A model generated the notes under the pieces. The model saw only the letters and a list, made by a program, of their open reading frames with translations. It did no database searches and was not told where the DNA came from. Below, in pieces: positions 1 through 64,000 of a stretch of DNA of 64,000 bases. Within the stretch, counting starts at the first letter, position 1. Each line of letters starts with the position of its first letter. A program made the position numbers and the translations under genes. This stretch comes from Gammaproteobacteria bacterium (GTDB taxonomy: Bacteria > Pseudomonadota > Gammaproteobacteria > Steroidobacterales > Steroidobacteraceae), in contig JANYHD010000027.1 in the NCBI GenBank assembly GCA_025359205.1, forward strand, positions 1 through 64,000, in the 5' to 3' direction.

Positions 1-156
1 GCCTGTCATGAGCTCCAGGTGCCAGGGGCCAGCGAGCCGGGCGGACGACATCTAAGGTTGCCGATTGTCGTATGCTTCCTGCGCTGTCGCGCAAGAGAAA
101 TCCAGATTTCACGCGCAGAAACCGGGTCGGTCCTTTATGGCCGGGCGCTATCTGCC

Positions 157-363
157 ATGAGTGTCGAACCGAGCTCGCTGGCTGGTGAACGTGTCAAGGT
201 GTACCAGAGTTTCGCGGCGGATTGGTGCCGGGCCCTGGACATTGAACCTGAGGACTTTGCCCAGCGGCGGGCGCAAGTACTCCGTAGCCAAGCGCCACGC
301 GCCGTGATTGAAGATCTGTTGGGGTATCTACTGCCTCTGGAGTATGTTCCGCGACTGCACTGA
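157..363 (+). CDS. Possible small hypothetical protein
   Basis: A 68-codon frame starting at ATG 157 encodes a soluble, mixed-charge peptide that begins MSVEPSSLAGERVK and ends LEYVPRLH. I recognise no family. The frame stays open upstream to position 19, but that extension is Arg/Cys-rich and does not look like protein. There is no clear Shine-Dalgarno sequence before ATG 157. It lies beside decayed sequence, so it may itself be a remnant. Confidence 0.25.
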   Translation: MSVEPSSLAGERVKVYQSFAADWCRALDIEPEDFAQRRAQVLRSQAPRAVIEDLLGYLLPLEYVPRLH

Positions 364-379
364 TTCAAAACCCCGGCGA

Positions 380-620
380 GCGACACGGGGGCATACTCGG
401 TAACGTTGTTCCAGATTTCCGGGTGGCGCAGTCAATCGTACTCCCGACACGAAAAATATCTTCGCCAGCCACAGGCGGACGACAAGGTCGACCTTGGGCC
501 ACACGGTGCCGCGCACGATGCGGTCGACGAGGTCGGAACTGCGGCTGCCGTGCAGCACAACGCTGACAGCGACTTGCGGGCGGTACCGGCGATTGGGTTG
601 GTACGGTGCAACTGATTCAT
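380..620 (-). pseudogene. DoxX-like membrane protein remnant
   Basis: Read on the minus strand, about 470-530 gives a stretch including PKVDLVVRLWLAKIFFVSG. This closely resembles the first membrane segment of DoxX-family quinol oxidase subunit-like proteins, as I remember the family. Just after it the match continues better in a neighbouring frame (HPEIWNNVTEYAPVSLAG). That suggests a frameshift, after which the rest of the gene is missing. No complete gene is present. The assignment rests on one short segment. Confidence 0.33.
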
Positions 621-1020
621 TGGCGCTGCACCATGGCTGAGCGGCCGCAAGGCGGTCTGACGGTCGAAGCGCTGCAACTGCCATGCCGACGCCGCGGAAG
701 GCGCCAAGCACATGGGCGCGCAGTATTTATCGCTGTGCGCGCCCGCTCACCCATGCTTCGTCCACGGCACGTTGCGGGTAGCCGCAATCCGCCGTGGGCC
801 GAATCGAGCACCTACGTACACCGCGACGCAGTACGCCGGGGGCGTTGGACCGAATGGGTAGCCAACCAGGTTGCCCCAGGCGCAGCCACGGCTCGTGTCA
901 ACCAAACAGTTCGCCGTTTCCCGTTGCCGTCGTGATGACGTTTGCCGCCGATACATCAGAAACGAAGCACGCGGCACGGCTGGAGGCGTGGCAGGTTGTG
1001 AACGGTGTAGCACAGGTGCC
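621..1020. other. Non-coding or decayed stretch
   Basis: Both strands have short open frames, but none shows a family motif, a plausible ribosome binding site or protein-like composition. It lies between the DoxX-like remnant and the methyltransferase and is probably degraded sequence. I see no RNA gene or repeat in it. Confidence 0.4.
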
Positions 1021-1644
1021 TCAGCCATTCTTGCGCAATAAGGCAAACGCAAACGGCTGCAGCGCTCCCCAGGGCGTCTGATGCAGCTCATGGCTTGCCT
1101 GCATCAGCGCAAATCTTGGACCGAAAAGCCTGGCAATATCTTCCGGTTCGCGTTGCGTGACTGGGAGCTGGCTACATTGGGTGGGCCCGCCCTTCGCGAA
1201 CCCTCCGATGACCGCATGCCCCCTATCGGCCAGTGCCCGGCATGCAAGTTGCGCGTAGCGGGCCGCATCCATTGAATCCGTCAGGAACTGCAGAGCGGCA
1301 CGATCGTGCCAAATGTCGTAGCCGCCAGCGGGTAAATCAGCCTTCAGAATGTCAATCGGCAGCCAGCTCACGCCAGACGCCCGGCTGCCAAGCCGCTGAC
1401 GCGCAATGTCGAGCGCGGCCGCGGAGATATCGAGCGCAGTGACCGAGTTGACGCCCAGATTCAGCAAATCGTCCACGAGCGTAGACGCGCCCGCGCCAAC
1501 ATCGATGACTCGCGAAGTGTCCGTAAGTCCAGCCAATTTCAGCAGCTTGATTGAGCTCGCAAGCTTAGGGGTAAACCAGCTGACCGCCTCCGGTTTCTTG
1601 CTGGAGTAGACAGTCTGCCAATGGGACGCTTTGTCTTTGGACAT
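1021..1644 (-). CDS. Class I SAM-dependent methyltransferase
   Basis: A 207-residue cytoplasmic protein with a Rossmann-type methyltransferase fold. The SAM-binding motif I (VIDVGAGAS) is at about residues 44-52, followed by an acidic loop (TALDIS) and the post-motif WLPIDI. The N-terminus (HWQTVYSSKKPEAVSWF) matches small methyltransferases annotated as TPMT/UbiE-like, whose substrates are unknown. I chose ATG 1644 because a perfect GGAGG (1649-1653) lies four bases upstream; the longer open frame has no such site. It follows the MAPEG gene by about 80 bp on the same strand, so the two may be cotranscribed. The substrate cannot be told from sequence. Confidence 0.85.
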   Translation of the reverse strand: MSKDKASHWQTVYSSKKPEAVSWFTPKLASSIKLLKLAGLTDTSRVIDVGAGASTLVDDLLNLGVNSVTALDISAAALDIARQRLGSRASGVSWLPIDILKADLPAGGYDIWHDRAALQFLTDSMDAARYAQLACRALADRGHAVIGGFAKGGPTQCSQLPVTQREPEDIARLFGPRFALMQASHELHQTPWGALQPFAFALLRKNG

Positions 1645-1727
1645 CCAACCTCCGATGGCATCAGCGCTACGGGTGGCCTGCTGGTCGGCGCGGTGCTCGC
1701 AAGCGAGTGCCTGGTCCCGCTTCCTGC

Positions 1728-2117
1728 TCAGCGATTGATGAACAGCACGAGTAACCACACCGAGGCAACTACCGTTATCAGCACCGTGCCACCCGCACCG
1801 AGCAGGCGGCCAGGCGTTCGGGTCGAATCCGGCTTTATGCCAAAGGCGTGAGCGAGACGCGCAATGACCAATGCCGCTCCCAGTATGTGCACGTTGCGAG
1901 CCGCGACCCCGTTCAGCTCCAGTAGCGCGATGAGTATCAAGGCGAGCGGAACGTACTCGACGAAGTTTGCATGACGGCGCATGGCCAGCAGCAGATCCTT
2001 GTTGCCACCATCACCCACGGAAACCCCAAGCTTCCCGCGCATGCTCCCCGGCGGGAAAGATACCCCTACGGAGACCAGCCCAAGAAGACCCGCGTAAAGT
2101 GCGGTAATTATTGGCAT
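1728..2117 (-). CDS. MAPEG family membrane protein
   Basis: A 129-residue protein with about four hydrophobic helices. It carries the MAPEG signature around residues 40-60 (AMRRHANFVEYVPLALILIALLE), with the conserved R-x-x-N-x-x-E-Y pattern, and a second motif (RLAHAFGI) near residue 85. MAPEG proteins include microsomal glutathione transferases; the short bacterial members resemble YecN and their activity is mostly untested. ATG 2117 has an AGGGG about 8 bases upstream. The unrelated upstream extension of the frame was rejected. It is probably the first gene of a pair with the methyltransferase. Confidence 0.85.
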   Translation of the reverse strand: MPIITALYAGLLGLVSVGVSFPPGSMRGKLGVSVGDGGNKDLLLAMRRHANFVEYVPLALILIALLELNGVAARNVHILGAALVIARLAHAFGIKPDSTRTPGRLLGAGGTVLITVVASVWLLVLFINR

Positions 2118-2247
2118 TGTCGTACCCCTGGTTGATAATTGATTGTCACTTGCGAGCACATGGCCACCGCGCTGATAGCATAATCCAGACGCGACTACAA
2201 ACCATTGCACGCGTGGCATCAGCGCGCAGACGCGCGGGAGTTTGCCA

Positions 2248-4272
2248 GTGACTGCGTCGTGTCCTCGCTTCGTCTGCATTTGCCTGGCGGCCTGGGCCGC
2301 ACAGTCGGTAGATTGCGCGGCTGAAGCGAAACTACAGAGCGATCATGTCGTCGTCCAGTCTCCGGATGGGCGCGTGGCAATCGAACTGTTCACGCGCGCC
2401 GCGTTCGGCGCACCAAGCCAGCTTCAGTATCGGGTATCCGTGGCGCAGCAGGCCACCATCGAAGCCTCGAATCTGGGTGTGCACCTGAAGGAAGGTGTCG
2501 AACTCGGTCGCAATTGCAAGATCGTGAACTCGCGGACGGCCAGGATCGACTCCTCATTCGAGCAATTTCCCGGCAAGCGGCGGCATGTCGTCAATCGCGG
2601 GACCGAGACCACGCTCACGCTGCGTGAGCGCGGCGCGAAGCCGCGGAAATGGCAATTGGTGGTGCGGGCCTATGATGATGGCGTCGCGCTGCGGTACCGG
2701 TTTCCCAAGCAGGCAGGCTGGTCGGCGCTGGTTCTGGCCGGCGAACGCACGGAATTTGCGTTCCCGGCCGGTGCAGTCGCCACGTTTTTGCCGTTGGAAA
2801 GCTTCAATACCTCTCATGAGGGCCGATACGACCGGCGACGCGTGGACGATATTCCGGCCGATCGGCTGTTGGCGTTGCCGTTGTTGGTGGAATTGCCGGG
2901 CGCTGGTTGGGCCGCCATCCTTGAAGCAAACCTCACCGACTACGCCGGCCTGTATCTGTCGCGCGGCGACACTCCGGGTGGCGTGCTGGTCAGCCGGCTC
3001 TCGCCCCGCCCGGGCCAGCCCGATATCGCCGTACGCGCAGCCCTGCCGCATGACTCGCCCTGGCGCCTGATTCTGGTCGGCTCCGACGCCCGGCAACTGC
3101 TCGAATCGGACACCGTGCTCAAACTCAATGCACCGAGCCTGGTGGCCGACACGTCCTGGATCAAACCCGGCAAGACGACGTTTCCGTGGTGGAACGACTA
3201 CTACGAAGTGGGCGTGCCGTTCACGATGGGTCTCAACACCGCAACGGCAAAGTACTACATCGATTTCTGCGCAGAATACGGCATCCCCTATCACACGCTC
3301 GACGGGGTAAACGACCTGGCCTGGTACGGCGGACACATCGCACCCTATGAAGGCGCCGACATCATCCAGGGGATCGACGGGCTCGATCTCAGGGAAGTGA
3401 TCAACTACGCCCGGCAGAAGGGCGTGCGCATCCGGCTGTGGATGCACTGGCAAGCGGCCAGACAGCACATGGCGAGGGCTTTTCCGCTTTATCACGCGTG
3501 GGGCATCGAAGGCGTGATGATCGACTTCATGGACCGCGATGACCAGGAAATGGTCAATTTCCAGCGCAAGCTGTTGCAGCTTGCGGCCGCCAATCATCTG
3601 ACCGTGAATTTTCACGGCGTCGCCGCGCCGACCGGGCTCGAGCGGACCTTTCCGAATCTGCTCAACAGCGAGGCGGTGCGCAATCTCGAATACGACAAAT
3701 GGGACAAAGACGGCGTGACACCGGAGCACGACGTCACCGTGCCGATCACGCGCATGCTCGCCGGGCCGATCGACTATCACCAGGGCACGCTCCGCGGCGT
3801 GCCGCTCGGGCTATTCAGGCCTCGAGAGAGCGCCCCAGTCGTAATAGGCACGCCCAGCCGGATGCTGGCCTCGTACGTCGTGTTGCAGAATCACTTGCCG
3901 ATGATGGCCGACTATCCGTCGGCGTATCGCCAGCATCCGCTCACGAGAGTCATGGCCGCGGTGCCCTCGAGCTGGGACGACACGCGCGCGCTGGCTGCCC
4001 AGGCTGGCGAATATATCGTCATCGCTCGCCGCAGTGGCAATGAGTGGTGGATTGGCGCGATGACCGATCGACACGCCAGGGATGTGAAGTTTTCGCTCTC
4101 ATTCCTGCCGGCCGGCATATTCCGGGCGGAGATTTACCACGATGATCTCGCCGCGGCATTCGGATTCATGCGCACGTCGCGCGCAGTGACTTCAGCTGAC
4201 GAGCTCGAGGTGCAGCTCGCTGAATCCGGCGGGGCCCTCGTCAGGTTGGCACCGGCCGACAACACACAGTGA
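2248..4272 (+). CDS. Glycoside hydrolase family 97 (alpha-galactosidase/alpha-glucosidase)
   Basis: A 674-residue secreted enzyme with an N-terminal signal peptide (CICLAAWAAQSVDCAAEA), a GH97 N-terminal beta-sandwich, a TIM-barrel catalytic domain (about residues 300-560) and a C-terminal beta domain. The barrel carries GIEGVMIDFMDRDDQEMV; its first Asp (about residue 426) sits where retaining GH97 enzymes have the nucleophile. Glu475 in NSEAVRNLEY is a candidate acid/base. Inverting GH97 (SusB type) uses Glu residues instead, so I favour the retaining, alpha-galactosidase-like branch, by inference. GTG 2248 is seven bases after GGAG (2237-2240); TTG 2242 would be too close. No transporter gene adjoins it. 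Confidence 0.88.
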   Translation: MTASCPRFVCICLAAWAAQSVDCAAEAKLQSDHVVVQSPDGRVAIELFTRAAFGAPSQLQYRVSVAQQATIEASNLGVHLKEGVELGRNCKIVNSRTARIDSSFEQFPGKRRHVVNRGTETTLTLRERGAKPRKWQLVVRAYDDGVALRYRFPKQAGWSALVLAGERTEFAFPAGAVATFLPLESFNTSHEGRYDRRRVDDIPADRLLALPLLVELPGAGWAAILEANLTDYAGLYLSRGDTPGGVLVSRLSPRPGQPDIAVRAALPHDSPWRLILVGSDARQLLESDTVLKLNAPSLVADTSWIKPGKTTFPWWNDYYEVGVPFTMGLNTATAKYYIDFCAEYGIPYHTLDGVNDLAWYGGHIAPYEGADIIQGIDGLDLREVINYARQKGVRIRLWMHWQAARQHMARAFPLYHAWGIEGVMIDFMDRDDQEMVNFQRKLLQLAAANHLTVNFHGVAAPTGLERTFPNLLNSEAVRNLEYDKWDKDGVTPEHDVTVPITRMLAGPIDYHQGTLRGVPLGLFRPRESAPVVIGTPSRMLASYVVLQNHLPMMADYPSAYRQHPLTRVMAAVPSSWDDTRALAAQAGEYIVIARRSGNEWWIGAMTDRHARDVKFSLSFLPAGIFRAEIYHDDLAAAFGFMRTSRAVTSADELEVQLAESGGALVRLAPADNTQ

Positions 4273-4283
4273 TTCACTCGCTC

Positions 4284-4322
4284 CCAGCCCTTCCGCCGCG
4301 CGCCACGCGCGGGAAGGGCTGG
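4284..4322. terminator. Bidirectional hairpin between convergent genes
   Basis: CCAGCCCTTCC at 4284-4294 is perfectly complementary to GGAAGGGCTGG at 4312-4322, with further GC-rich pairing inside the loop. It lies between the stop codons of the GH97 gene (plus) and the GST gene (minus). There is no strong T-run on either side, so it is either a weak intrinsic terminator or a 3' end stabiliser. Confidence 0.6.
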
Positions 4323-4352
4323 TTCGCATGTCAAATCACTTTCGACTGATGT

Positions 4353-4976
4353 CTAGGCAGCCTTACGGCGCTCGTAGTACTGCGCCACATCTGGATGCGT
4401 GGCGACGCGGTCGAAGTGTTTCGCCATCTGTGGCGCGACCCGCTCCACGATCTCCTTGGGAATATGGTCGAGCGCGCCAGAACGCAGCCATCTGACCAGC
4501 ATGAAGATTTTGAGGTCGGCCACCGTGAGGCGCTGCTCGACGAAATATTCGCCACCCGCAGCCATCAGCCGGGCCTGCAGCTGCTCCAGGTAACGCGTGA
4601 TGCCACCGGCTGCGAGCTGTTCGCGCGCGGTCTTCTTGTCATCCGCAGGCAAGTCGATCGTATTGGCAATCCGGGTGCCCATGTCCTCGGCCGCGTCCAT
4701 GATCTCGTCGCAAAGCAACGCCTGCCAGTCGTCCTTCGGGTATAGACCGGCCAGCTTGCCAACGTAACGATTGATGCTGTTGGATTGCGCGACTACTTTA
4801 CCGTCGACTTCCAGTGTCGGCAGCGCCTGGAACGGCGTGCGGTCACGAAATTGCGGCCAGTCCTTCGGGCTGATTCGCTGGTCTTCGAAGGGAATCTTGC
4901 CGATGTGAAGCGCCAGCCGCGCCGGCTCGCCCCGACCGCCATCAAAATCAAAATAGGTCAGCTTCAGCTTTGCCAT
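4353..4976 (-). CDS. Glutathione S-transferase, sigma-class-like
   Basis: A 207-residue cytosolic enzyme. The N-terminal thioredoxin-like domain (residues 1-80) has KLTYFDFDGGRGEPARL, with the Tyr-Phe and Gly-Arg-Gly-Glu pattern of sigma-class GSTs, and the cis-Pro/glutathione site QALPTLEVDG followed by QSNSI. The helical C-terminal domain has the usual LTVADLKIF capping motif. It would conjugate glutathione to electrophiles; the natural substrate is unknown. ATG 4976 has AAGGAG seven bases upstream. The gene is divergent from the HxlR regulator, and its promoter is wrapped by two identical palindromes, so it is probably the regulator's target. Confidence 0.92.
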   Translation of the reverse strand: MAKLKLTYFDFDGGRGEPARLALHIGKIPFEDQRISPKDWPQFRDRTPFQALPTLEVDGKVVAQSNSINRYVGKLAGLYPKDDWQALLCDEIMDAAEDMGTRIANTIDLPADDKKTAREQLAAGGITRYLEQLQARLMAAGGEYFVEQRLTVADLKIFMLVRWLRSGALDHIPKEIVERVAPQMAKHFDRVATHPDVAQYYERRKAA

Positions 4977-5006
4977 TTCTAATCTCCTTGCGATTGCCGG
5001 CAATGA

Positions 5007-5021
5007 CTTGCACAGTGCAAG
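5007..5021. promoter_or_regulatory. Operator palindrome 1 of GST/HxlR region
   Basis: CTTGCAC-A-GTGCAAG is a perfect 15-base inverted repeat. It covers the likely transcription start of the GST gene. It is the same sequence as palindrome 2 (5038-5052) apart from the central base, and the two centres are 31 bp apart (three helical turns). Binding by the HxlR protein is inferred from position. Confidence 0.75.
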
Positions 5022-5023
5022 CG

Positions 5024-5051
5024 ATTATAGTCATTAGCTTGCACTGTGCAA
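5024..5051 (-). promoter_or_regulatory. Sigma70-type promoter of the GST gene
   Basis: On the minus strand TTGCAC (5051-5046) is followed after 16 bp by a perfect TATAAT (5029-5024). The -35 box lies inside palindrome 2 and the expected start point inside palindrome 1, so a bound regulator would block polymerase. Confidence 0.7.
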
Positions 5052-5052
5052 G
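5038..5052. promoter_or_regulatory. Operator palindrome 2 of GST/HxlR region
   Basis: CTTGCAC-T-GTGCAAG is a perfect inverted repeat matching palindrome 1. It overlaps the -35 box of the GST promoter and lies 21 bp before the HxlR start codon, so the regulator probably also controls itself. Confidence 0.75.
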
Positions 5053-5073
5053 TCGACACCATACTCTCGTGTC

Positions 5074-5493
5074 ATGACGAAAAAATTGCCGTCGCGGCGA
5101 TCCGATTGCCCGATTGCCCGCGCACTCGACTTCGTCGGCGACAAGTGGACGCTGCTGGTGCTGCGCGACATCATCATGGCGCGCCGGCGCTACTTCCAGG
5201 AGTTGCTGGCCGGCAACGAAGGGATCGCGTCGAACATCCTTGCGAACAGGCTAAAGCTGCTCGAAGCCGCGAGGATGATCACGCGGCGGCGCGATCCTGC
5301 CCAGGCCAGGCGCGTCATCTACGAGCCGACCGAGAAGGCCCTCGATCTCCTGCCCGTGATGATCGAACTCATCCGCTGGGGTCTGAAGCACGACCCAAAC
5401 GCCACCGCCCCAGCGCACTTCGCACGCCGCCTTGCCGAAGATCGCGATGGATTCATAGCGGACATGCGCGCATTGCACCAACGCGGAATCTGA
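5074..5493 (+). CDS. HxlR/DUF24-family transcriptional regulator
   Basis: A 139-residue winged-helix protein. The family signature DCPIARALDFVGDKWTLLVL (residues 11-30) includes the conserved N-terminal Cys12, which in characterised DUF24 regulators (YodB, HypR) is the redox/electrophile sensor. The recognition region is SNILANRLKLLEAARMI, followed by the wing and a YEPTEKALDL segment. It is divergent from the GST gene over two palindromes. I infer an electrophile-responsive repressor of the GST gene and itself. The last bases adjoin the partial tRNA copy, so the gene sits just outside the candidate island. Confidence 0.9.
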   Translation: MTKKLPSRRSDCPIARALDFVGDKWTLLVLRDIIMARRRYFQELLAGNEGIASNILANRLKLLEAARMITRRRDPAQARRVIYEPTEKALDLLPVMIELIRWGLKHDPNATAPAHFARRLAEDRDGFIADMRALHQRGI

Positions 5494-5497
5494 GGGT

Positions 5498-5549
5498 ATT
5501 GGCGGCCAGGGTGGGACTCGATTCGACGGCCTCGGCATCAAGAGTACCA
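5498..5549 (-). repeat. Partial duplicate of the tRNA-Met 3' half (putative attachment site)
   Basis: These 52 bases align without gaps to 13037-13088, the 3' half and flank of the intact tRNA-Met, with nine mismatches. They include an identical 14-mer (AGGGTGGGACTCGA, 5508-5521) and an identical 9-mer (CCTCGGCAT). The orientation is the same as the intact tRNA, making a direct repeat about 7.5 kb apart. No 5' half is present. This is the usual distal mark of integration into a tRNA gene, here partly decayed. Confidence 0.7.
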
Positions 5550-5560
5550 AGGCAAGCTAG

Positions 5561-5576
5561 GAGTCTGCGCGGCAGA
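5561..5576 (+). repeat. Left inverted repeat of IS1182-type element
   Basis: GAGTCTGCGCGGCAGA, preceded by the CTAG target copy. It is the exact reverse complement of 7105-7120. Confidence 0.92.
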
Positions 5577-5634
5577 AGCGTTGGATTTTAGCGAGAAGAA
5601 GGCGCGGTCGGGGTTTGGAGCAGTAAAATACGGC

Positions 5635-6960
5635 ATGCCAACCAGCTATCTGCCGTACGAACCGGACCAGGATCTGCTGCTGCCGCACTCGCTGCGGGAG
5701 TGGCTGCCGGCGGATCACCTGGCGCACTACATCAGTGAGACGGTGGATACGCTGGATCTTGGGACGTTTTACGCGCGCTATGAGGACGGTGGGCCGCGCA
5801 ACCAGCCGTTTCACCCAGCGATGATGGTCAAGGTGCTGGTGTACGGGTACGCCACCGGGGTGTTCTCCTCGCGCAAGATTGCCAAGAAGCTGCACGAGGA
5901 TGTGGCGTTTCGGGTGTTGGCGGCGGGTAATTTCCCCAAGCACCGCACGATCTGCGACTTTCGGGCGCTGCACCTCAAGGAGCTGGCCGAGCTGTTCGTG
6001 CAGGTGGTGAAGCTGGCGCGCGAGTGCGGGCTGGTGAGCTTGGGCACGATCGCGGTGGACGGCACGAAGCTCAAAGCCAATGCGAGCAAGCACAAGGCGA
6101 TGAGCTACCAGCGGATGCAAGGCGCGGAAGTGGAACTGCAGGGGCAGATCAAAGCGCTGCTCGCCCGTGCGGCGCGAGCCGATCAGAGCGAAGCGAACGA
6201 TGCGGAGTTGGATTTGCCGGCCGAGATTGCGCGGCGTGAGCAGCGCCTGGCGGTGATCCGAGCGGCGCAAGCGCGGTTGCAGCAGCGCCAACGGGAGGCG
6301 GACGGGGAGCGCGGGCGCACACCGGATGATCAGGAGCCGGGAGCCGGCGGTGGGCCGCGCAAAGCGGGGCCGGCGTTCAAGCGCCCGTTCGGCGAACCGC
6401 TGCCCAAGGCGCAGGACAACTTCACCGACCCGGACAGCCGGATCATGAAGAGCAGTGCCGGGTTTGAACAGTGCTACAACGGCCAAACGGCGGTGGATGC
6501 GCAGGCCCAGATCATCGTCGCGGCCGAACTGACCCAGTGCGCGAGCGACTCCGGGCAGTTACCGAAGATGATCGCCTCGCTTGAGCGCAATGTGGGAGCG
6601 GCGGCCGCGGTGGTACTGGCCGATGCGGGCTACCGCAACGAAGCGGCGCTGGCGCAACTGGCCGAGTCGGCGCCGGGCACGCAGTTGATTGTAGCGCTCG
6701 GGCGCGAGGGCAAGCGGCGGGTGAGCATGGACGGAGCGGCACTGCCGCTCACGGCGGCGATGGCCGTCAAGCTCGACACTCCTGAGGGGCGCAAGCGCTA
6801 TCGTCGACGCAAGGCGATCGTCGAACCGCCCAACGCCTGGATCAAACAGGTGCTGGGCTTTCGGCAGTTCAGCTTGCGCGGGGTGCACAAGGTGCGCTGC
6901 GAGTTCCAACTCGTGTGCGCAGCGCTGAACCTGCGTCGTATGGCCACCCTGGTACCGTGA
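5635..6960 (+). CDS. IS1182-family transposase
   Basis: A 441-residue DDE transposase. The N-terminal DUF772/InsH-type domain begins YLPYEPDQDLLLP. The catalytic residues appear to be the Asp in TIAVDGTKLKANAS, the Asp in VVLADAGYRNE and the Glu in KAIVEPPNAWIKQ. The middle (about residues 170-250) is a charged, Arg/Gln-rich insert typical of the family. ATG 5635 places YLPYEPDQ at the usual N-terminus; the frame remains open back to TTG 5581. No frameshift is visible, so it may be active. Confidence 0.95.
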   Translation: MPTSYLPYEPDQDLLLPHSLREWLPADHLAHYISETVDTLDLGTFYARYEDGGPRNQPFHPAMMVKVLVYGYATGVFSSRKIAKKLHEDVAFRVLAAGNFPKHRTICDFRALHLKELAELFVQVVKLARECGLVSLGTIAVDGTKLKANASKHKAMSYQRMQGAEVELQGQIKALLARAARADQSEANDAELDLPAEIARREQRLAVIRAAQARLQQRQREADGERGRTPDDQEPGAGGGPRKAGPAFKRPFGEPLPKAQDNFTDPDSRIMKSSAGFEQCYNGQTAVDAQAQIIVAAELTQCASDSGQLPKMIASLERNVGAAAAVVLADAGYRNEAALAQLAESAPGTQLIVALGREGKRRVSMDGAALPLTAAMAVKLDTPEGRKRYRRRKAIVEPPNAWIKQVLGFRQFSLRGVHKVRCEFQLVCAALNLRRMATLVP

Positions 6961-7104
6961 GCGCGATGCCAAAGCGCTCAAAAGCTGCCCGAAGGGTATC
7001 CATCCGACCCAACCACAGGCTTGCCAACGAGCCACCGTGCTCACGGCCAACCTTCCGACTCCCAATCAGCTCTCTCAACCTGGACTGGGCGGCATCGCCA
7101 TCTG

Positions 7105-7120
7105 TCTGCCGCGCAGACTC
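7105..7120 (-). repeat. Right inverted repeat of IS1182-type element
   Basis: TCTGCCGCGCAGACTC, followed by the second CTAG copy at 7121-7124, which holds the anti-sigma stop codon. Confidence 0.92.
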
Positions 7121-7834
7121 CTAGCCCTGAGTAGTGCGGGAAATAAGCGCGACGATGATGACCGGGCCGGTCGGCAAACCGGTCGGTGAACCCGCGCTGG
7201 GCTCGATACTGACCGCGACCTGTGCGCCGGCCAGCAGGAATTGGCGTTGCGCGGCAGTCAGTGTGCGTTTCAGGCTGCCCTGACGCGGCAGCAAGCCCAG
7301 CGAGACCGGGTTGCCTGCACCGCGTGGCAACACCCACAGCTCGTAACTTTTTGCCGCCGGGAGAGTGACTGTACCGAGGACCCGAACATTGAGTTGCGTG
7401 GATCCGGCATCACGTTCCACGCGCCACAGCGGTGCTGCATTGGCCGGCGCAAGTATAGCTACCGGCTGCCAGGCAACAGGATTCCACAGCGTTTCGCGAC
7501 CCATGAACAGTGCCGCCGCAACGAGGCTCGCCGCCGCCGCCAGCCACCAACGCCGCGCATTGCGACCTGCCGGCGCACTCCGAGGCTCGCCAGTAGATCC
7601 ATCAAGCTCATCGATGCGGCGCTGAATTGCCGGCCAGACTGTGCGCGCCGGCGACACGGCGGTCAGATCCAGAGCGAGGGGCAGCAGGCGATCTTCCCAG
7701 CGCTGCCTGGCATTGAGGGCCGGTACCAGATTTGTGCACAGTCGCTCGAAGCGCGCGCGTGCACGATAGCGCAGCACGCCGAGCGCATAGTCGGCAGCCA
7801 ATCGATCGAGCAGGTCGGGGCGATCGTAATTCAT
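7121..7834 (-). CDS. Anti-sigma factor, RskA-like
   Basis: A 237-residue membrane protein with a cytoplasmic N-terminal sigma-binding region (LAADYALGVLRYRARARFE, residues 13-31), one membrane helix (about residues 96-112) and a periplasmic RskA-type C-terminal domain (SYELWVLPRGAGNPVSLG, then a final beta region ending VIIVALISRTTQG). No zinc-binding HxxxCxxC motif is visible. Its ATG overlaps the sigma factor's TGA (ATGA), the normal arrangement for a cotranscribed sigma/anti-sigma pair. The stop codon lies inside the CTAG target of the adjacent IS. The signal released through it is unknown. Confidence 0.88.
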   Translation of the reverse strand: MNYDRPDLLDRLAADYALGVLRYRARARFERLCTNLVPALNARQRWEDRLLPLALDLTAVSPARTVWPAIQRRIDELDGSTGEPRSAPAGRNARRWWLAAAASLVAAALFMGRETLWNPVAWQPVAILAPANAAPLWRVERDAGSTQLNVRVLGTVTLPAAKSYELWVLPRGAGNPVSLGLLPRQGSLKRTLTAAQRQFLLAGAQVAVSIEPSAGSPTGLPTGPVIIVALISRTTQG

Positions 7835-8388
7835 GATTCCATGCACGATTTGAGGCTTTGCAGGCCGCGGCGCACCCAGCTCTTGACTGACCCCAGCGGC
7901 TGGCCGATCGAGAGCGCGATCTTGTCCTGTGTCAGTCCATGCTGATACGCGAGCACCAGGCATTGGCGCGGTGCCTCCGCCAATGAGTCCAGGCAACGGC
8001 GCAGCGCGGCCGCCGCGGCGCCAAATTCGCTGCGCTCGGCGGGGCCCTCTACCTGCATTTGTTCGGCGCCTGCCAGTTCGGCGATATCGAGCAGCACGGT
8101 CGGGCGCAGGGCCCGCTGCACATCGATCGCCCGGTTGCGGGCGATGGCCACCATCCACGAAAGCGCCCGCCCTTTGAGTCGGTCGAACTGCCCAGCCTGC
8201 TGCCAGATGCGAATGAAGGCGTCCTGCAGCACATCTTCGGCAGCAGCGCGCGATCCCAGGATGCGCATCAGGATACCCAGCATTTGCGGCGCGGCGCGCG
8301 TATAGAGCGCCTGCAGGGCCGCCCGGTCGTGTCGCGCACAACGCTGAAGCAGCTCCTCGAGTTCGGAATTGTCCGGGGCGATAGCCAC
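7831..8388 (-). CDS. ECF RNA polymerase sigma factor, SigK-like
   Basis: A protein of about 185 residues. Region 2 spans LEELLQRCARHDRAALQALY to EDVLQDAFIRIWQQAGQF and RALSWMVAIARNRAID. Region 4 is LAYQHGLTQDKIALSIGQP with SVKSWVRRGLQSLK as the recognition helix. GTG 8388 puts region 2 at the N-terminus as in relatives and has GAGGAG just upstream, though with a short gap; the frame stays open to 8523, so the start is not certain. It is divergent from the DUF4331 operon, which carries two matching promoter-like motifs and is the likely regulon. Confidence 0.88.
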   Translation of the reverse strand: MAIAPDNSELEELLQRCARHDRAALQALYTRAAPQMLGILMRILGSRAAAEDVLQDAFIRIWQQAGQFDRLKGRALSWMVAIARNRAIDVQRALRPTVLLDIAELAGAEQMQVEGPAERSEFGAAAAALRRCLDSLAEAPRQCLVLAYQHGLTQDKIALSIGQPLGSVKSWVRRGLQSLKSCMES

Positions 8389-8518
8389 GTTCTCCTCATG
8401 CTCTCCATACGGCGGGTCACCCGGCTTGGACGCGCCCGGAATACGCCCGGGCCAGAGGATATAGCGGGGCCACCGGGAAGTCCGCCTTTTTTGGCCCCGA
8501 ATAAATTTATCCCGCGGC

Positions 8519-8547
8519 TGCATCCACCCTGTCGCCGCACTCGTATA
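8519..8547 (+). promoter_or_regulatory. Candidate ECF promoter, upstream copy
   Basis: TGCATCCAC (ending 8527), then 14 bases, then CGTATA (8542-8547). The element and spacing recur at 8598-8626. A CATCC-type -35 with a CGT-type -10 fits ECF promoters in general; the match to this sigma factor is inferred. Confidence 0.5.
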
Positions 8548-8597
8548 TGCACTTCCTCACTGGCCCCAAGAGTGGAGCGGAGATTGATTCTCGGCTG

Positions 8598-8626
8598 TGC
8601 ATCCACAGACGATTGCCCAACGTTCT
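8598..8626 (+). promoter_or_regulatory. Candidate ECF promoter, gene-proximal copy
   Basis: TGCATCCAC (ending 8606), then 14 bases, then CGTTCT (8621-8626), about 55 bases before the DUF4331 start. It shares GGCTG...CATCCAC-N14-CGT with the copy 79 bp upstream. Confidence 0.55.
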
Positions 8627-8679
8627 TATGTTGCAGATCTCCCGCAACCCGTTTTACCCGTCACTAAGGACACAGCTAT

Positions 8680-10230
8680 ATGAAACTTCCCACACCGCCA
8701 TGGGCAATTATGGCCTGCCTCACCGCATTGAGTGCGGTTGGCACAGTCCAGGCCTCCAGCCACCGTGAGGCGCCGTTCATCACGCAACACCCCAAGGTCG
8801 ATGCCAGTGACTTCTATATGTTTCGCAGCTATGAGACTGGCCGCTCGGGGTTCGTCACGCTGATCGCCAACTACCAACCGCTTCAGGACGCCTACGGCGG
8901 ACCGAACTACTTCTTCATGGACCCCAAGGCACTCTACGAGATTCACGTCGACAACAATGGCGATGCCGCTGAAGATCTCACCTTCCAGTTCCGCTTCCAG
9001 GACAGGACCAGCGGGCTGGCGGTGACAGCCGGCGGGAAATCGATTCCCGTGCCACTGACCAACATCGGCCCGGTAAGTGCCGGTGACATGAGCGCCCAGA
9101 ATGTGGCCGAGACCTACACGCTGACCCTCGTCCGGGGCAACCGACGCCATGGCATGGCGCAATCGATCGTCGATGCGAGCAGCGGCAGCAGCACTTTTGC
9201 CAAACCACTGGACAACATCGGCGCCAAATCCATACCCAACTATGCGAGCTATGCCGACAGCTTCATCCATAGCATCGCGATTCCCGGATGTAGCACCCCT
9301 GGCAAGGTGTTCGTGGGTCAGCGGATGGACGGCTTCGTCGTCAATCTGGGCGAGACCTTCGATCTGGTCAATATCAAATATCCGGCCGAGGAGCTGGCAC
9401 CCGCGGGCGTCAACGCCCGCAATAGCGAACCCAACACTCTGGCAGACAAGAACGTCACTTCACTGGCTCTCGAAATCCCGATTGCCTGCCTGACGGCCGG
9501 ATCGGACCCGGTCATCGGCGCCTGGACGACGGCCAGCCTGCGCCAGGCCCGGGTGATCAACTCGACGCCGGAAAGTGACCGCAGCGTTGCCAGTGTCGGC
9601 GCCAAGGCCAACCCAGCCGATGCGCTGGTCGCCGGTGGCGCGTGGGTGCAGGTGTCGCGGCTTGGCGCACCGTTGGTCAACGAAGTTGTCATTGGTCTGC
9701 CTGACAAGGATCGCTTCAATGGCTCCAGTCCAAGAAATGATGCGCAGTTTGCCGACTACGTGACCAATCCTTCGTTGCCGATACTCCTGCAGGCACTGTT
9801 TGGCGGCGCGGGTGTGCTGGCGCCCAATGTCTACCCACGCGCGGATCTGGTCGCGGTGTTCTTGACCGGGGTGGCGGGACTGAATCAGCCGGCGAAAGTA
9901 ACGCCCGCCGAGATGCTGCGCCTGAATACCAGCACAGCGGTGATGCCGGCCGGCTCGCAGAAGGACCTGGGTGTCATCGCGGGTGATGTGGCCGGATTCC
10001 CCAACGGCCGACGGCCGATCGATGATGTCGTCGACATCGCGCTGCGCGCTGCCATGGGCGTGCTGCTCGCGCCGTTTGACGGCAGCGCCATGGATCCGGA
10101 CCCGGCTTCGGACGGCTCCCGCCAGCTGCACTACACCGATGGTGCCGAGCCGAACCCGGCCAACTACCTGGCCGTGTTTCCCTACCTGACCACGCCGTTG
10201 GCGGGTTCACCCAACAGCGCTACGCCCTGA
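8680..10230 (+). CDS. DUF4331 family exported protein
   Basis: A 516-residue protein with a signal peptide (cleavage near residue 25, after TVQA). The mature N-terminus SSHREAPFITQHPKVDASDF with YMFRSYE is the DUF4331 signature. The rest is beta-rich and includes GGAWVQVSRLGAPLVNEVVIGLPDKDRFN and a C-terminal FPNGRRPIDDVVDIALRA segment. No catalytic residues are known for the family and no function is established. It is the first gene of an operon with a lipoprotein, a TPR protein and a HupE-like permease, opposite an ECF sigma/anti-sigma pair, so an envelope or metal-stress role is possible but unproven. Confidence 0.9.
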   Translation: MKLPTPPWAIMACLTALSAVGTVQASSHREAPFITQHPKVDASDFYMFRSYETGRSGFVTLIANYQPLQDAYGGPNYFFMDPKALYEIHVDNNGDAAEDLTFQFRFQDRTSGLAVTAGGKSIPVPLTNIGPVSAGDMSAQNVAETYTLTLVRGNRRHGMAQSIVDASSGSSTFAKPLDNIGAKSIPNYASYADSFIHSIAIPGCSTPGKVFVGQRMDGFVVNLGETFDLVNIKYPAEELAPAGVNARNSEPNTLADKNVTSLALEIPIACLTAGSDPVIGAWTTASLRQARVINSTPESDRSVASVGAKANPADALVAGGAWVQVSRLGAPLVNEVVIGLPDKDRFNGSSPRNDAQFADYVTNPSLPILLQALFGGAGVLAPNVYPRADLVAVFLTGVAGLNQPAKVTPAEMLRLNTSTAVMPAGSQKDLGVIAGDVAGFPNGRRPIDDVVDIALRAAMGVLLAPFDGSAMDPDPASDGSRQLHYTDGAEPNPANYLAVFPYLTTPLAGSPNSATP

Positions 10231-10244
10231 AGGAGCACAGAGTC

Positions 10245-10496
10245 ATGTCTTACAAAGCCATATTGGCCGTAGCGGGGCTCGCGGGGCTGGCGGCGCTGCT
10301 GCCGGCCTGTGGGGGCAGTGATGCCGCTAAGCCCACGGCGCTGGCGCCGACCCAGATCAAAATGGAAACGTCAGTCGGAATATTGGCCATGGCGAAGGAT
10401 GCTTCGGAGACCAGCGATCCGTTGATTGTGGGCACCGACGCGATCGCGCCAGCCGATCTCGACGACGAGACCTCTGATCCGATTCCGGTCGGCTAG
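10245..10496 (+). CDS. Small lipoprotein with repeated ETSDP motif
   Basis: An 83-residue protein with a lipoprotein signal peptide and lipobox LLPAC (Cys near residue 24), giving a mature chain of about 60 residues. The mature part is acidic and low in structure. It contains ETSDPLIVG and, 20 residues later, ETSDPIPVG, an imperfect internal repeat. AAGGAG is placed well for ATG 10245. It lies 14 bp after the DUF4331 gene and 4 bp before the TPR gene. I recognise no family. It could be a membrane-anchored partner of the DUF4331 protein. Confidence 0.8.
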   Translation: MSYKAILAVAGLAGLAALLPACGGSDAAKPTALAPTQIKMETSVGILAMAKDASETSDPLIVGTDAIAPADLDDETSDPIPVG

Positions 10497-10500
10497 TGCC

Positions 10501-11658
10501 GTGCAAAATCATGCCTGGAACTGGTGCCGCCTGATGATCGTCGCCGCAGCCGGAGTGCTCAACACTCCGGCTGCGGCTCGGCCCTACATACCCGTGAGCG
10601 ACGCCCAGGTGCTGGCCGAACTGCCCGCCGGTGCGCAGCACGCGGAACTCGGCGCGCGCCGGATCGCGCGCGAGCGCATTGATGTGGCGCTGCCCTTGGC
10701 GCAGTTCTATATCAGCCGGGCACGTGCAAGCGGCGATCTGCGATTCCTGGGATATGCCGAAGCGGTGCTGGTGTCCTGGGTACGAGTGGCCACACCGGAT
10801 CCGGCGGCTCTGGTGCTGCAAGCGACGATTCAGCAGAGTCGCCACGAATTTGAGCAGGCCCTGAACACTCTGGACCGATCCATCGCTGCGCGCCGCAATG
10901 ATCCGCAGGCCTGGCTGACGCGAGCGACGGTGCTGCGCGTGCTGGGTCGATATGCGGAAGCGGCAATGTCCTGCGAGCAGTTGGCCCACTACGCCGATCC
11001 CGCTGTCGGCATGATCTGCCAGCAAAGCGTGCTCGGCCTGCACGGTAATCTCGCGTCGGCATACGACACGCTGAGTCGCATGTCGAGCCAGACCTTAACG
11101 GAGCCGGAGCGCGCCTGGCGCGCCTCCGAGCTTGGTGAGATGGCGGTCCGGTTGGGTCAGGAAGCCGATGCCGAGCGCTGGTTTAAAATGGATCTCGCCC
11201 TGAGCCCGCACGACTTCTACGTCCGCGCCGCCTACGCAGACCTGTTGCTGCGCCAGCGACGGCCCCAGGAAGCGCTGACTTTGCTGCGTGACCAAGAAAG
11301 CGTCGAACCCCTGCTGCTGCGGATGGCCATAGCCCAGAGGCAATTGCATGATCCGGGTCTGGCCCGCAGCCGTGCACTCCTGGCGGCAGCATTCGAAGCG
11401 GAGGGTTTGCGCGGCGAAGCTATCCATCGTCGCGAGCAGGCGCGATATCTGCTGGAAGTCGAAGCGCGCCCACGGCAGTCTCTGGAGGTGGCGCTGCTCA
11501 ACTGGGCAGTGCAACGTGAACCGGACGACGCGCTGGTGTTGGTCAATGCCGCGCGCGCCGCCGGCAGTCCGCAGCGGGCCCAGCCGGTGCTCGATTACCT
11601 GCGGGTGCAGGGTCTGCGCGATGCACGGCTGTACACCGATCGTGCACGGCAATCATGA
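10501..11658 (+). CDS. Exported TPR-repeat protein
   Basis: A 385-residue protein with a short signal peptide (MIVAAAGVLNTPAAA region) and helical repeats throughout, such as QATIQQSRHEFEQALNTLDR, then RATVLRVLGRYAEAAMSC and a later DLLLRQRRPQEALTLL. I chose GTG 10501, four bases after the lipoprotein stop, because it gives a complete signal peptide; ATG 10534 is the alternative. TPR proteins are scaffolds, and the partner here is likely another product of the operon. The stop overlaps the permease start (ATGA), showing translational coupling. Confidence 0.82.
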   Translation: MQNHAWNWCRLMIVAAAGVLNTPAAARPYIPVSDAQVLAELPAGAQHAELGARRIARERIDVALPLAQFYISRARASGDLRFLGYAEAVLVSWVRVATPDPAALVLQATIQQSRHEFEQALNTLDRSIAARRNDPQAWLTRATVLRVLGRYAEAAMSCEQLAHYADPAVGMICQQSVLGLHGNLASAYDTLSRMSSQTLTEPERAWRASELGEMAVRLGQEADAERWFKMDLALSPHDFYVRAAYADLLLRQRRPQEALTLLRDQESVEPLLLRMAIAQRQLHDPGLARSRALLAAAFEAEGLRGEAIHRREQARYLLEVEARPRQSLEVALLNWAVQREPDDALVLVNAARAAGSPQRAQPVLDYLRVQGLRDARLYTDRARQS

Positions 11659-12767
11659 AATATTTTCTGCGATGCCTGATCGTATCGGGCCTGGGCGCCC
11701 TGGAGTGCGCCCAGGCGCACGTGGCCAGCAACAGCTTCCTGCAGCTGCAGGTTGAGGGCCCCTCAATCGTCGGTTCGCTGGAACTCGCCGTACGTGACGC
11801 GGAATTGGCGGTCGGCCTCGACCTGAATCGAGACGGCCGGGTGAGCTGGGGCGAAGTGCGTGCCGCGCAGCCCGCGTTGTCGCTCTACCTCCAACAGCAT
11901 TTGCATCTGGCAGCGCACGACGGCAACTGCACGCTTGAGTTCGGGGCGCTGAAGATCAATGAGCGTGTCGACGGCAACTACCTCTGGCAGCCGTTGTCCG
12001 CCACCTGTCCCAGCGCGCTGGACCAGCTGAACATCGACTACCGGCTGTTGGACAACGAAGATCCTTCGCACCGCGGGCTGCTGACCCTGGCGGCATTCGG
12101 AGCGACCCAGTCCGCAGTGCTGGGCGGGCCGCGCGTCACGCAGAGCTATGATCTCGTTCATCCCTCGGCCTGGTCTGCGTTCATGGAATACCTGCAGGCG
12201 GGCATCTGGCACATCTGGAGTGGCATCGACCATCTGTTGTTCCTGCTCTCTTTGCTGCTACCCGCGGTACTGATACGTCGTGAGCGGCGCTGGCAGGCCG
12301 TCGCCCAGGCGTTGCCGGCGCTGGTGAATATTCTCAAGGTGGTGACTGCGTTCACGCTGGCCCACTCCATCACGCTGTCGCTGGCGGCCTTTGATGTCAT
12401 ACGTCTTCCCGGCCGGCTCACTGAATCCATGATCGCGGCTTCCATCATAATGGCGGCGCTGAACAATGTGTTCCCCCTGATCACGGAAGCTCGCTGGCGG
12501 GTGGCCTTTGCGTTCGGACTGCTGCACGGTTTTGGATTTGCATCCGTGCTTGCCGGCATGGGTTTGCCCCGTGGCGCGCGCCTGGTCTCACTGGTGGGCT
12601 TCAACCTCGGCGTCGAGACCGGGCAGCTGGCGGTCGTACTTGCCGTGATGCCCATCGCGTACTGGCTGCGTCGTACCACTTTTTATCGTCGCGGCATCAT
12701 GCCCTGGGGATCGACCGTGATTGCGGCGCTCGCGATGGTGTGGTTTGTGCAGCGGGCACTTGGGTAG
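11655..12767 (+). CDS. HupE/UreJ-like membrane protein with EF-hand-like loop
   Basis: A 370-residue protein with a signal peptide, a periplasmic domain of about 160 residues, then six or seven membrane helices. The membrane part carries HupE/UreJ_2 motifs: GIWHIWSGIDHLLFLLSLLL, FTLAHSITLSLAAF and FGLLHGFGFASVLAGMGL, with conserved His and Asp that could hold a metal. HupE-family proteins are linked to nickel or cobalt transport. The periplasmic domain has DLNRDGRVSWGE (about residues 56-67), a good EF-hand calcium loop. Metal sensing or transport is therefore plausible; the ion is unknown. It is the last gene of the operon. Confidence 0.85.
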   Translation: MKYFLRCLIVSGLGALECAQAHVASNSFLQLQVEGPSIVGSLELAVRDAELAVGLDLNRDGRVSWGEVRAAQPALSLYLQQHLHLAAHDGNCTLEFGALKINERVDGNYLWQPLSATCPSALDQLNIDYRLLDNEDPSHRGLLTLAAFGATQSAVLGGPRVTQSYDLVHPSAWSAFMEYLQAGIWHIWSGIDHLLFLLSLLLPAVLIRRERRWQAVAQALPALVNILKVVTAFTLAHSITLSLAAFDVIRLPGRLTESMIAASIIMAALNNVFPLITEARWRVAFAFGLLHGFGFASVLAGMGLPRGARLVSLVGFNLGVETGQLAVVLAVMPIAYWLRRTTFYRRGIMPWGSTVIAALAMVWFVQRALG

Positions 12768-12781
12768 CCTGGCACGGGCCC

Positions 12782-13048
12782 GTGCACGCTCTGAAGCACA
12801 CTTTCGGGCATCGGCTGCGCGCCGCGAGCATCGGGTTCGAAGATCGAAAAGTCCTACTCGGCCACAAGTCCGATCACGTCACCACGCAATATTCCGCACC
12901 AGACATCAGCAACCTGATCGACGCTGCGGAACGCGTTTGCGAGCTAGAGTCCCGCAAAAGTCCCGCAATGGCATTGGTGCGCCCTGTCAGAGAGCGCGCA
13001 AGTGTTTGTGACCGTTGGCGTTTGCAGGTTGATTTGATTGGTGGCTAG
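12782..13048 (+). pseudogene. Tyrosine recombinase (integrase) C-terminal remnant
   Basis: This fragment encodes only the catalytic C-terminus of a phage-type integrase: LKHTFGHRLRAA (HxxR box), LLGHKSDHVTTQYS (LGH and the Tyr nucleophile) and a tail NLIDAAERVCE. The N-terminal arm-binding and core domains and the first catalytic Arg are missing, because the HupE gene lies directly upstream. The frame runs into the 3' end of the tRNA-Met gene, as is usual for an integrase next to its attachment site. Confidence 0.85.
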
Positions 13049-13115
13049 GGTGGGACTCGAACCCACGACCTCGGCATTATGAGTGCCACGCTCTAACCAG
13101 CTGAGCTACCTAGCC
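13039..13115 (-). tRNA. tRNA-Met (CAT), elongator
   Basis: A 77-base cloverleaf with CCA encoded. The acceptor GGCTAGG pairs with CCTAGCC, the anticodon loop is CTCATAA (anticodon CAT), and the T-arm is GTGGG-TTCGAGT-CCCAC. Its 3' half is duplicated at 5498-5549 and an integrase remnant abuts the 3' end, so it looks like the integration target of a genomic island. The first acceptor pair is G-C, which argues for the elongator and not the initiator. Confidence 0.96.
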
Positions 13116-13370
13116 TTATATACCCCGAAAGGGTGGCGGATTCTCCCGGCCCGCCGGCGCCCCGTCAAGGCAGCGCCAGCAGGCGAAATCTTAAGGGAAT
13201 TTTACAGAAGGCGCTGGCTGGGCTCCGGGCCGACCGCCAGGGGGCAGAAGCAAAAATTTCACTTGGGGGTAGGCACCCAAAGCGCGCAGTATCCTCGGTC
13301 CGGACGCGAAGAACGCCGCGCTTACCCAACGCGGCCCTGCCACCGGTGAAATTTGAGGGACTTTCTGCCG

Positions 13371-14084
13371 ATGCCCGATTCGAACGCACGTTCAAGCATC
13401 GCTGACACATTTACCAAGCTGCTGCGATTGAACCTCGCCGGCGGCCCGCCGCTCGTAACGCGCGAGCAGCTGATGGCTGAATCCGAGGCGCACATCGCGC
13501 GGACCGCGCGCAAGGCCACCTCGCCCGAGCAGCTGATCGCGACTCAGATACTCGCCAATCCCACCGACTTTCGCAGCTGGGAAGCCGAGCACGAGCGACT
13601 CATGGCGGCCGTGGCGCGGCCAAACCGTATCGCGGTACAGGCCCGCGCGCTGTTGTCGACGGCATTTTCGCTGGTGCATCGCAGGGCCCTGTTCGAATAC
13701 CTGCGGGGCCACGCGCGGCGCGGCATGGGACGGCGCGACCTAATCCAGCATTTTCACGGTCAAAAGAGCTACAGCCAGGCGGTCGTAGCCGAGCACAGCA
13801 ACTACCTGCGCAGCTCAGCGAGCCTGATCTGCGCCGAGCACTTTGGCACGACGATCCTGGTGCACCAGGCCTTCGGCAGCCCGTTCCGGCGCTACGAGCA
13901 CCTCTATGCCGAGTACTTCCGAAGCTACTGCGACAGCTACCTGACCCCACAGTCCAAGACCGAGGATGTCTCGGACAGCATGCGCGCGCTGCTGCCGCAT
14001 CTGAAGCGGGACGTGCTCGACGTGCGGGCGCGATTGCTGGCGATGCCTACCACTGCGCCACCGGGCGCGCCCAGCCGGCGCTGA
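13371..14084 (+). CDS. Hypothetical protein
   Basis: A 237-residue, mostly helical soluble protein without signal peptide or membrane segment. I do not recognise a family. The central part (ALLSTAFSLVHRRALFEYL, then HFHGQKSYSQAVVAEHSNYL) is well-formed protein sequence with normal codon use, and the C-terminus is proline-rich. ATG 13371 was chosen; TTG 13353 is possible. The stop codon directly abuts the ychF stop on the other strand. It lies between tRNA-Met and ychF, just outside the candidate island. Confidence 0.7.
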   Translation: MPDSNARSSIADTFTKLLRLNLAGGPPLVTREQLMAESEAHIARTARKATSPEQLIATQILANPTDFRSWEAEHERLMAAVARPNRIAVQARALLSTAFSLVHRRALFEYLRGHARRGMGRRDLIQHFHGQKSYSQAVVAEHSNYLRSSASLICAEHFGTTILVHQAFGSPFRRYEHLYAEYFRSYCDSYLTPQSKTEDVSDSMRALLPHLKRDVLDVRARLLAMPTTAPPGAPSRR

Positions 14085-15179
14085 TCAGACGTTAAATCTG
14101 AAGTGCATGACGTCGCCTTCGCGGACGACGTATTCCTTGCCCTCGAGCCGCATCTTGCCGGCCTCTTTCGCGCCAGCTTCGCCGCGGCAGCGGACGAACT
14201 CCTCATATGAAATGACCTCGGCACGGATAAAGCCGTGCTCGAAATCGGTGTGGATGACGCCGGCCGCCTGCGGCGCGGTGCTACCGCGCCGCACCGTCCA
14301 GGCCCGCACTTCCTTGACGCCCGCGGTGAAGTAAGTGAGCAGGCCCAGCAGTTCGTAGCCCGCGCGAATCACCCGGTTCAGGCCGGGTTCGGCCAGCCCC
14401 AGGTCCTTGAGGAAATCCGCGCGCTCAGCCTCCTCGAGTTGCGCGATCTCGGCCTCGATCGCGGCGCACACCGGCACCACGGTCGCGCCTTCGGCGCTCG
14501 CTCGCTCGCGCAGCGCAGACAGGTAAGCGTTGTCGTGGGCAAGCGCGGCCTCGTCCACGTTGGCCACGTACATCACAGGCTTGCCGGTCAACAACTGCAG
14601 CTCGCGCATATCGCGGCGCTCCTCGTCGGCGACCGGGACCACGCGCGCCGGCGTGCCCGCATCGAGCGCCGCGCGCACGCGCTCATACAGGGCATGGCGC
14701 CGCGCGGCCTCCTTGTCGCCGCTCTTCATCGCCTTGGCGGCGCGATCGACCGCTTTTTCGGTCACGGCCAGGTCAGCGAGCGCCAGCTCGGTGTTGATGA
14801 CATCTACGTCCGAGATCGGATTGATGCGCCCGGCCACGTGCACAATGTCGTCGTGATCGAAGCAGCGGACTACGTGCGTGATCGCGTCGGTCTCGCGGAT
14901 GTGCGCCAGGAATTTGTTGCCCAGGCCCTCGCCCTGCGAGGCGCCGGCCACGAGCCCCGCGATGTCGACGAACTCGACCGCCGTGGGCACGACCTTCTCC
15001 GGATGCACGATGCCGGCGAGCAAGGCGAGCCTCGGATCGGGCACCGGCACGATGCCGATATTCGGATCAATGGTGCAGAACGGGTAGTTCTCGGCTGCGA
15101 TCTGCGCGCGCGTCAGCGCGTTGAACAGGGTCGATTTGCCGACGTTGGGCAAGCCGACGATTCCGCACTTGATGCTCAT
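14085..15179 (-). CDS. ychF: Redox-regulated ribosome-associated ATPase YchF (OLA1 family)
   Basis: A 364-residue cytosolic P-loop NTPase. It has G1 [14 protein letters not shown] (residues 8-21), a GTPase-like switch region DIAGLV, a coiled-coil insertion and a C-terminal TGS domain ([16 protein letters not shown]). The family hydrolyses ATP in spite of its Obg-like fold and binds ribosomes. Length is normal (E. coli 363). ATG 15179 has TAGGAG upstream and overlaps the pth stop as ATGA, so it is translated from the pth mRNA. Confidence 0.97.
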
Positions 15180-15793
15180 TTCTCTCCTAGCGACCCGCCT
15201 GCCGGGGTGGACTCTTCGCGCGTGTGCAGCCGATGCATGGCCTTTTGCGCGCCATCACGCAGCAGGTCGGGAAGCGCCGCGTGTGCGCGCTGCAGCGCCG
15301 CGTCGATGAGCCGTTGCTCGTCGGACGTGGCTCGGTCGAGTACGGCGTCGATCACCTGATCCTTGGATCCCGGGTGACCGACGCCGATGCGCAGGCGCCA
15401 GAAGTCCGCTCCGAGCTGCGCAATCACATCGCGCACCCCGTTATGCCCGCCGTGGCCGCCGCCTTCCTTGAGCCGCACCACACCGGGCGGCAGGTCAATC
15501 TCATCATGCGCAACCAGCATCTCGACCGGCGCGATTCGGTAGAACGAGGCCAGCGCCTGCACCGCTGCCCCGCTCCTGTTCATGAACGTTTGGGGCTTGA
15601 TCAGCCATAGTTCATGACCCGCCACGTTCACCCTCGCGAGCTCGCACTGGTAGCGCGACTCGCGCCGCCAGCTGCCGCCCACGCCGCGCACCAGCTCATC
15701 GACATACCAGAAGCCGGCGTTATGGCGCGTGCGCGCATACTCGGGGCCTGGATTTCCCAGGCCCACGACCAGCTTGAGGGGAAGTCCGCTCAA
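15176..15793 (-). CDS. pth: Peptidyl-tRNA hydrolase
   Basis: This enzyme frees tRNA from stalled peptidyl-tRNA. The N-terminal motif [21 protein letters not shown] includes the catalytic His and the Asn of the family; later motifs are [22 protein letters not shown] and GGGHGGHNG. The start is unusual: GGAGGG (minus strand of 15799-15804) sits five bases before TTG 15793, giving 205 residues. GTG 15811 lies upstream of that site and is less likely. The gene follows rplY and overlaps ychF by 4 bp. Confidence 0.94.
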
Positions 15794-15838
15794 AGAAACC
15801 CTCCGCAACACACGCTGCAGCCAACGCGCGGCGCGCGG

Positions 15839-16576
15839 TTACTTCTTGCCGCCTTCCTTCTTCGCGTCCTTGCCGGCGTCCTTCTTGCCTTCTTCCTTCT
15901 TGGCATCCGCTGCAGGCGCGGCTGCGCCCTCGGCAGGTGCTGCAGCCACGGCGCCCTCGGCGGGTACGGCGGCAGCTTCGGCAGTGGGCTCGGGCTCGGC
16001 AACGCGCGGCGCATGAATCGAGACGACCGGCGGATTGGCGCCATGCGCCAGCGCCGAGATCGTCACGCCCGCGGGCACCTTGATGTCCGTCAGATATAGG
16101 GAGTCGTTGAGGTTCATCGCCGACAGGTCGAGCTCGATGTACTCGGGCAGGTCCTTCGGCAGGCAGACCACTTCCATGTCGGCCATGTGGTGCGACACTA
16201 CGCCGCCCTGCGTCTTGATGCCCGGCGCCGCCGCTTCGCCCTTGAAGTGGATCGGCAGGTGCAGTCGAATCTTCTCGTTTTCGAGCACGCGCTGCAGGTC
16301 GAGATGCACGATGGCATTGCGCGCCGGGTGCATCTGCACGTCCTTGACGATCACCGGCTGCTTCTGTGCACCGACGTTGACGCTGATGATCGACGAGTAG
16401 AATTTTTCGTCAGCTACCAGCGGCAGCAGTTTGTGATGCTCGAGCGAGAGCCTGACCGGCTCCGCGTGAGCGCCGTAGAGAATGGCGGGAACCTTGCCGG
16501 ATTGACGCAGGCGGCGGCTCGCACCCTTGCCCTGGTCATTACGCGGTTCCGCGCTGAGTTCGAAAGCAATACGCAT
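15839..16576 (-). CDS. rplY: 50S ribosomal protein L25, CTC form
   Basis: A 245-residue protein that binds 5S rRNA. The L25 domain (residues 1-95, ending HLDLQRV) is followed by the TL5/CTC beta-barrel domain (about 96-190, with GVVSHHMADMEVVCLP). The last 50 residues are a low-complexity Ala/Glu/Pro then Lys-rich tail ending EGGKK, longer than in most relatives. ATG 16576 has AAGGAG seven bases upstream. It lies between prs and pth in the conserved order. Confidence 0.96.
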   Translation of the reverse strand: MRIAFELSAEPRNDQGKGASRRLRQSGKVPAILYGAHAEPVRLSLEHHKLLPLVADEKFYSSIISVNVGAQKQPVIVKDVQMHPARNAIVHLDLQRVLENEKIRLHLPIHFKGEAAAPGIKTQGGVVSHHMADMEVVCLPKDLPEYIELDLSAMNLNDSLYLTDIKVPAGVTISALAHGANPPVVSIHAPRVAEPEPTAEAAAVPAEGAVAAAPAEGAAAPAADAKKEEGKKDAGKDAKKEGGKK

Positions 16577-16647
16577 TTAAATGCTCCTTGACGTTTACAA
16601 CACGGGCCGGCACCGCGACCAGTGCCAACCCACCCACAAAACCTGGA

Positions 16648-17601
16648 TCAATCGATATAGAGTGAACTGACCGATTCCTCGTCGCGGATGCGGCGGATAG
16701 TTTCCGCCAGCAGCGCGGCCACCGACAGCTGGCGGATGCGGCCACATTTCTGCGCGGCCTCGCTCAGCGGAATCGTGTCGGTGACCACCAGTTCATCCAG
16801 CGCCGAAGCGGCGATGCGCTCGACGGCCCCGCCCGAAAGCACCGCATGCGTGATGTACGCGACCACCTTAAGTGCGCCCTCGTCCTTGAGCGCCTGCGCC
16901 GCCAGGCACAGCGTGCCAGCCGTGTCGACCATGTCGTCGATCAGCACGCAGCTCTTGCCCTGGACCTCGCCGATGATGTTCATCACCTTCGATTCGTTCG
17001 GACGCGGACGGCGCTTGTCGATGATGGCCAGGTCCGCGTCATCGAGCCGCTTCGCAAAGGCACGCGCGCGCACCACGCCGCCGACGTCCGGCGACACCAC
17101 GATCACGTTCGGATAGGCCTTGCGCCACACGTCGCCGAGCAGCACCGGCGAGCCGAACACGTTGTCGACCGGAATGCCGAAGAACCCCTGGATCTGCTCG
17201 GCGTGCAAATCGAGCGTCAACACGCGCTCGACGCCCGCGCCGCAGATCATGTCGGCCACCAGCTTGGCGGTAATCGCGGCGCGCGTGGCGCGCGGCCGGC
17301 GATCTTGGCGCGCATAGCCGAAATAAGGAATCACCGCGGTGATACTGCGCGCCGAAGCGCGGCGCGAGGCGTCCGCCATCACCAGCAGTTCCATCAGGTT
17401 CTCGTTCACCGGCGGGCAGGTCGACTGCAGCAGGAATACGTCGCGCCCGCGCACGTTTTCCATCAGCTCGAGATTCACTTCGCCGTCGCTGAAGCGCGTG
17501 ACCGACGCGCGGCCCATCGGCAGCATCAGGTGCCGGGCAATATCATGGGCCAGCGCCGGATTGGCGTTGCCCGTGAATAGCGTGATCGACTGCGAATCCA
17601 C
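16648..17601 (-). CDS. prs: Ribose-phosphate pyrophosphokinase
   Basis: Makes PRPP from ribose 5-phosphate and ATP for nucleotide, His and Trp synthesis. Visible motifs are [11 protein letters not shown], the ATP-contact loop [10 protein letters not shown], and the PRPP-binding [16 protein letters not shown] 17601 gives 317 residues with [15 protein letters not shown] near the N-terminus, matching the family length (about 315). TTG 17634 would add 11 residues and has no better ribosome site. tRNA-Gln is directly upstream, as in related genomes. Confidence 0.95.
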
Positions 17602-17642
17602 TCTGGTCTCGTCCCTCAAAAACTCAAGGCTCAAGTTCTAGC

Positions 17643-17717
17643 TGGCTGGGGTGGAAGGATTCGAACCTCCGAATGGCGGGATCAAAACCCGCTGCCTTAC
17701 CACTTGGCGACACCCCA
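17643..17717 (-). tRNA. tRNA-Gln (TTG)
   Basis: A 75-base cloverleaf with CCA encoded. The acceptor TGGGGTG pairs with CACCCCA, the anticodon stem-loop is GCGGG-TTTTGAT-CCCGC (anticodon TTG), and the T-arm is GGAGG-TTCGAAT-CCTTC with one wobble pair. It lies between ispE and prs, a conserved position in gammaproteobacteria, and is probably cotranscribed with them. Confidence 0.97.
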
Positions 17718-17751
17718 AAATTCCGCGCACCCTATTGGTTCCCGCGCACCC

Positions 17752-18618
17752 TCAGGTAATTATCGCCAACGCGGCATCGAGGGGCGATCGATTTACGCCG
17801 CGCGCCACAAAACTCGTCCATTCATCCGGCACCCGCGCCGCGACGCGCTCGGCCTGCGCCGCGCCCTCGAACGCCAAGAAAACACTCGACCCCGTTCCGC
17901 TCAGGCGCGCTCGCGGCCCCAGCCAGTCGAGCGCGGCGGCCACCTCGGGGTAACGGGCACGAACCACGGGTTCGCAATCGTTCCTAGTCTGGGCCGGCGA
18001 AAAGCCGCGCATTGTGACTAGGGGGGAATTTCGTGTCAATTCAGGGGCCTGGAATATGCTTGCCGTACTGACGGAGACCCCGGGGTGCACGATCAGGTAC
18101 CAGGCCTCCGGCAGCTCCATGGGGGTAAGCCGCTCGCCGCGGCCCTCCGCCCAAGCCGATGAACCATTGAGGAAAACCGGCACATCGGACCCTAATTCGA
18201 GACCTACCCGCTCCAGCTCCCCTGGGCCAAGTGCGGTGCCCCAGAGCTTGTTGAGCACCCGCAGCACCGTTGCCGCATCCGAGCTGCCGCCGCCCAGCCC
18301 GCCGCCCGGCGGGACGCGCTTGCGTACCCGCAGGCGGGCACCGCGGTCCACGCCGGTGGCCTGCTGCAGCGCGCGTGCGGCCCGCACCACCAGGTCTTCC
18401 TCCGGTGCGATCGAGGTCGGGCCGGCGACCCGCTCGATGCGCGCGTCCGCGGCGATTTCGATGCCAATCTCGTCGCCCCAGTCGAGCAACTGGAACAGCG
18501 TCTGCAGATTATGGAAACCATCGTTGCGCCGGCCGACCACATGCAGGAACAGATTGAGCTTGGCCGGCGCAGGCCACCAGCTTAAGGCTGCGCCCTCGCT
18601 ATCCGCGTGCGCGCTCAT
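17752..18618 (-). CDS. ispE: 4-diphosphocytidyl-2-C-methyl-D-erythritol kinase
   Basis: The fourth step of the MEP isoprenoid pathway, a GHMP-family kinase of 288 residues. It has the substrate motif PAPAKLNLFLHVVGRRNDGFH at the N-terminus, the ATP-binding PPGGGLGGGSSDAA near the middle of the first half, and the C-terminal GHMP motif ARLSGTGSSVF. ATG 18618 overlaps the lolB stop (ATGA). The frame continues upstream within lolB but without a ribosome site. Confidence 0.95.
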   Translation of the reverse strand: MSAHADSEGAALSWWPAPAKLNLFLHVVGRRNDGFHNLQTLFQLLDWGDEIGIEIAADARIERVAGPTSIAPEEDLVVRAARALQQATGVDRGARLRVRKRVPPGGGLGGGSSDAATVLRVLNKLWGTALGPGELERVGLELGSDVPVFLNGSSAWAEGRGERLTPMELPEAWYLIVHPGVSVSTASIFQAPELTRNSPLVTMRGFSPAQTRNDCEPVVRARYPEVAAALDWLGPRARLSGTGSSVFLAFEGAAQAERVAARVPDEWTSFVARGVNRSPLDAALAIIT

Positions 18619-19196
18619 GGCAGTTGCCAGCTCGATACCCGCAGTTTGAGGCGCAGTGCGCCGCGCTGGATGGAGACGCGCCGCGGCAGCCAATTCGTGC
18701 CGCTGGCCAGGTACTCGCCATACTCAACCTGCCAGTCACCCTGTTGCAGTCGCGCGAGCCGTTGGCTGGCATCGAGGGTTTCAACGGCCGCGGGATCAGC
18801 CGGAGCAGGCACGCCCAATAGCCAGTAACGCAGGCTCGCGAGCGGCGGCTCGAAGCCCAGCAGTCGCACGAGTTCGCCGCGCGCGGCCTCGCCCTCGAGC
18901 TGCGAGCCATCGCTCGCCGTCACGCGCAGCACAGAGCCGCTGTAGACCAGGTGGGCGCCGCCGACGCCCAGTGGCGCGCGCAGCAGCACGTCGCTGGACG
19001 GCCCCTGCTGCTGCCAGCGCAGCGAAGCACTGAATCCATCGCTCGCTGTCGCGGCGGCGAGCTGGCCCGTGAAGCCATAGGTTTCTATTGCCTGTAGCGA
19101 AGCCCGTCGTACAGGCCAGGGCGTGGTGGCGACCGGCGGGAGCACGTGGCATCCGGCCAGCATCAGCAGCGCGGACCAGGCGAACAGCGCGCGCAT
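18615..19196 (-). CDS. lolB: Outer-membrane lipoprotein receptor LolB
   Basis: A 193-residue lipoprotein with signal peptide and lipobox MLAGC (Cys16). It takes lipoproteins from LolA and inserts them in the outer membrane. Recognisable parts are the GFTGQLAAATASDGFSASLRW strand pair near residue 40, the LLGFEPPLASLRYWLLGVPAP loop, and the closing WLPRRVSIQRGALRLKLRV. Identity is supported by position between the TPR gene and ispE. Confidence 0.9.
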   Translation of the reverse strand: MRALFAWSALLMLAGCHVLPPVATTPWPVRRASLQAIETYGFTGQLAAATASDGFSASLRWQQQGPSSDVLLRAPLGVGGAHLVYSGSVLRVTASDGSQLEGEAARGELVRLLGFEPPLASLRYWLLGVPAPADPAAVETLDASQRLARLQQGDWQVEYGEYLASGTNWLPRRVSIQRGALRLKLRVSSWQLP

Positions 19197-19213
19197 TGCC
19201 CTGAACTACACGC

Positions 19214-20959
19214 TCAGATCGAAGTGCGCGGCGCCGGCTCCAGCGCCGGCGGTGGCTTGGGCGCCTTGAGCGCAGGCGCATAGCGATGCACAGTGGCGGC
19301 CAGCAGCTTGTTGTCGGGATCAACAATCAACGCCCGCTGCCAGGCCTGGCGCGCCGCAGCTTTCTGGTCCGTGCTCCAGAGCACCTCGCCCCAATGGGCG
19401 CCGATATCACCGTCGTGCAACAGGCGGAACGCGCGCGCCAGCGGTGCGACCGCCGCGGCGTTCTGCCCGCGCCGGTACAGCACCCAGCCCAGACTGTCGA
19501 GCAGTGCCGGGTTGTCAGGCTGTGCCACGAGCGAGGCGCGGATCAGCTCTTCGGCGCGCTTCAGTTCGCGCTTATGGTCAGCGAGCGTGAAGCCGAGCGC
19601 GTTGGTCACGCCGGCATCAAGCGGTCGCTCGCGATGCAGCGCCTCGAGCACGGCAATGGCGGCATCGACACGCCCAGCGCGCTCGAGCAGCACCGCGCGC
19701 TGGTAGGCAATCTCGGGGTTACCGGGAGCGCGCTTTTGCACGCTGTCGATGCGGCTGACGGCTTCCTCGGTCGCGCCTGCGACCGACAGCAGGTCCGCGG
19801 CGGCGAGTTCCCCGCGAATGCGCTCATCCGGCGCCGCGCCGCGCGCCGCATTGAGTATACGCACCGCCGTGTCGCGCTCACCCTGTCGATAGAGGATGGC
19901 GGCAGCGCGGCGGCGTCCCTGCTGCTCGAAGGGGCTGCCCGCCAACAGCGTGTAGTCGCGCGCCGCGGCCGTATCGTCACCGCGTCGCTCGGCGATCAGC
20001 GCCAGGTAGTACACCGCGAGCGGCGCCGAATTCGGATCATTGATCAACGTCAGGCAGCGCTGCTCGGCCACCGCATAGTCGCCGCTCTCGATGGCGACCT
20101 GCGCCAGCAGTCGCGCGACCGCACCGCCTACATCGGCGTCATTGCGCAGCCGCTCGAGCTCGCCCTGGGCGCCGGCGTCATCGCCGAGCACCAGCAGCGC
20201 CTGCGCCAGCGCCAGGTGCCCGCTCGGTTCGATGGCCGCCTGCTTCGCCGCTACATTGGCCGCGTTCGCGTTGCCGAGGACGGCCTCCGCGCGCGCGCTG
20301 ATGGCGCCCACCGCTGCCGCGCTGGCTCCGGCGGCGCGCGCGCTCTGAGCGTAGCGCAGCGCCAGGCTCGCGTCCCAGGCGTCGAGTGCGAGCGCAGCGA
20401 GTTCCAGCTGCGCGTCGGCGGCCTTGAGACGCGGTGATTCCAGCTCGCGCAGCATTACCAGGGTCGGCTCAGTGCCCACGCGCTGCACCACGGCGTCGAG
20501 CGTTTCAGTGACATTCGTGCCGGCCGTGTCGATGAGACTCTTGAAGTGCCGGCGAGCGTCGGCCACCTGGTAACTGCCGAGTTCCGCCTGCGTCAGCGCC
20601 AGCAGCGCAGCCGTATCACGCGGCGCGAACTGCAACCAACGCTCGGCAATCGCGCGCGCAACCGGGTACTGACCGCAGGCCAACGCTATCGAACTGGCGC
20701 GCGCAGCCAATTCGGGCTGCTCGAGCGCCTGTGAAGCGTCCTTGTAGAGCTTGCTGGCCAGGCCGCAGTCGCCGCGGTTCAGCGCGTCATCAGCGCTCGC
20801 GACCGCCGCGTCACCGTTGCCGCGCGCGGCAACGGCCGCAGCGCCGACAGGCGCTATCACCGGCACAAGCACAGCCAGCATCGCGGCCAGGGGTCCGGCA
20901 ATCTGGGCCCGGCGGCCTGGCACGCGGGCTGGAGGACGGTGGCAAAGCAGCATGATCAT
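19214..20959 (-). CDS. TPR-repeat protein of the lolB-ispE cluster
   Basis: An exported or membrane-anchored protein of about 581 residues with a hydrophobic N-terminal segment ([20 protein letters not shown]) and many tetratricopeptide repeats, for example [37 protein letters not shown] and [20 protein letters not shown]. The homologue at this place in Pseudomonas (next to lolB) is an uncharacterised TPR protein. The start is unsure: ATG 20959 and ATG 20953 are both possible and no Shine-Dalgarno is clear. Only 17 bp separate it from the divergent prfA. Confidence 0.85.
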
Positions 20960-20976
20960 GCGACTATAGCAGGGCA

Positions 20977-22025
<1,049 letters not shown>

Positions 22026-22053
<28 letters not shown>

Positions 22054-22772
22054 AGCACCAGCCACAGCGCGTTGAAATAGACGAGCGCCACGGCTTGCAC
22101 GCCGAGCTCGCAGGCTGCCGAGAAGGCGTTCATCGCCGCCTGCTGCGCACCCAGCCCCACCGCGACGGTCACCACGATGCTGAGGCAGGCGGCAGCGGCA
22201 ATCACGCAGACCACGAAAACGAGCCCGGCGATGACCGCTGCGGCCAAGACCTTGGGCCACGCGCTCCGCACCAGGCGCACGCAGCGCACCAGCACCTGCA
22301 GCGGATCGGCGGACTCGAACAGCACCACGGGCCGCATCAACAGGAAGCAGACCAGGAGGTATATACCCGGCCCGATCAGCAGCAGCATGCCTACGAACAC
22401 GGCAATGCCGCCGAGAATGTTGGAGATGACCAACATGGGCCAGCGTTGCAGAGCCACGCTGGCTTCGCGCGACAGGTTGGGCGCGCCACCGTCCATCATG
22501 GCGCGCTGGCGCAACATAAGGATGGCGGTCAGGAACTGGTAGCACAGCAGCCCGACCGCGGTCAGCGTCCAGAACTTCGGGTCGAGCGGCGGATGGAAGA
22601 AATCCATGGGCTTGCCCGTGGTCATCCAGTACACGTCGGGCAGTGCCGCCAGCAGCATGGCAAACAGCGCCACCGGCATGCATTTGGCGAGTGTCATGCG
22701 AAATACCGTGGTGGCGGCGTCCAGCAGGTCACTTACCGAAGCGGAGAGCGGCGGCAGCTTGAGCTGGGGCAT
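22026..22772 (-). CDS. Multi-pass inner-membrane protein, unknown function
   Basis: A 248-residue protein with about six hydrophobic helices, resembling the DUF/GPDPase-membrane-domain type proteins that are broad and uncharacterised. Features are an amphipathic N-terminus ([21 protein letters not shown]) followed by long segments such as [19 protein letters not shown] and [22 protein letters not shown] 22772 has GGAG six bases upstream. It lies inserted, antisense, between prfA and prmC and its 3' end overlaps prfA by 28 bp. Confidence 0.8.
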
Positions 22773-22826
22773 GAGAAACTCCGTGGGCAGGCCAGGTTCG
22801 CAGGCGCGCAATCTATCATTACCCGC

Positions 22827-23717
22827 ATGGACGCAGAGAAAACCCCGAATACTATTGCCGCAGTGCTGGCGCGCGCGGTGGCACACCTGCAGGGCAGCCC
22901 GGGCGCGAGATTTGAAGCGCAGCTGCTGCTCTGCCATGCGTTGTCCTGCACGCGCAGCGCGCTGCTGGTCCAGGAAGACGAGCTGCTACAGCCGGTGCAA
23001 ATTGCGGCCATCGAACGAGCCGTCGCACGGCGCGCCCGTGGCGAGCCGCTGGCCTATATCACCGGCCGCAAGGAATTCTGGTCGCTTGAATTGCAGGTCA
23101 CGCCTGCCGTGCTGGTGCCTCGCCCGGAGACCGAGCTGGTGGTCGAGCGCTGCCTCGCATTGCTAGCAGCGCCAAGCGCCGCAGTCGCCGACCTGGGCAC
23201 CGGTTCTGGTGCAATTGCACTCGCGCTCGCACGCGAACGGCCGGGCTGGCAGCTGACAGCGACCGATCAATCCAGGACCGCACTTGCGGTGGCTATCGGC
23301 AATGCCAGCGCACTTGGCCTCGCCAACCTACGATTCCGGGCGGGTGACTGGTTCATGCCACTCGCTGGTGAACGCTACGACTTGCTCGCCAGCAACCCGC
23401 CCTACATCGCCCTGGGCGATGCCGCGCTCGACGATCCCGCATTGCGGCACGAGCCCTCGGGCGCGCTCGCCAGCGGGCCGACGGGCCTCGAGGCCCTGGC
23501 TACTTTGATCAAGGGCGCCCCGGCACATTTGCGCGAACACGGCTGGCTGGTGCTGGAACACGGGGCAACCCAGGCGGGCGCTGTCGCAGATTTGCTTGTC
23601 TCGCAGGGGTTCCGTCACGTACGCTGCCACGCAGACTTGGCTGGCCTGGCGCGCGTCACGGAAGCGCAGCGGCCGGCGCTGGAAGCCCACACCACAACGC
23701 AGAGTTCAGCACCATGA
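22827..23717 (+). CDS. prmC: Peptide chain release factor N5-glutamine methyltransferase
   Basis: Methylates the Gln of the GGQ motif in release factors. It is a 296-residue protein with a helical N-terminal domain, the linker motif PLAYITGRKEFWSLEL, SAM motif VADLGTGSGAIALAL, and the catalytic NPPY (LLASNPPYIALGD). ATG 22827 begins MDAEKTPNTIAAVLARA; a longer frame upstream is antisense to the membrane protein and was rejected. It overlaps ppiB by 4 bp. Confidence 0.96.
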   Translation: MDAEKTPNTIAAVLARAVAHLQGSPGARFEAQLLLCHALSCTRSALLVQEDELLQPVQIAAIERAVARRARGEPLAYITGRKEFWSLELQVTPAVLVPRPETELVVERCLALLAAPSAAVADLGTGSGAIALALARERPGWQLTATDQSRTALAVAIGNASALGLANLRFRAGDWFMPLAGERYDLLASNPPYIALGDAALDDPALRHEPSGALASGPTGLEALATLIKGAPAHLREHGWLVLEHGATQAGAVADLLVSQGFRHVRCHADLAGLARVTEAQRPALEAHTTTQSSAP

Positions 23718-24208
23718 TTCGTTTTGAAACCACCCACGGCGCCTTCACGGTCGAGCTGTTTGACCGCGACGCTCCCCTGACCGTGGCGAATTTTCGCCAG
23801 TACGTGGACGACGGCTACTTCGATGGCACGATCTTCCATCGCATTGTGCCGGGCTTCGTTATCCAGGGCGGCGGGCTAACTGCCGATTTTTCCCAGAAGG
23901 CCACGCGCGCACCGGTGAAGAACGAGGCTGGCAATGGCCTGCAGAACGAACGCGGCACGCTCTCGATGGCGCGCACCGACTCACCGCACAGCGCGACCTC
24001 GCAGTTTTTCGTGAACCTGAAGGACAACGACTTCCTCGACCATCGCCCCGGTCAGCACGGCTACGCGGTGTTTGGCCGCGTGATCGACGGGCTTGAGGTC
24101 ATCGACAAGATAGCCGCTGTGCGCACCGGCCGGCGCCAGGGCCACACCGACGCGCCAATGGAAGACGTGATCATCACCAGCGCCCGGCGTGTAACCGCAA
24201 AGCCCTGA
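23714..24208 (+). CDS. ppiB: Cyclophilin-type peptidyl-prolyl cis-trans isomerase
   Basis: A 164-residue cytoplasmic cyclophilin with no signal peptide. The catalytic region is FHRIVPGFVIQGGGLTADF with the active-site Arg, followed by GTLSMARTDSPHSATSQFFV, which lines the proline pocket. Length fits PpiB (164 in E. coli). The start overlaps prmC's stop (ATGA). Confidence 0.95.
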   Translation: MIRFETTHGAFTVELFDRDAPLTVANFRQYVDDGYFDGTIFHRIVPGFVIQGGGLTADFSQKATRAPVKNEAGNGLQNERGTLSMARTDSPHSATSQFFVNLKDNDFLDHRPGQHGYAVFGRVIDGLEVIDKIAAVRTGRRQGHTDAPMEDVIITSARRVTAKP

Positions 24209-24233
24209 GCGCAAGCGGAGCTCCTTAGGATCC

Positions 24234-24974
24234 ATGATGGCGAAGCGCGCCGGGCTCCTGCGCCGCATCGGGCGCGGCATGCTGACGGCGTTGGCGGCAG
24301 CAGCGGCGCTGGCCGTGCTGCTGGTGCTCGCCATGCGCTGGATCAACCCCTGGACCAGCGCCTTCATGGTGAGCTCCAGGCTCGAGGCGCTGTTCGCGGG
24401 CGATCATCAATACCAGACGAACTACCAATGGGTCGACCTCGAGCAGATCTCGCCGCAGGCGGCGCTGGCCGTCATCGCCTCAGAAGACCAGCAGTTCCCG
24501 TTTCACGCCGGCTTCGACTTCAAGTCGATCCGCGAGGCCGTCCGTCACAATGCTGTCAACCGCCACAAGCGCGGCGCCAGCACCATCTCGCAGCAGGTTG
24601 CCAAGAACCTGTTCCTCTGGTCGGGAAGGAGCTACCTGCGCAAGGGCCTCGAGGCCGGGTTCACACTGCTGATCGAAGTGTGCTGGCCGAAGGAACGCAT
24701 CCTTGAGGTGTACCTGAACATCGCCCAGTTCGGCCCCGATGTCTATGGCGTCCAGGCAGCCGCACAGAGTTACTATCACAAGGACGCGCGACGCTTGAAC
24801 CGGGCCGACAGCGCGCTGCTGGCGGCGGTGCTGCCCAATCCGCTGCGCCTGCGCGTCGAGGCGCCTTCAAGCTACGTGCTCTCGCGCCGCGACTGGATCG
24901 CCGGGCAGATGGCGGAACTCGGCGGCACCTCGTACCTGAACCTGGTCGAAGCGGACGCAAACCGCAAACCATAA
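24234..24974 (+). CDS. mtgA: Monofunctional peptidoglycan transglycosylase
   Basis: A 246-residue GT51 enzyme that polymerises lipid II into glycan strands. It has one N-terminal membrane anchor (about residues 16-36), the catalytic-Glu motif VIASEDQQFPFHAGFD and the second motif RGASTISQQVAKNLFLW; further on are ILEVYLNIAQFG and a tail matching MtgA. No transpeptidase domain is present. Two ATGs (24234, 24237) are possible; AGGA lies upstream of both. Confidence 0.96.
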   Translation: MMAKRAGLLRRIGRGMLTALAAAAALAVLLVLAMRWINPWTSAFMVSSRLEALFAGDHQYQTNYQWVDLEQISPQAALAVIASEDQQFPFHAGFDFKSIREAVRHNAVNRHKRGASTISQQVAKNLFLWSGRSYLRKGLEAGFTLLIEVCWPKERILEVYLNIAQFGPDVYGVQAAAQSYYHKDARRLNRADSALLAAVLPNPLRLRVEAPSSYVLSRRDWIAGQMAELGGTSYLNLVEADANRKP

Positions 24975-24993
24975 GCATCAAGCAGGCAAGCAC

Positions 24994-25701
24994 ATGACCG
25001 GAAAAACCGAACGCCAGTACCGCTACTACGACCTGCTCATGGCCGCGTATGTGTGCATTCTGTTGTGCGCAAACCTGATCGGGGCGCAGAAAGTCACGAC
25101 CGTTCATTTTCCGGTCATAGGCGCGGTAACCTTTGCGGCCGGCGTGTTGTTCTTTCCGCTGTCCTATTTCTTTGGCGACATCCTTACCGAAGTCTACGGC
25201 TATGCCCGCGACCGCCGCTGCGTGTGGGCGGGGTTCGCCGCGCTGGCCTTCGCCTCGTTGATGGCCGCTGTGATCGTAGCCATGCCGCCGGCCGCGCACT
25301 GGGCTGACAAGCAGGCCGCCCTTGAGACGATCTTCGGCAATACCTGGCGCATCGCCAGCGCCTCGGTCATCGCCTTCTGGTCCGGTTCACTCGTCAACAG
25401 CTACGTGCTGGCGAAGATGAAGATCCTCACCCGCGGCCGCTGGCTGTGGACCCGCACGATCGGCTCGACGGCCTGCGGCGAGGCGGTCGATTCCGGGCTC
25501 TTCTATACGCTCGCGTTCTACGGCATCTGGGATAATCAGCTGCTGCTGACGGTCACGCTGACCCAGTATGTGCTCAAGACGGCCTGGGAGGCGTTGAGCA
25601 CTCCGCTGACCTACTGGGTGGTGAATTTCCTCAAGCGTGCCGAGCATGAGGACTACTACGACACGGACACCAACTTCACGCCCTTTACGCTGCAGGCGTG
25701 A
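24994..25701 (+). CDS. yhhQ: Queuosine precursor transporter YhhQ
   Basis: A 235-residue inner-membrane protein of the VUT family with six helices. Recognised segments are YVCILLCANLIGAQKV, FPLSYFFGDILTEVYGYARD and STACGEAVDSGLFYTLAF. It imports preQ0/preQ1 for tRNA queuosine synthesis in E. coli. It follows mtgA by 19 bp. Its 3' end overlaps the convergent SDR gene by 17 bp. Confidence 0.92.
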   Translation: MTGKTERQYRYYDLLMAAYVCILLCANLIGAQKVTTVHFPVIGAVTFAAGVLFFPLSYFFGDILTEVYGYARDRRCVWAGFAALAFASLMAAVIVAMPPAAHWADKQAALETIFGNTWRIASASVIAFWSGSLVNSYVLAKMKILTRGRWLWTRTIGSTACGEAVDSGLFYTLAFYGIWDNQLLLTVTLTQYVLKTAWEALSTPLTYWVVNFLKRAEHEDYYDTDTNFTPFTLQA

Positions 25702-26527
25702 AATCCAGGCCCGTGAGCTGCGCGGAAAGCTGCCACAGCCGCAGCGCGTCCGCATCGCTGCGCGCAGCGATGGACGGCTCGAGCGGCCGGCAATTGACGT
25801 AGTAGCCGCCGCTTCGTCCCGCCACCTCGGGGGACTCGGCCAGGTAGATCAAGGTGCGCGCGCCCTGCTCGGGCGTCAGGCCGGCCGAGCGCTTGCGCCA
25901 GTTCATGAGCATACGCCACGGTGGCCCGCAGTTGTCAGCAAAACGCGTGGCAACAAAGCCCGGATGCAGCGCGTTGACCGTGACGCCGCCGGACCTAAGG
26001 AGCTGTGCCAGGCGCCGCACAAACAGCAGGTTGGCGAGTTTTGATTGCGCGTAGCCGCCGATTCCATCGCGCTGTAGACGGCTGAAGTTCAGGCGCCCGT
26101 ATTGATGCGCGCGCGAAGAAGTGCAGACGATGCGCGCGCCCGGCGTGGCCTGCAGTCGCGGCAGCAGCAACAGCGACATCACGTAGTAAGCGAGATGGTT
26201 GGTGGCGAAGCTTGGCGCCAGCCCGTCGACCGTGCGGTTGTAGCCCATGAACACGGCACCGGCGTTGTTGAGCAGCAGGTCGATGCGCGGTTCGGCCGCG
26301 GCGATCGCCGCGCCGACGCGCTTCATCTCCCCAATCGACGACAGGTCTGCCAGGTGCATAACGTGGGCGCACTGCGGAGCCACCACCTGCAGCTTTTCCA
26401 ACGTGGCGGCACCGCGGGCCGCATCGCGCGCCACGAACACGATGCGCGCCCCGCGCTCGGCGAGGTGCAGGGCCGCGACTTGCCCGATGCCGGAGGTGGC
26501 GCCGGTGATTACGACGGTCTGGTACAC
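25685..26527 (-). CDS. Short-chain dehydrogenase/reductase, retinol dehydrogenase-like
   Basis: A 280-residue NAD(P)-dependent oxidoreductase. It has the cofactor motif VITGATSGIGQVAAL at the N-terminus, LLLNNAGAVF (NNAG), catalytic Ser in IVCTSSRAHQYG and YAQSKLANLL (YxxxK). The overall pattern resembles retinol/WW-domain oxidoreductase-type SDRs; the substrate is unknown. GTG 26527 was chosen so the nucleotide-binding motif starts at the N-terminus; the longer frame lacks SDR character. Confidence 0.87.
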   Translation of the reverse strand: MYQTVVITGATSGIGQVAALHLAERGARIVFVARDAARGAATLEKLQVVAPQCAHVMHLADLSSIGEMKRVGAAIAAAEPRIDLLLNNAGAVFMGYNRTVDGLAPSFATNHLAYYVMSLLLLPRLQATPGARIVCTSSRAHQYGRLNFSRLQRDGIGGYAQSKLANLLFVRRLAQLLRSGGVTVNALHPGFVATRFADNCGPPWRMLMNWRKRSAGLTPEQGARTLIYLAESPEVAGRSGGYYVNCRPLEPSIAARSDADALRLWQLSAQLTGLDFTPAA

Positions 26528-26552
26528 GACCTGACGCCCTGCTTGCAACGCC

Positions 26553-27473
26553 CTAGTTGAGGGGCCCGCGATCAGGCTGTGGCAAGTCGTCGCTGGCGAA
26601 AAGCTGCCCGACATCAACCGCGTCATAGCGATAGTCGCGGCCGCAGAATTCGCAGGTGATCGTCAGCGCGCCCTGTTCGGCAAGTGCCGCGTGCGCTTCG
26701 TCGATGCCGAGCGAGCGCACCAGGCCGGCGACGCGTTCCGGGCTGCAGCGGCACGCGAAACTCACGGGCGTGGCGCCAAAAAGCCGGCAGTCATGCTCGC
26801 CGGCGACACTGCGCACGACCTCTTCAGCCGGAGCAGCCAGCAGGGTCTCCGGAGCGATCGCGGCGAGGCCGCCCTGCAGGTCCTCCCAGGCGCCCTGCAG
26901 CAGAACGCCTGCGCCCTCGCCGCTCGCCGCGTCGGCTGAGCCCGCGGGCAGCCGCTGCAACAGCATGCCGCCGGCGCGCACCGGGTCGGCCACCAGCTTA
27001 AGACGGGTGGGCAGTTGCTCCGAGCCCTCGAAGTAGCGCTCCAGACACTCGCCGAGCGTGGTGCCCGCCAGTGGCACGATGCCCTGGTAACTGGCTGCGG
27101 AAGTATCGGACTGCACCGTCACCACGAGGTTGCCGGCGCCGACCAGCTCGTCGAAATCGACTGCTTCGCCGTCGGCGAGATCGTGATGGGCCACGGCGCG
27201 CAAGCGAAAATCATCGGTGCACTGCGCGACCAGCAATCGCACGCGCCCGCTGCCCGCGAACTGCATGGTGAGCGTGCCGGCGAACTTGAGCGTTGCGGCG
27301 AGCAGCACGGCGGCAGACGCGGCCTCGCCGAGCAGCGCTTCGACCAGCGGCGGATAGGCGCGCCGCGACCGCAACTCCTGCCAGGCCGGCCCGAGGCGCA
27401 CCCAATGTCCGCGCAGCGGGTGTCCTTCGAGCAGGAAGCGGCGCAGCTCGCCGGCATCCTGGGCTTCAGCCAT
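26553..27473 (-). CDS. hslO: Redox-regulated chaperonin Hsp33
   Basis: A 306-residue holdase chaperone activated by oxidation. The C-terminal zinc switch has both Cys pairs: [10 protein letters not shown] (CxC) and [11 protein letters not shown] (CxxC). The N-terminal domain shows [19 protein letters not shown] and a [20 protein letters not shown] segment. It overlaps the gatB stop by 8 bp, so it is translated from the gat transcript. Confidence 0.95.
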
Positions 27474-28926
27474 GGAGTTTCTGCTTGAGCAGATCGTTCA
27501 GCCGCTTAGGGTTAGCCTTGCCCTGCGTCGCCTTCATGACCTGACCGACGAAGAACCCGAACAGCTTGTCCTTACCCGCGCGGTAGTCGGCCAGCTGTGC
27601 CGGATTGGCGATCATCACCGCTGCGATCGCCTGCTCGATGGGACCGTCGTCGGTGATCTGCCGCAGTCCTTTCGCCTCGATGATGGGGTCGGCTGCCTGC
27701 TGGCTGTCCCACATCGCCTCGAACACGTCCTTGGCGATCTTGCCCGAGATCGTGTTGTCGCCGATGCGGCGCAGGAGCCCGGCGAGCGCGTCCGCGCTGA
27801 CGCGGCTCGCGGCGATCTCGAGGCCATCGCGGTTGAGGAACGCGGCCAGGTCGCCACCCACCCAGTTGGCTGCCAGTTTCGGACTCCCGCCATATGCGCG
27901 CACAGCAGTCTCGTAGTAGTCGGCCAATTCGGCGCTCGCGGTCAATACCTGCGCGTCGTAGCCGGACAATTCGTACTGCGTGACGAAGCGCTGCGCCTTC
28001 TGGTCGGGCAGCTCGGGAAGCTGCGCGGCCACCGAGCGCACGTAGGCCTCGTCGAGTTCCACGGGCAGCAGGTCGGGGTCCGGGAAGTAACGGTAATCGT
28101 TGGCTTCCTCCTTCGAACGCATTGAGCGCGTCTCGCCCTTGTCCGGATCGTACAGGCGCGTTTCCTGGACCACTTTGCCGCCGCTCTCGAGCAGCTCGAC
28201 CTGGCGCGCCACCTCGAAGTTGATGGCCTTCTCGACGAAGCGGAAAGAATTGATGTTCTTGATCTCGGCGCGCGTGCCGAACTTTTCCGCGCCGCGCAAG
28301 CGCACCGAGACGTTGGCATCGCAACGGAACGAGCCTTCCTGCATGTTGCCGTCGCAGATGCCAAGGTAGCGCACCAGCGTGTGCACCTTCTTCATGTACG
28401 CGACGGCTTCCTTCGCCGAACGCATGTCGGGCTCGGAGACGATCTCCACCAGCGGCGTACCGGCGCGATTGAGATCAATGCCGGTGAGGCCCGGCAGTCC
28501 TTCGTGGAGCGATTTGCCCGCGTCCTCCTCGAGGTGCGCGCGCGTGACGGCGATGCGGCGTGCGCTGCCGTCGTCGAGCACGATGTCGATGTGGCCGCCG
28601 GCCACGATCGGCAGCTCGTACTGGCTGATCTGGTAGCCCTTGGGTAGGTCGGGGTAGAAATAATTCTTGCGCGCGAACACGGAGCGCGGCGCGATGCGCG
28701 CACCGATCGCAAGCCCGAATATCACCGCCATGCGCACGGCTTCACCGTTCAGCACCGGCAGCACGCCGGGATAGCCCAGGTCGACTAAGTTGGCCTGCGC
28801 GTTGGGCGGCGCGCCGAAGGCGGTGGCGGCGCTGGAGAAGATCTTCGAGCGGGTCGCGAGCTGGGCGTGGATCTCCAGCCCGATCACTGTTTCCCATGCG
28901 GATTCGGCTTTGGCAGCAGCGGCCAT
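27466..28926 (-). CDS. gatB: Asp-tRNA(Asn)/Glu-tRNA(Gln) amidotransferase subunit B
   Basis: A 486-residue kinase/tRNA-binding subunit. Family motifs are [20 protein letters not shown] at the N-terminus, [31 protein letters not shown] and the C-terminal YqeY-like helical tail ([19 protein letters not shown]). ATG 28926 shares one base with the gatA stop (TGATG). The upstream open frame is antisense-like and not protein. Confidence 0.97.
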
Positions 28927-30380
28927 CAGCGATACGCCTCGGGTGCGCGCTCGTGCCAGTCCGTTTCGCGCTGGTAGCGGTGCGCCACGTTGAGGATGCG
29001 TTCCTCGGCAAAATGCGCGCCGACGATCTGCAGTCCAACTGGCAAACCCGTTACGAAACCGCACGGTATCGATATCGCCGGCAACCCCGCCAAGTTGGCG
29101 CCGATCGTGTAGATGTCGTTCAGGTACATGGTCACCGGATCGTTCATCTTGGCGCCGATCTCGAAGGCCGTCGTCGGAGTCGTAGGACCGATCAGCACAT
29201 CTACTTCGCCGAAGGCGCGCGCGAAGTCGCTGGCGATGAGCTGGCGCACGCGCTGGGCCTTAAGGTAGTAGGCGTCGTAGTAGCCGGCCGAGAGCACGTA
29301 GGTGCCGGTCATGATGCGTCGCTTGACCTCGGCACCGAAGCCCTCGCCACGCGAACGTTCGTACAGGTCCTTGAGGTCGCGCGGATCTTCACAGCGATGC
29401 CCGAAGCGCACGCCATCGAAGCGCGCCAGGTTGGAGGAGCACTCGGCCGGTGCTACGACGTAATAGGTGGGCACCGACAGCGGCAGGTTCGGCAGGCTGA
29501 CTTCGCGCAGCGTCGCACCCTGGTTACGCAACACCTCCAGGCCGCTGCGCAGGCAGGCCTCGACGGCGGGGTCGAGCCCCTGGTCGAAGAATTCCTTGAG
29601 CAAGCCAATACGCAGGCCGTTTAGTGGCCGCTCGAGGCCAGCGACGTAGTCGGGTACTGCCGCATCGACGCTGGTCGAGTCACGCTCGTCAAAGCCAGCC
29701 ATGCTGCGCAGCAGGATGGCTGCGTCTTCGGCCGTGCGCGCAATGATGCCTGCCTGGTCGAGGCTCGAAGCAAAAGCGACGATGCCATAGCGCGACACGC
29801 GCCCATAAGTTGGCTTGATGCCGGTGACCCCGCACAGCGCCGCAGGCTGGCGGATCGAGCCGCCCGTGTCGGTGGCGGTCGCGGCCGGCACCAGGCGCGC
29901 GGCCACGGCTGCGGCTGAACCGCCGGAGGAGCCCCCGGGGACGCGGGTGCGATCCCAGGGGTTGCGCACCGGGCCGAAGTAACTGGTCTCGTTGGATGAG
30001 CCCATCGCGAACTCGTCCATGTTGGTCTTGCCCAGCACCACGGCGCCCGCTGCCCGGAGCCGCGCCACCACCGTGGCGTCGTAGGGCGAGATAAAATTCG
30101 CGAGCATCTTCGAGCCGCAGGTGGTGCGCGAATCGGTTGCGCAGAAGATGTCCTTGTGCGCAATCGGCACGCCCGTCAGTGGCGGCGCGGATCCACTGGC
30201 GAGCGCTCGATCCGCCGCGGCGGCCGCGGCCAGGGCGGCCTCGGCTTCGATGCTGATGAAGGCGTTGAGTTCGGGCTGGGCGCGCTGGATGCGCTCGAGC
30301 AGCCCCTGCGCCAGCTCAGTCGCTGAGTACTTGCGCGCCCTGAGGCCCGCGATCAGGCCTGCCACTGTCTCTGAATGCAT
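28926..30380 (-). CDS. gatA: Asp-tRNA(Asn)/Glu-tRNA(Gln) amidotransferase subunit A
   Basis: A 484-residue amidase that makes ammonia from Gln. The amidase-signature Lys is in PIAHKDIFC, and the two Ser are in [16 protein letters not shown] and [14 protein letters not shown]. Other conserved parts are [20 protein letters not shown] and the C-terminal [11 protein letters not shown]. Middle gene of gatCAB. Presence of gatCAB shows Asn-tRNA or Gln-tRNA is at least partly made by transamidation. Confidence 0.97.
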
Positions 30381-30386
30381 ACAGGG

Positions 30387-30677
30387 CTACTCGATGACCT
30401 TGGGGACAAGGTACAGCCCGGCCATGACCTGCGGCGCGTTGCGCTGGTAAAGCTCGTGCTGGTCGCTGTCGGCGACACTATCGGCGCGCAGGCGCTGCTT
30501 CTGGCCTGCCAGCGGGTGCGACATGGGCTCGACGCCGGCGGTCGCGGCGTTGTCGAGTTCTCCCACCAGGCCGATGATGCGCGAGAGACTGTCGATGTAG
30601 ACCGGAATTTCGGCTTCGCTCAGGGCCAGTCTGGCCAGGTGGGCGATATTGTCGATGTCGCGGCGGCTGAGACTCAT
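30387..30677 (-). CDS. gatC: Asp-tRNA(Asn)/Glu-tRNA(Gln) amidotransferase subunit C
   Basis: A 96-residue linker subunit that wraps GatA and GatB. The N-terminal DIDNIAHLARLALSEAEI is the family signature and the C-terminus reads FLVPKVIE-like (YLVPKVIE). ATG 30677 begins MSLSRRDID; an upstream ATG at 30725 would add residues unlike the family. It is the first gene of the operon and divergent from mreB. Confidence 0.94.
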   Translation of the reverse strand: MSLSRRDIDNIAHLARLALSEAEIPVYIDSLSRIIGLVGELDNAATAGVEPMSHPLAGQKQRLRADSVADSDQHELYQRNAPQVMAGLYLVPKVIE

Positions 30678-30731
30678 GTTTGCGAGGCGTTGGATTTTCG
30701 GAAAAATGGGCGCGAAATCATACACCTCGCC

Positions 30732-31849
<1,118 letters not shown>

Positions 31850-31858
31850 GCAGCTGAC

Positions 31859-32731
31859 GTGGCCGGTTTCGGCACAAGCGTCGGTCGACCCATCTACGGC
31901 CGCGGGCCATCCGCAGGCCTGCGCTTCACCGTCTACGCGCTGCTGTCCCTGGTGCTGATGTACCTCGACCAGCGCGCGCGCTGGTCAGAGCGGCTCCGCT
32001 ACGGCCTGCAGTCGGCCGCGTACCCGGTGCAGGTGGCCGTTAATTCACCGGCCGCCGCGTGGCACTGGCTGACCGGGAGCCTCGCGACACGCAACACTCT
32101 GCGCTCGCAGAACTTGCAGCTGCATTCCGAAGTGCAGGCGTTGCAGCTCGGGCTGCTGCGCCAGCGCGCGCTCGAACAGGAGAACGCGCAGTTGCGCGAA
32201 CTGCACCGCACGCTGCCGCCGTTGGTCAAGAAGTGGCTGGTTGCCGAGGTCATCGGGGTCGATTCCGGGACGCTGCGCCAACGGCTCATCATTAACAAGG
32301 GCCTGCACGACGGCGTACACGTCAACCAGCCGGTGGTCGACGGCGCGGGCGTTTTGGGACAGGTGGCGCATGTCGGCCCGTGGAGTTCGGAGGTGATCCT
32401 GATCACCGATCCGGAGCATGCGCTGCCCGTGCAGATCACACGCACGGGGCTGCGCACCATTGCCGTGGGTTCGGGCAACGCCGACGAGCTGCTGCTGACC
32501 TATCTGGCTGCGAACTCGGATGTGAAGAGCGGCGATGAACTGGTCAGCTCAGGGTTGGGCGGCGTGTTCCCCGCCGGCTATCCCGTCGGGCACATCACCG
32601 GCGTGCGCCGCGAAGCCAATCAGCTGCTGGCGCAGGTGCGCGCGGCGCCGCAGGCAGCGATCGACCGCGCGCGCGAGGTGATGCTGATCGAATTCGATCC
32701 GGCGAACCCAGCAGCGCCGAGCAAGCCATGA
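31859..32731 (+). CDS. mreC: Rod shape-determining protein MreC
   Basis: A 290-residue periplasmic scaffold with one N-terminal membrane helix (YALLSLVLMYLDQ), a coiled coil (about residues 75-115, LRSQNLQLHSEVQALQLG) and the beta-barrel MreC domain with VIGVDSGTLRQRLIINKG and GLGGVFPAGYPVGHITGV. Starts with GTG nine bases after mreB. Its end overlaps mreD. Confidence 0.95.
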   Translation: MAGFGTSVGRPIYGRGPSAGLRFTVYALLSLVLMYLDQRARWSERLRYGLQSAAYPVQVAVNSPAAAWHWLTGSLATRNTLRSQNLQLHSEVQALQLGLLRQRALEQENAQLRELHRTLPPLVKKWLVAEVIGVDSGTLRQRLIINKGLHDGVHVNQPVVDGAGVLGQVAHVGPWSSEVILITDPEHALPVQITRTGLRTIAVGSGNADELLLTYLAANSDVKSGDELVSSGLGGVFPAGYPVGHITGVRREANQLLAQVRAAPQAAIDRAREVMLIEFDPANPAAPSKP

Positions 32732-33201
32732 GGAGCCGCGAGAACCTGCTGGTGATCCTGTTCACCTCCTTCGTGGCGCTGGTGCTGAGCATCCTGCCGC
32801 TGCCCGCATGGTTGCAGGTGATCCGCCCGGCCTTCCTGGTGCTGGCCGTGCTCTACTGGTCGACGATGGCGCCGTTCGTCGCCGGCATGGCGCTCGGCTT
32901 CCTGGGCGGGCTGGCGCTCGATGTGTTCCAGGGCTCGCTGCTGGGCGAGCACGCGCTCGCGCTCTCGTTCCTCACGTACCTCGCACTGCGGCTCAATCTG
33001 CTGATGCGCGCCAAGCCCATCTTCGAACAGTCGCTGTACGTGCTGCTCGCGCTCATCGGCTACGAATCGCTCCTGTGGGTGATCGACGGCTGGACCGGGC
33101 GATCGCTGTCGAGCCCGCTGCGCTGGATCCACACACTCACCGGCGCCCTGATCTGGCCGCTCGTGGTGGGCGTGCTGGGCCGCTTCCATTCCTCGCGCTG
33201 A
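32728..33201 (+). CDS. mreD: Rod shape-determining protein MreD
   Basis: A 157-residue inner-membrane protein with five helices, matching MreD in size and hydrophobic pattern (LVILFTSFVALVLSILPLP at the start, MALGFLGGLALDVFQGSLLG in the second helix). Overlaps mreC by 4 bp (ATGA). Completes the mreBCD set. Confidence 0.93.
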   Translation: MRSRENLLVILFTSFVALVLSILPLPAWLQVIRPAFLVLAVLYWSTMAPFVAGMALGFLGGLALDVFQGSLLGEHALALSFLTYLALRLNLLMRAKPIFEQSLYVLLALIGYESLLWVIDGWTGRSLSSPLRWIHTLTGALIWPLVVGVLGRFHSSR

Positions 33202-33212
33202 CAGGCCGGCGC

Positions 33213-35141
33213 GTGCGCATCAAGGACCAATGGAACGAGCAGCGCATCTACTCGAGCCGCACCTTCGCGGCCATGCTCATCATCGGCCTGCTTAGCCTGG
33301 CTTTGCTCAGCAAGCTCGCTTACCTGCAGATCATCCGCCACGACTACTATCTCGAGCTCTCGCAGGGCAACCGCGTGCGCCAGGATCCGATTCCGGCCAG
33401 CCGGGGTCTGATCCTCGACCGCCGCGGCCGCGTGTTGGTCGACAACGAACCCGCCTTCCAGCTCGAGCTGATCCAGGAACAGACGCCAGACCTGCCAGGG
33501 ACACTGCAGCGGCTCGCAAAGCTTGGCCTCATCAATCCGGAAGACATCGATCCGCTCAAGCGCATCATCCATTCGCGTCGCAGCTTCGACAGCGTGCCCA
33601 TCCGCCTGCGGCTGAGCGACGAGGAGATCGGTCGCTTCGCCGTACACCGCTATGAGTTCGAAGGCGTGGAACTGCGCGCACGGCAGACGCGCCACTACCC
33701 CTACGGCGAGCTGGGCGTGCACGCGCTGGGCTACGTAGCGGCCGTCAGCGAGGACGACCTCGATCGCATCGACAAACCCGGCTATGCCGGCACCACCCTG
33801 ATCGGCAAGCTGGGTGTCGAGAGCGCCTACGAAACGCAGCTGCATGGACTCAACGGCTACCAGCAGATCCTGGTAAACGCGCAGGGCCGCTCGGTGAAAT
33901 TCCAGGGCGCTTACCAGCCGGACCTGCGGGCCGAGGCGCCGGTGCCGGGGCGCGACCTGATGCTGGCGCTCGACTTGCCGACGCAGCAAGCGGCCGAGGC
34001 CGCACTTGGCGAGCATCGCGGCGCGATCGTTGCGCTCGACCCCACCAACGGCGACGTGCTGGCGCTGGTGAGCCATCCGGGGTTTGATCCGAGCCTGTTC
34101 AGCCGTGGCTTGACCCGCAGCGAGTACTCACTGCTGACCAACAATGAGAACAAGCCGCTGCTTAATCGTGCGCTGCGCGGCGCCTATCCTTCGGGCTCGA
34201 CCATCAAGCCGATGATGGCGCTCGCCGGCCTGACCTACAAAATCGTCGATCCGGAGCGGCGCGAATTCTGCAATGGCGCCTTTCACCTGCCCGGCAGCTC
34301 GCACCTCTATCGCGAAGGCAAGGGCGGCAAGCACGGCGCGGTCGACCTGGTCGACGCGGTCGCGCGTTCCTGCGACGTGTACTTCTACAACCTGGCCGCG
34401 CAACTTGGTGTCGATCGCATCGCGGCCTTCGCCTCGCAGTTTGGGATCGGTTCACTCACCGGCATCGACATCAGCGGTGAGAAGCCCGGGCTCCTCCCGA
34501 CGCCGGAATGGAAGAAGCAGGCTTTCAAGCGGCCGCAGGACCAGGTCTGGTTCCCGGGCGAGACCGTCAACTTTGGCGTGGGCCAGGGCTACCTGCTGGT
34601 CACCCCGCTGCAACTCGCGCACATGACCGCGCAGCTCGCCGAACGCGGCGAGAGCTTTCGCCCACGCCTGGTCATGGGCGTCCGCGACACCAATGGCGCG
34701 ATCGTGCGCAATGCGGCCGTGGCTGCGCACGGCGCTACCGGCATCAGCGACACCGACTGGGCGCTGGTGCTGCGCGGCATGGTCGGCGCCACTACCTATG
34801 GCACCGCGGCGGCGATCGGCAAGGGCGCGCGCTACAGCATCGCCGGCAAGACCGGCACCGCGCAGGTGTTCACGGTGGCGCAGAATGCCCGGTATAACGA
34901 AAAGACGGTCGCCGAGCGCCTGCGCGACCACGCCTGGTTCATCGCCTTCGCGCCGGCGGACGCACCGCGCATTGCGATCTGCGTGCTGGTCGAGAACGGC
35001 GGCTTCGGCGCCAGCGCCGCCGCGCCGATCGCCCGCCGCGTTATGGACGCGTACCTGCTCGAAGGCCCCGTCGCCGCCAACACCGCCACCAGCACGAGCC
35101 CTGCCGGCAGCACGGCGTCGACCGGAGACCATACGCCATGA
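33213..35141 (+). CDS. mrdA: Penicillin-binding protein 2
   Basis: A 642-residue class B transpeptidase for cell elongation. It has one N-terminal membrane helix (about residues 21-40), a pedestal domain and the transpeptidase domain with SxxK at Ser329 (YPSGSTIKPMM; E. coli PBP2 uses Ser330), SxN-type SCD in ARSCDVYFYN, and KTGT in SIAGKTGTAQVF. GTG 33213 starts VRIKDQWNEQRIYSSRT; a longer frame begins inside mreD out of phase and is spurious. Overlaps rodA by 4 bp. Confidence 0.96.
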   Translation: MRIKDQWNEQRIYSSRTFAAMLIIGLLSLALLSKLAYLQIIRHDYYLELSQGNRVRQDPIPASRGLILDRRGRVLVDNEPAFQLELIQEQTPDLPGTLQRLAKLGLINPEDIDPLKRIIHSRRSFDSVPIRLRLSDEEIGRFAVHRYEFEGVELRARQTRHYPYGELGVHALGYVAAVSEDDLDRIDKPGYAGTTLIGKLGVESAYETQLHGLNGYQQILVNAQGRSVKFQGAYQPDLRAEAPVPGRDLMLALDLPTQQAAEAALGEHRGAIVALDPTNGDVLALVSHPGFDPSLFSRGLTRSEYSLLTNNENKPLLNRALRGAYPSGSTIKPMMALAGLTYKIVDPERREFCNGAFHLPGSSHLYREGKGGKHGAVDLVDAVARSCDVYFYNLAAQLGVDRIAAFASQFGIGSLTGIDISGEKPGLLPTPEWKKQAFKRPQDQVWFPGETVNFGVGQGYLLVTPLQLAHMTAQLAERGESFRPRLVMGVRDTNGAIVRNAAVAAHGATGISDTDWALVLRGMVGATTYGTAAAIGKGARYSIAGKTGTAQVFTVAQNARYNEKTVAERLRDHAWFIAFAPADAPRIAICVLVENGGFGASAAAPIARRVMDAYLLEGPVAANTATSTSPAGSTASTGDHTP

Positions 35142-36274
35142 TCCTCGACGACAATCGCGACTCGGCCGCACGCCGCACCTTTTCTGCGACCGCGCGGCTG
35201 CTTTCGGCGCTGAAGCTCGATGGGCCGCTGCTGGTGGGGCTGGGATTGCTGTCGGTCTATGCGCTCATCGTGCAGTACAGCGCCTCGGGCCAGAGCCTGG
35301 AGACGATCCTGCGCACGCTGATGCGCATCGGCATTGGCGCCTTCGCCATGATCGCGCTGGCGCACAGCAGCCCGAATTTCCTGCGCAGCCTCGCGCCCTG
35401 GCTGTATGGCGTCGGCATCGTGCTGCTGCTGGTGGTCGATGCAATCGGCTACGTGGGCAAGGGATCGCAACGCTGGCTCGATGTCGGGTTGATCCGCTTC
35501 CAGCCCTCCGAGATCATGAAGCTGGCCGTGCCGATGCTGGCCGCGTCGTTCATGCACGAGCGGCGTCTGCCGCCCGACTGGCGCAACCTGCTGGTTCTGG
35601 CGGCGATCATAATACTGCCCGCTGCGCTGATTGCGCCGCAGCCCGATCTCGGCACGGCGGTGCTGGTTTTCGCAACCGGCGCGCTGGTGGTGCTGATGGC
35701 GGGCCTGCAGTGGCAGGTCATCGGCGGGCTCGCCTGTGCCGGGGCAGGCGCCGCCTTCGTCGGCTGGCGCTTCCTGCACGATTACCAGCGTCAGCGCATC
35801 CGAATCTTTCTTGACCCGCAGTCTGATCCGCTCGGCTCGGGTTACCACATCATCCAGTCGCAGATTGCGATCGGCTCGGGCGGCCTGTTCGGCAAGGGCT
35901 GGATGAATGGCAGCCAGGCGCAGCTCGACTTTCTTCCCGAGCGCTCCACGGATTTCATCTTCGCCGTGATTGGCGAGGAGTTCGGGCTGCTCGGCCTCAT
36001 CGTGCTCATGCTGCTGTACCTGTTCATCATCTCACGCGCGGTTTTCCTGGCGACCCAGGCCAGCGGCACTTTCGCGAGGCTGCTGGGATTGAGCCTGGCA
36101 CTGACGTTCTTCGTCTACGTGTTCATCAACGCCGGCATGGTCACCGGACTCCTGCCCGTGGTCGGCGTGCCGCTGCCGTTGATCAGCTATGGTGGCACCT
36201 CGGTCGTGACGCTGCTGGCGGGCTTCGGTATTCTCATGGGCCTGTACTCGCACCGGAAACTCGTCAACTCGTGA
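35138..36274 (+). CDS. rodA: SEDS glycan polymerase RodA
   Basis: A 378-residue integral membrane protein with about ten helices that polymerises glycan with PBP2. Family motifs are GSQRWLDVGLIRFQPSEIMK, the catalytic-loop Asp in APQPDLGTAVLVFA, and the C-terminal VGVPLPLISYGGTSVV. Its start overlaps mrdA and its stop overlaps mltB (GTGA). Confidence 0.97.
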   Translation: MILDDNRDSAARRTFSATARLLSALKLDGPLLVGLGLLSVYALIVQYSASGQSLETILRTLMRIGIGAFAMIALAHSSPNFLRSLAPWLYGVGIVLLLVVDAIGYVGKGSQRWLDVGLIRFQPSEIMKLAVPMLAASFMHERRLPPDWRNLLVLAAIIILPAALIAPQPDLGTAVLVFATGALVVLMAGLQWQVIGGLACAGAGAAFVGWRFLHDYQRQRIRIFLDPQSDPLGSGYHIIQSQIAIGSGGLFGKGWMNGSQAQLDFLPERSTDFIFAVIGEEFGLLGLIVLMLLYLFIISRAVFLATQASGTFARLLGLSLALTFFVYVFINAGMVTGLLPVVGVPLPLISYGGTSVVTLLAGFGILMGLYSHRKLVNS

Positions 36275-37380
36275 CCGCGCGCAGCCCGCTTCTGCCCCAG
36301 AGCCTGCTGCGCGCGCTGTTGCTGTTGCCGCTGGCGGCGCGCGCCGCCGACGTCTCCTCCATCGCAGCTGCGCCGGCGCCCACGGTCGCGCCCGGAGCCG
36401 AGCCGCCTGCGGTGACGGATGCCGCGCCAGAAAAGGTGCTGCCCGGGCACACGCGCTTCGACCTCAATCGCGCCGACATCGTCGCCTTCGTCGACCGCGT
36501 GGCCGCCAAGGGCTTGGCGCGCGAGGCCGTGTTCGCCGTGCTGGCCAAGGCCGAGCCGCAGCCGAAGATCATCGAGGCCATGAACCGCCCCGCCGAGAAG
36601 ACGCTCTCCTGGTGGGAATACCGCGCGCACTTCCTCAGCAACGAACGCATCGATGCCGGCGCACGCCTGTGGCGCGAGCATCGCGAACTGTTCGACGCGA
36701 TCGCCATGGAACGGCATGTGCCACCCGAGTACGTGCTCGGCATCATCGGCGTGGAAACCTATTTCGGCCGCATCATGGGCCGCTATCGCGTGCTCGATGC
36801 GCTCAGCACCCTGGCGTTCGACTATGCGGCACGCGGCGAGTATTTCCAGCGCGAACTCGAGCAGTTCCTGTTGTTGACACGCAGCGGCGAACTCGATCCA
36901 CAGAGCGTGCTCGGCTCCTATGCCGGCGCGATGGGCGCAGCACAGTTCATGCCCTCGAGCTTCCAGAGCTACGCGGTGGATGAGAGCGGCACCGGCCACC
37001 GCGACCTGTGGGCGGACTGGGCGGATATCTTCGGGAGCGTGGCCAACTACCTCGCGCAGCACGGTTGGGAATATGGCCAACCCGTGCTGGCCGAAGCGCA
37101 GCTGGGCTCGGCGCCGGAGCCGCCCTCACCCGCCAGCAGCTCACTCAACGAGACGCTCGGCGCGCTGCGCGCGCGCGGCATGCGGGTGGCCAGCCTGCTC
37201 GATGACGCCACGGCCTGCATGACGATTCCGGCGCCGCTGAGCGACGGCATGAGCTACCGGATCGGATTCCGTAATTTCTACGTCATCACGCGCTACAACC
37301 ACAGTCCGCTCTATGCCATGGCGGTGTACGACCTGGCGCAGGCGATCAGCGCACGCGTCCTTGCGCCCGACGCACCCTGA
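36271..37380 (+). CDS. mltB: Lytic murein transglycosylase B
   Basis: A 369-residue periplasmic enzyme that cleaves glycan strands to 1,6-anhydro ends. It has a signal sequence (LLRALLLLPLAARAADVSS) without a clear lipobox Cys. The SLT catalytic Glu is in VLGIIGVETYFGRIMGRYRV and the closing part AGAMGAAQFMPSSFQSYAVD is typical of MltB. GTG start coupled to rodA. Ends in TGATG with rlpA. Confidence 0.95.
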   Translation: MTARSPLLPQSLLRALLLLPLAARAADVSSIAAAPAPTVAPGAEPPAVTDAAPEKVLPGHTRFDLNRADIVAFVDRVAAKGLAREAVFAVLAKAEPQPKIIEAMNRPAEKTLSWWEYRAHFLSNERIDAGARLWREHRELFDAIAMERHVPPEYVLGIIGVETYFGRIMGRYRVLDALSTLAFDYAARGEYFQRELEQFLLLTRSGELDPQSVLGSYAGAMGAAQFMPSSFQSYAVDESGTGHRDLWADWADIFGSVANYLAQHGWEYGQPVLAEAQLGSAPEPPSPASSSLNETLGALRARGMRVASLLDDATACMTIPAPLSDGMSYRIGFRNFYVITRYNHSPLYAMAVYDLAQAISARVLAPDAP

Positions 37381-38237
37381 TGCGTTCAGCTCACGCTACG
37401 CTTGCTGCCGGCATGGCCATACTGCTCGCCGCCTGCGCCAGTGCGCCGCGCCGCATTGCAGCGCCTCCACCTGCGGCGACTCCAGGCTTGCCGCGGGCCC
37501 CGCCGACGGAGGTCGCCGATGCCGTGCCACGCATTGAGCCGCGCAGCAGCCATGGCAATCCGCCCTTCTATGAGGTGAATGGCCAGCGTTACGAGGTGCT
37601 GGCGAGCGCCGACGATTTCGTCGAGCGCGGGGTGGCTTCCTGGTACGGGCCCGACTTCCAGGGCCACAATACGTCCAGCGGCGAGCGCTACGACATGTAC
37701 CTGATGACCGCCGCGCACCGCACGCTGCCGATTCCCTGCTACGCACGCGTCACCAACCTCCGCAACGGACGCAGCGTCGTGGTGCGCATCAACGATCGCG
37801 GCCCGTTCGTGGCGAATCGCATCGTCGACCTGTCTTACAGCGCGGCGACGCGCCTAGACATCGTGCGCACCGGCACGGCCTTCGTCGAGTTGCGCACCAT
37901 CGCTCCGGGCGAAATCGGCGGCGAGGTCACAGCGGCGAACGCGGCACCGCCCGCGTCCGCGCCTGCCGAACCAGCCGCGGCGACTGCAACGGTGGCGACG
38001 ACGGTCTCGCTGTACATCCAGGTGGGGGCCTTCGCCGACGCGGACAACGCGCAGCGCGTGCTCGACCGGCTGCAGTCCAATGGCGTGCCGCATGTGTTCT
38101 CGGTGGCGAACACGAGCAGCGGCCGCACGCTGCGGCGTGTGCGGATCGGACCGATCGGCACCGTCGAGGAATTCGACCAGCTCGCGGCGCGGCTCGCTGC
38201 ACTCGGCTACCCGGAGGCGCGGCTCGCCAATGACTGA
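37380..38237 (+). CDS. rlpA: RlpA-like septal ring lytic transglycosylase with SPOR domain
   Basis: A 285-residue lipoprotein with lipobox LLAAC (Cys near residue 19). The double-psi beta-barrel domain has GVASWYGPDFQGHNTSSGERYDM and the catalytic Asp in INDRGPFVANRIVDLSYSAA. After an Ala/Pro linker comes a C-terminal SPOR domain (LYIQVGAFADADNAQRVLDRL) that binds denuded glycan at the septum. Shares one base with the mltB stop. Confidence 0.94.
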   Translation: MRSAHATLAAGMAILLAACASAPRRIAAPPPAATPGLPRAPPTEVADAVPRIEPRSSHGNPPFYEVNGQRYEVLASADDFVERGVASWYGPDFQGHNTSSGERYDMYLMTAAHRTLPIPCYARVTNLRNGRSVVVRINDRGPFVANRIVDLSYSAATRLDIVRTGTAFVELRTIAPGEIGGEVTAANAAPPASAPAEPAAATATVATTVSLYIQVGAFADADNAQRVLDRLQSNGVPHVFSVANTSSGRTLRRVRIGPIGTVEEFDQLAARLAALGYPEARLAND

Positions 38238-38303
38238 GGCCGGCCACCCAGAACTGCGCCCCATCCTGCCTGCCATTCTGCAACTGCATCCGGAGACCTG
38301 TTA

Positions 38304-39458
38304 ATGAAGTCCTGCCTGCGTTACTGCATTCCCGCCTTGCCTGCGTTGTTTACGGCCGCACTCGCCGCGGCGGCGCCAGCCGGTTCGCCGCCGCCGCTCG
38401 CCTCGCCGCCCGCCATTGAGGCGCGCAGCTGGGTGCTGGTCGATTCCGGCTCTGGGCAATCGCTGGCGGAGAGCAATGCCGACCAGCGTGTCGAGCCGGC
38501 CAGCCTGACCAAGCTCATGAGCGCCTACGTGATATTCGGTGCGCTGCGCGACGGCCGGCTGAAGATGACCGAGGAAGTGCTGATCAGCGAGCACGCCTGG
38601 CGGGCCGAGGGTTCGCGGACTTTCGTGCAGGTGGGCACGCGCGTCCCGGTCGACGTGCTGGTCAAGGGCATGATCGTGCAGTCCGGAAACGATGCAACCA
38701 TCGCGCTGGCCGAGCGGATCGGCGGCACCGAAGCAGCCTTCGTGCAGATGATGAATGCCTACGCCGGGCGGCTGGGCATGAATGGCACGCACTTCGAGGA
38801 CTCCACCGGCCTGCCCTCGCCCGCCCACTACAGCACCGCGCGCGACCTCGCGACGCTGTCGCGGGCCATCATCCGCGATTTCCCCGAGTACTACGGCATC
38901 TACTCGCTGCGTGAATTCACCTGGAACAGGATCCGCCAGGAAAACCGCAACGGCCTGCTGGAGAGCGATTCCACCGTTGATGGCATCAAGACCGGCCATA
39001 CGGAAACCGCGGGCTATTGCCTGATCAGTTCGGCGCTTCGATCCGGCATGCGGCTGGTATCAGTGGTGCTCGGCTCGGGCAGCGTGAAGGCGCGCGAGGG
39101 TGGGAGTGCGGCGCTGCTGAACTACGGTTTCACCTTTTACGAATCGGTGACCGTGAAGCGGGCCGGCGAGATGGTGCTCAAGCCGCGGGTGTACAAAGGC
39201 GCTGAGCAATTCATCGCGGTGGCGCCCGCCGCGACGGTACAGGTCACAGTGCCGCGCGGCCAGGGCACGACGGTGACGACGCGCGCCAGCGTGCGCGGCC
39301 CGCTGCTGGCGCCGCTCGCCGCGGGCACGGCGGTCGGCGAACTGCAGGTGGACGTCGGCGGCAAGACCGTTTCCCGGGTGCCGCTCTATCCGGTGGCCGC
39401 GGTTGCCACGGGCAGCCTGTGGCGCCGGATGATCGACACCATCAGCCTCTGGTTCTGA
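38304..39458 (+). CDS. dacA: D-alanyl-D-alanine carboxypeptidase (PBP5/6 family)
   Basis: A 384-residue periplasmic DD-carboxypeptidase with a signal peptide. The active-site Ser67 is in PASLTKLMSAY, then SGN in VQSGNDATIALAE and KTG in GIKTGHTETAGYC. The C-terminal beta domain ends in an amphipathic anchor (GSLWRRMIDTISLWF) for the inner membrane. GGAG lies 8 bases before ATG 38304. dacA or dacC cannot be told apart; dacA is used because of the rlpA-dacA-ybeD order. Confidence 0.94.
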   Translation: MKSCLRYCIPALPALFTAALAAAAPAGSPPPLASPPAIEARSWVLVDSGSGQSLAESNADQRVEPASLTKLMSAYVIFGALRDGRLKMTEEVLISEHAWRAEGSRTFVQVGTRVPVDVLVKGMIVQSGNDATIALAERIGGTEAAFVQMMNAYAGRLGMNGTHFEDSTGLPSPAHYSTARDLATLSRAIIRDFPEYYGIYSLREFTWNRIRQENRNGLLESDSTVDGIKTGHTETAGYCLISSALRSGMRLVSVVLGSGSVKAREGGSAALLNYGFTFYESVTVKRAGEMVLKPRVYKGAEQFIAVAPAATVQVTVPRGQGTTVTTRASVRGPLLAPLAAGTAVGELQVDVGGKTVSRVPLYPVAAVATGSLWRRMIDTISLWF

Positions 39459-39477
39459 TTCACGTCGAGACCAAACC

Positions 39478-40344
39478 ATGGCCGAACCGCTCCCGATCTG
39501 TCATCTCAATGGCGCGTTGCAGCCACTGCGTGAAGCGCGCATTTCACCGCTTGATCGCAGTTTCCTGTTCGGCGACGGCGTCTACGAAGTCGTCGCCATG
39601 CATGCCGGCTACGCTGCGCGCCTCGCGGCGAACATTGCGCGCCTGAAGCGGAGCCTGGCGGAGCTGCGGATCCGCAATCCGCACGACGACGCGCGCTGGT
39701 CCGCGCTGGTGCATGAGCTCGCCACCGCCAACGGCGGTGGCGACCTTTACGTCTACCTGCAGGTCTCGCGTGGCGCGGAATTCGGGCGCAACCATGCACC
39801 GCTCCCGGACATCGAGCCGACCGTGTTTGCATTCTGCGCGCCGCTCCCCGTTGCGCCTGTCGATCTGCACGAGCGTGGTCTGGCCTGCATCACTGCGCAG
39901 GACACGCGCTGGGCGCGCTGCGACATCAAGTCGGTGGCGCTGCTCGCCAACGTGCTGCTGCGCCAGCTGGCGGTCGAGGCCGGGGCCGCGGAGGCCATCC
40001 TGCTGCGCGACGGGTGGCTGACTGATGCGAGCGCCTCGGCCGTGCATGTGGTCGTGGCGGGCGAGATCCGCACGCCCCCGCACAGCCATCTGTTGTTGCC
40101 CGGCACGACCCGCGGACTCATCGAGGAGCTCGCGACTGCCAACCGCATCCCCTGCCGCAGCGTGGTCGTCAGCGAGGCGGCGCTGCGCGGGGCGGATGAA
40201 GTCTGGCTGAGTGCCGCGACCCGCGGCGTGGTGCCGGTTACGCGCCTCGACGGCCTGGATATCGCCGACGGCAGGCCGGGACCGCTGTGGCGCCGCATGA
40301 ATGCGCTGGTCGAGGCGAGCCGGACGCCGCCGCGCGCCGGGTAG
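39478..40344 (+). CDS. dat: Class IV aminotransferase, D-amino acid aminotransferase-like
   Basis: A 288-residue PLP enzyme of fold type IV. It has RSFLFGDGVYEVVAMHAG near residue 27, PLP Lys151 in ARCDIKSVALLANVLLRQ, and substrate-end DASASAVHVVV and LPGTTRGLIEEL. Best fit is D-alanine aminotransferase (D-Ala plus 2-oxoglutarate to pyruvate and D-Glu). It sits 19 bp after dacA, whose product is D-Ala. BCAT or aminodeoxychorismate lyase activity remains possible. Confidence 0.87.
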   Translation: MAEPLPICHLNGALQPLREARISPLDRSFLFGDGVYEVVAMHAGYAARLAANIARLKRSLAELRIRNPHDDARWSALVHELATANGGGDLYVYLQVSRGAEFGRNHAPLPDIEPTVFAFCAPLPVAPVDLHERGLACITAQDTRWARCDIKSVALLANVLLRQLAVEAGAAEAILLRDGWLTDASASAVHVVVAGEIRTPPHSHLLLPGTTRGLIEELATANRIPCRSVVVSEAALRGADEVWLSAATRGVVPVTRLDGLDIADGRPGPLWRRMNALVEASRTPPRAG

Positions 40345-40376
40345 CTATCCACGCGGCGGGTTCGCTACGGCCAGCG

Positions 40377-40901
40377 CTACCTGGCTGGCTCGGCGCGCGC
40401 CGGCAGCACGCATTGCCAGTAGCCCACGTCCACCCAGCGGCCGAGCTTGTAGCCCACCTCGCTGAACTGCCCGATCCTGCGCATGCCGAATTTCTCGTGC
40501 AGGGCGATGCTGGCGTCATTCGGCAGCGCGATGCCGCCGATGGCCACGTGCACGTCGGTGTGCCGCAGGCTCTCAAACAGCGCTGCATACAGCTGCGTGC
40601 CCAGGCCCCGCCCGGTGAACGCGCTGTCGAGATAGACGGCGATTTCGACCGAACGGTGATACGCCGAGCGATCCTTCCAGCGGCCGGCATAGGCGTAGCC
40701 GCGCACGCCGCCGGGCGAGTCGGCGACCAGCCACGGCAGTTGCAGCGCTGCGGTCGCGGCAAGGCGCGCCGCCATGTCGGCGGCGCTCACCGGCGTCTCC
40801 TCGAAGGTGACGACGGTGTTCGCAATGTAGAAATTGTAGATGCGCGCGAGCGCTGCGGCGGCGGCCACTGTTGCGGGGCGGATGCTCGTCGCCGTGGCCA
40901 C
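40377..40901 (-). CDS. GNAT N-acetyltransferase, phosphinothricin-acetyltransferase-like
   Basis: A 174-residue acetyltransferase. Motifs are the N-terminal ARIYNFYIANTVVTFEETPV, the acetyl-CoA loop GRGLGTQLYAALFESLR and the closing HEKFGMRRIGQFSEVGYKLG, all typical of the Pat/Bar/MnaT branch, which acetylates amino acids and their sulfone or phosphinate analogues. GTG start. It follows the DUF486 gene by 3 bp on the minus strand and interrupts the usual dac-ybeD order. Confidence 0.87.
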   Translation of the reverse strand: MATATSIRPATVAAAAALARIYNFYIANTVVTFEETPVSAADMAARLAATAALQLPWLVADSPGGVRGYAYAGRWKDRSAYHRSVEIAVYLDSAFTGRGLGTQLYAALFESLRHTDVHVAIGGIALPNDASIALHEKFGMRRIGQFSEVGYKLGRWVDVGYWQCVLPARAEPAR

Positions 40902-40904
40902 GGC

Positions 40905-41201
40905 TCAGCGGCGGAACATGAAATACACGGCGCCGCACATGCACAGCCAGGCAAACGGCACGAACACCGTCAGCGAGATGACTTGCTGCAGGATCTTGAG
41001 CTGACCCAGCGACAACGCCGTGTGACCGATGCGATTGGCTGGCACCTGGAACAGGTACTCGAACAGGGCGATGCCCCAGCTCGCCAGCGCCGCGATCAGC
41101 CACGGGCGCTGCGACAGGTTGCGCAGGTGCGCGTACCCGGCAAACGTCATGAACAGGTTGGAGATCAGCAGCAGCGCGACAGTGCAGGCAATGACCGGCA
41201 T
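40905..41201 (-). CDS. DMT/DUF486 membrane protein, apparently shortened
   Basis: A 98-residue protein with three or four helices. Its SNLFMTFAGYAHLRNLSQRP, WGIALFEYLFQVPANRIGH and LKILQQVISLTVFVPFA segments match DUF486 proteins, which are normally about 110-117 residues. The end reads FVPFAWLCMCGAVYFMFRR. From memory relatives have about 15 more residues between FVPFA and the last helix, so an in-frame deletion is likely. ATG 41201 was taken. Confidence 0.8.
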   Translation of the reverse strand: MPVIACTVALLLISNLFMTFAGYAHLRNLSQRPWLIAALASWGIALFEYLFQVPANRIGHTALSLGQLKILQQVISLTVFVPFAWLCMCGAVYFMFRR

Positions 41202-41261
41202 GGGTGGATTCTGCCCTGCCCGTGGTGCGCTTGTCATGGCCCGCGCGCTATGCTGGCGTCC

Positions 41262-41525
41262 ATGACCGATCCGGAGCTGCTGACTTTCCCGTGCGACTAT
41301 CCGATCAAGGTGATGCTGCGCGCCGGCGATGAACTGCGGGTGCACGTCGATGCCGTCATGGCACGGCACTCGAGCGCGGAAGTGATCGCGGCAGCCACCG
41401 CCCGCCCTTCGGCGCAGGGCAATTTCAGTGCCGTGACCTACACGATCCGCGCTCGCGACGCCGGCCAGATTGCCGCGTTGTTTGCCGACCTGAAGGATAT
41501 TCCCGGCGTGCTGATGGTGCTGTGA
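41262..41525 (+). CDS. ybeD: YbeD-like protein (DUF493/UPF0250)
   Basis: An 87-residue protein, the same length as E. coli YbeD. It begins MTDPELLTFPCDYPIKVML, has GNFSAVTYTIRA in the middle and ends DIPGVLMVL, the family's standard ending. An ACT-like fold of unknown role. Its position next to lipB/lipA is conserved, but here lipB is on the opposite strand and convergent. Confidence 0.92.
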   Translation: MTDPELLTFPCDYPIKVMLRAGDELRVHVDAVMARHSSAEVIAAATARPSAQGNFSAVTYTIRARDAGQIAALFADLKDIPGVLMVL

Positions 41526-41549
41526 GGGCTCCCGCGCTGCTTGCCGCGC

Positions 41550-42172
41550 TCAGGCGTCACCACGACGCGCCAGCCGCTCCAGCAGGAGCGGCGCCAGCTC
41601 CCTCCCAGCCTGTTCAACGCCGGCCGGGCCACCGAGCGCGCCGAGTTGCGTCATCGCAAGGCCAACGTAGCCGCAGGGGTTGATGCGGCTGAAGGGCTCC
41701 AGGTCCATATCGACGTTGAGCGCCAGGCCGTGGTAACTGCCGCCGCGGCGAATCCGCAGGCCCACGCTGGCCAGCTTGCGGCCAGCCACGTAGACGCCGG
41801 GAGCCCCGTCACGGCAGGCCGCCTTGATGCCATGGCGCGCCGCCAGGTCGATCACCGCCCGCTCGAGCGCGGTGACCAGGCTGCGCACGCCCAGGTTGGC
41901 ACGGCGCACGTCGATCAGCGGGTAGACCACCAGCTGCCCGGGGCCGTGATACGTCACCTGGCCGCCGCGATCGATCTGCACGACGGGTATGGCGCCGGGC
42001 GCAAGCAGGTGCGCGCGATCGGCATTCATTCCGAGGGTGAATACCGGCTCGTGCTCGAGCAGCCAGATTTCGTCAGCAGTGTGTTCGCCGCGCTCCGCGG
42101 TGAACCGTTGCATCTCCCGCCAGGTGGGTTCGTATGGCACGCGCCCCAGCCACCTGACCTGCACGGGCCCGC

Positions 42173-42176
<4 letters not shown>
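41550..42176 (-). CDS. lipB: Octanoyl-ACP:protein octanoyltransferase
   Basis: A 208-residue enzyme that moves octanoate from ACP to lipoyl domains. Motifs are [34 protein letters not shown], the Lys in [16 protein letters not shown] and the catalytic Cys in [18 protein letters not shown] 42176 overlaps the lipA stop (GTGA), so it is the downstream partner of lipA. Confidence 0.95.
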
Positions 42177-44884
<2,708 letters not shown>

Positions 44885-44947
44885 CCGCGTCCCGTGCGCT
44901 CCCGGCCTGCCCGGCCGTGATTGGCCGGAGCAGCACATAACGCGGCC

Positions 44948-44955
44948 ATTATAAT
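44948..44955. promoter_or_regulatory. Shared palindromic -10 box between amgK and lptD
   Basis: ATTATAAT reads TATAAT on both strands (plus 44950-44955, minus 44953-44948). It is in the 81-bp gap between the divergent genes, 10 bases before the lptD start. No convincing -35 box is seen in either direction. Confidence 0.4.
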
Positions 44956-44965
44956 GGGCGGGCCC

Positions 44966-47170
44966 ATGATTGCCCTCCTGCACTACTGCCTGCGCCTGCA
45001 ACTGTTGTTGTTGTCCCTGGCTTGTGCCACTGCCGCGCGCGCCGCAGATCAATCCTGTCCGCCTGCCACCGATGCCTTGGAGCCAGCGCCGTTGGCGGTG
45101 ACGGACGGCACGATCCGCTGGTCGAGTTGCCACCTCAACATCGCGGCCAATGGCGACACGGAGCTGAGCGGCGATGTCAGCATCAACATCGGCGGACGCC
45201 AGATGCACTGCGACCGCCTAAGCTACATCGCGCTGACTCAGGAACTCAAACTCGCGGGCACCGTGCGCTACGAGGACCAGACTCTGCGCGTCACCGGCAA
45301 GGCGGGCAACTACGGCAGCGCCGGCGCGCAGTTCAGCGACGCGCAATTCGAGTTGCTGCATGCGCCGGGCCGCGGCGAGGCGGCGGCCGTGTCCACGGCG
45401 CAGGCCAACATGGTGGTGCTCGATCGCGTCGTCTACACCACCTGTCCGAAGGGCCAGGCCGACTGGGAACTGCGCGCACGCCGGATCACGCTCGACACGC
45501 GCCGCAAGCGCGGCGTCGGCCACAGCACACGCGTGGTGTTCAAGGGCGTGCCGATCCTGTACCTGCCTTGGATCTCCTTCCCCCTGACCAGCGACCGCCA
45601 GACCGGGTTGCTGTTCCCGACGCTGGGCAGCTCCTCGCGCAGCGGCGCGATACTGGCCATTCCCTGGTATTGGAATATCGCGCCTAACCAGGACCTGACT
45701 GCCACGCCGACATTCTATTCGCGCCGCGGCCTCGGCCTCGGCAGCGAATACCGGTTGCTCAGGAGTTCGGGCGATGCGACGCTGCGCGCGGACTACCTGC
45801 ACCACGATCAGCTCACCTATCTCGACAGCGACCCGACCACGGCCAGCAACCGCAGCTGGCTGCGCGCCAATGCGACCAGCTATTTCGCCGGCGTGTGGCG
45901 CGCGCAGCTCAATGCACAGGGCGTCAGCGACATCCACTATTTCGAAGACTTCGGCGACGGCCCGCAGGCCACCAGCACCACCTTCCTGCCGCGCGACCTG
46001 CACGCCAGCATGCGCGGCGACGTCTGGCAGCTGGGCGCGCAGCTGCTGCAGTTCCAGACGCTCGACGACCAGCTGCTCGCCACCGATCGGCCCTACGCGG
46101 AGCTGCCGCGGCTCACCGCCACCGCCCACTGGCAGGGCAGCTCGGGACTGGGCAGCGCGCTGGAAACCGAGCTGACCGATTTTCATCGCGATACTGGCGC
46201 CACCGGTTGGCGCGGCCGCGTGCAACCGGGGCTCAGCTTCGACTACACGCGTCCAGGCTTCTATCTGCGTCCGCGCGCGAGTTGGGACTTCACCGCCTAC
46301 CGCCTGCAAGCGGCGCCGACCGGCGACGCCACGCCGAGCCGCAGCCTGCCGATACTCACCCTGGACAGCGCAGTTCAGCTCGAGCGCAATTCTGGCAGCG
46401 AGGGCACACGGCTCGTGACGCTAGAGCCGCGCATCAACTATGTCTACATTCCATATCGCGACCAGAGCATGCTGCCGGTATTCGATTCGGGACTGCCCGA
46501 CCCGAACTTCGTCTCGCTGTTCCGCGCCAACCGCTACTCCGGCTTCGATCGCATTGGCGATGCCAACAACCTGACGCTCGGCATCACCACGCGCATGCTG
46601 CAGGCGCGCACCGGCCAGCAATACCTGAGCGCCACGCTGGGCGAAACGGTGCACCTGTCGCAGCCCCGCGTGACACTGCCGGGCGAAACGGCGGACACGC
46701 GCCGCCGCTCCGACCTGCTCGCCAACCTCGACCTGACCGCCTATCGCAACTGGAACCTGCACTACGACGTGGCCTGGAATCCGGACAGCTCGAGCACGGA
46801 AAAATCGCTGCTCGCATTGCAGTACCGGCCTTCCGGCAACCAGGTGCTAAACCTCGGCTACCGCTACACACGCGGCAGCGTCGAACAGGCCGAGGCCTCG
46901 GCAGCCTGGCCCGTGGGCCGGCACTGGGACCTCTACGGCCGGCGCGTCTATTCCTTCTTCGACCGGCGACCCATCGAGACCTTCGGCGGGTTGCAGTACC
47001 GGGCCAGCTGCTGGGGCATGCGCCTGGTGCTGCGCGATTCGGTCAGCAGCCGCTCGGGCCAGCGCGACACCGGTTGGTACCTGCAATTGGAACTCAAGGG
47101 ACTATCCAGTGTCGGATCCGGGGCCGACTCTTTCCTGCAGGGGTCGATTCAGGGATACTCCCCACAATGA
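44966..47170 (+). CDS. lptD: LPS-assembly protein LptD
   Basis: A 734-residue outer-membrane barrel that inserts LPS with LptE. It has a signal peptide (LQLLLLSLACATAARA), an OstA/LptA-like N-terminal domain (about residues 60-170, with GDVSINIGGRQMHCDRLSY), the lipid-entry strand FKGVPILYLPWISFPLT, then the beta-barrel. Cys residues near the N-terminus (QSCPP, SSCH) and near the C-terminus (RASCWGMRL) fit the known disulfide pairing. ATG 44966 was taken for the signal peptide; 44921 is also open. Overlaps surA. Confidence 0.95.
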   Translation: MIALLHYCLRLQLLLLSLACATAARAADQSCPPATDALEPAPLAVTDGTIRWSSCHLNIAANGDTELSGDVSINIGGRQMHCDRLSYIALTQELKLAGTVRYEDQTLRVTGKAGNYGSAGAQFSDAQFELLHAPGRGEAAAVSTAQANMVVLDRVVYTTCPKGQADWELRARRITLDTRRKRGVGHSTRVVFKGVPILYLPWISFPLTSDRQTGLLFPTLGSSSRSGAILAIPWYWNIAPNQDLTATPTFYSRRGLGLGSEYRLLRSSGDATLRADYLHHDQLTYLDSDPTTASNRSWLRANATSYFAGVWRAQLNAQGVSDIHYFEDFGDGPQATSTTFLPRDLHASMRGDVWQLGAQLLQFQTLDDQLLATDRPYAELPRLTATAHWQGSSGLGSALETELTDFHRDTGATGWRGRVQPGLSFDYTRPGFYLRPRASWDFTAYRLQAAPTGDATPSRSLPILTLDSAVQLERNSGSEGTRLVTLEPRINYVYIPYRDQSMLPVFDSGLPDPNFVSLFRANRYSGFDRIGDANNLTLGITTRMLQARTGQQYLSATLGETVHLSQPRVTLPGETADTRRRSDLLANLDLTAYRNWNLHYDVAWNPDSSSTEKSLLALQYRPSGNQVLNLGYRYTRGSVEQAEASAAWPVGRHWDLYGRRVYSFFDRRPIETFGGLQYRASCWGMRLVLRDSVSSRSGQRDTGWYLQLELKGLSSVGSGADSFLQGSIQGYSPQ

Positions 47171-48537
47171 AATTCCGTATGTTCCCCGGCCTGCCGTTGG
47201 CGGCCATGGCTTCGTTTGCCCTGTGCACCGCGGTCACCGCCGCGGCTGCTGACCCCGCTGCCCCGGCTGCCCCGACCGCCGCAGCCACCCCAGCGCCCCG
47301 CGCCCACGCCACACATGGCGCAACCCTCGATCGGGTGGTGGCGGTCATCAACGACGGCGTCGTGCTGGAGAGCGAACTCAACGAACAGGTCGCCGAGATC
47401 ACCCTGCGCTTGCGCTCGCAGAATGTCGCGCTGCCCGAAGCCTCGGTGCTCCGGGAGCAGGTGCTCGAGCGGCTGGTGCTCGAGGAAGTGCAGGAACAGC
47501 ACGCAGAGCGCGCCGGCATCGTCGTCTCCGACGAGCAGGTCAATGCAGCGCTGCAGGACATCGCGGTACGCAACAAGGTGAGCTTCGACCAGCTGCCGGA
47601 GAAGCTCGCCGGAGAAGGCCTGGTGTATGCCGACTATCGCAAGAACCTGCGCCGCGAAATCCAGCGCCAGATGCTGCGCACGCGCGACGTGGTCCAGCGC
47701 ATCAACATCTCACCGCGCGAGCTCGACCAGTACATCGAGCGCCAGAAAAATACGGCGACAGCGAACAATGAATACAACCTGGCGCATATCCTCATCGCCG
47801 TCGCCCAGGATGCCAGCCCCACGCAGCTCGCGGCCGCCAAGAAGAAGGCCGAAGACGTGGCGGATCGCGCCGCCAAGGGTGAGCCCTTCAACCAGCTGGC
47901 GGTGACCTATTCCGACAGTCAGACCGCGCTCGAGGGCGGCGCGCTGGGCTGGCTTAAGGGGCCCTCGCTACCCACTTTCCTCGCCGACGTGGTGCCGCGC
48001 ATGAAGCCCGGCCAGGTCAGCGAGATACTGCAGACTGGCAGCGGTTTCCACCTGGTCCGCCTCAACGAGGTGCGCTCGGCCACGACCACGCAGATCATCA
48101 AGCAAACGCACCTGCGCCACATCCTGCTCAAGACCAGTGAGGTGGAGGACGACGCCACCGTGCAGCAGAAGCTCACGACGATGCGCGCGCAGTTCCTGGC
48201 CGGCACTGCAGAATTTGCCGTGCTCGCCAAGGCCAGCTCGGCCGATCCGGGTTCGGCCATCGAAGGGGGCGACCTGGGCTGGACTTCGCTCGAGTCGTTC
48301 GTGCCCGAGTTTACGCACCATGCGGACGCGCTCAAGGACAATGAAATCAGCGAGCCCTTCAAGACGCAGTTCGGCTGGCACATCGTGCAGATGCTCGGCC
48401 GGCGCGATTTCGACAACACAGCCACGGCCGAGCGCGAGCAGGCCTACGCGCAGCTGCGTGAGAGCCGCGTTGATGAAGCCACGGAGATCTGGTTGCAGCA
48501 GCTGCGCGACGAGGCCTACGTCGAACTGCGGCTCTAA
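47167..48537 (+). CDS. surA: Periplasmic chaperone/isomerase SurA
   Basis: A 456-residue OMP chaperone with a signal peptide and an Ala/Pro-rich linker. The N-domain begins LDRVVAVINDGVVLESELNEQ. There are two parvulin domains: NEYNLAHILIAVAQD with EGGALGWLKG, and QTHLRHILLKTSE with EGGDLGWTSLESF. The closing LQQLRDEAYVELRL is typical. ATG 47167 overlaps the lptD stop. A much longer open frame back into lptD is out of phase and spurious. Confidence 0.96.
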   Translation: MKFRMFPGLPLAAMASFALCTAVTAAAADPAAPAAPTAAATPAPRAHATHGATLDRVVAVINDGVVLESELNEQVAEITLRLRSQNVALPEASVLREQVLERLVLEEVQEQHAERAGIVVSDEQVNAALQDIAVRNKVSFDQLPEKLAGEGLVYADYRKNLRREIQRQMLRTRDVVQRINISPRELDQYIERQKNTATANNEYNLAHILIAVAQDASPTQLAAAKKKAEDVADRAAKGEPFNQLAVTYSDSQTALEGGALGWLKGPSLPTFLADVVPRMKPGQVSEILQTGSGFHLVRLNEVRSATTTQIIKQTHLRHILLKTSEVEDDATVQQKLTTMRAQFLAGTAEFAVLAKASSADPGSAIEGGDLGWTSLESFVPEFTHHADALKDNEISEPFKTQFGWHIVQMLGRRDFDNTATAEREQAYAQLRESRVDEATEIWLQQLRDEAYVELRL

Positions 48538-48555
48538 GCCCCGGCGCGGGGCTGC

Positions 48556-49563
48556 GTGGCATCCGTGAACGCCGGTCCCAGCCCCTCGGCACCCATCGTC
48601 CTGACCTGTGGTGAGAGTGCAGGCATTGGCCCAGACCTGTGCATCAGCGTCGCGCAGGCTGAGCGCGCGCTTCCGTTGGTGTGCCTGGCCGATCGTGAGC
48701 TGCTGCGCGAGCGCGCCGCGTTACTGCGCCTACCCTGCCGCATCGAGGAGTACACGCCTGGGGTGGCGCCGGCACGCGCTGCAGGAGAACTGACAGTGCT
48801 GCACGTGCCGCTTGAGCGCCCCGCGGTGGCGGGCCGGCTCGACCCGCGCAACGCGCCCTGGGTGCTGCGCCTGATCGACCGCGCCGTCGAAGGTTGCCGG
48901 CGCGGCGAGTTCGCAGCCATGGTCACAGCACCGGTGCAGAAGAGCATCATCATCGAATCCGGCCTGCCCTTTACCGGCCACACCGAATACCTGGCCACGC
49001 TGTGCGGCGCGCCGCTCCCGGTGATGCTGCTGGTCGCCGGGCCGCTGCGCGTGGCGCTGGCCACGACGCACCTGCCCTTGCGTGCCGTGCCCGACGCGAT
49101 TACCCGCGCTGGACTCCTGGGCGTGCTGACTGTGCTCGATCGCGGCCTGCGGAGCCTGTTCGGCATCGCGCGACCGCGTATTGGCGTCTGCGGCCTCAAT
49201 CCGCACGCGGGCGAGAGCGGCCACCTCGGCAGCGAAGAACAGCAGGTTATCGAACCCGCGCTCCACTCGGCGCGCAAACTAGGCCTGGACGTGCATGGCC
49301 CCATTCCCGCAGACACGCTGTTTGTGCCGCGCAACCTCGAGCCCTATGACGCGGTGCTCGCCATGTACCACGACCAGGGCCTGCCCGTGCTCAAGCACGC
49401 GGGCTTCGGCAACGCGGTCAATGTCACGCTTGGTCTGCCCATCATCCGCACTTCGGTGGACCACGGCACCGCGCTCGATCTGGCTGGCACGGGTCGTGCC
49501 GAGGCCGGAAGCCTGCTGGCCGCGATCGACCTGGCTGCCGTGCTGGGTGCGCGTGCTCCTTAG
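48556..49563 (+). CDS. pdxA: 4-hydroxythreonine-4-phosphate dehydrogenase
   Basis: A 335-residue NAD-dependent enzyme of pyridoxal phosphate synthesis. It shows LTCGESAGIGPDLCI near the N-terminus, the substrate loop TAPVQKSIIIESGLPFTGHTE-type region, GLNPHAGESGHLG with metal-binding His, and MYHDQGLPVLKH. GTG 48556 or GTG 48565 could start it. Between surA and rsmA in the standard order. Confidence 0.95.
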   Translation: MASVNAGPSPSAPIVLTCGESAGIGPDLCISVAQAERALPLVCLADRELLRERAALLRLPCRIEEYTPGVAPARAAGELTVLHVPLERPAVAGRLDPRNAPWVLRLIDRAVEGCRRGEFAAMVTAPVQKSIIIESGLPFTGHTEYLATLCGAPLPVMLLVAGPLRVALATTHLPLRAVPDAITRAGLLGVLTVLDRGLRSLFGIARPRIGVCGLNPHAGESGHLGSEEQQVIEPALHSARKLGLDVHGPIPADTLFVPRNLEPYDAVLAMYHDQGLPVLKHAGFGNAVNVTLGLPIIRTSVDHGTALDLAGTGRAEAGSLLAAIDLAAVLGARAP

Positions 49564-49593
49564 CGCGTACCGGGCCCCGGGCTGAGCGGGCAC

Positions 49594-50379
49594 ATGCACG
49601 CCCGCAAGCGTTTCGGCCAGCACTTCCTGCACGACCCGGCGGTGATCGACCGGATCATGGCCTCGATCGCAGCGCGGCCCGGCGAAGCGCTGGTGGAAAT
49701 CGGACCCGGACAAGGAGCGTTGACCGATCGGCTACTGGCGGCAAGCGGCAGCCTCGATGTCATTGAAATAGACCGCGACCTTGCCGCGGCACTGCGCGCG
49801 CAGTATGCCGATCAGCCGCGCTTCAGGATCCACGAAGGCGACGCGCTCAAATATGATTTCGCGGCGTTGGCCCGCGCGCGCGGCCAACGGCTGCGCGTAG
49901 TGGGCAACCTGCCCTACAACATATCGACGCCGCTCCTGTTCCGGTTGCTGGAGGCCGCAGCTGCGCTGCTCGACATGCACTTCATGTTGCAGAAGGAGGT
50001 CGTCGACCGCATCGTGGCCGCGCCGGGCAGCAAGCAGTACGGGCGATTGGGCGTGATGCTGGCGCCGCGGGTGCGCGCCACGCATATGCTGGATGTCGGC
50101 CCGGGCGCGTTCCGGCCGCCGCCGCGGGTATGGTCAGCGCTGGTGCGCCTGGAAATGCGGCCGGACCCACCCAGTTGGGCCACGCTGCCGCAGTTCGCGG
50201 CCGTTGTGACCGCGGCATTTGGCCAGCGGCGCAAGACCCTGCGCAATGCGCTCGGTGGCCTGCTCAGCGTCGACCAGATCAATGCGGCCGGAGTCGATCC
50301 CGGTGCGCGCGCCGAGACGCTGGCCGCGGCGGATTTTGGCCGCCTGGCGCTGGCAGTGGCGGGCGCCGCGCCGCTGTGA
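49594..50379 (+). CDS. rsmA: 16S rRNA dimethyladenosine methyltransferase
   Basis: A 261-residue KsgA enzyme that dimethylates A1518/A1519 of 16S rRNA. It has RKRFGQHFLHDPAVIDRI at the N-terminus, SAM motif VEIGPGQGALTDRLL, catalytic NLPY in VVGNLPYNISTPLLF, and the KsgA helical C-terminus (AFGQRRKTLRNALGGLL). Confidence 0.96.
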   Translation: MHARKRFGQHFLHDPAVIDRIMASIAARPGEALVEIGPGQGALTDRLLAASGSLDVIEIDRDLAAALRAQYADQPRFRIHEGDALKYDFAALARARGQRLRVVGNLPYNISTPLLFRLLEAAAALLDMHFMLQKEVVDRIVAAPGSKQYGRLGVMLAPRVRATHMLDVGPGAFRPPPRVWSALVRLEMRPDPPSWATLPQFAAVVTAAFGQRRKTLRNALGGLLSVDQINAAGVDPGARAETLAAADFGRLALAVAGAAPL

Positions 50380-50391
50380 TTCACTAGGCCC

Positions 50392-50823
50392 ATGACCGAT
50401 TACCACCAACTGCTGGTAGCCATTGACCTCAGCGACCAGAGCCGGGCCATCGCGGCCAAGAGCGTCGAGCTCGCGCAGCAGTGGCGCGCAAAGCTGCGGC
50501 TGCTGCACGTCATCGAGTTCGTGCCGGTCGAGCCGATGAGCGACGCGCTGGTGCCTGTGGTGCAGATCGATGACCGGGTCATCGCCCGCGCCCGCGAGCA
50601 GATCCATGCGCTGGCGGCTACGCTCGGTCTCGCGCCCGACGACTGCCGCGTGGCCACGGGCAACGTCAAGGCGGAGATCCTGCGCCAGGCGCGCGAAGTA
50701 AGCGCCGACCTGATTGTGCTCGGCTGCCGGGAACGGCACGGCCTGTCGATCCTGGTCAACCTCACCGAAGACACCGTGCTGCACGCCGCGCCCTGCGACG
50801 TGCTCGCCATGCGCGTGCGCTGA
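50392..50823 (+). CDS. Universal stress protein, UspA-like
   Basis: A 143-residue single-domain Usp. It starts YHQLLVAIDLSDQSRAIAAK and ends in the family segment LIVLGCRERHGLSILVNL followed by APCDVLAMRVR. The G-x2-G-x9-G ATP-binding motif of the MJ0577 type is not complete, as in the UspA subgroup. It is inserted between rsmA (12 bp before) and apaG (16 bp after), an unusual member for this operon. Confidence 0.9.
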   Translation: MTDYHQLLVAIDLSDQSRAIAAKSVELAQQWRAKLRLLHVIEFVPVEPMSDALVPVVQIDDRVIARAREQIHALAATLGLAPDDCRVATGNVKAEILRQAREVSADLIVLGCRERHGLSILVNLTEDTVLHAAPCDVLAMRVR

Positions 50824-50839
50824 GGTCTGCGCAAACCTG

Positions 50840-51217
50840 ATGGACACACGCCACCAGATCGACGTCGACGTCGAGAGCACTTATCTCGAGGAACAGTCGG
50901 CGCCCGCGGAACACCGCTATGTGTTCGCGTACACGGTAACGCTGCGCAATGCCGGCCAGGTGCCTGCAAAACTGATGACGCGCCACTGGATCATCACTGA
51001 TGCCAACGGACGCGTGCAGGAAGTGCGCGGCGAAGGCGTGGTCGGCGAGCAGCCGCACCTGCGACCGGGACAGGGCTTCCGCTATTCGAGCGGTGCCGTG
51101 CTCGAGACGCCGGTGGGCGCAATGCACGGCAGCTACCAGATGCTGGGCGACGATGGGCAGCAGTTTGACGCGCCCATTCCGGCATTCCGGCTCGCCAAGC
51201 CGGGCCTGCTGCACTGA
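50840..51217 (+). CDS. apaG: ApaG protein
   Basis: A 125-residue single immunoglobulin-like domain (DUF525). It shows YVFAYTVTLRNAGQVPAKL, RHWIITDANGRVQEVRGEGV and PHLRPGQGFRYSSGAVLETP, all standard. Its role is unclear; it travels with apaH. ATG 50840 gives the normal length (E. coli 125). Confidence 0.95.
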   Translation: MDTRHQIDVDVESTYLEEQSAPAEHRYVFAYTVTLRNAGQVPAKLMTRHWIITDANGRVQEVRGEGVVGEQPHLRPGQGFRYSSGAVLETPVGAMHGSYQMLGDDGQQFDAPIPAFRLAKPGLLH

Positions 51218-51238
51218 GCCGGCAGGAACGGTCCTGAC

Positions 51239-52066
51239 GTGGCTCGCTGGGCCATCGGCGATGTGCAGGGTTGCTGCGCAGAACTGGATGAGCTGCTGCA
51301 GCGCATCCGCTTCAATGCTGACCGTGACCTGCTGTGGTTCACCGGCGACCTGGTGAACCGCGGCCCGCAGTCTCTGGCCACGCTGCGCCGCGTGCGCTCG
51401 CTCGCGGCCAATGCCATCGTGGTGCTCGGCAATCACGACCTGCATCTGCTGGCCGTGGCATTCGTTCCCGGACAGCAGCTGCGCCGCAGCGACACGCTCG
51501 ATGAAGTGCTCGCCGCTAGCGACCGCGACGCATTGCTGGGTTGGCTGCTGGAGCGCCCCCTGGCCCACTACGACAGCGCACGCAATGATCTGCTGGTGCA
51601 CGCCGGGCTGGTGCCGCAGTGGCACGCGCAGCTGGCCACGCAGCTCGCCAGCGAAGTGGCGCAGGCGCTGCGGCACGACCCGCGCGCCGTGCTGGGCTCG
51701 ATGTACGGCGATGAACCGGGCCAGTGGGACGATGCCTTGCAGGGGGCGGAGCGCCTACGCTTCATCATCAACGCGCTCACACGCCTGCGCGTGTGCACCG
51801 CGCAGGGCCGCGTCGACCTGCACCACAAAGGCCCGCCCGGCGAGGCCCGCGCACCGTGGATGCCTTGGTTCAAGGTGCCCCAGCGCGCCAGTGCCGCCAG
51901 CCGCGTGATCTTCGGCCACTGGTCGGCGCTGGGCTTCCACCGGGGCGATGGCGTGCTCGCGCTCGACACCGGCTGCGTGTGGGGCGGCGCGCTCACCAGC
52001 GTCAATCTCGACGACCCGGAGGCACCGCCGGTGGCGGTGCGCGCGTGCGCCGCCGCCGGCGACTGA
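51239..52066 (+). CDS. apaH: Symmetrical diadenosine tetraphosphatase
   Basis: A 275-residue metallophosphatase that hydrolyses Ap4A and removes NpnN caps from RNA. Metal-binding motifs are AIGDVQGCCAELD, FTGDLVNRGPQS, LGNHDLHLLAV and the later VIFGHWSALG. GTG 51239 start. It is the last gene of the surA operon, with seven bases to the convergent receptor remnant. Confidence 0.95.
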   Translation: MARWAIGDVQGCCAELDELLQRIRFNADRDLLWFTGDLVNRGPQSLATLRRVRSLAANAIVVLGNHDLHLLAVAFVPGQQLRRSDTLDEVLAASDRDALLGWLLERPLAHYDSARNDLLVHAGLVPQWHAQLATQLASEVAQALRHDPRAVLGSMYGDEPGQWDDALQGAERLRFIINALTRLRVCTAQGRVDLHHKGPPGEARAPWMPWFKVPQRASAASRVIFGHWSALGFHRGDGVLALDTGCVWGGALTSVNLDDPEAPPVAVRACAAAGD

Positions 52067-52073
52067 GCCGCGC

Positions 52074-52568
52074 CTAGAACTTCGCGCGCACTCCGAGCGC
52101 GTAGTGCGCCTCGAACTGCGAGGTGTTCAGCTTCATACCCGGCCACACGAGGTAATGGCGCTCTTTATCGTGCGTCAGGTTCGAGCCTTCCAGGAACACC
52201 CGGAAATGGCTCGCGAAACTGTAGCTAGCCGAGGCATCGATGTAGGTCGTGGGCGCCTGGTACTCCTGGAAACCGGTGATGCCGCCGTAGTCCTCGCTGA
52301 CGGCACGCTTGGAGCGGTAGTTGCTGGCGACATCCACGCCCACATTGCTCGGCGAGGAGGTGCAGTTGGCGTCGACGCCGGTGTTGCGCAGCACGCCCGG
52401 CAGGAAGTCGAAGGCCTGCTTCAAGCCCAGCTCCAGGCCGTGCAGCGACTTGCCGCTGCCCGGGCTGGGACCGCTGATGCCCACGCAGCGACTGCGTACC
52501 ACGCCATCCTGATCGGGCAGGTCGCCACTTCCGGATCCGCGACCATCGAACAGCGCAAGCCGGATCAT
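52074..52568 (-). pseudogene. Truncated TonB-dependent receptor (C-terminal remnant)
   Basis: The last 165 codons of a receptor like the intact one at 56306-59527. Matching parts are LPDQDGVVRSRC, FDFLPGVLRNTGVDANCT, NYRSKRAVSEDYGGITGFQEY and NLTHDKERHYLVWPG, with a final Phe as in barrel proteins. The plug and most of the barrel are gone, and about 35 residues are also missing inside the fragment compared with the intact protein, between the strands before NYRSKRA. The sulfotransferase gene ends about 50 bp before it. Confidence 0.88.
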
Positions 52569-52616
52569 GTCGCACCGCAAAAGGGATATCCGCTGGTCGG
52601 TCCTCGGCACGGGCCC

Positions 52617-53462
52617 CTACACGACTGGAACCTGGCTGATGTTGTTCTTCGGATCCATCCAGAACGATTCGTTGGCGAAGCGGCCAAAGATTTCGCGCGG
52701 CAGGATGGCCGCGCGCTCGATCGGCTCCACCTTCGGACGCACCGTATGCAGGCCCGGCATGCCGACCCGCGCGTCGAACTCGTCTGCGTTGTAGGCCAAG
52801 TGCTCGAAGTCGTGTTCAAACCAGGGTTCACCGATAAACTGGTAGACCGCGTGCATGGCCGCCGACGGGTTGCGTGCTAGGCTTTCGTAAGTCAGCAGCA
52901 GCAAGTGCCCCGGGGCATATTGGCCATAAAACGCATCCTTGGTGGCCTGAAAAGCAAACCCAACCATGCCGCGCGGATCGGTCAGCGCCTCAACGCGCGA
53001 GTACACGGTGGTATTGGTGTCGAATCGGAACACCTTGCTGACACCAACCGGTTGCCTGCGCACCAGCCGTTCCATGCTATCCAGAACCCAGGATAAATGG
53101 CGAACGCAGGCGATGACCTTTGCCCCAGGTAACAGCGCGCCGAGCAGCTGCATCCGGCTGCACCACAGCCGGCTGGTATCGAATATGACGCCAGCATCCG
53201 CCTGTCCCGAGTAGAAGTTGTCCACAAGGCCACGTAGCAAGGCAACGCGCTGCTCATCGGAGACATCAAAGGAAAAATCATTCTTGCTGCTGGCTTCAGC
53301 CATCACCACGCCCATGATGTCGGCCAACGGACTGGTCATGCCGGCGCGGAAACGCGGGTTCTGATTGAGGATAGCGGCCAGAAGCGTCGTGCCCGCGCGC
53401 GGCAACCCGGAAATAAAGTGAAATCGCCGGGCCGAGTTGGCGCCGTGAGTAGTGGCAGGCAT
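52617..53462 (-). CDS. Sulfotransferase family protein
   Basis: A 281-residue cytoplasmic PAPS-dependent sulfotransferase. The 5'-phosphosulfate loop is SGLPRAGTTLLAAILNQNP (about residues 18-36) and the 3'-phosphate region is AKVIACVRHLSWVLDSMERL. The C-terminus has the DPKNNISQ segment common in TonB-receptor-linked sulfotransferases. The acceptor could be a sugar or a protein Tyr. It follows the GH2 gene by 108 bp on the same strand. ATG 53462 has GGAG about 9 bases upstream. Confidence 0.88.
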   Translation of the reverse strand: MPATTHGANSARRFHFISGLPRAGTTLLAAILNQNPRFRAGMTSPLADIMGVVMAEASSKNDFSFDVSDEQRVALLRGLVDNFYSGQADAGVIFDTSRLWCSRMQLLGALLPGAKVIACVRHLSWVLDSMERLVRRQPVGVSKVFRFDTNTTVYSRVEALTDPRGMVGFAFQATKDAFYGQYAPGHLLLLTYESLARNPSAAMHAVYQFIGEPWFEHDFEHLAYNADEFDARVGMPGLHTVRPKVEPIERAAILPREIFGRFANESFWMDPKNNISQVPVV

Positions 53463-53570
53463 CTGCGCCCTCTCCTTTGGATCGGTGAAACGGATTGTAC
53501 CCGAGGGCTTCAGTGGCGGTAGATCAGGAACCCCGCCAGATGCCCGTCACCCTTAATTGCATGGGGATTG

Positions 53571-56312
53571 TCAGTGAGTCCCGCTATCCGTGGTAATCGG
53601 GACGGTCTGTGTCGGCACGTTCCAGCCGCTTACTTCAACGACCGGCATCGCCGTCTCCGTGGCGTTGATATGCGCGGACACGGTGCGCGATTCGCCGGGC
53701 CACAGACTGACGTCATTGTCGCTCCACAGGACGGGAACCACGGGTTCGCCGTGCCCGGACGGCTTGATCGACAGGTGCTGGAAAAAGGCCATGGCTTTAG
53801 ACGATGAGGGCACCATCAAGGTAATCGTGATGACCTGCTCACCGCTCTCGCGACGCATCGTCGCCAGCACTTCGCTCGGCACGGTAGGCATGGCTTGCAA
53901 CGCCGTCAGGTTCGCGTAGCGCGTCACCGGAGTGAGGTACCAGTTGGAGTTTGCCCAGTCGAGCTCGTCGGTCTGGGTCGCTAGCCAATAGACATTGCGG
54001 CTGATCGCACTGCCGTCTGCCGCCGCGAGCTCGAGCTCGATAAAATAAGTAGCTGACAAGTCTGCCACTGCCGGCACCACTGCCACTGCCCGCGCGACGT
54101 TGCCGGGCAAGTCGACGCCCTGCAGGCGACGCTCAAAAGCCACGCTGCCATCCAGGTTGCGTACGCGTATCAGCGCCCGCAACCCGTGCTCGGTGGCGAG
54201 GGTCTGATTGACGAGCATGATCTCGCGCGTATCGTAGGAGTACTGGATGTGCAGCGGTTCGTTGGCGATCCTAGCGCCGAAGTAGGCCCCGGCAGGATTG
54301 AGGAAATAGTCATACAAATGCCAGTGCAACGAAGGCCAGGCGTTGTTGAGCATCCAGTAGATGAGTCCGGTCGACGGGTTGGCCCGATCCTGATGCGCGC
54401 TATGCGCCTCAAATTGCGCCCGGACGTTGTCGTAGTTGTCGAGCTGCGACTTGGCAACGTAGTCCTCGAGGCTCTTGGGTGGGCCGTAGCGCTTGGCCAG
54501 CGAAGCGCCATACGCGGGCAAGTTGGCAAAGACCGACCAGGCGGCGGAAGCGTGATACTGCCGTGCCTCTGGAAATTTCCACAATGCTTCCAGCTCTTGC
54601 GGCGTAAGCATGCGGACAAGATCTTCCAACGGCGGAATGGACGCGCCGGCGCTGAGTTCAGAGTTGAATCCGAACGCACCGCCCAATTTATCCGCATACC
54701 AATAGGCTGGCGGAACCCACGCATAGGGTCCCTCCATTTTCATGCCGGACGGGCCAGTGTCTGCGGTCGCCTGCGGAACCGCCGCGGCGATGATCGGCAA
54801 CGACCAGCCTTCGGCACGCAAGGTGTCGGTGTACAGCTTCGCGACCGGTGCTGGCGGTGCGTGGTCGCTACCAATCAGAAATCCGATAACGGACGGGTGA
54901 TTGCGTAGCAGCCGAGCCTCGCTCGCCATGGACTTTTCGGCCACACTAAAGTCAGCAGTACTCCACGGTTCACCACCGGTCTTGGCTGCCGACTCCCACT
55001 TGTCGCAGCACTCCCAGCCAGCCAGTACCATCAGGCCAGCACGATCGGCGAGTTCGTAGAAACGCTGGTCCTCGAGCTTCCCCTCACTGCGCAGGGTATT
55101 GAGGCCAAGGTTGACGATGTACCTGAACTCGGCCTCTGTGCGCTTGGGATCCGCGCGCAGGAACATGTCGGGCGCCCAGCCTGCCCCACGAATCAATACC
55201 GGCTGTCCGTTGACGACGAACTGGCGATAACCCTGTGGCGTGAGGTGGGAGCTCACGCTTCGAATGCCAAAAACAGCGCTGGCCTGGTCCGAGGGCGATC
55301 CATCCACAGTGGCGGTCAGCTGCAATGAGTAGAGCGGATGCGCGCCCATCGCGACCGGCCACCAGACCTTGGGATGTTTGAGATCGAGACCCGGATCGCT
55401 CTGGGGAGTAAACGATACCGTCTGTGCCTGACCGGGAGCAAGATGGATCTGTCGGCGCAGCAACACGTTTGCCACGACGCCCGCAATCGTCACGTCGTGC
55501 GCGGCAGCATCGAGGTTCCGTGCCTCCACTTTTGCAGTCAGCGCAGCGCGCGCGAGATCGGGCAGTGACAGCGTTGAGCTCACCTGCGGAAAGCGCAGCT
55601 GCACCGGTCCGGTTCGCAGGATCTCGACGCCCCGCCACGGACCCATGTTGTTGTCCGGTGGTGTCGGATTCCAATCGACCCAACCTATCGACAGGTTTCT
55701 CCTTGGGTCACCCGGATGAACTTGCAAGCTGACAATGTTGCTGCCCGTCTGTACCCAGGGTGTCACGTCAAATTCATTGACGGGATAGGCGCCAGCTACA
55801 ACTGTCTGGTCGGCGATCAGGTGCCCGTTCAACCACACGTCCGCGCTGGGGATCATGCCGTTGATGCGTAGCAACGTTCGTGAGCCCGGCGCGCCTGTGG
55901 CCAGCGTAAACTCACTGCGATACCACCAGGAGGTCACGAACGGCGTGCCGCTGGCTTCGGGATCTTCCACCGCACGCAGATTGTCGCCGTAGAACACCTT
56001 GTCGTACTTGCCGCTCTCGAGCAGTCCCGCCATCACGGTCGCACGGCCACTCACGCTGTACCAATCGTGAGTCGAAAAGCCGGTGGCGGATATTTCGGCA
56101 CCGCTCTCTTGCGCCGTGGCGCTGGACTGCATCTGCCAATGCTCGATCGCAGTGACTGTGCCGCCACCCGCACCGACCGTTGTGGGTGCGTATGCGCTTT
56201 GGGCGCTGGCAAGCGCCGCGCCGGCCAGTGCCGCCAGGGTAGCCAGTACCTTGATCACCGATTGGCCGGGCTTGTGCAGCGCGTAACTTGCCCCGGTGGC
56301 ACGGCTCACCAT
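53571..56312 (-). CDS. Glycoside hydrolase family 2, exo-beta-D-glucosaminidase-like
   Basis: A 913-residue exported enzyme with a signal peptide (VLATLAALAGAALASAQS). Its order is sugar-binding beta-sandwich (WWYRSEFTL, DVWLNGHLIADQT), Ig-like domain, TIM barrel and C-terminal beta domains. The active-site pair resembles CsxA exochitosanase: Asp483 in FLIGSDHAPP as acid and Glu552 in FGFNSELSAG as nucleophile, 69 residues apart (CsxA D469/E541). It would release glucosamine from chitosan ends. ATG 56312 overlaps the receptor's stop by 7 bp, so receptor and enzyme are coupled. Other GH2 specificities such as mannosidase cannot be ruled out. Confidence 0.87.
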   Translation of the reverse strand: MVSRATGASYALHKPGQSVIKVLATLAALAGAALASAQSAYAPTTVGAGGGTVTAIEHWQMQSSATAQESGAEISATGFSTHDWYSVSGRATVMAGLLESGKYDKVFYGDNLRAVEDPEASGTPFVTSWWYRSEFTLATGAPGSRTLLRINGMIPSADVWLNGHLIADQTVVAGAYPVNEFDVTPWVQTGSNIVSLQVHPGDPRRNLSIGWVDWNPTPPDNNMGPWRGVEILRTGPVQLRFPQVSSTLSLPDLARAALTAKVEARNLDAAAHDVTIAGVVANVLLRRQIHLAPGQAQTVSFTPQSDPGLDLKHPKVWWPVAMGAHPLYSLQLTATVDGSPSDQASAVFGIRSVSSHLTPQGYRQFVVNGQPVLIRGAGWAPDMFLRADPKRTEAEFRYIVNLGLNTLRSEGKLEDQRFYELADRAGLMVLAGWECCDKWESAAKTGGEPWSTADFSVAEKSMASEARLLRNHPSVIGFLIGSDHAPPAPVAKLYTDTLRAEGWSLPIIAAAVPQATADTGPSGMKMEGPYAWVPPAYWYADKLGGAFGFNSELSAGASIPPLEDLVRMLTPQELEALWKFPEARQYHASAAWSVFANLPAYGASLAKRYGPPKSLEDYVAKSQLDNYDNVRAQFEAHSAHQDRANPSTGLIYWMLNNAWPSLHWHLYDYFLNPAGAYFGARIANEPLHIQYSYDTREIMLVNQTLATEHGLRALIRVRNLDGSVAFERRLQGVDLPGNVARAVAVVPAVADLSATYFIELELAAADGSAISRNVYWLATQTDELDWANSNWYLTPVTRYANLTALQAMPTVPSEVLATMRRESGEQVITITLMVPSSSKAMAFFQHLSIKPSGHGEPVVPVLWSDNDVSLWPGESRTVSAHINATETAMPVVEVSGWNVPTQTVPITTDSGTH

Positions 56313-59300
56313 TGCCCGCGAACGCCCGCCGAAAACATGCGCTCGGAGAAATTTGAGTGCGCCGGTTGGTCGGGCCACACGAGGTAGTAGCGCTGGTATT
56401 CGTTCGTGAGGTTGGTCGCGTTCACAAAAAGCTCCGCATACTTGTTGACCTTGAAGGCCACCGAGGCGTCGAGGTACTTTTGCGGCGCCTCGTACAATTC
56501 CAGGCCAGCAATGCCCCCCACGGTATCCACTGCCGCCCGCTTCGAACGATAGTTGTAGGCGAGGCGAGCCTGGAATTGCTTGTCCTGATACCACAGGATG
56601 AAATTTCCCGAATCGGTCGAGTTGTCCTGGAACGGAATCTCGTTCCCGGCCAGATCCGTTTCCCCGGTGTGACTGGGCGCATAGGTCACGTTGAATTCCA
56701 TGCCGGTATTGGCCAGGAGTCCAGGCAGGAACGTGAAGCCTTGTCGATAGTCGAACTCGGCGCCCTGGATGCTGTTGCCTGAGCCTTGCAACGGCGCCAC
56801 GATCTGGATGCAACGATTTGGATTGCGGACCACGCCGTCCTCATCGGGCAGGCCGCAAGCTGGCGTATTGCCATTGGTGATGAAGCTCTGCACATTGATC
56901 CGGAACAGCTCAAGGTTGATCAGGCTGGTCGGATTGAGGTAGTACTCGAGCGAGGCACCGAAGTTCGTGGACCGCCATGGATTGAGATTGGGATTGCCGG
57001 ACGAGGTGCCCTGCGAGACCTGGAATTGCAGGCCCTGTGGCGTCGAGTACGACGAGTAGTTGAGCGTCAGGCCTCCGCCCCACTGGCTCAAGGATAGCGG
57101 CATCATGTTCTTGGAGAAAGCGAGGCGCATCGTCAGCTTGGGCGTCATGTTCAGCGAAAAATTGGCCGCGGGCAGCACATCGGTGTAGCTGCGCCGCGTG
57201 ACTTCCGTGCCCGTGACCGCGGCCTCCGTGCCGTATTGACCTGGGTCGCCGACGTTGTCCTGGGTAATCCGCAGGCTGGTGCGTATCAACCGCACACCCA
57301 CATTGGCGCTGTACGACATGTCACCAAGATCGCCCTTGAAGTCGGTCTGCAAATAGCCCGAGGACTCCGTGGTCGAGACTGCCCAGGTGACGCCCGGCGC
57401 CGTCTGCCTCCGGGAACCTGGCAGAAGCGACTTCCAGAACGCTTCAGGATCGTCCAGGGCGCGTGGATCGATGCCCCAGAAGTTGATGCCCGAGCCCAGA
57501 AGATTGGTGTACGGCCGCCAGTTGTTGGCGAGCGGCGCCGGGGTCTGCGACAGCGGCTGCGCCGAGAACGGCCCGGCGCGGAAGAACCCCTCGGCATTTC
57601 CGGCAGTACACCATGTTCCACTTTCGTTGCCACCCAGGACGACGTCGGCTGCAACGTAGCGCACGAGGCATCCGTTCGGGTCACTGGCTCCCATGCCGGC
57701 GTAGACCGGGGCAACCAGGGTGAAGCCATCGTTGGTGGCGGTGCGGATGCTGTTGCGCACGCCAAAATCGACATGGAAGCCATCGTTGACTTTGTAATGC
57801 CCGTCGAATCGCAGTGCCGTGATCGCGGTTTGCCGGTCGTAGTCATCGGCGGATTCCAGCGTCTTCATCGCCCAGCTGTTGGGATCGGCAAAGGCGCTGG
57901 CGAGCGATGAGGGCATGCTGATGAGGAGATTGCGGCCGGTGAAGTCGGCCGTGATCGGCACCGTATTCTGGGGAATGCCGTTGGCGTTGAATACGCGATC
58001 ACCGCCAAGTTGGGCGGGATAGACGAAGGTGCCACAGGGCAGGCCGGTGCGGGAGTCGCCCCACTGGCAGCCGTCGGCATTCGAGATGTTGGTGTCAGTC
58101 TCTATGTAGGACTGCTTTGCGGTTTCGCGAATCGCACGCACGCCTCCCTTGAATTTGCCGCCATTGTCGTAATCAAGCTGGACATTGAAATTCTGTGCGG
58201 TGGACTGGGTGCGGATGACTGACGAGTAGGATTCCACATCGCCCGGCCACTTCTGGTAAACCTGCGTGGTATAGATCTGCGAGCCCGCCCAATTCGGGTC
58301 CGGCGGCGGCGTGTTGTACTGGCCGAGCGCGGTGGTGCCGGTGTTTCGCGACTGCAACGGCACGAAGGTCGCGCCCTGCCAGTTGGCGGAATCGATCTGT
58401 ACACCTACGTTGCGTTCGTGCTGATCCTGATGTGCGTAAAAAGCATCGCTGGTCAACTTGAACCCGCTCCCGAAGTCCATCTGGAACGACGCGTTGGCTG
58501 CCTGGCGCTTGCGCTGCGTCGTAATATCAGACAGAAAGATGTCCTGACTACCGAGGAATACGCCGTTAGACTGGCCATCACCGTTCACATCAACACTGCC
58601 GTCCGGGTTCTGCACGATCCGCGAGGGCAAGGGCGCGCCGTTCCAGGCTCCGAGAAACCCGTTGTAGGCTGCTGCGCTGGCCGCGTTCTCGCCATCGAGA
58701 ACGGCGCCATATTGATCGAGTCCTTCCGTGGACTTGCTGCGCGTGGTGTCGGAGAAATCGCCGGATACCTGCAGGCCCCAACGACCATCCGCGTTGTAGG
58801 AAAACAGGCCGCTGAGCTCGGGGCCAGTTCTGCGAGCAGTGCTGCCCCGTTCCCCGTCGGCGGTGTAGCTATAGGTAAAACCGTGCGGCAAGTCCCAGGG
58901 CCGATAGGTGTGCAGATTGAGCGCACCGCTGATGCCGGTTTCGGTCTGCGCGGCTGTGGGTGACTTGATGACATCCACTTGATTGAACAGCGTGGCGGGT
59001 AGCGTCGTGAAATCGGGCTGCTGCGAGTCGATCTGGTCCGGCGAGATGAATACTTCGCCGTTCAGCAAGGTGCCGACCTCCGGCAAGCCGCGTACGCTCA
59101 CCGACGTGCCTACCCCCGCGTCCCGATTGATCTGCACGCCCGTGATGCGTTGCAAGGCATCGGTGATCGTCACGTCGGGCAACTGGCCGATGCTCTCGGC
59201 CGAAATGCTGTCCTGAATGCTCGGCGCCTCGCGTTTCAGTTGGATGGCGCGAATTTGCGACTGGCGTACACCCGTGACAATGATCTCCTCCAACTCATCC

Positions 59301-59527
59301 GCACGCTTGACTCCCGCATCGGAGCCGGCGCCGCTGGTGCCGAGCCTGGCTTTCTTGACTTCGGGCGATGGTGTCAGCGGTGTGCCCTGCTGCGCAGGAT
59401 CCTGCGCCCCGGCGTTGTCTGCAGCGGCATTGGCGTGCTCTGATGCCTTGGCCGACGCCGCCGCGGCGGCGAGCAACACCATGGATACTGCAACTGACAG
59501 CGGGTGATTGCGATGTAGGTTTGCCAC
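56306..59527 (-). CDS. TonB-dependent outer-membrane receptor
   Basis: A 1,073-residue receptor of the large carbohydrate-type family seen in Xanthomonadales and Caulobacterales. It has a signal peptide (VAVSMVLLAAAAASAKAS), a linker with TonB-box-like EEIIVTGVRQSQIRA, the plug (SIGQLPDVTITDALQRITGV, then NQVDVIKSPTAAQTETGISG) and a 22-strand barrel ending in RMFSAGVRGQW with final aromatic residue. GTG 59527 has AAGAGG upstream. Substrate is inferred from the overlapping GH2 glucosaminidase-like gene: chito- or glucosamine oligosaccharides. Confidence 0.94.
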   Translation of the reverse strand: MANLHRNHPLSVAVSMVLLAAAAASAKASEHANAAADNAGAQDPAQQGTPLTPSPEVKKARLGTSGAGSDAGVKRADELEEIIVTGVRQSQIRAIQLKREAPSIQDSISAESIGQLPDVTITDALQRITGVQINRDAGVGTSVSVRGLPEVGTLLNGEVFISPDQIDSQQPDFTTLPATLFNQVDVIKSPTAAQTETGISGALNLHTYRPWDLPHGFTYSYTADGERGSTARRTGPELSGLFSYNADGRWGLQVSGDFSDTTRSKSTEGLDQYGAVLDGENAASAAAYNGFLGAWNGAPLPSRIVQNPDGSVDVNGDGQSNGVFLGSQDIFLSDITTQRKRQAANASFQMDFGSGFKLTSDAFYAHQDQHERNVGVQIDSANWQGATFVPLQSRNTGTTALGQYNTPPPDPNWAGSQIYTTQVYQKWPGDVESYSSVIRTQSTAQNFNVQLDYDNGGKFKGGVRAIRETAKQSYIETDTNISNADGCQWGDSRTGLPCGTFVYPAQLGGDRVFNANGIPQNTVPITADFTGRNLLISMPSSLASAFADPNSWAMKTLESADDYDRQTAITALRFDGHYKVNDGFHVDFGVRNSIRTATNDGFTLVAPVYAGMGASDPNGCLVRYVAADVVLGGNESGTWCTAGNAEGFFRAGPFSAQPLSQTPAPLANNWRPYTNLLGSGINFWGIDPRALDDPEAFWKSLLPGSRRQTAPGVTWAVSTTESSGYLQTDFKGDLGDMSYSANVGVRLIRTSLRITQDNVGDPGQYGTEAAVTGTEVTRRSYTDVLPAANFSLNMTPKLTMRLAFSKNMMPLSLSQWGGGLTLNYSSYSTPQGLQFQVSQGTSSGNPNLNPWRSTNFGASLEYYLNPTSLINLELFRINVQSFITNGNTPACGLPDEDGVVRNPNRCIQIVAPLQGSGNSIQGAEFDYRQGFTFLPGLLANTGMEFNVTYAPSHTGETDLAGNEIPFQDNSTDSGNFILWYQDKQFQARLAYNYRSKRAAVDTVGGIAGLELYEAPQKYLDASVAFKVNKYAELFVNATNLTNEYQRYYLVWPDQPAHSNFSERMFSAGVRGQW

Positions 59528-59836
59528 GGGATATGCCTCTTAGGTTGGATAATTTCCGAATTTTTGAAGTCCAGCGGTGCGCGTACCGCTCACACCGAAA
59601 ATGCCGCTTGCGCCAGTTCGCAGGGGCCATCGCGTGGATCACCAGCGGTGAAATTGCACAGGTCAGGAATGCCATTCAGCATCGACGTGGAAAATCTGGC
59701 GAACAACGGCCCAGCGCACGAATCGGCTTGAATCGCGAATTCGCCATCCGCCGCCCCACCTCGCGTCGTCGTGTCCTTCGCGTGTTGACCCCTACGACCG
59801 AGCCTACTCATCGGTGCCCCTAATCGCTGTCTATTT

Positions 59837-59855
59837 ATTCGGTCTATTGACGAAT
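59837..59855. promoter_or_regulatory. Inverted repeat ATTCG-N9-CGAAT
   Basis: ATTCG (59837-59841) and CGAAT (59851-59855) form a 19-bp dyad in the AT-rich part of the divergent region. It could be an operator facing the receptor operon. No footprint can be inferred beyond symmetry and place. Confidence 0.4.
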
Positions 59856-59890
59856 TAATTTACCATGCATGCCGTCTTCGATCAAGCACA

Positions 59891-59920
59891 GGTTGATTCA
59901 ACCGCCAATGCGGCTATGAT
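59891..59920 (+). promoter_or_regulatory. Promoter of the ROK operon with overlapping 13-bp palindrome
   Basis: TTGATT (59893-59898), 16 bp, TATGAT (59915-59920) make a good sigma70-type promoter. GGTTGA-T-TCAACC (59891-59903) is a perfect palindrome over the -35 box, a likely operator for autoregulation by the ROK repressor. The start site would be close to the ribosome site GGAGAGG (59926-59932), leaving a very short leader. Confidence 0.5.
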
Positions 59921-59943
59921 TGTTCGGAGAGGTAACGAATCAA

Positions 59944-61170
59944 ATGACTATGCCTGCACCACCCCCACCGGTAACGAGCGTGACCCGCCAGTTGTCGCGG
60001 CGGAGCGTTTTTGAAGCCCTCCTGCACCGCAGCCCCATCTCGCGGGCGGACCTTGCCAAGGTAACCGGTCTGTCAAAACAGACGATGTCGGAAGTCGTCG
60101 ACGCGTTTGGACAGCAGGGGCTGGTTCGCCAGGTGGGGCGCACCAGCGGCAATGTCGGGCGGACCGCCGTGTTGTACGAATTGAGCCCTGAAGGCGGTCA
60201 CGTGCTGGGCATCGATTTGGGAGCCCGACGATTGACGGTAGCCCTCGCCGATATCGCAGGCAGAGTTCTCGCTGAAGCTGACGAACCCACCGACAGCCGC
60301 GGCGGCGCCTGGGCGCTCGACCAGATTGCCCGGCTCTCTGACCGTCTGGCGCGTGACAATCACACACACCCCAGCCGAATTCGCTCCATCGTGCTGGCCA
60401 CCCCCGGGGTGGTAAACCCCAAGAGCGGCGCCATCGAGATGGCTCCCAACATCACGGGCCTCGGTCATCTCAATGTCGTAGGCCTGCTGGGTGAGAAACT
60501 CGGCAGTCCCGTCGTCATTGAAAATGACATCAATCTCGCGCTGCTCGGGGAGATATGGCACGGCTGCGCGCAAAACGTTGCCAATGTGGCGTTCCTCGCG
60601 CTCGGCAGCGGCATCGGACTGGGACTCTTTACCAACGGCCAGCTGGTTCGCGGCGAGAACGGCGCCGCCGGTGAGATCGGCTATCTGCCGATCGGTGGCG
60701 ATCCGCTGCAAGCCGCGTCCCGCCTGCAGGGCTGCCTCGAGTACCAGGTGGGCGCGACGGGTGTCTTGCGACGATATCGCGAGGCCGGCGGTTCCGAAGT
60801 TGAGTCGGTAATGCAGGTGTTTGAACGGGCGCAGGTGGGCGATCCGATTGCCGCACAAGTGATTGAGGAGACGGCGCGGCTGATTGGTCTGGCGGCTGCG
60901 GCGGTCATTGCAATGGTGGATCCGCAACTGATCGTTCTGGGCGGCTCGGTCGGTGCCCGTCCGGATTTTGCGGACCAGGTCGCGCGCGTGCTATTGCAAC
61001 TCTCGCCGCGGCCGGTGGAGATTCGCACCAGCACCCTCGGCAGGCGAGCAGGCGTCGTTGGCGCATTGTCCGTCGCCTTGAGCCGTCTCCATGATGCATT
61101 CTTCGGGGTCGCGGAGCTGGCGGCGGCGCTACCACTTCCGCCGCCCGCGCATCGTAGTGCACGTCAATGA
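59944..61170 (+). CDS. ROK-family transcriptional regulator
   Basis: A 408-residue protein: an N-terminal winged helix (residues 10-75, SRADLAKVTGLSKQTMSEVV as recognition helices) and a ROK domain. The usual phosphate motif DxGxTK is changed to GIDLGARRL, and the zinc site is reduced to a lone Cys (LQGCLEY) with Tyr in place of the His, so it is probably a sugar-sensing repressor without kinase activity. ATG 59944 follows GGAGAGG. Its stop overlaps the next ROK gene (ATGA). Likely ligand is an amino sugar or its phosphate. Confidence 0.9.
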   Translation: MTMPAPPPPVTSVTRQLSRRSVFEALLHRSPISRADLAKVTGLSKQTMSEVVDAFGQQGLVRQVGRTSGNVGRTAVLYELSPEGGHVLGIDLGARRLTVALADIAGRVLAEADEPTDSRGGAWALDQIARLSDRLARDNHTHPSRIRSIVLATPGVVNPKSGAIEMAPNITGLGHLNVVGLLGEKLGSPVVIENDINLALLGEIWHGCAQNVANVAFLALGSGIGLGLFTNGQLVRGENGAAGEIGYLPIGGDPLQAASRLQGCLEYQVGATGVLRRYREAGGSEVESVMQVFERAQVGDPIAAQVIEETARLIGLAAAAVIAMVDPQLIVLGGSVGARPDFADQVARVLLQLSPRPVEIRTSTLGRRAGVVGALSVALSRLHDAFFGVAELAAALPLPPPAHRSARQ

Positions 61171-62099
61171 CGCGCGAAGCTGCCTATTGTTTTGCTGCAG
61201 ACCTGGGCGGCACAAAGCTCGCCGCAGCGATGGCCGATGCACGTGGTCGGATCGTGGCTGAGTTGACCGAACCCACCGACCAACGCGGCGCGGCGCACGT
61301 GGCCGAACAGATTGCCGCCTGCGCCGACAAGCTGGCGCAAGCCGTCGGCATCGAAGTCACGCAGGCACGTCATGTCATGGTGGGACTTCCTGGAGCGATC
61401 GATCCTCGCACGGGCCGCGTTTCCCTGACTCCAAACATTGCGGGACTGGAGGACTTCGATATCCTCGGCTTTCTGCGTGGCCGCTTCGGTCCGGATGTTG
61501 CGATCGAGAACGATGTGAACCTCTCGATGCTCGGCGAGCATGCGCTCGGGTGCGCCAGTCGGTGCCGCAACGCGGCGTTCTTAGCGCTCGGAACAGGTGT
61601 GGGGCTCGGCCTGCTCATCGATGACAAGCTGTTTCGGGGGGCGTGTGGCTCGGCGGGTGAAATCGCGGACCTGCCCATCGGGCGCGATCCGACTACGCAG
61701 ATGCTCTCTGCCAGCGGCACCTTCGAACTCGAAGTGGGCTCACTCGCCATCGTGAATCGGTACCGGCGCCAGGGTGGAACCGCGGCCGCCACGGTGCGCG
61801 ATATATTCAGGCTGCTCGAGCAAGGAGACGAAGTGGCGGCCTCGGTCCTCGATACGACGGCGCGCTGGGTGGCCCTCGCTGTAGTGTCGCTGCAATCGCT
61901 CCTCGATCTCGAACTCGTCGTGTTCGGTGGCAGCATCGGCGTGCGTCCCGAACTGTATGAGCGGGTGCGACGGACACTTCCCGCCCTCTTTTCACGACCC
62001 ATCGCAATTGCGCCCAGCCGGCTTGGCGATCGCGCGGGACTCATCGGCGCCGCGTGGGCAGCAGCGCAGACCCTGCGTCAGAACCTTGAGCCCGCATAG
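61167..62099 (+). CDS. ROK-family sugar kinase-like protein
   Basis: A 310-residue ROK protein with no DNA-binding domain. It keeps the ATP-binding AADLGGTKLAAAMAD and the catalytic-Asp segment VAIENDVNLSML, plus FLALGTGVGLGLLID. The Cys-rich zinc motif of most ROK kinases is missing: the region reads LPIGRDPTTQMLSASGTFE with no Cys. It overlaps the regulator gene by 4 bp and resembles it, so it may have come from duplication. Best guess is a GlcNAc or glucosamine kinase. Confidence 0.85.
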   Translation: MTREAAYCFAADLGGTKLAAAMADARGRIVAELTEPTDQRGAAHVAEQIAACADKLAQAVGIEVTQARHVMVGLPGAIDPRTGRVSLTPNIAGLEDFDILGFLRGRFGPDVAIENDVNLSMLGEHALGCASRCRNAAFLALGTGVGLGLLIDDKLFRGACGSAGEIADLPIGRDPTTQMLSASGTFELEVGSLAIVNRYRRQGGTAAATVRDIFRLLEQGDEVAASVLDTTARWVALAVVSLQSLLDLELVVFGGSIGVRPELYERVRRTLPALFSRPIAIAPSRLGDRAGLIGAAWAAAQTLRQNLEPA

Positions 62100-62190
62100 T
62101 TAGCGCTGGATCTGCGGTGAGTCACCCGGGCCGCACGGGCCGCACGGGACGCCCTGGCAGTCAAACGTCGAAAGGCCGCGTCGGTCGTAA

Positions 62191-62310
62191 ATGCGTCACC
62201 CCAGTGCCAGCAAGTCTTTTGCTCGGACTGCGCAACGCGAACTGGCCACGGACTTCGGCATCTCACGCATCACGGTGCGCCGGACATTGCCGACGCTGCA
62301 AACGTCGCCG
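62191..62310 (+). pseudogene. GntR-family winged-helix remnant
   Basis: About 40 codons encoding AQRELATDFGISRITVRRTLPTLQ, which matches the GntR helix-turn-helix (SERELA..FGISRITVRRAL). No effector domain follows and there is no proper N-terminus. It lies in the 260-bp gap between the ROK pair and the transporter, where nag clusters of related bacteria often have a GntR or LacI regulator. Confidence 0.5.
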
Positions 62311-62358
62311 CGGCCAATGCCGCGAGTCGCGGCTGCGTTACAAGAGCCAACCTCATGT

Positions 62359-63624
62359 TCATCTGCTCTTGCGCTCGCCGATCAGTGCATTGTTGATGAG
62401 TGGCCGCGCCCAAAAGCCCACGCTCAGCACGCAACCGAAAGTCAGGTAGAGCAGCAGCATGCCGTTGCGCAGTCCGAAGTGATCGGCAAGTTGCCCGATC
62501 AGGAATGGAAATACCGCGCCGCCCATGATGCCCGTGCACAGGATCCCGGCAAACGGACCGTGATGCGAAGGCACCGAATTCAGCGCCAGCGACACGATGG
62601 TGGGCCACATGATCGAGGCGAACAGGCCCACCGCGGGGAATGCCAGCAACGAGACCTGCGCCGATCCGAACAGCGCGAGTGTCAGCATGGCGATGGCGCC
62701 GGTCGAGAACACGATCAGCACACGGCGGCTATCAAACAGCTTGAGCAGCAGCATTCCGACCAGACATCCCACTGTCATCAGACCCCAGAAACGGGACACT
62801 GCGGTCGCGCCCTGCACTTCCGGGTTGAAGCCGTGGTAGGTGTTGAGGAATTGTGACATCCACACCGACGTGCCCTGCTCACAGCCGACGTAGGCGAAGA
62901 TCATCAGGAAATACAGCACCGTGACGCGATTACGCAGCAGTTCCCGGTACATGCCCAGCGTGCCGGCCGACTCGTCCGCCGTGCGCTCGACGTTCGGCAA
63001 TCGGACCACGGCGACGATGACGACCATCGCCGCGGTTGCCAGCGCGAACAGCCAGTACATCGACACCCACGGCAGCGCGGGAGGCGTCAGGCGCGCCAGT
63101 AGCCCCACTGCCGCGCCATGCGTCGTGCCAGCGCCGAGGTGTGCAATCAGGTACGAAAACACCAGCGGGCTCACGAAGGATGCGGAACCGAACACGAGCT
63201 GGGCGAAGGCGGAGTAGTAGGCAAAGTGTTCCTCGCCGCCCGCGACGCGCAGCAGCGGATTGATGGCCACCTGCAGCGCCGCCATGCCCGAACCAATCGC
63301 AAACAGCGACACGATCGCGATCGGATAGGTGGGCACGAGCGCGAAGCTCAGGGCGCCGGCGGTGCAGATCACGAATGAGGTCACCATCAGTTTCTTTTCG
63401 CCCCAGCGCTCGACCAGGAATCCTGAAGGGATCGACAACACGCCGTAGGCGATAAAGAACGCGAATGCCAGCATGCCGGCCATGCCCTTCGAGACGTGGA
63501 AGTCGCGAATGATGTCCGGCACCAGCGGCCCCAGGATGTTCGTGACGAAGGAGATCACGAAGAAGATCAGGAATACCAGCCAGACGATGAACAGGCTGCG
63601 TGTGCGTTGCTGGGTCGTGGTCAA
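62359..63624 (-). CDS. Sugar MFS transporter, NagP/FucP-like
   Basis: A 421-residue inner-membrane permease with 12 helices. FucP-type features are FVTNILGPLVPDIIRDFHVS, GVLSIPSGFLVERWGEKK, INPLLRVAGGEEHFAYYSAF and FVGCEQ-like YVGCEQGTSVWMSQFL. NagP-type members import GlcNAc in Xanthomonas and Shewanella. TTG 63624 has AGGGGA close upstream. It lies 10 bp after the SIS gene and is cotranscribed with it. Confidence 0.88.
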   Translation of the reverse strand: MTTTQQRTRSLFIVWLVFLIFFVISFVTNILGPLVPDIIRDFHVSKGMAGMLAFAFFIAYGVLSIPSGFLVERWGEKKLMVTSFVICTAGALSFALVPTYPIAIVSLFAIGSGMAALQVAINPLLRVAGGEEHFAYYSAFAQLVFGSASFVSPLVFSYLIAHLGAGTTHGAAVGLLARLTPPALPWVSMYWLFALATAAMVVIVAVVRLPNVERTADESAGTLGMYRELLRNRVTVLYFLMIFAYVGCEQGTSVWMSQFLNTYHGFNPEVQGATAVSRFWGLMTVGCLVGMLLLKLFDSRRVLIVFSTGAIAMLTLALFGSAQVSLLAFPAVGLFASIMWPTIVSLALNSVPSHHGPFAGILCTGIMGGAVFPFLIGQLADHFGLRNGMLLLYLTFGCVLSVGFWARPLINNALIGERKSR

Positions 63625-63634
63625 GTTGCTTCCC

Positions 63635-64000
63635 CTATTCCGTGGCCGTGATCTTGCTGGCGCGCTCGAAGTGTCCCGCTTCTCGCCCGGCCAGCGCGGC
63701 CAGTGCCAGCGTCATCATCTGCGCCGGCAGGATCTCGATTATCGGTTGCAAGGCCGGATCGCACTCGGGCAGTCGGAATGGCTGCGACACCGCATCCACG
63801 CCGATTTCATCGCAGTGCCCGCCGTTGGCGACCAGGTCAGCCGCGAGGCGGCGATTGAGCGCGCGCGTGGGCTCCGGACCGCTGAACACGCCAATCCACA
63901 TGTCCGGGCGCAGCATTTCCAGCGGACCGTGGCGGAACGCGGCGCTGCTCATGCCTTCTGTATGCAGCCGGGTCGCTTCCTTCATGATGAGGGCGCCGGT
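63635..64000 (-). CDS. SIS-domain sugar isomerase/deaminase, GlmS/NagB-II-like (partial)
   Basis: Only the C-terminal 121 codons are in the window; the 5' part lies beyond base 64000. The reading TGALIMKEATRLHTEG with MSSAAFRHGPLEML is the GlmS-type SIS domain, including the conserved Glu and His-Gly-Pro. NagB-II enzymes deaminate glucosamine 6-phosphate to fructose 6-phosphate. Context with NagP and ROK genes supports that role. It is the upstream gene of the transporter. Confidence 0.85.
   Translation of the reverse strand, partial: TGALIMKEATRLHTEGMSSAAFRHGPLEMLRPDMWIGVFSGPEPTRALNRRLAADLVANGGHCDEIGVDAVSQPFRLPECDPALQPIIEILPAQMMTLALAALAGREAGHFERASKITATE

Follow-up and report, generated by a model that had tools for sequence, protein, structure and literature searches.

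Classical HupE/UreJ nickel permeases are defined by the motifs HX5DH and FHGX[AV]HGXE, and the HupE nickel permease of Rhizobium leguminosarum carries the HX5DH signature in a membrane helix. In CopC-type and other histidine-brace copper proteins, the metal site is built on a mature N-terminal histidine. In the SigK–RskA pair of Mycobacterium tuberculosis (ECF18/19), an anti-sigma factor with an RskA_C domain accompanies a sigma factor in which a cysteine pair has been described (PMC7509140). The recently described Ang-1 'anglerase' HupE/UreJ-2 proteins join an Ig-like metal-capturing domain with an N-terminal histidine to a PF13795 permease (Franco Cairo et al. 2025, PMC12537917). According to the main text of that report, a crystallised Ang-1 relative bound Cu at its N-terminal His, RbAng-1a had Kd values of 74 nM for Cu2+ and 220 nM for Ni2+, and metal uptake was proposed as the function. 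The gene neighbours given in the main text were genes of unknown function, DUF4198, indigoidine-synthase-like proteins and PfkB kinases; it treats the protein alone and mentions neither DUF4331 nor a sigma factor. DUF4331 has had no assigned role so far, and its name was absent from the 5.4 million open-access papers covered by the search.

The window analysed here is a 64,000-nt stretch of a Steroidobacteraceae contig (JANYHD010000027.1), in which an ECF sigma/anti-sigma pair is divergent from a tightly spaced DUF4331–lipoprotein–TPR–HupE/UreJ-2 operon (Table 1). Pfam searches and reading of the sequence placed all six genes where the initial annotation had put them, including the exported acidic lipoprotein, which it had credited with 60 residues and which has 62 in its mature form. 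The anti-sigma factor consists of an N-terminal sigma-binding region, one transmembrane helix and a periplasmic RskA_C domain, and the HupE start overlaps the TPR stop as ATGA. For the sigma gene a GTG start was preferred, with an AGGAG ribosome-binding site read 5' of it; the start of the longest ORF, at 8523, was dropped in favour of this GTG because its ribosome-binding site is good. The predicted Ser-Ser-His start of DUF4331, the TonB receptors, the ChrR-type anti-sigma factors and the island context described below were absent from the initial annotation.

Table 1. Features of the locus, with positions in the window
Feature	Position	Strand	Evidence or remark
Left att-like direct repeat	5498-5549		83% identical to the 13037-13088 copy
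RskA-type anti-sigma factor	7121-7834	(-)	Pfam PF10099 (RskA_C), 62.4 bits vs cut-off 29.4, E 7e-17
ECF sigma factor, SigK-like	7831-8388	(-)	Pfam sigma-70 r2 + r4
Weak candidate promoter of sigma gene, GCGTCC-N16-CGTAT	8401-8437	(-)	One mismatch; 11.1 bits, just below the 11.4 threshold
ECF promoter 1 of operon, TGCATCC-N16-CGTA	8519-8545	(+)	1 of 6 matches in the 2.98-Mb genome
ECF promoter 2 of operon, TGCATCC-N16-CGTT	8598-8624	(+)	81 bp upstream of DUF4331
DUF4331 secreted protein	8680-10230	(+)	Pfam PF14224, 494 bits vs 27, full length, E 5e-148
Small lipoprotein	10245-10496	(+)	83-aa precursor, lipobox LPAC, 62 mature residues
Exported TPR protein	GTG 10501 (or ATG 10534) to 11658	(+)	Pfam TPR models
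Ang-1 + HupE/UreJ-2 permease	11655-12767	(+)	Pfam PF13795 (HupE_UreJ_2), 159.6 bits vs 24.5, E 6e-47
C-terminal remnant of tyrosine integrase	12740-13048	(+)	Pfam Phage_integrase sub-threshold, 15.5 bits, E 0.015
Right att-like direct repeat	13037-13088		Inside 3' part of tRNA-Met
tRNA-Met	13039-13115	(-)	

A neighbourhood survey, which the initial annotation had suggested, found that DUF4331 recurs widely with TPR, HupE and ECF partners. Among the 70 related loci with enough sequence, the lipoprotein gene (directly downstream of DUF4331) and the TPR gene were each present in 56 and the HupE gene in 51, while an ECF sigma gene was near DUF4331 in 44 of 62 loci. Co-occurrence of the DUF4331, TPR, HupE and ECF genes was far above chance. 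Some loci retain DUF4331 without TPR or HupE, suggesting that it is able to work with other partners. On two Streptomyces plasmids the HupE slot is occupied by a NicO-family transporter that likewise has an N-terminal His and an EF-hand loop, together with a His-rich loop. Judged by these comparisons, the cassette appears to be a widespread, previously undescribed set of bacterial envelope genes.

The promoter TG(C/A)ATCC-N16-CGTA was found 5' of DUF4331 in 56 of 81 loci, at a score threshold passed by 2% of shuffles (98% shuffle threshold, 11.4 bits), and before only 2 of 521 other genes of those loci. The spacer was 16 nt in 66 of 84 core matches. The same promoter preceded 11 of 55 sigma genes, 5 of 15 TonB receptors and, in a locus where the operon is split (L018), the separate TPR–HupE unit. 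Because the promoter is enriched at DUF4331 and common to sigma genes, TonB receptors and the split TPR–HupE unit, control of the cassette by its own dedicated sigma factor is well supported by comparative sequence, in line with the earlier proposal that the sigma factor induces the operon. Both operon promoter sites of the window, as well as the weak candidate site of the sigma gene, were found again in a related locus (L002). The canonical ECF -35 element GGAAC was not enriched upstream of DUF4331 (18 of 80, against 13–26 in shuffles), and generic sigma-70 and terminator scans gave nothing useful above shuffles. Searched genome-wide in G000, the core pattern stayed at background level (18 matches vs 24 in the control). 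Two of the six matches to a stricter pattern in the 2.98-Mb genome are the operon's own promoters; two other strict-pattern matches that were examined (L110 and L115) lay within or across ORFs, with no clear promoter position.

The SigK/RskA-like label given earlier to the regulatory pair was correct as to resemblance, since the closest solved sigma factor is SigK (PDB 4NQW, E 6.6e-27) and RskA_C is present, but the sigma factor scored 137.6 bits against the NCBIfam SigK cut-off of 226 and is thus SigK-like rather than filed as SigK. The target genes also differ from those of the M. tuberculosis pair. RskA-type genes were near DUF4331 in about 34 of 80 related loci; unlike in M. tuberculosis, 10 loci instead had ChrR-type cupin anti-sigma factors paired with a separate sigma clade. 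Both SigK cysteines are kept in the alignment to 4NQW, and because this pair is conserved a redox trigger is conceivable. A wider redox or oxidative envelope response would fit these cysteines and the ChrR-type proteins, whose family is linked in other bacteria to oxidative or singlet-oxygen responses (PMC5507510, PMC11832516). In such a response, oxidants would trigger the sigma factor and the cassette would serve to protect or repair the envelope; metal binding would be incidental or would limit copper-driven damage. However, the cassette and its close neighbourhood show no peroxidase, reductase or repair gene that recurs across genera, and Proteobacteria and Actinobacteria alike have a metal-permease family as the membrane partner. 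Overall, such a response seems unlikely to be the role of the cassette.

The HupE/UreJ-like assignment of the permease holds for PF13795 but not for the classical family PF04955, whose cut-off was missed (20.3 vs 23 bits). The HX5DH motif is present at residues 186–193, with H186, D192 and H193 invariant in the alignment, as in R. leguminosarum HupE. Unlike in that protein, the second motif, FHGX[AV]HGXE, is absent from the alignment, with LLHGFGFAS in its place. No NiFe hydrogenase and no convincing urease were found in this genome, which has three heme-copper-oxidase-type subunit I genes, and for this reason the metal tilts towards copper.

In the AF2 model of the permease (pLDDT 90), the N-terminal domain was found to have the Ig-like beta-sandwich fold of Ang-1 (PDB 9GCE, Z 12.7, 133 residues, rmsd 2.9), a match by fold only, as sequence searches of the PDB did not return 9GCE. 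Model residues 22–168 superposed on chain residues 1–157, which placed residue 22 at chain residue 1. Residue 22 is the mature position 1 predicted from the AxA-H pattern, and it was His in 57 of 57 HupE proteins. Together with the published main text on Ang-1 (PMC12537917), the fold match supports the metal-binding permease claimed in the initial annotation; here, in contrast to that account, the permease gene comes last in a conserved operon under sigma control.

A sensing or main metal-binding role had also been proposed for an EF-hand-like loop of this protein, DLNRDGRVSWGE. The loop was confirmed at residues 56–67, in the predicted periplasmic N-terminal domain, and is flanked by helices 46–53 and 65–70 in the AF2 model; the 12-residue pattern occurs in 53 of 58 HupE proteins, with D56, D60 and E67 at least 90% conserved. 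The proposed role was not supported, because experimental precedent lies with the N-terminal histidine of the same domain, and the loop, though real and conserved, is probably structural, binding Ca2+ for structure. The loop's recurrence and flanking helices would also suit the calcium system suggested in the initial annotation, in which the loop acts as a Ca2+ sensor or binding site and serves the permease or complex in handling a divalent ion, but the strictest conservation lies at His22 and at transmembrane His/Asp/Glu residues typical of transition-metal permeases, and the site of Cu in the crystallised relative likewise speaks against calcium. We regard a calcium system as very improbable.

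The DUF4331 signal peptide ends in VQA, giving a predicted mature N-terminus of SSHREAP, which was also found in actinobacterial and Bacteroidota homologues. With cleavage predicted from the AxA pattern, Ser-Ser-His begins 80 of 81 mature DUF4331 proteins, and S27, H28, E30 and P32 were invariant in an alignment of 56 sequences. This predicted N-terminus is new here and would form an ATCUN-type Cu/Ni site; since E30 and P32 are invariant besides Ser-Ser-His, the motif seems to have a function beyond that of a simple ATCUN site. In contrast to CopC-type and other histidine-brace proteins, the domain is a different one and the histidine used would be at position 3 rather than position 1. The AF2 model (pLDDT 81) is of low confidence at the N-terminus, its fold search against the PDB gave no convincing match (best Z 7.7, weak), and a sequence profile search of the PDB found none. 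In the lipoprotein, which carries two ETSDP-type repeats, Cys22 was invariant in 38 homologues.

We consider it fairly probable that the cassette encodes a mobile envelope system under sigma control for capturing a transition metal. Cu(II) is the likeliest ion, and Ni(II) is possible. Judging from the protein families, RskA would keep the ECF sigma factor membrane-bound and free it on an envelope or redox signal. Transcription from the shared promoter by the sigma factor is well supported by comparative sequence, and covers the operon, in a number of loci the sigma gene itself, and a TonB receptor in some hosts. The DUF4331 protein would be exported and, after its predicted cleavage, could chelate Cu or Ni at its Ser-Ser-His start, while the lipoprotein and TPR protein may anchor or scaffold it. 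The HupE/UreJ-2 protein would bind the incoming ion through the N-terminal histidine of the Ang-1 domain, by analogy with the Cu-binding relative, and pass it through its His/Asp/Glu-lined membrane domain.

We infer the metal, the direction of transport and the inducing signal alike. The promoter shared with TonB receptors leads us to favour uptake over export; the direction is uncertain because these receptors lie near the cassette in a minority of loci only, and the window's own genome has no close homologue. All matches of NCBIfam models for the receptor substrate were far below cut-off. If the system instead served export or detoxification, excess metal would induce the sigma factor, DUF4331 and the lipoprotein would buffer metal outside the inner membrane, and the HupE/NicO-type protein would extrude it. 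The ATCUN and N-terminal His sites suit sequestration too, and the Streptomyces partner has a NicO-family layout with a His-rich loop, known from RcnA-type exporters. However, import better fits the promoter-sharing TonB receptors and those directly downstream of the cassette, and uptake is the function proposed for the relative in the PMC12537917 main text. On this evidence we judge export improbable.

A more specific form of the uptake reading, which we put forward only tentatively, is that DUF4331 represents a new class of secreted copper-capturing protein. Its Ser-Ser-His start would take Cu(II) outside the inner membrane or the cell and pass it on to the Ang-1 permease with its N-terminal histidine; some hosts would also use a TonB receptor that shares the promoter. 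This would amount to sigma-controlled, protein-based copper acquisition with parallel forms in Proteobacteria and Actinobacteria. Linked in this way to a family of copper-binding permeases and to a sigma factor of its own, DUF4331 would have a testable job, namely Cu(II) binding by the mature Ser-Ser-His and a response of the sigma factor to copper. If correct, many environmental Proteobacteria would have an additional regulated route of copper (or nickel) acquisition, with the parallel form in Actinobacteria, and this would explain in what setting some of the anglerase permeases described recently operate.

In this genome, the best reading is that the cassette lies on a 7.5-kb tRNA-Met island and that the system is mobile. 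The integrase remnant next to the permease gene matches only the C-terminal end of the Phage_integrase profile.

The initial annotation had described six genes, a sigma/anti-sigma pair divergent from the DUF4331, lipoprotein, TPR and HupE/UreJ-2 genes, and all six were found in place in that arrangement. None of the NCBIfam models gave convincing cover of the DUF4331, lipoprotein or HupE protein of the window. The direct repeat was found at two places only in the genome, which was searched with the left flank. Because its copies enclose an IS1182 transposase, the entire cassette with its sigma and DUF4331 genes and, adjoining the tRNA, the C-terminal remnant of an integrase, the cassette looks to sit on a decayed integrative tRNA-Met island of about 7.5 kb.

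Features of the window and the basis on which each was placed
Feature	Position	Strand	Basis or remark
Direct repeat, 52 bases (83%)	5498–5549 and 13037–13088		covers 3′ part of tRNA-Met
Anti-sigma with RskA_C domain	7121–7834	-	gene and domain call
ECF sigma	end at 7831; likely start GTG 8388	-	start read from sequence; AGGAG before GTG
DUF4331	8680–10230	+	gene call; opposite strand to sigma pair
Lipoprotein	10245–10496	+	14 bases after DUF4331
TPR	GTG 10501 to 11658	+	after lipoprotein gene
HupE	start at 11655		overlaps TPR stop as ATGA
Putative glycan-use locus	53571–62099		by eye; large exported glycosidase-like ORF, TonB-receptor-like ORF, two ROK-family-like ORFs

The DUF4331 protein was used as query in a single scan of 84,980 prokaryote genomes, giving 296 encoding stretches, and the best 80 of these 296, chiefly from Gammaproteobacteria and Burkholderiales with a few bins under other labels, were analysed as loci. 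Distribution of DUF4331 was patchy in the window's own order (15 of 147 genomes). The TPR, HupE and ECF partners for which the initial annotation had proposed a neighbourhood survey were found to recur, as detected with profiles made from the window proteins. Among the 70 loci having at least 3 kb downstream of DUF4331, the lipoprotein and TPR genes were each present in 56 and the HupE gene in 51, with all three on the same strand in 43; HupE was never seen at this position without TPR. Median gaps were 25 bases between DUF4331 and the lipoprotein gene and 14 between TPR and HupE. An ECF sigma gene was found in 44 of the 62 loci with sufficient flank, no farther away than 2.5 kb upstream or 4.7 kb downstream, and all four placements occurred: 20 lay upstream and divergent, 5 upstream on the same strand, 11 downstream on the same strand and 8 downstream and opposed. 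That the sigma stays with the cassette despite these rearrangements suggests that the two are functionally linked.

The predicted promoter of the cassette, TG(C/A)ATCC-N16-CGTA, read as the site of the ECF sigma, is shown by sequence. GCATCC-N15-18-CGT occurred upstream of DUF4331 in 38 of 80 loci, against 0–3 in dinucleotide-preserving shuffles, and the spacer was exactly 16 in 66 of 84 core matches over the loci. A weight matrix trained on 39 sites, used at a threshold that 2% of shuffled sequences reach, gave a forward match in 56 of 81 loci, of which 36 contain the training sites and about 20 are newly added, and recovered TGAATCC variants in Massilia and others. At 16 bits, the promoter preceded 11/55 sigma genes, 5/15 TonB receptor genes and 2/521 other genes in the same loci. 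In one locus (L018) TPR-HupE lies on the opposite strand, away from DUF4331, yet has its own promoter copy. The window has two copies ahead of DUF4331, both also present in the related locus L002, and a weak copy with one mismatch upstream of the sigma gene. GGAAC, the -35 element of many ECF promoters, was not enriched upstream of DUF4331.

The solved structure closest to the window sigma was M. tuberculosis SigK (E 6.6e-27), both cysteines of which align; ECF18 members keep this pair in 94% of cases and ECF19 members in 56% (PMC7509140). A ChrR-type cupin anti-sigma replaces RskA in ten loci (L004, L042, L046, L048, L049, L053, L057, L060, L067 and L074), and nine of their ten sigmas form a separate clade (98/97 support) lacking the cysteine pair. 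Since L046 and L048 have sigmas from this clade yet keep the same promoter, one cassette appears to be coupled to two regulator types.

The HupE/UreJ-2 Ang-1 permease class is already known, having been described in 2025. AlphaFold2 gave a good model of HupE (pLDDT 90), and the N-terminal domain of this model matched 9GCE, the crystal structure of a copper-bound Ang-1 domain of a HupE/UreJ-2 protein (Foldseek E 5.5e-6; VIA-align Z 12.7 over 133 residues, model residue 22 on residue 1). Residue 22 is a His directly after an AxA cleavage pattern in 57/57 homologues; the N-terminal His of a published relative has a Kd of 74 nM for Cu2+ and 220 nM for Ni2+ (PMC12537917). The fold is shared with ZrgA and PA4063, zinc-binding periplasmic proteins. 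In the alignment, H186, D192 and H193 (HX5DH), H237, H291 and E321 of the membrane part and cysteines 92 and 118 of the outer domain were invariant. The second motif of classical HupE was absent. The EF-hand-like loop, conserved in 53/58 HupE proteins and lying between helices 46–53 and 65–70 in the model, is probably a structural calcium site, and the emphasis that the initial annotation placed on it as metal sensor or binder did not hold.

Mature DUF4331 is predicted by cleavage pattern to start Ser-Ser-His or a near variant in 80/81 sequences; position -1 is Ala in 78/80, and position -3 is nearly always occupied by a small residue. A free N-terminus reading X-X-His constitutes an ATCUN motif, a binding site for Cu(II) and Ni(II). 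Ser27, His28, Glu30 and Pro32 were invariant among 56 aligned sequences, and SSHREAP was kept in Streptomyces, Miltoncostaea and Adhaeribacter homologues, the cleavage pattern being unclear in the last. The DUF4331 model was moderate (pLDDT 81; first 27 residues unreliable), and comparison with solved proteins by sequence profile and fold gave no convincing match.

Apart from the EF-hand loop, the proposed sigma-controlled metal system was largely borne out, with cassette conservation, promoter, Ang-1 fold and, by pattern, N-terminal residues supported at the sequence level; the metal, transport direction, trigger and roles of the lipoprotein and TPR proteins are inferred. Copper is favoured over nickel, since the published Ang-1 domain prefers copper and, as weak evidence from one genome, the window's genome gave no NiFe hydrogenase, only a weak partial urease match (26 bits over 54 positions), but three heme-copper-oxidase-type genes; nickel or cobalt may be the metal instead. 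No description of the operon, its promoter or the DUF4331 N-terminus was found in the literature searched, mostly without subscription journals.

Two Streptomyces plasmids carry the order DUF4331, TPR and a NicO-family transporter (L106, 9623–12621; L108, 695–5419). In the transporter, too, a His follows immediately on a cleavage pattern (ASA or AAA) and an EF-hand-like loop is present (DTDHDGKVSADE); the same architecture thus recurs with a different membrane domain. The transporter also has a His-rich loop. Fasciclin-domain genes lie near these sets. DUF4198-type genes, of a family with demonstrated nickel binding (PMC12537917), were near DUF4331 in two loci. TonB receptors were found in about 14 loci, with no substrate assignable from NCBIfam (matches below cut-offs). 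Three Acinetobacter loci (L022, L030, L034) have DUF4331, lipoprotein and TPR followed by a TonB receptor, with HupE absent; no close promoter match was found in them. In Jannaschia and Sulfitobacter plasmids (L102, L104), DUF4331 without TPR or HupE lies within a cluster of type II secretion genes, which prompts the question of its release from the cell in these hosts. In one ChrR-type locus, L048, the gene at 12261–13118 encodes a right-handed beta-helix protein that weakly matches NosD, a periplasmic copper protein; immediately upstream of this gene is a site resembling the promoter (18 bits).
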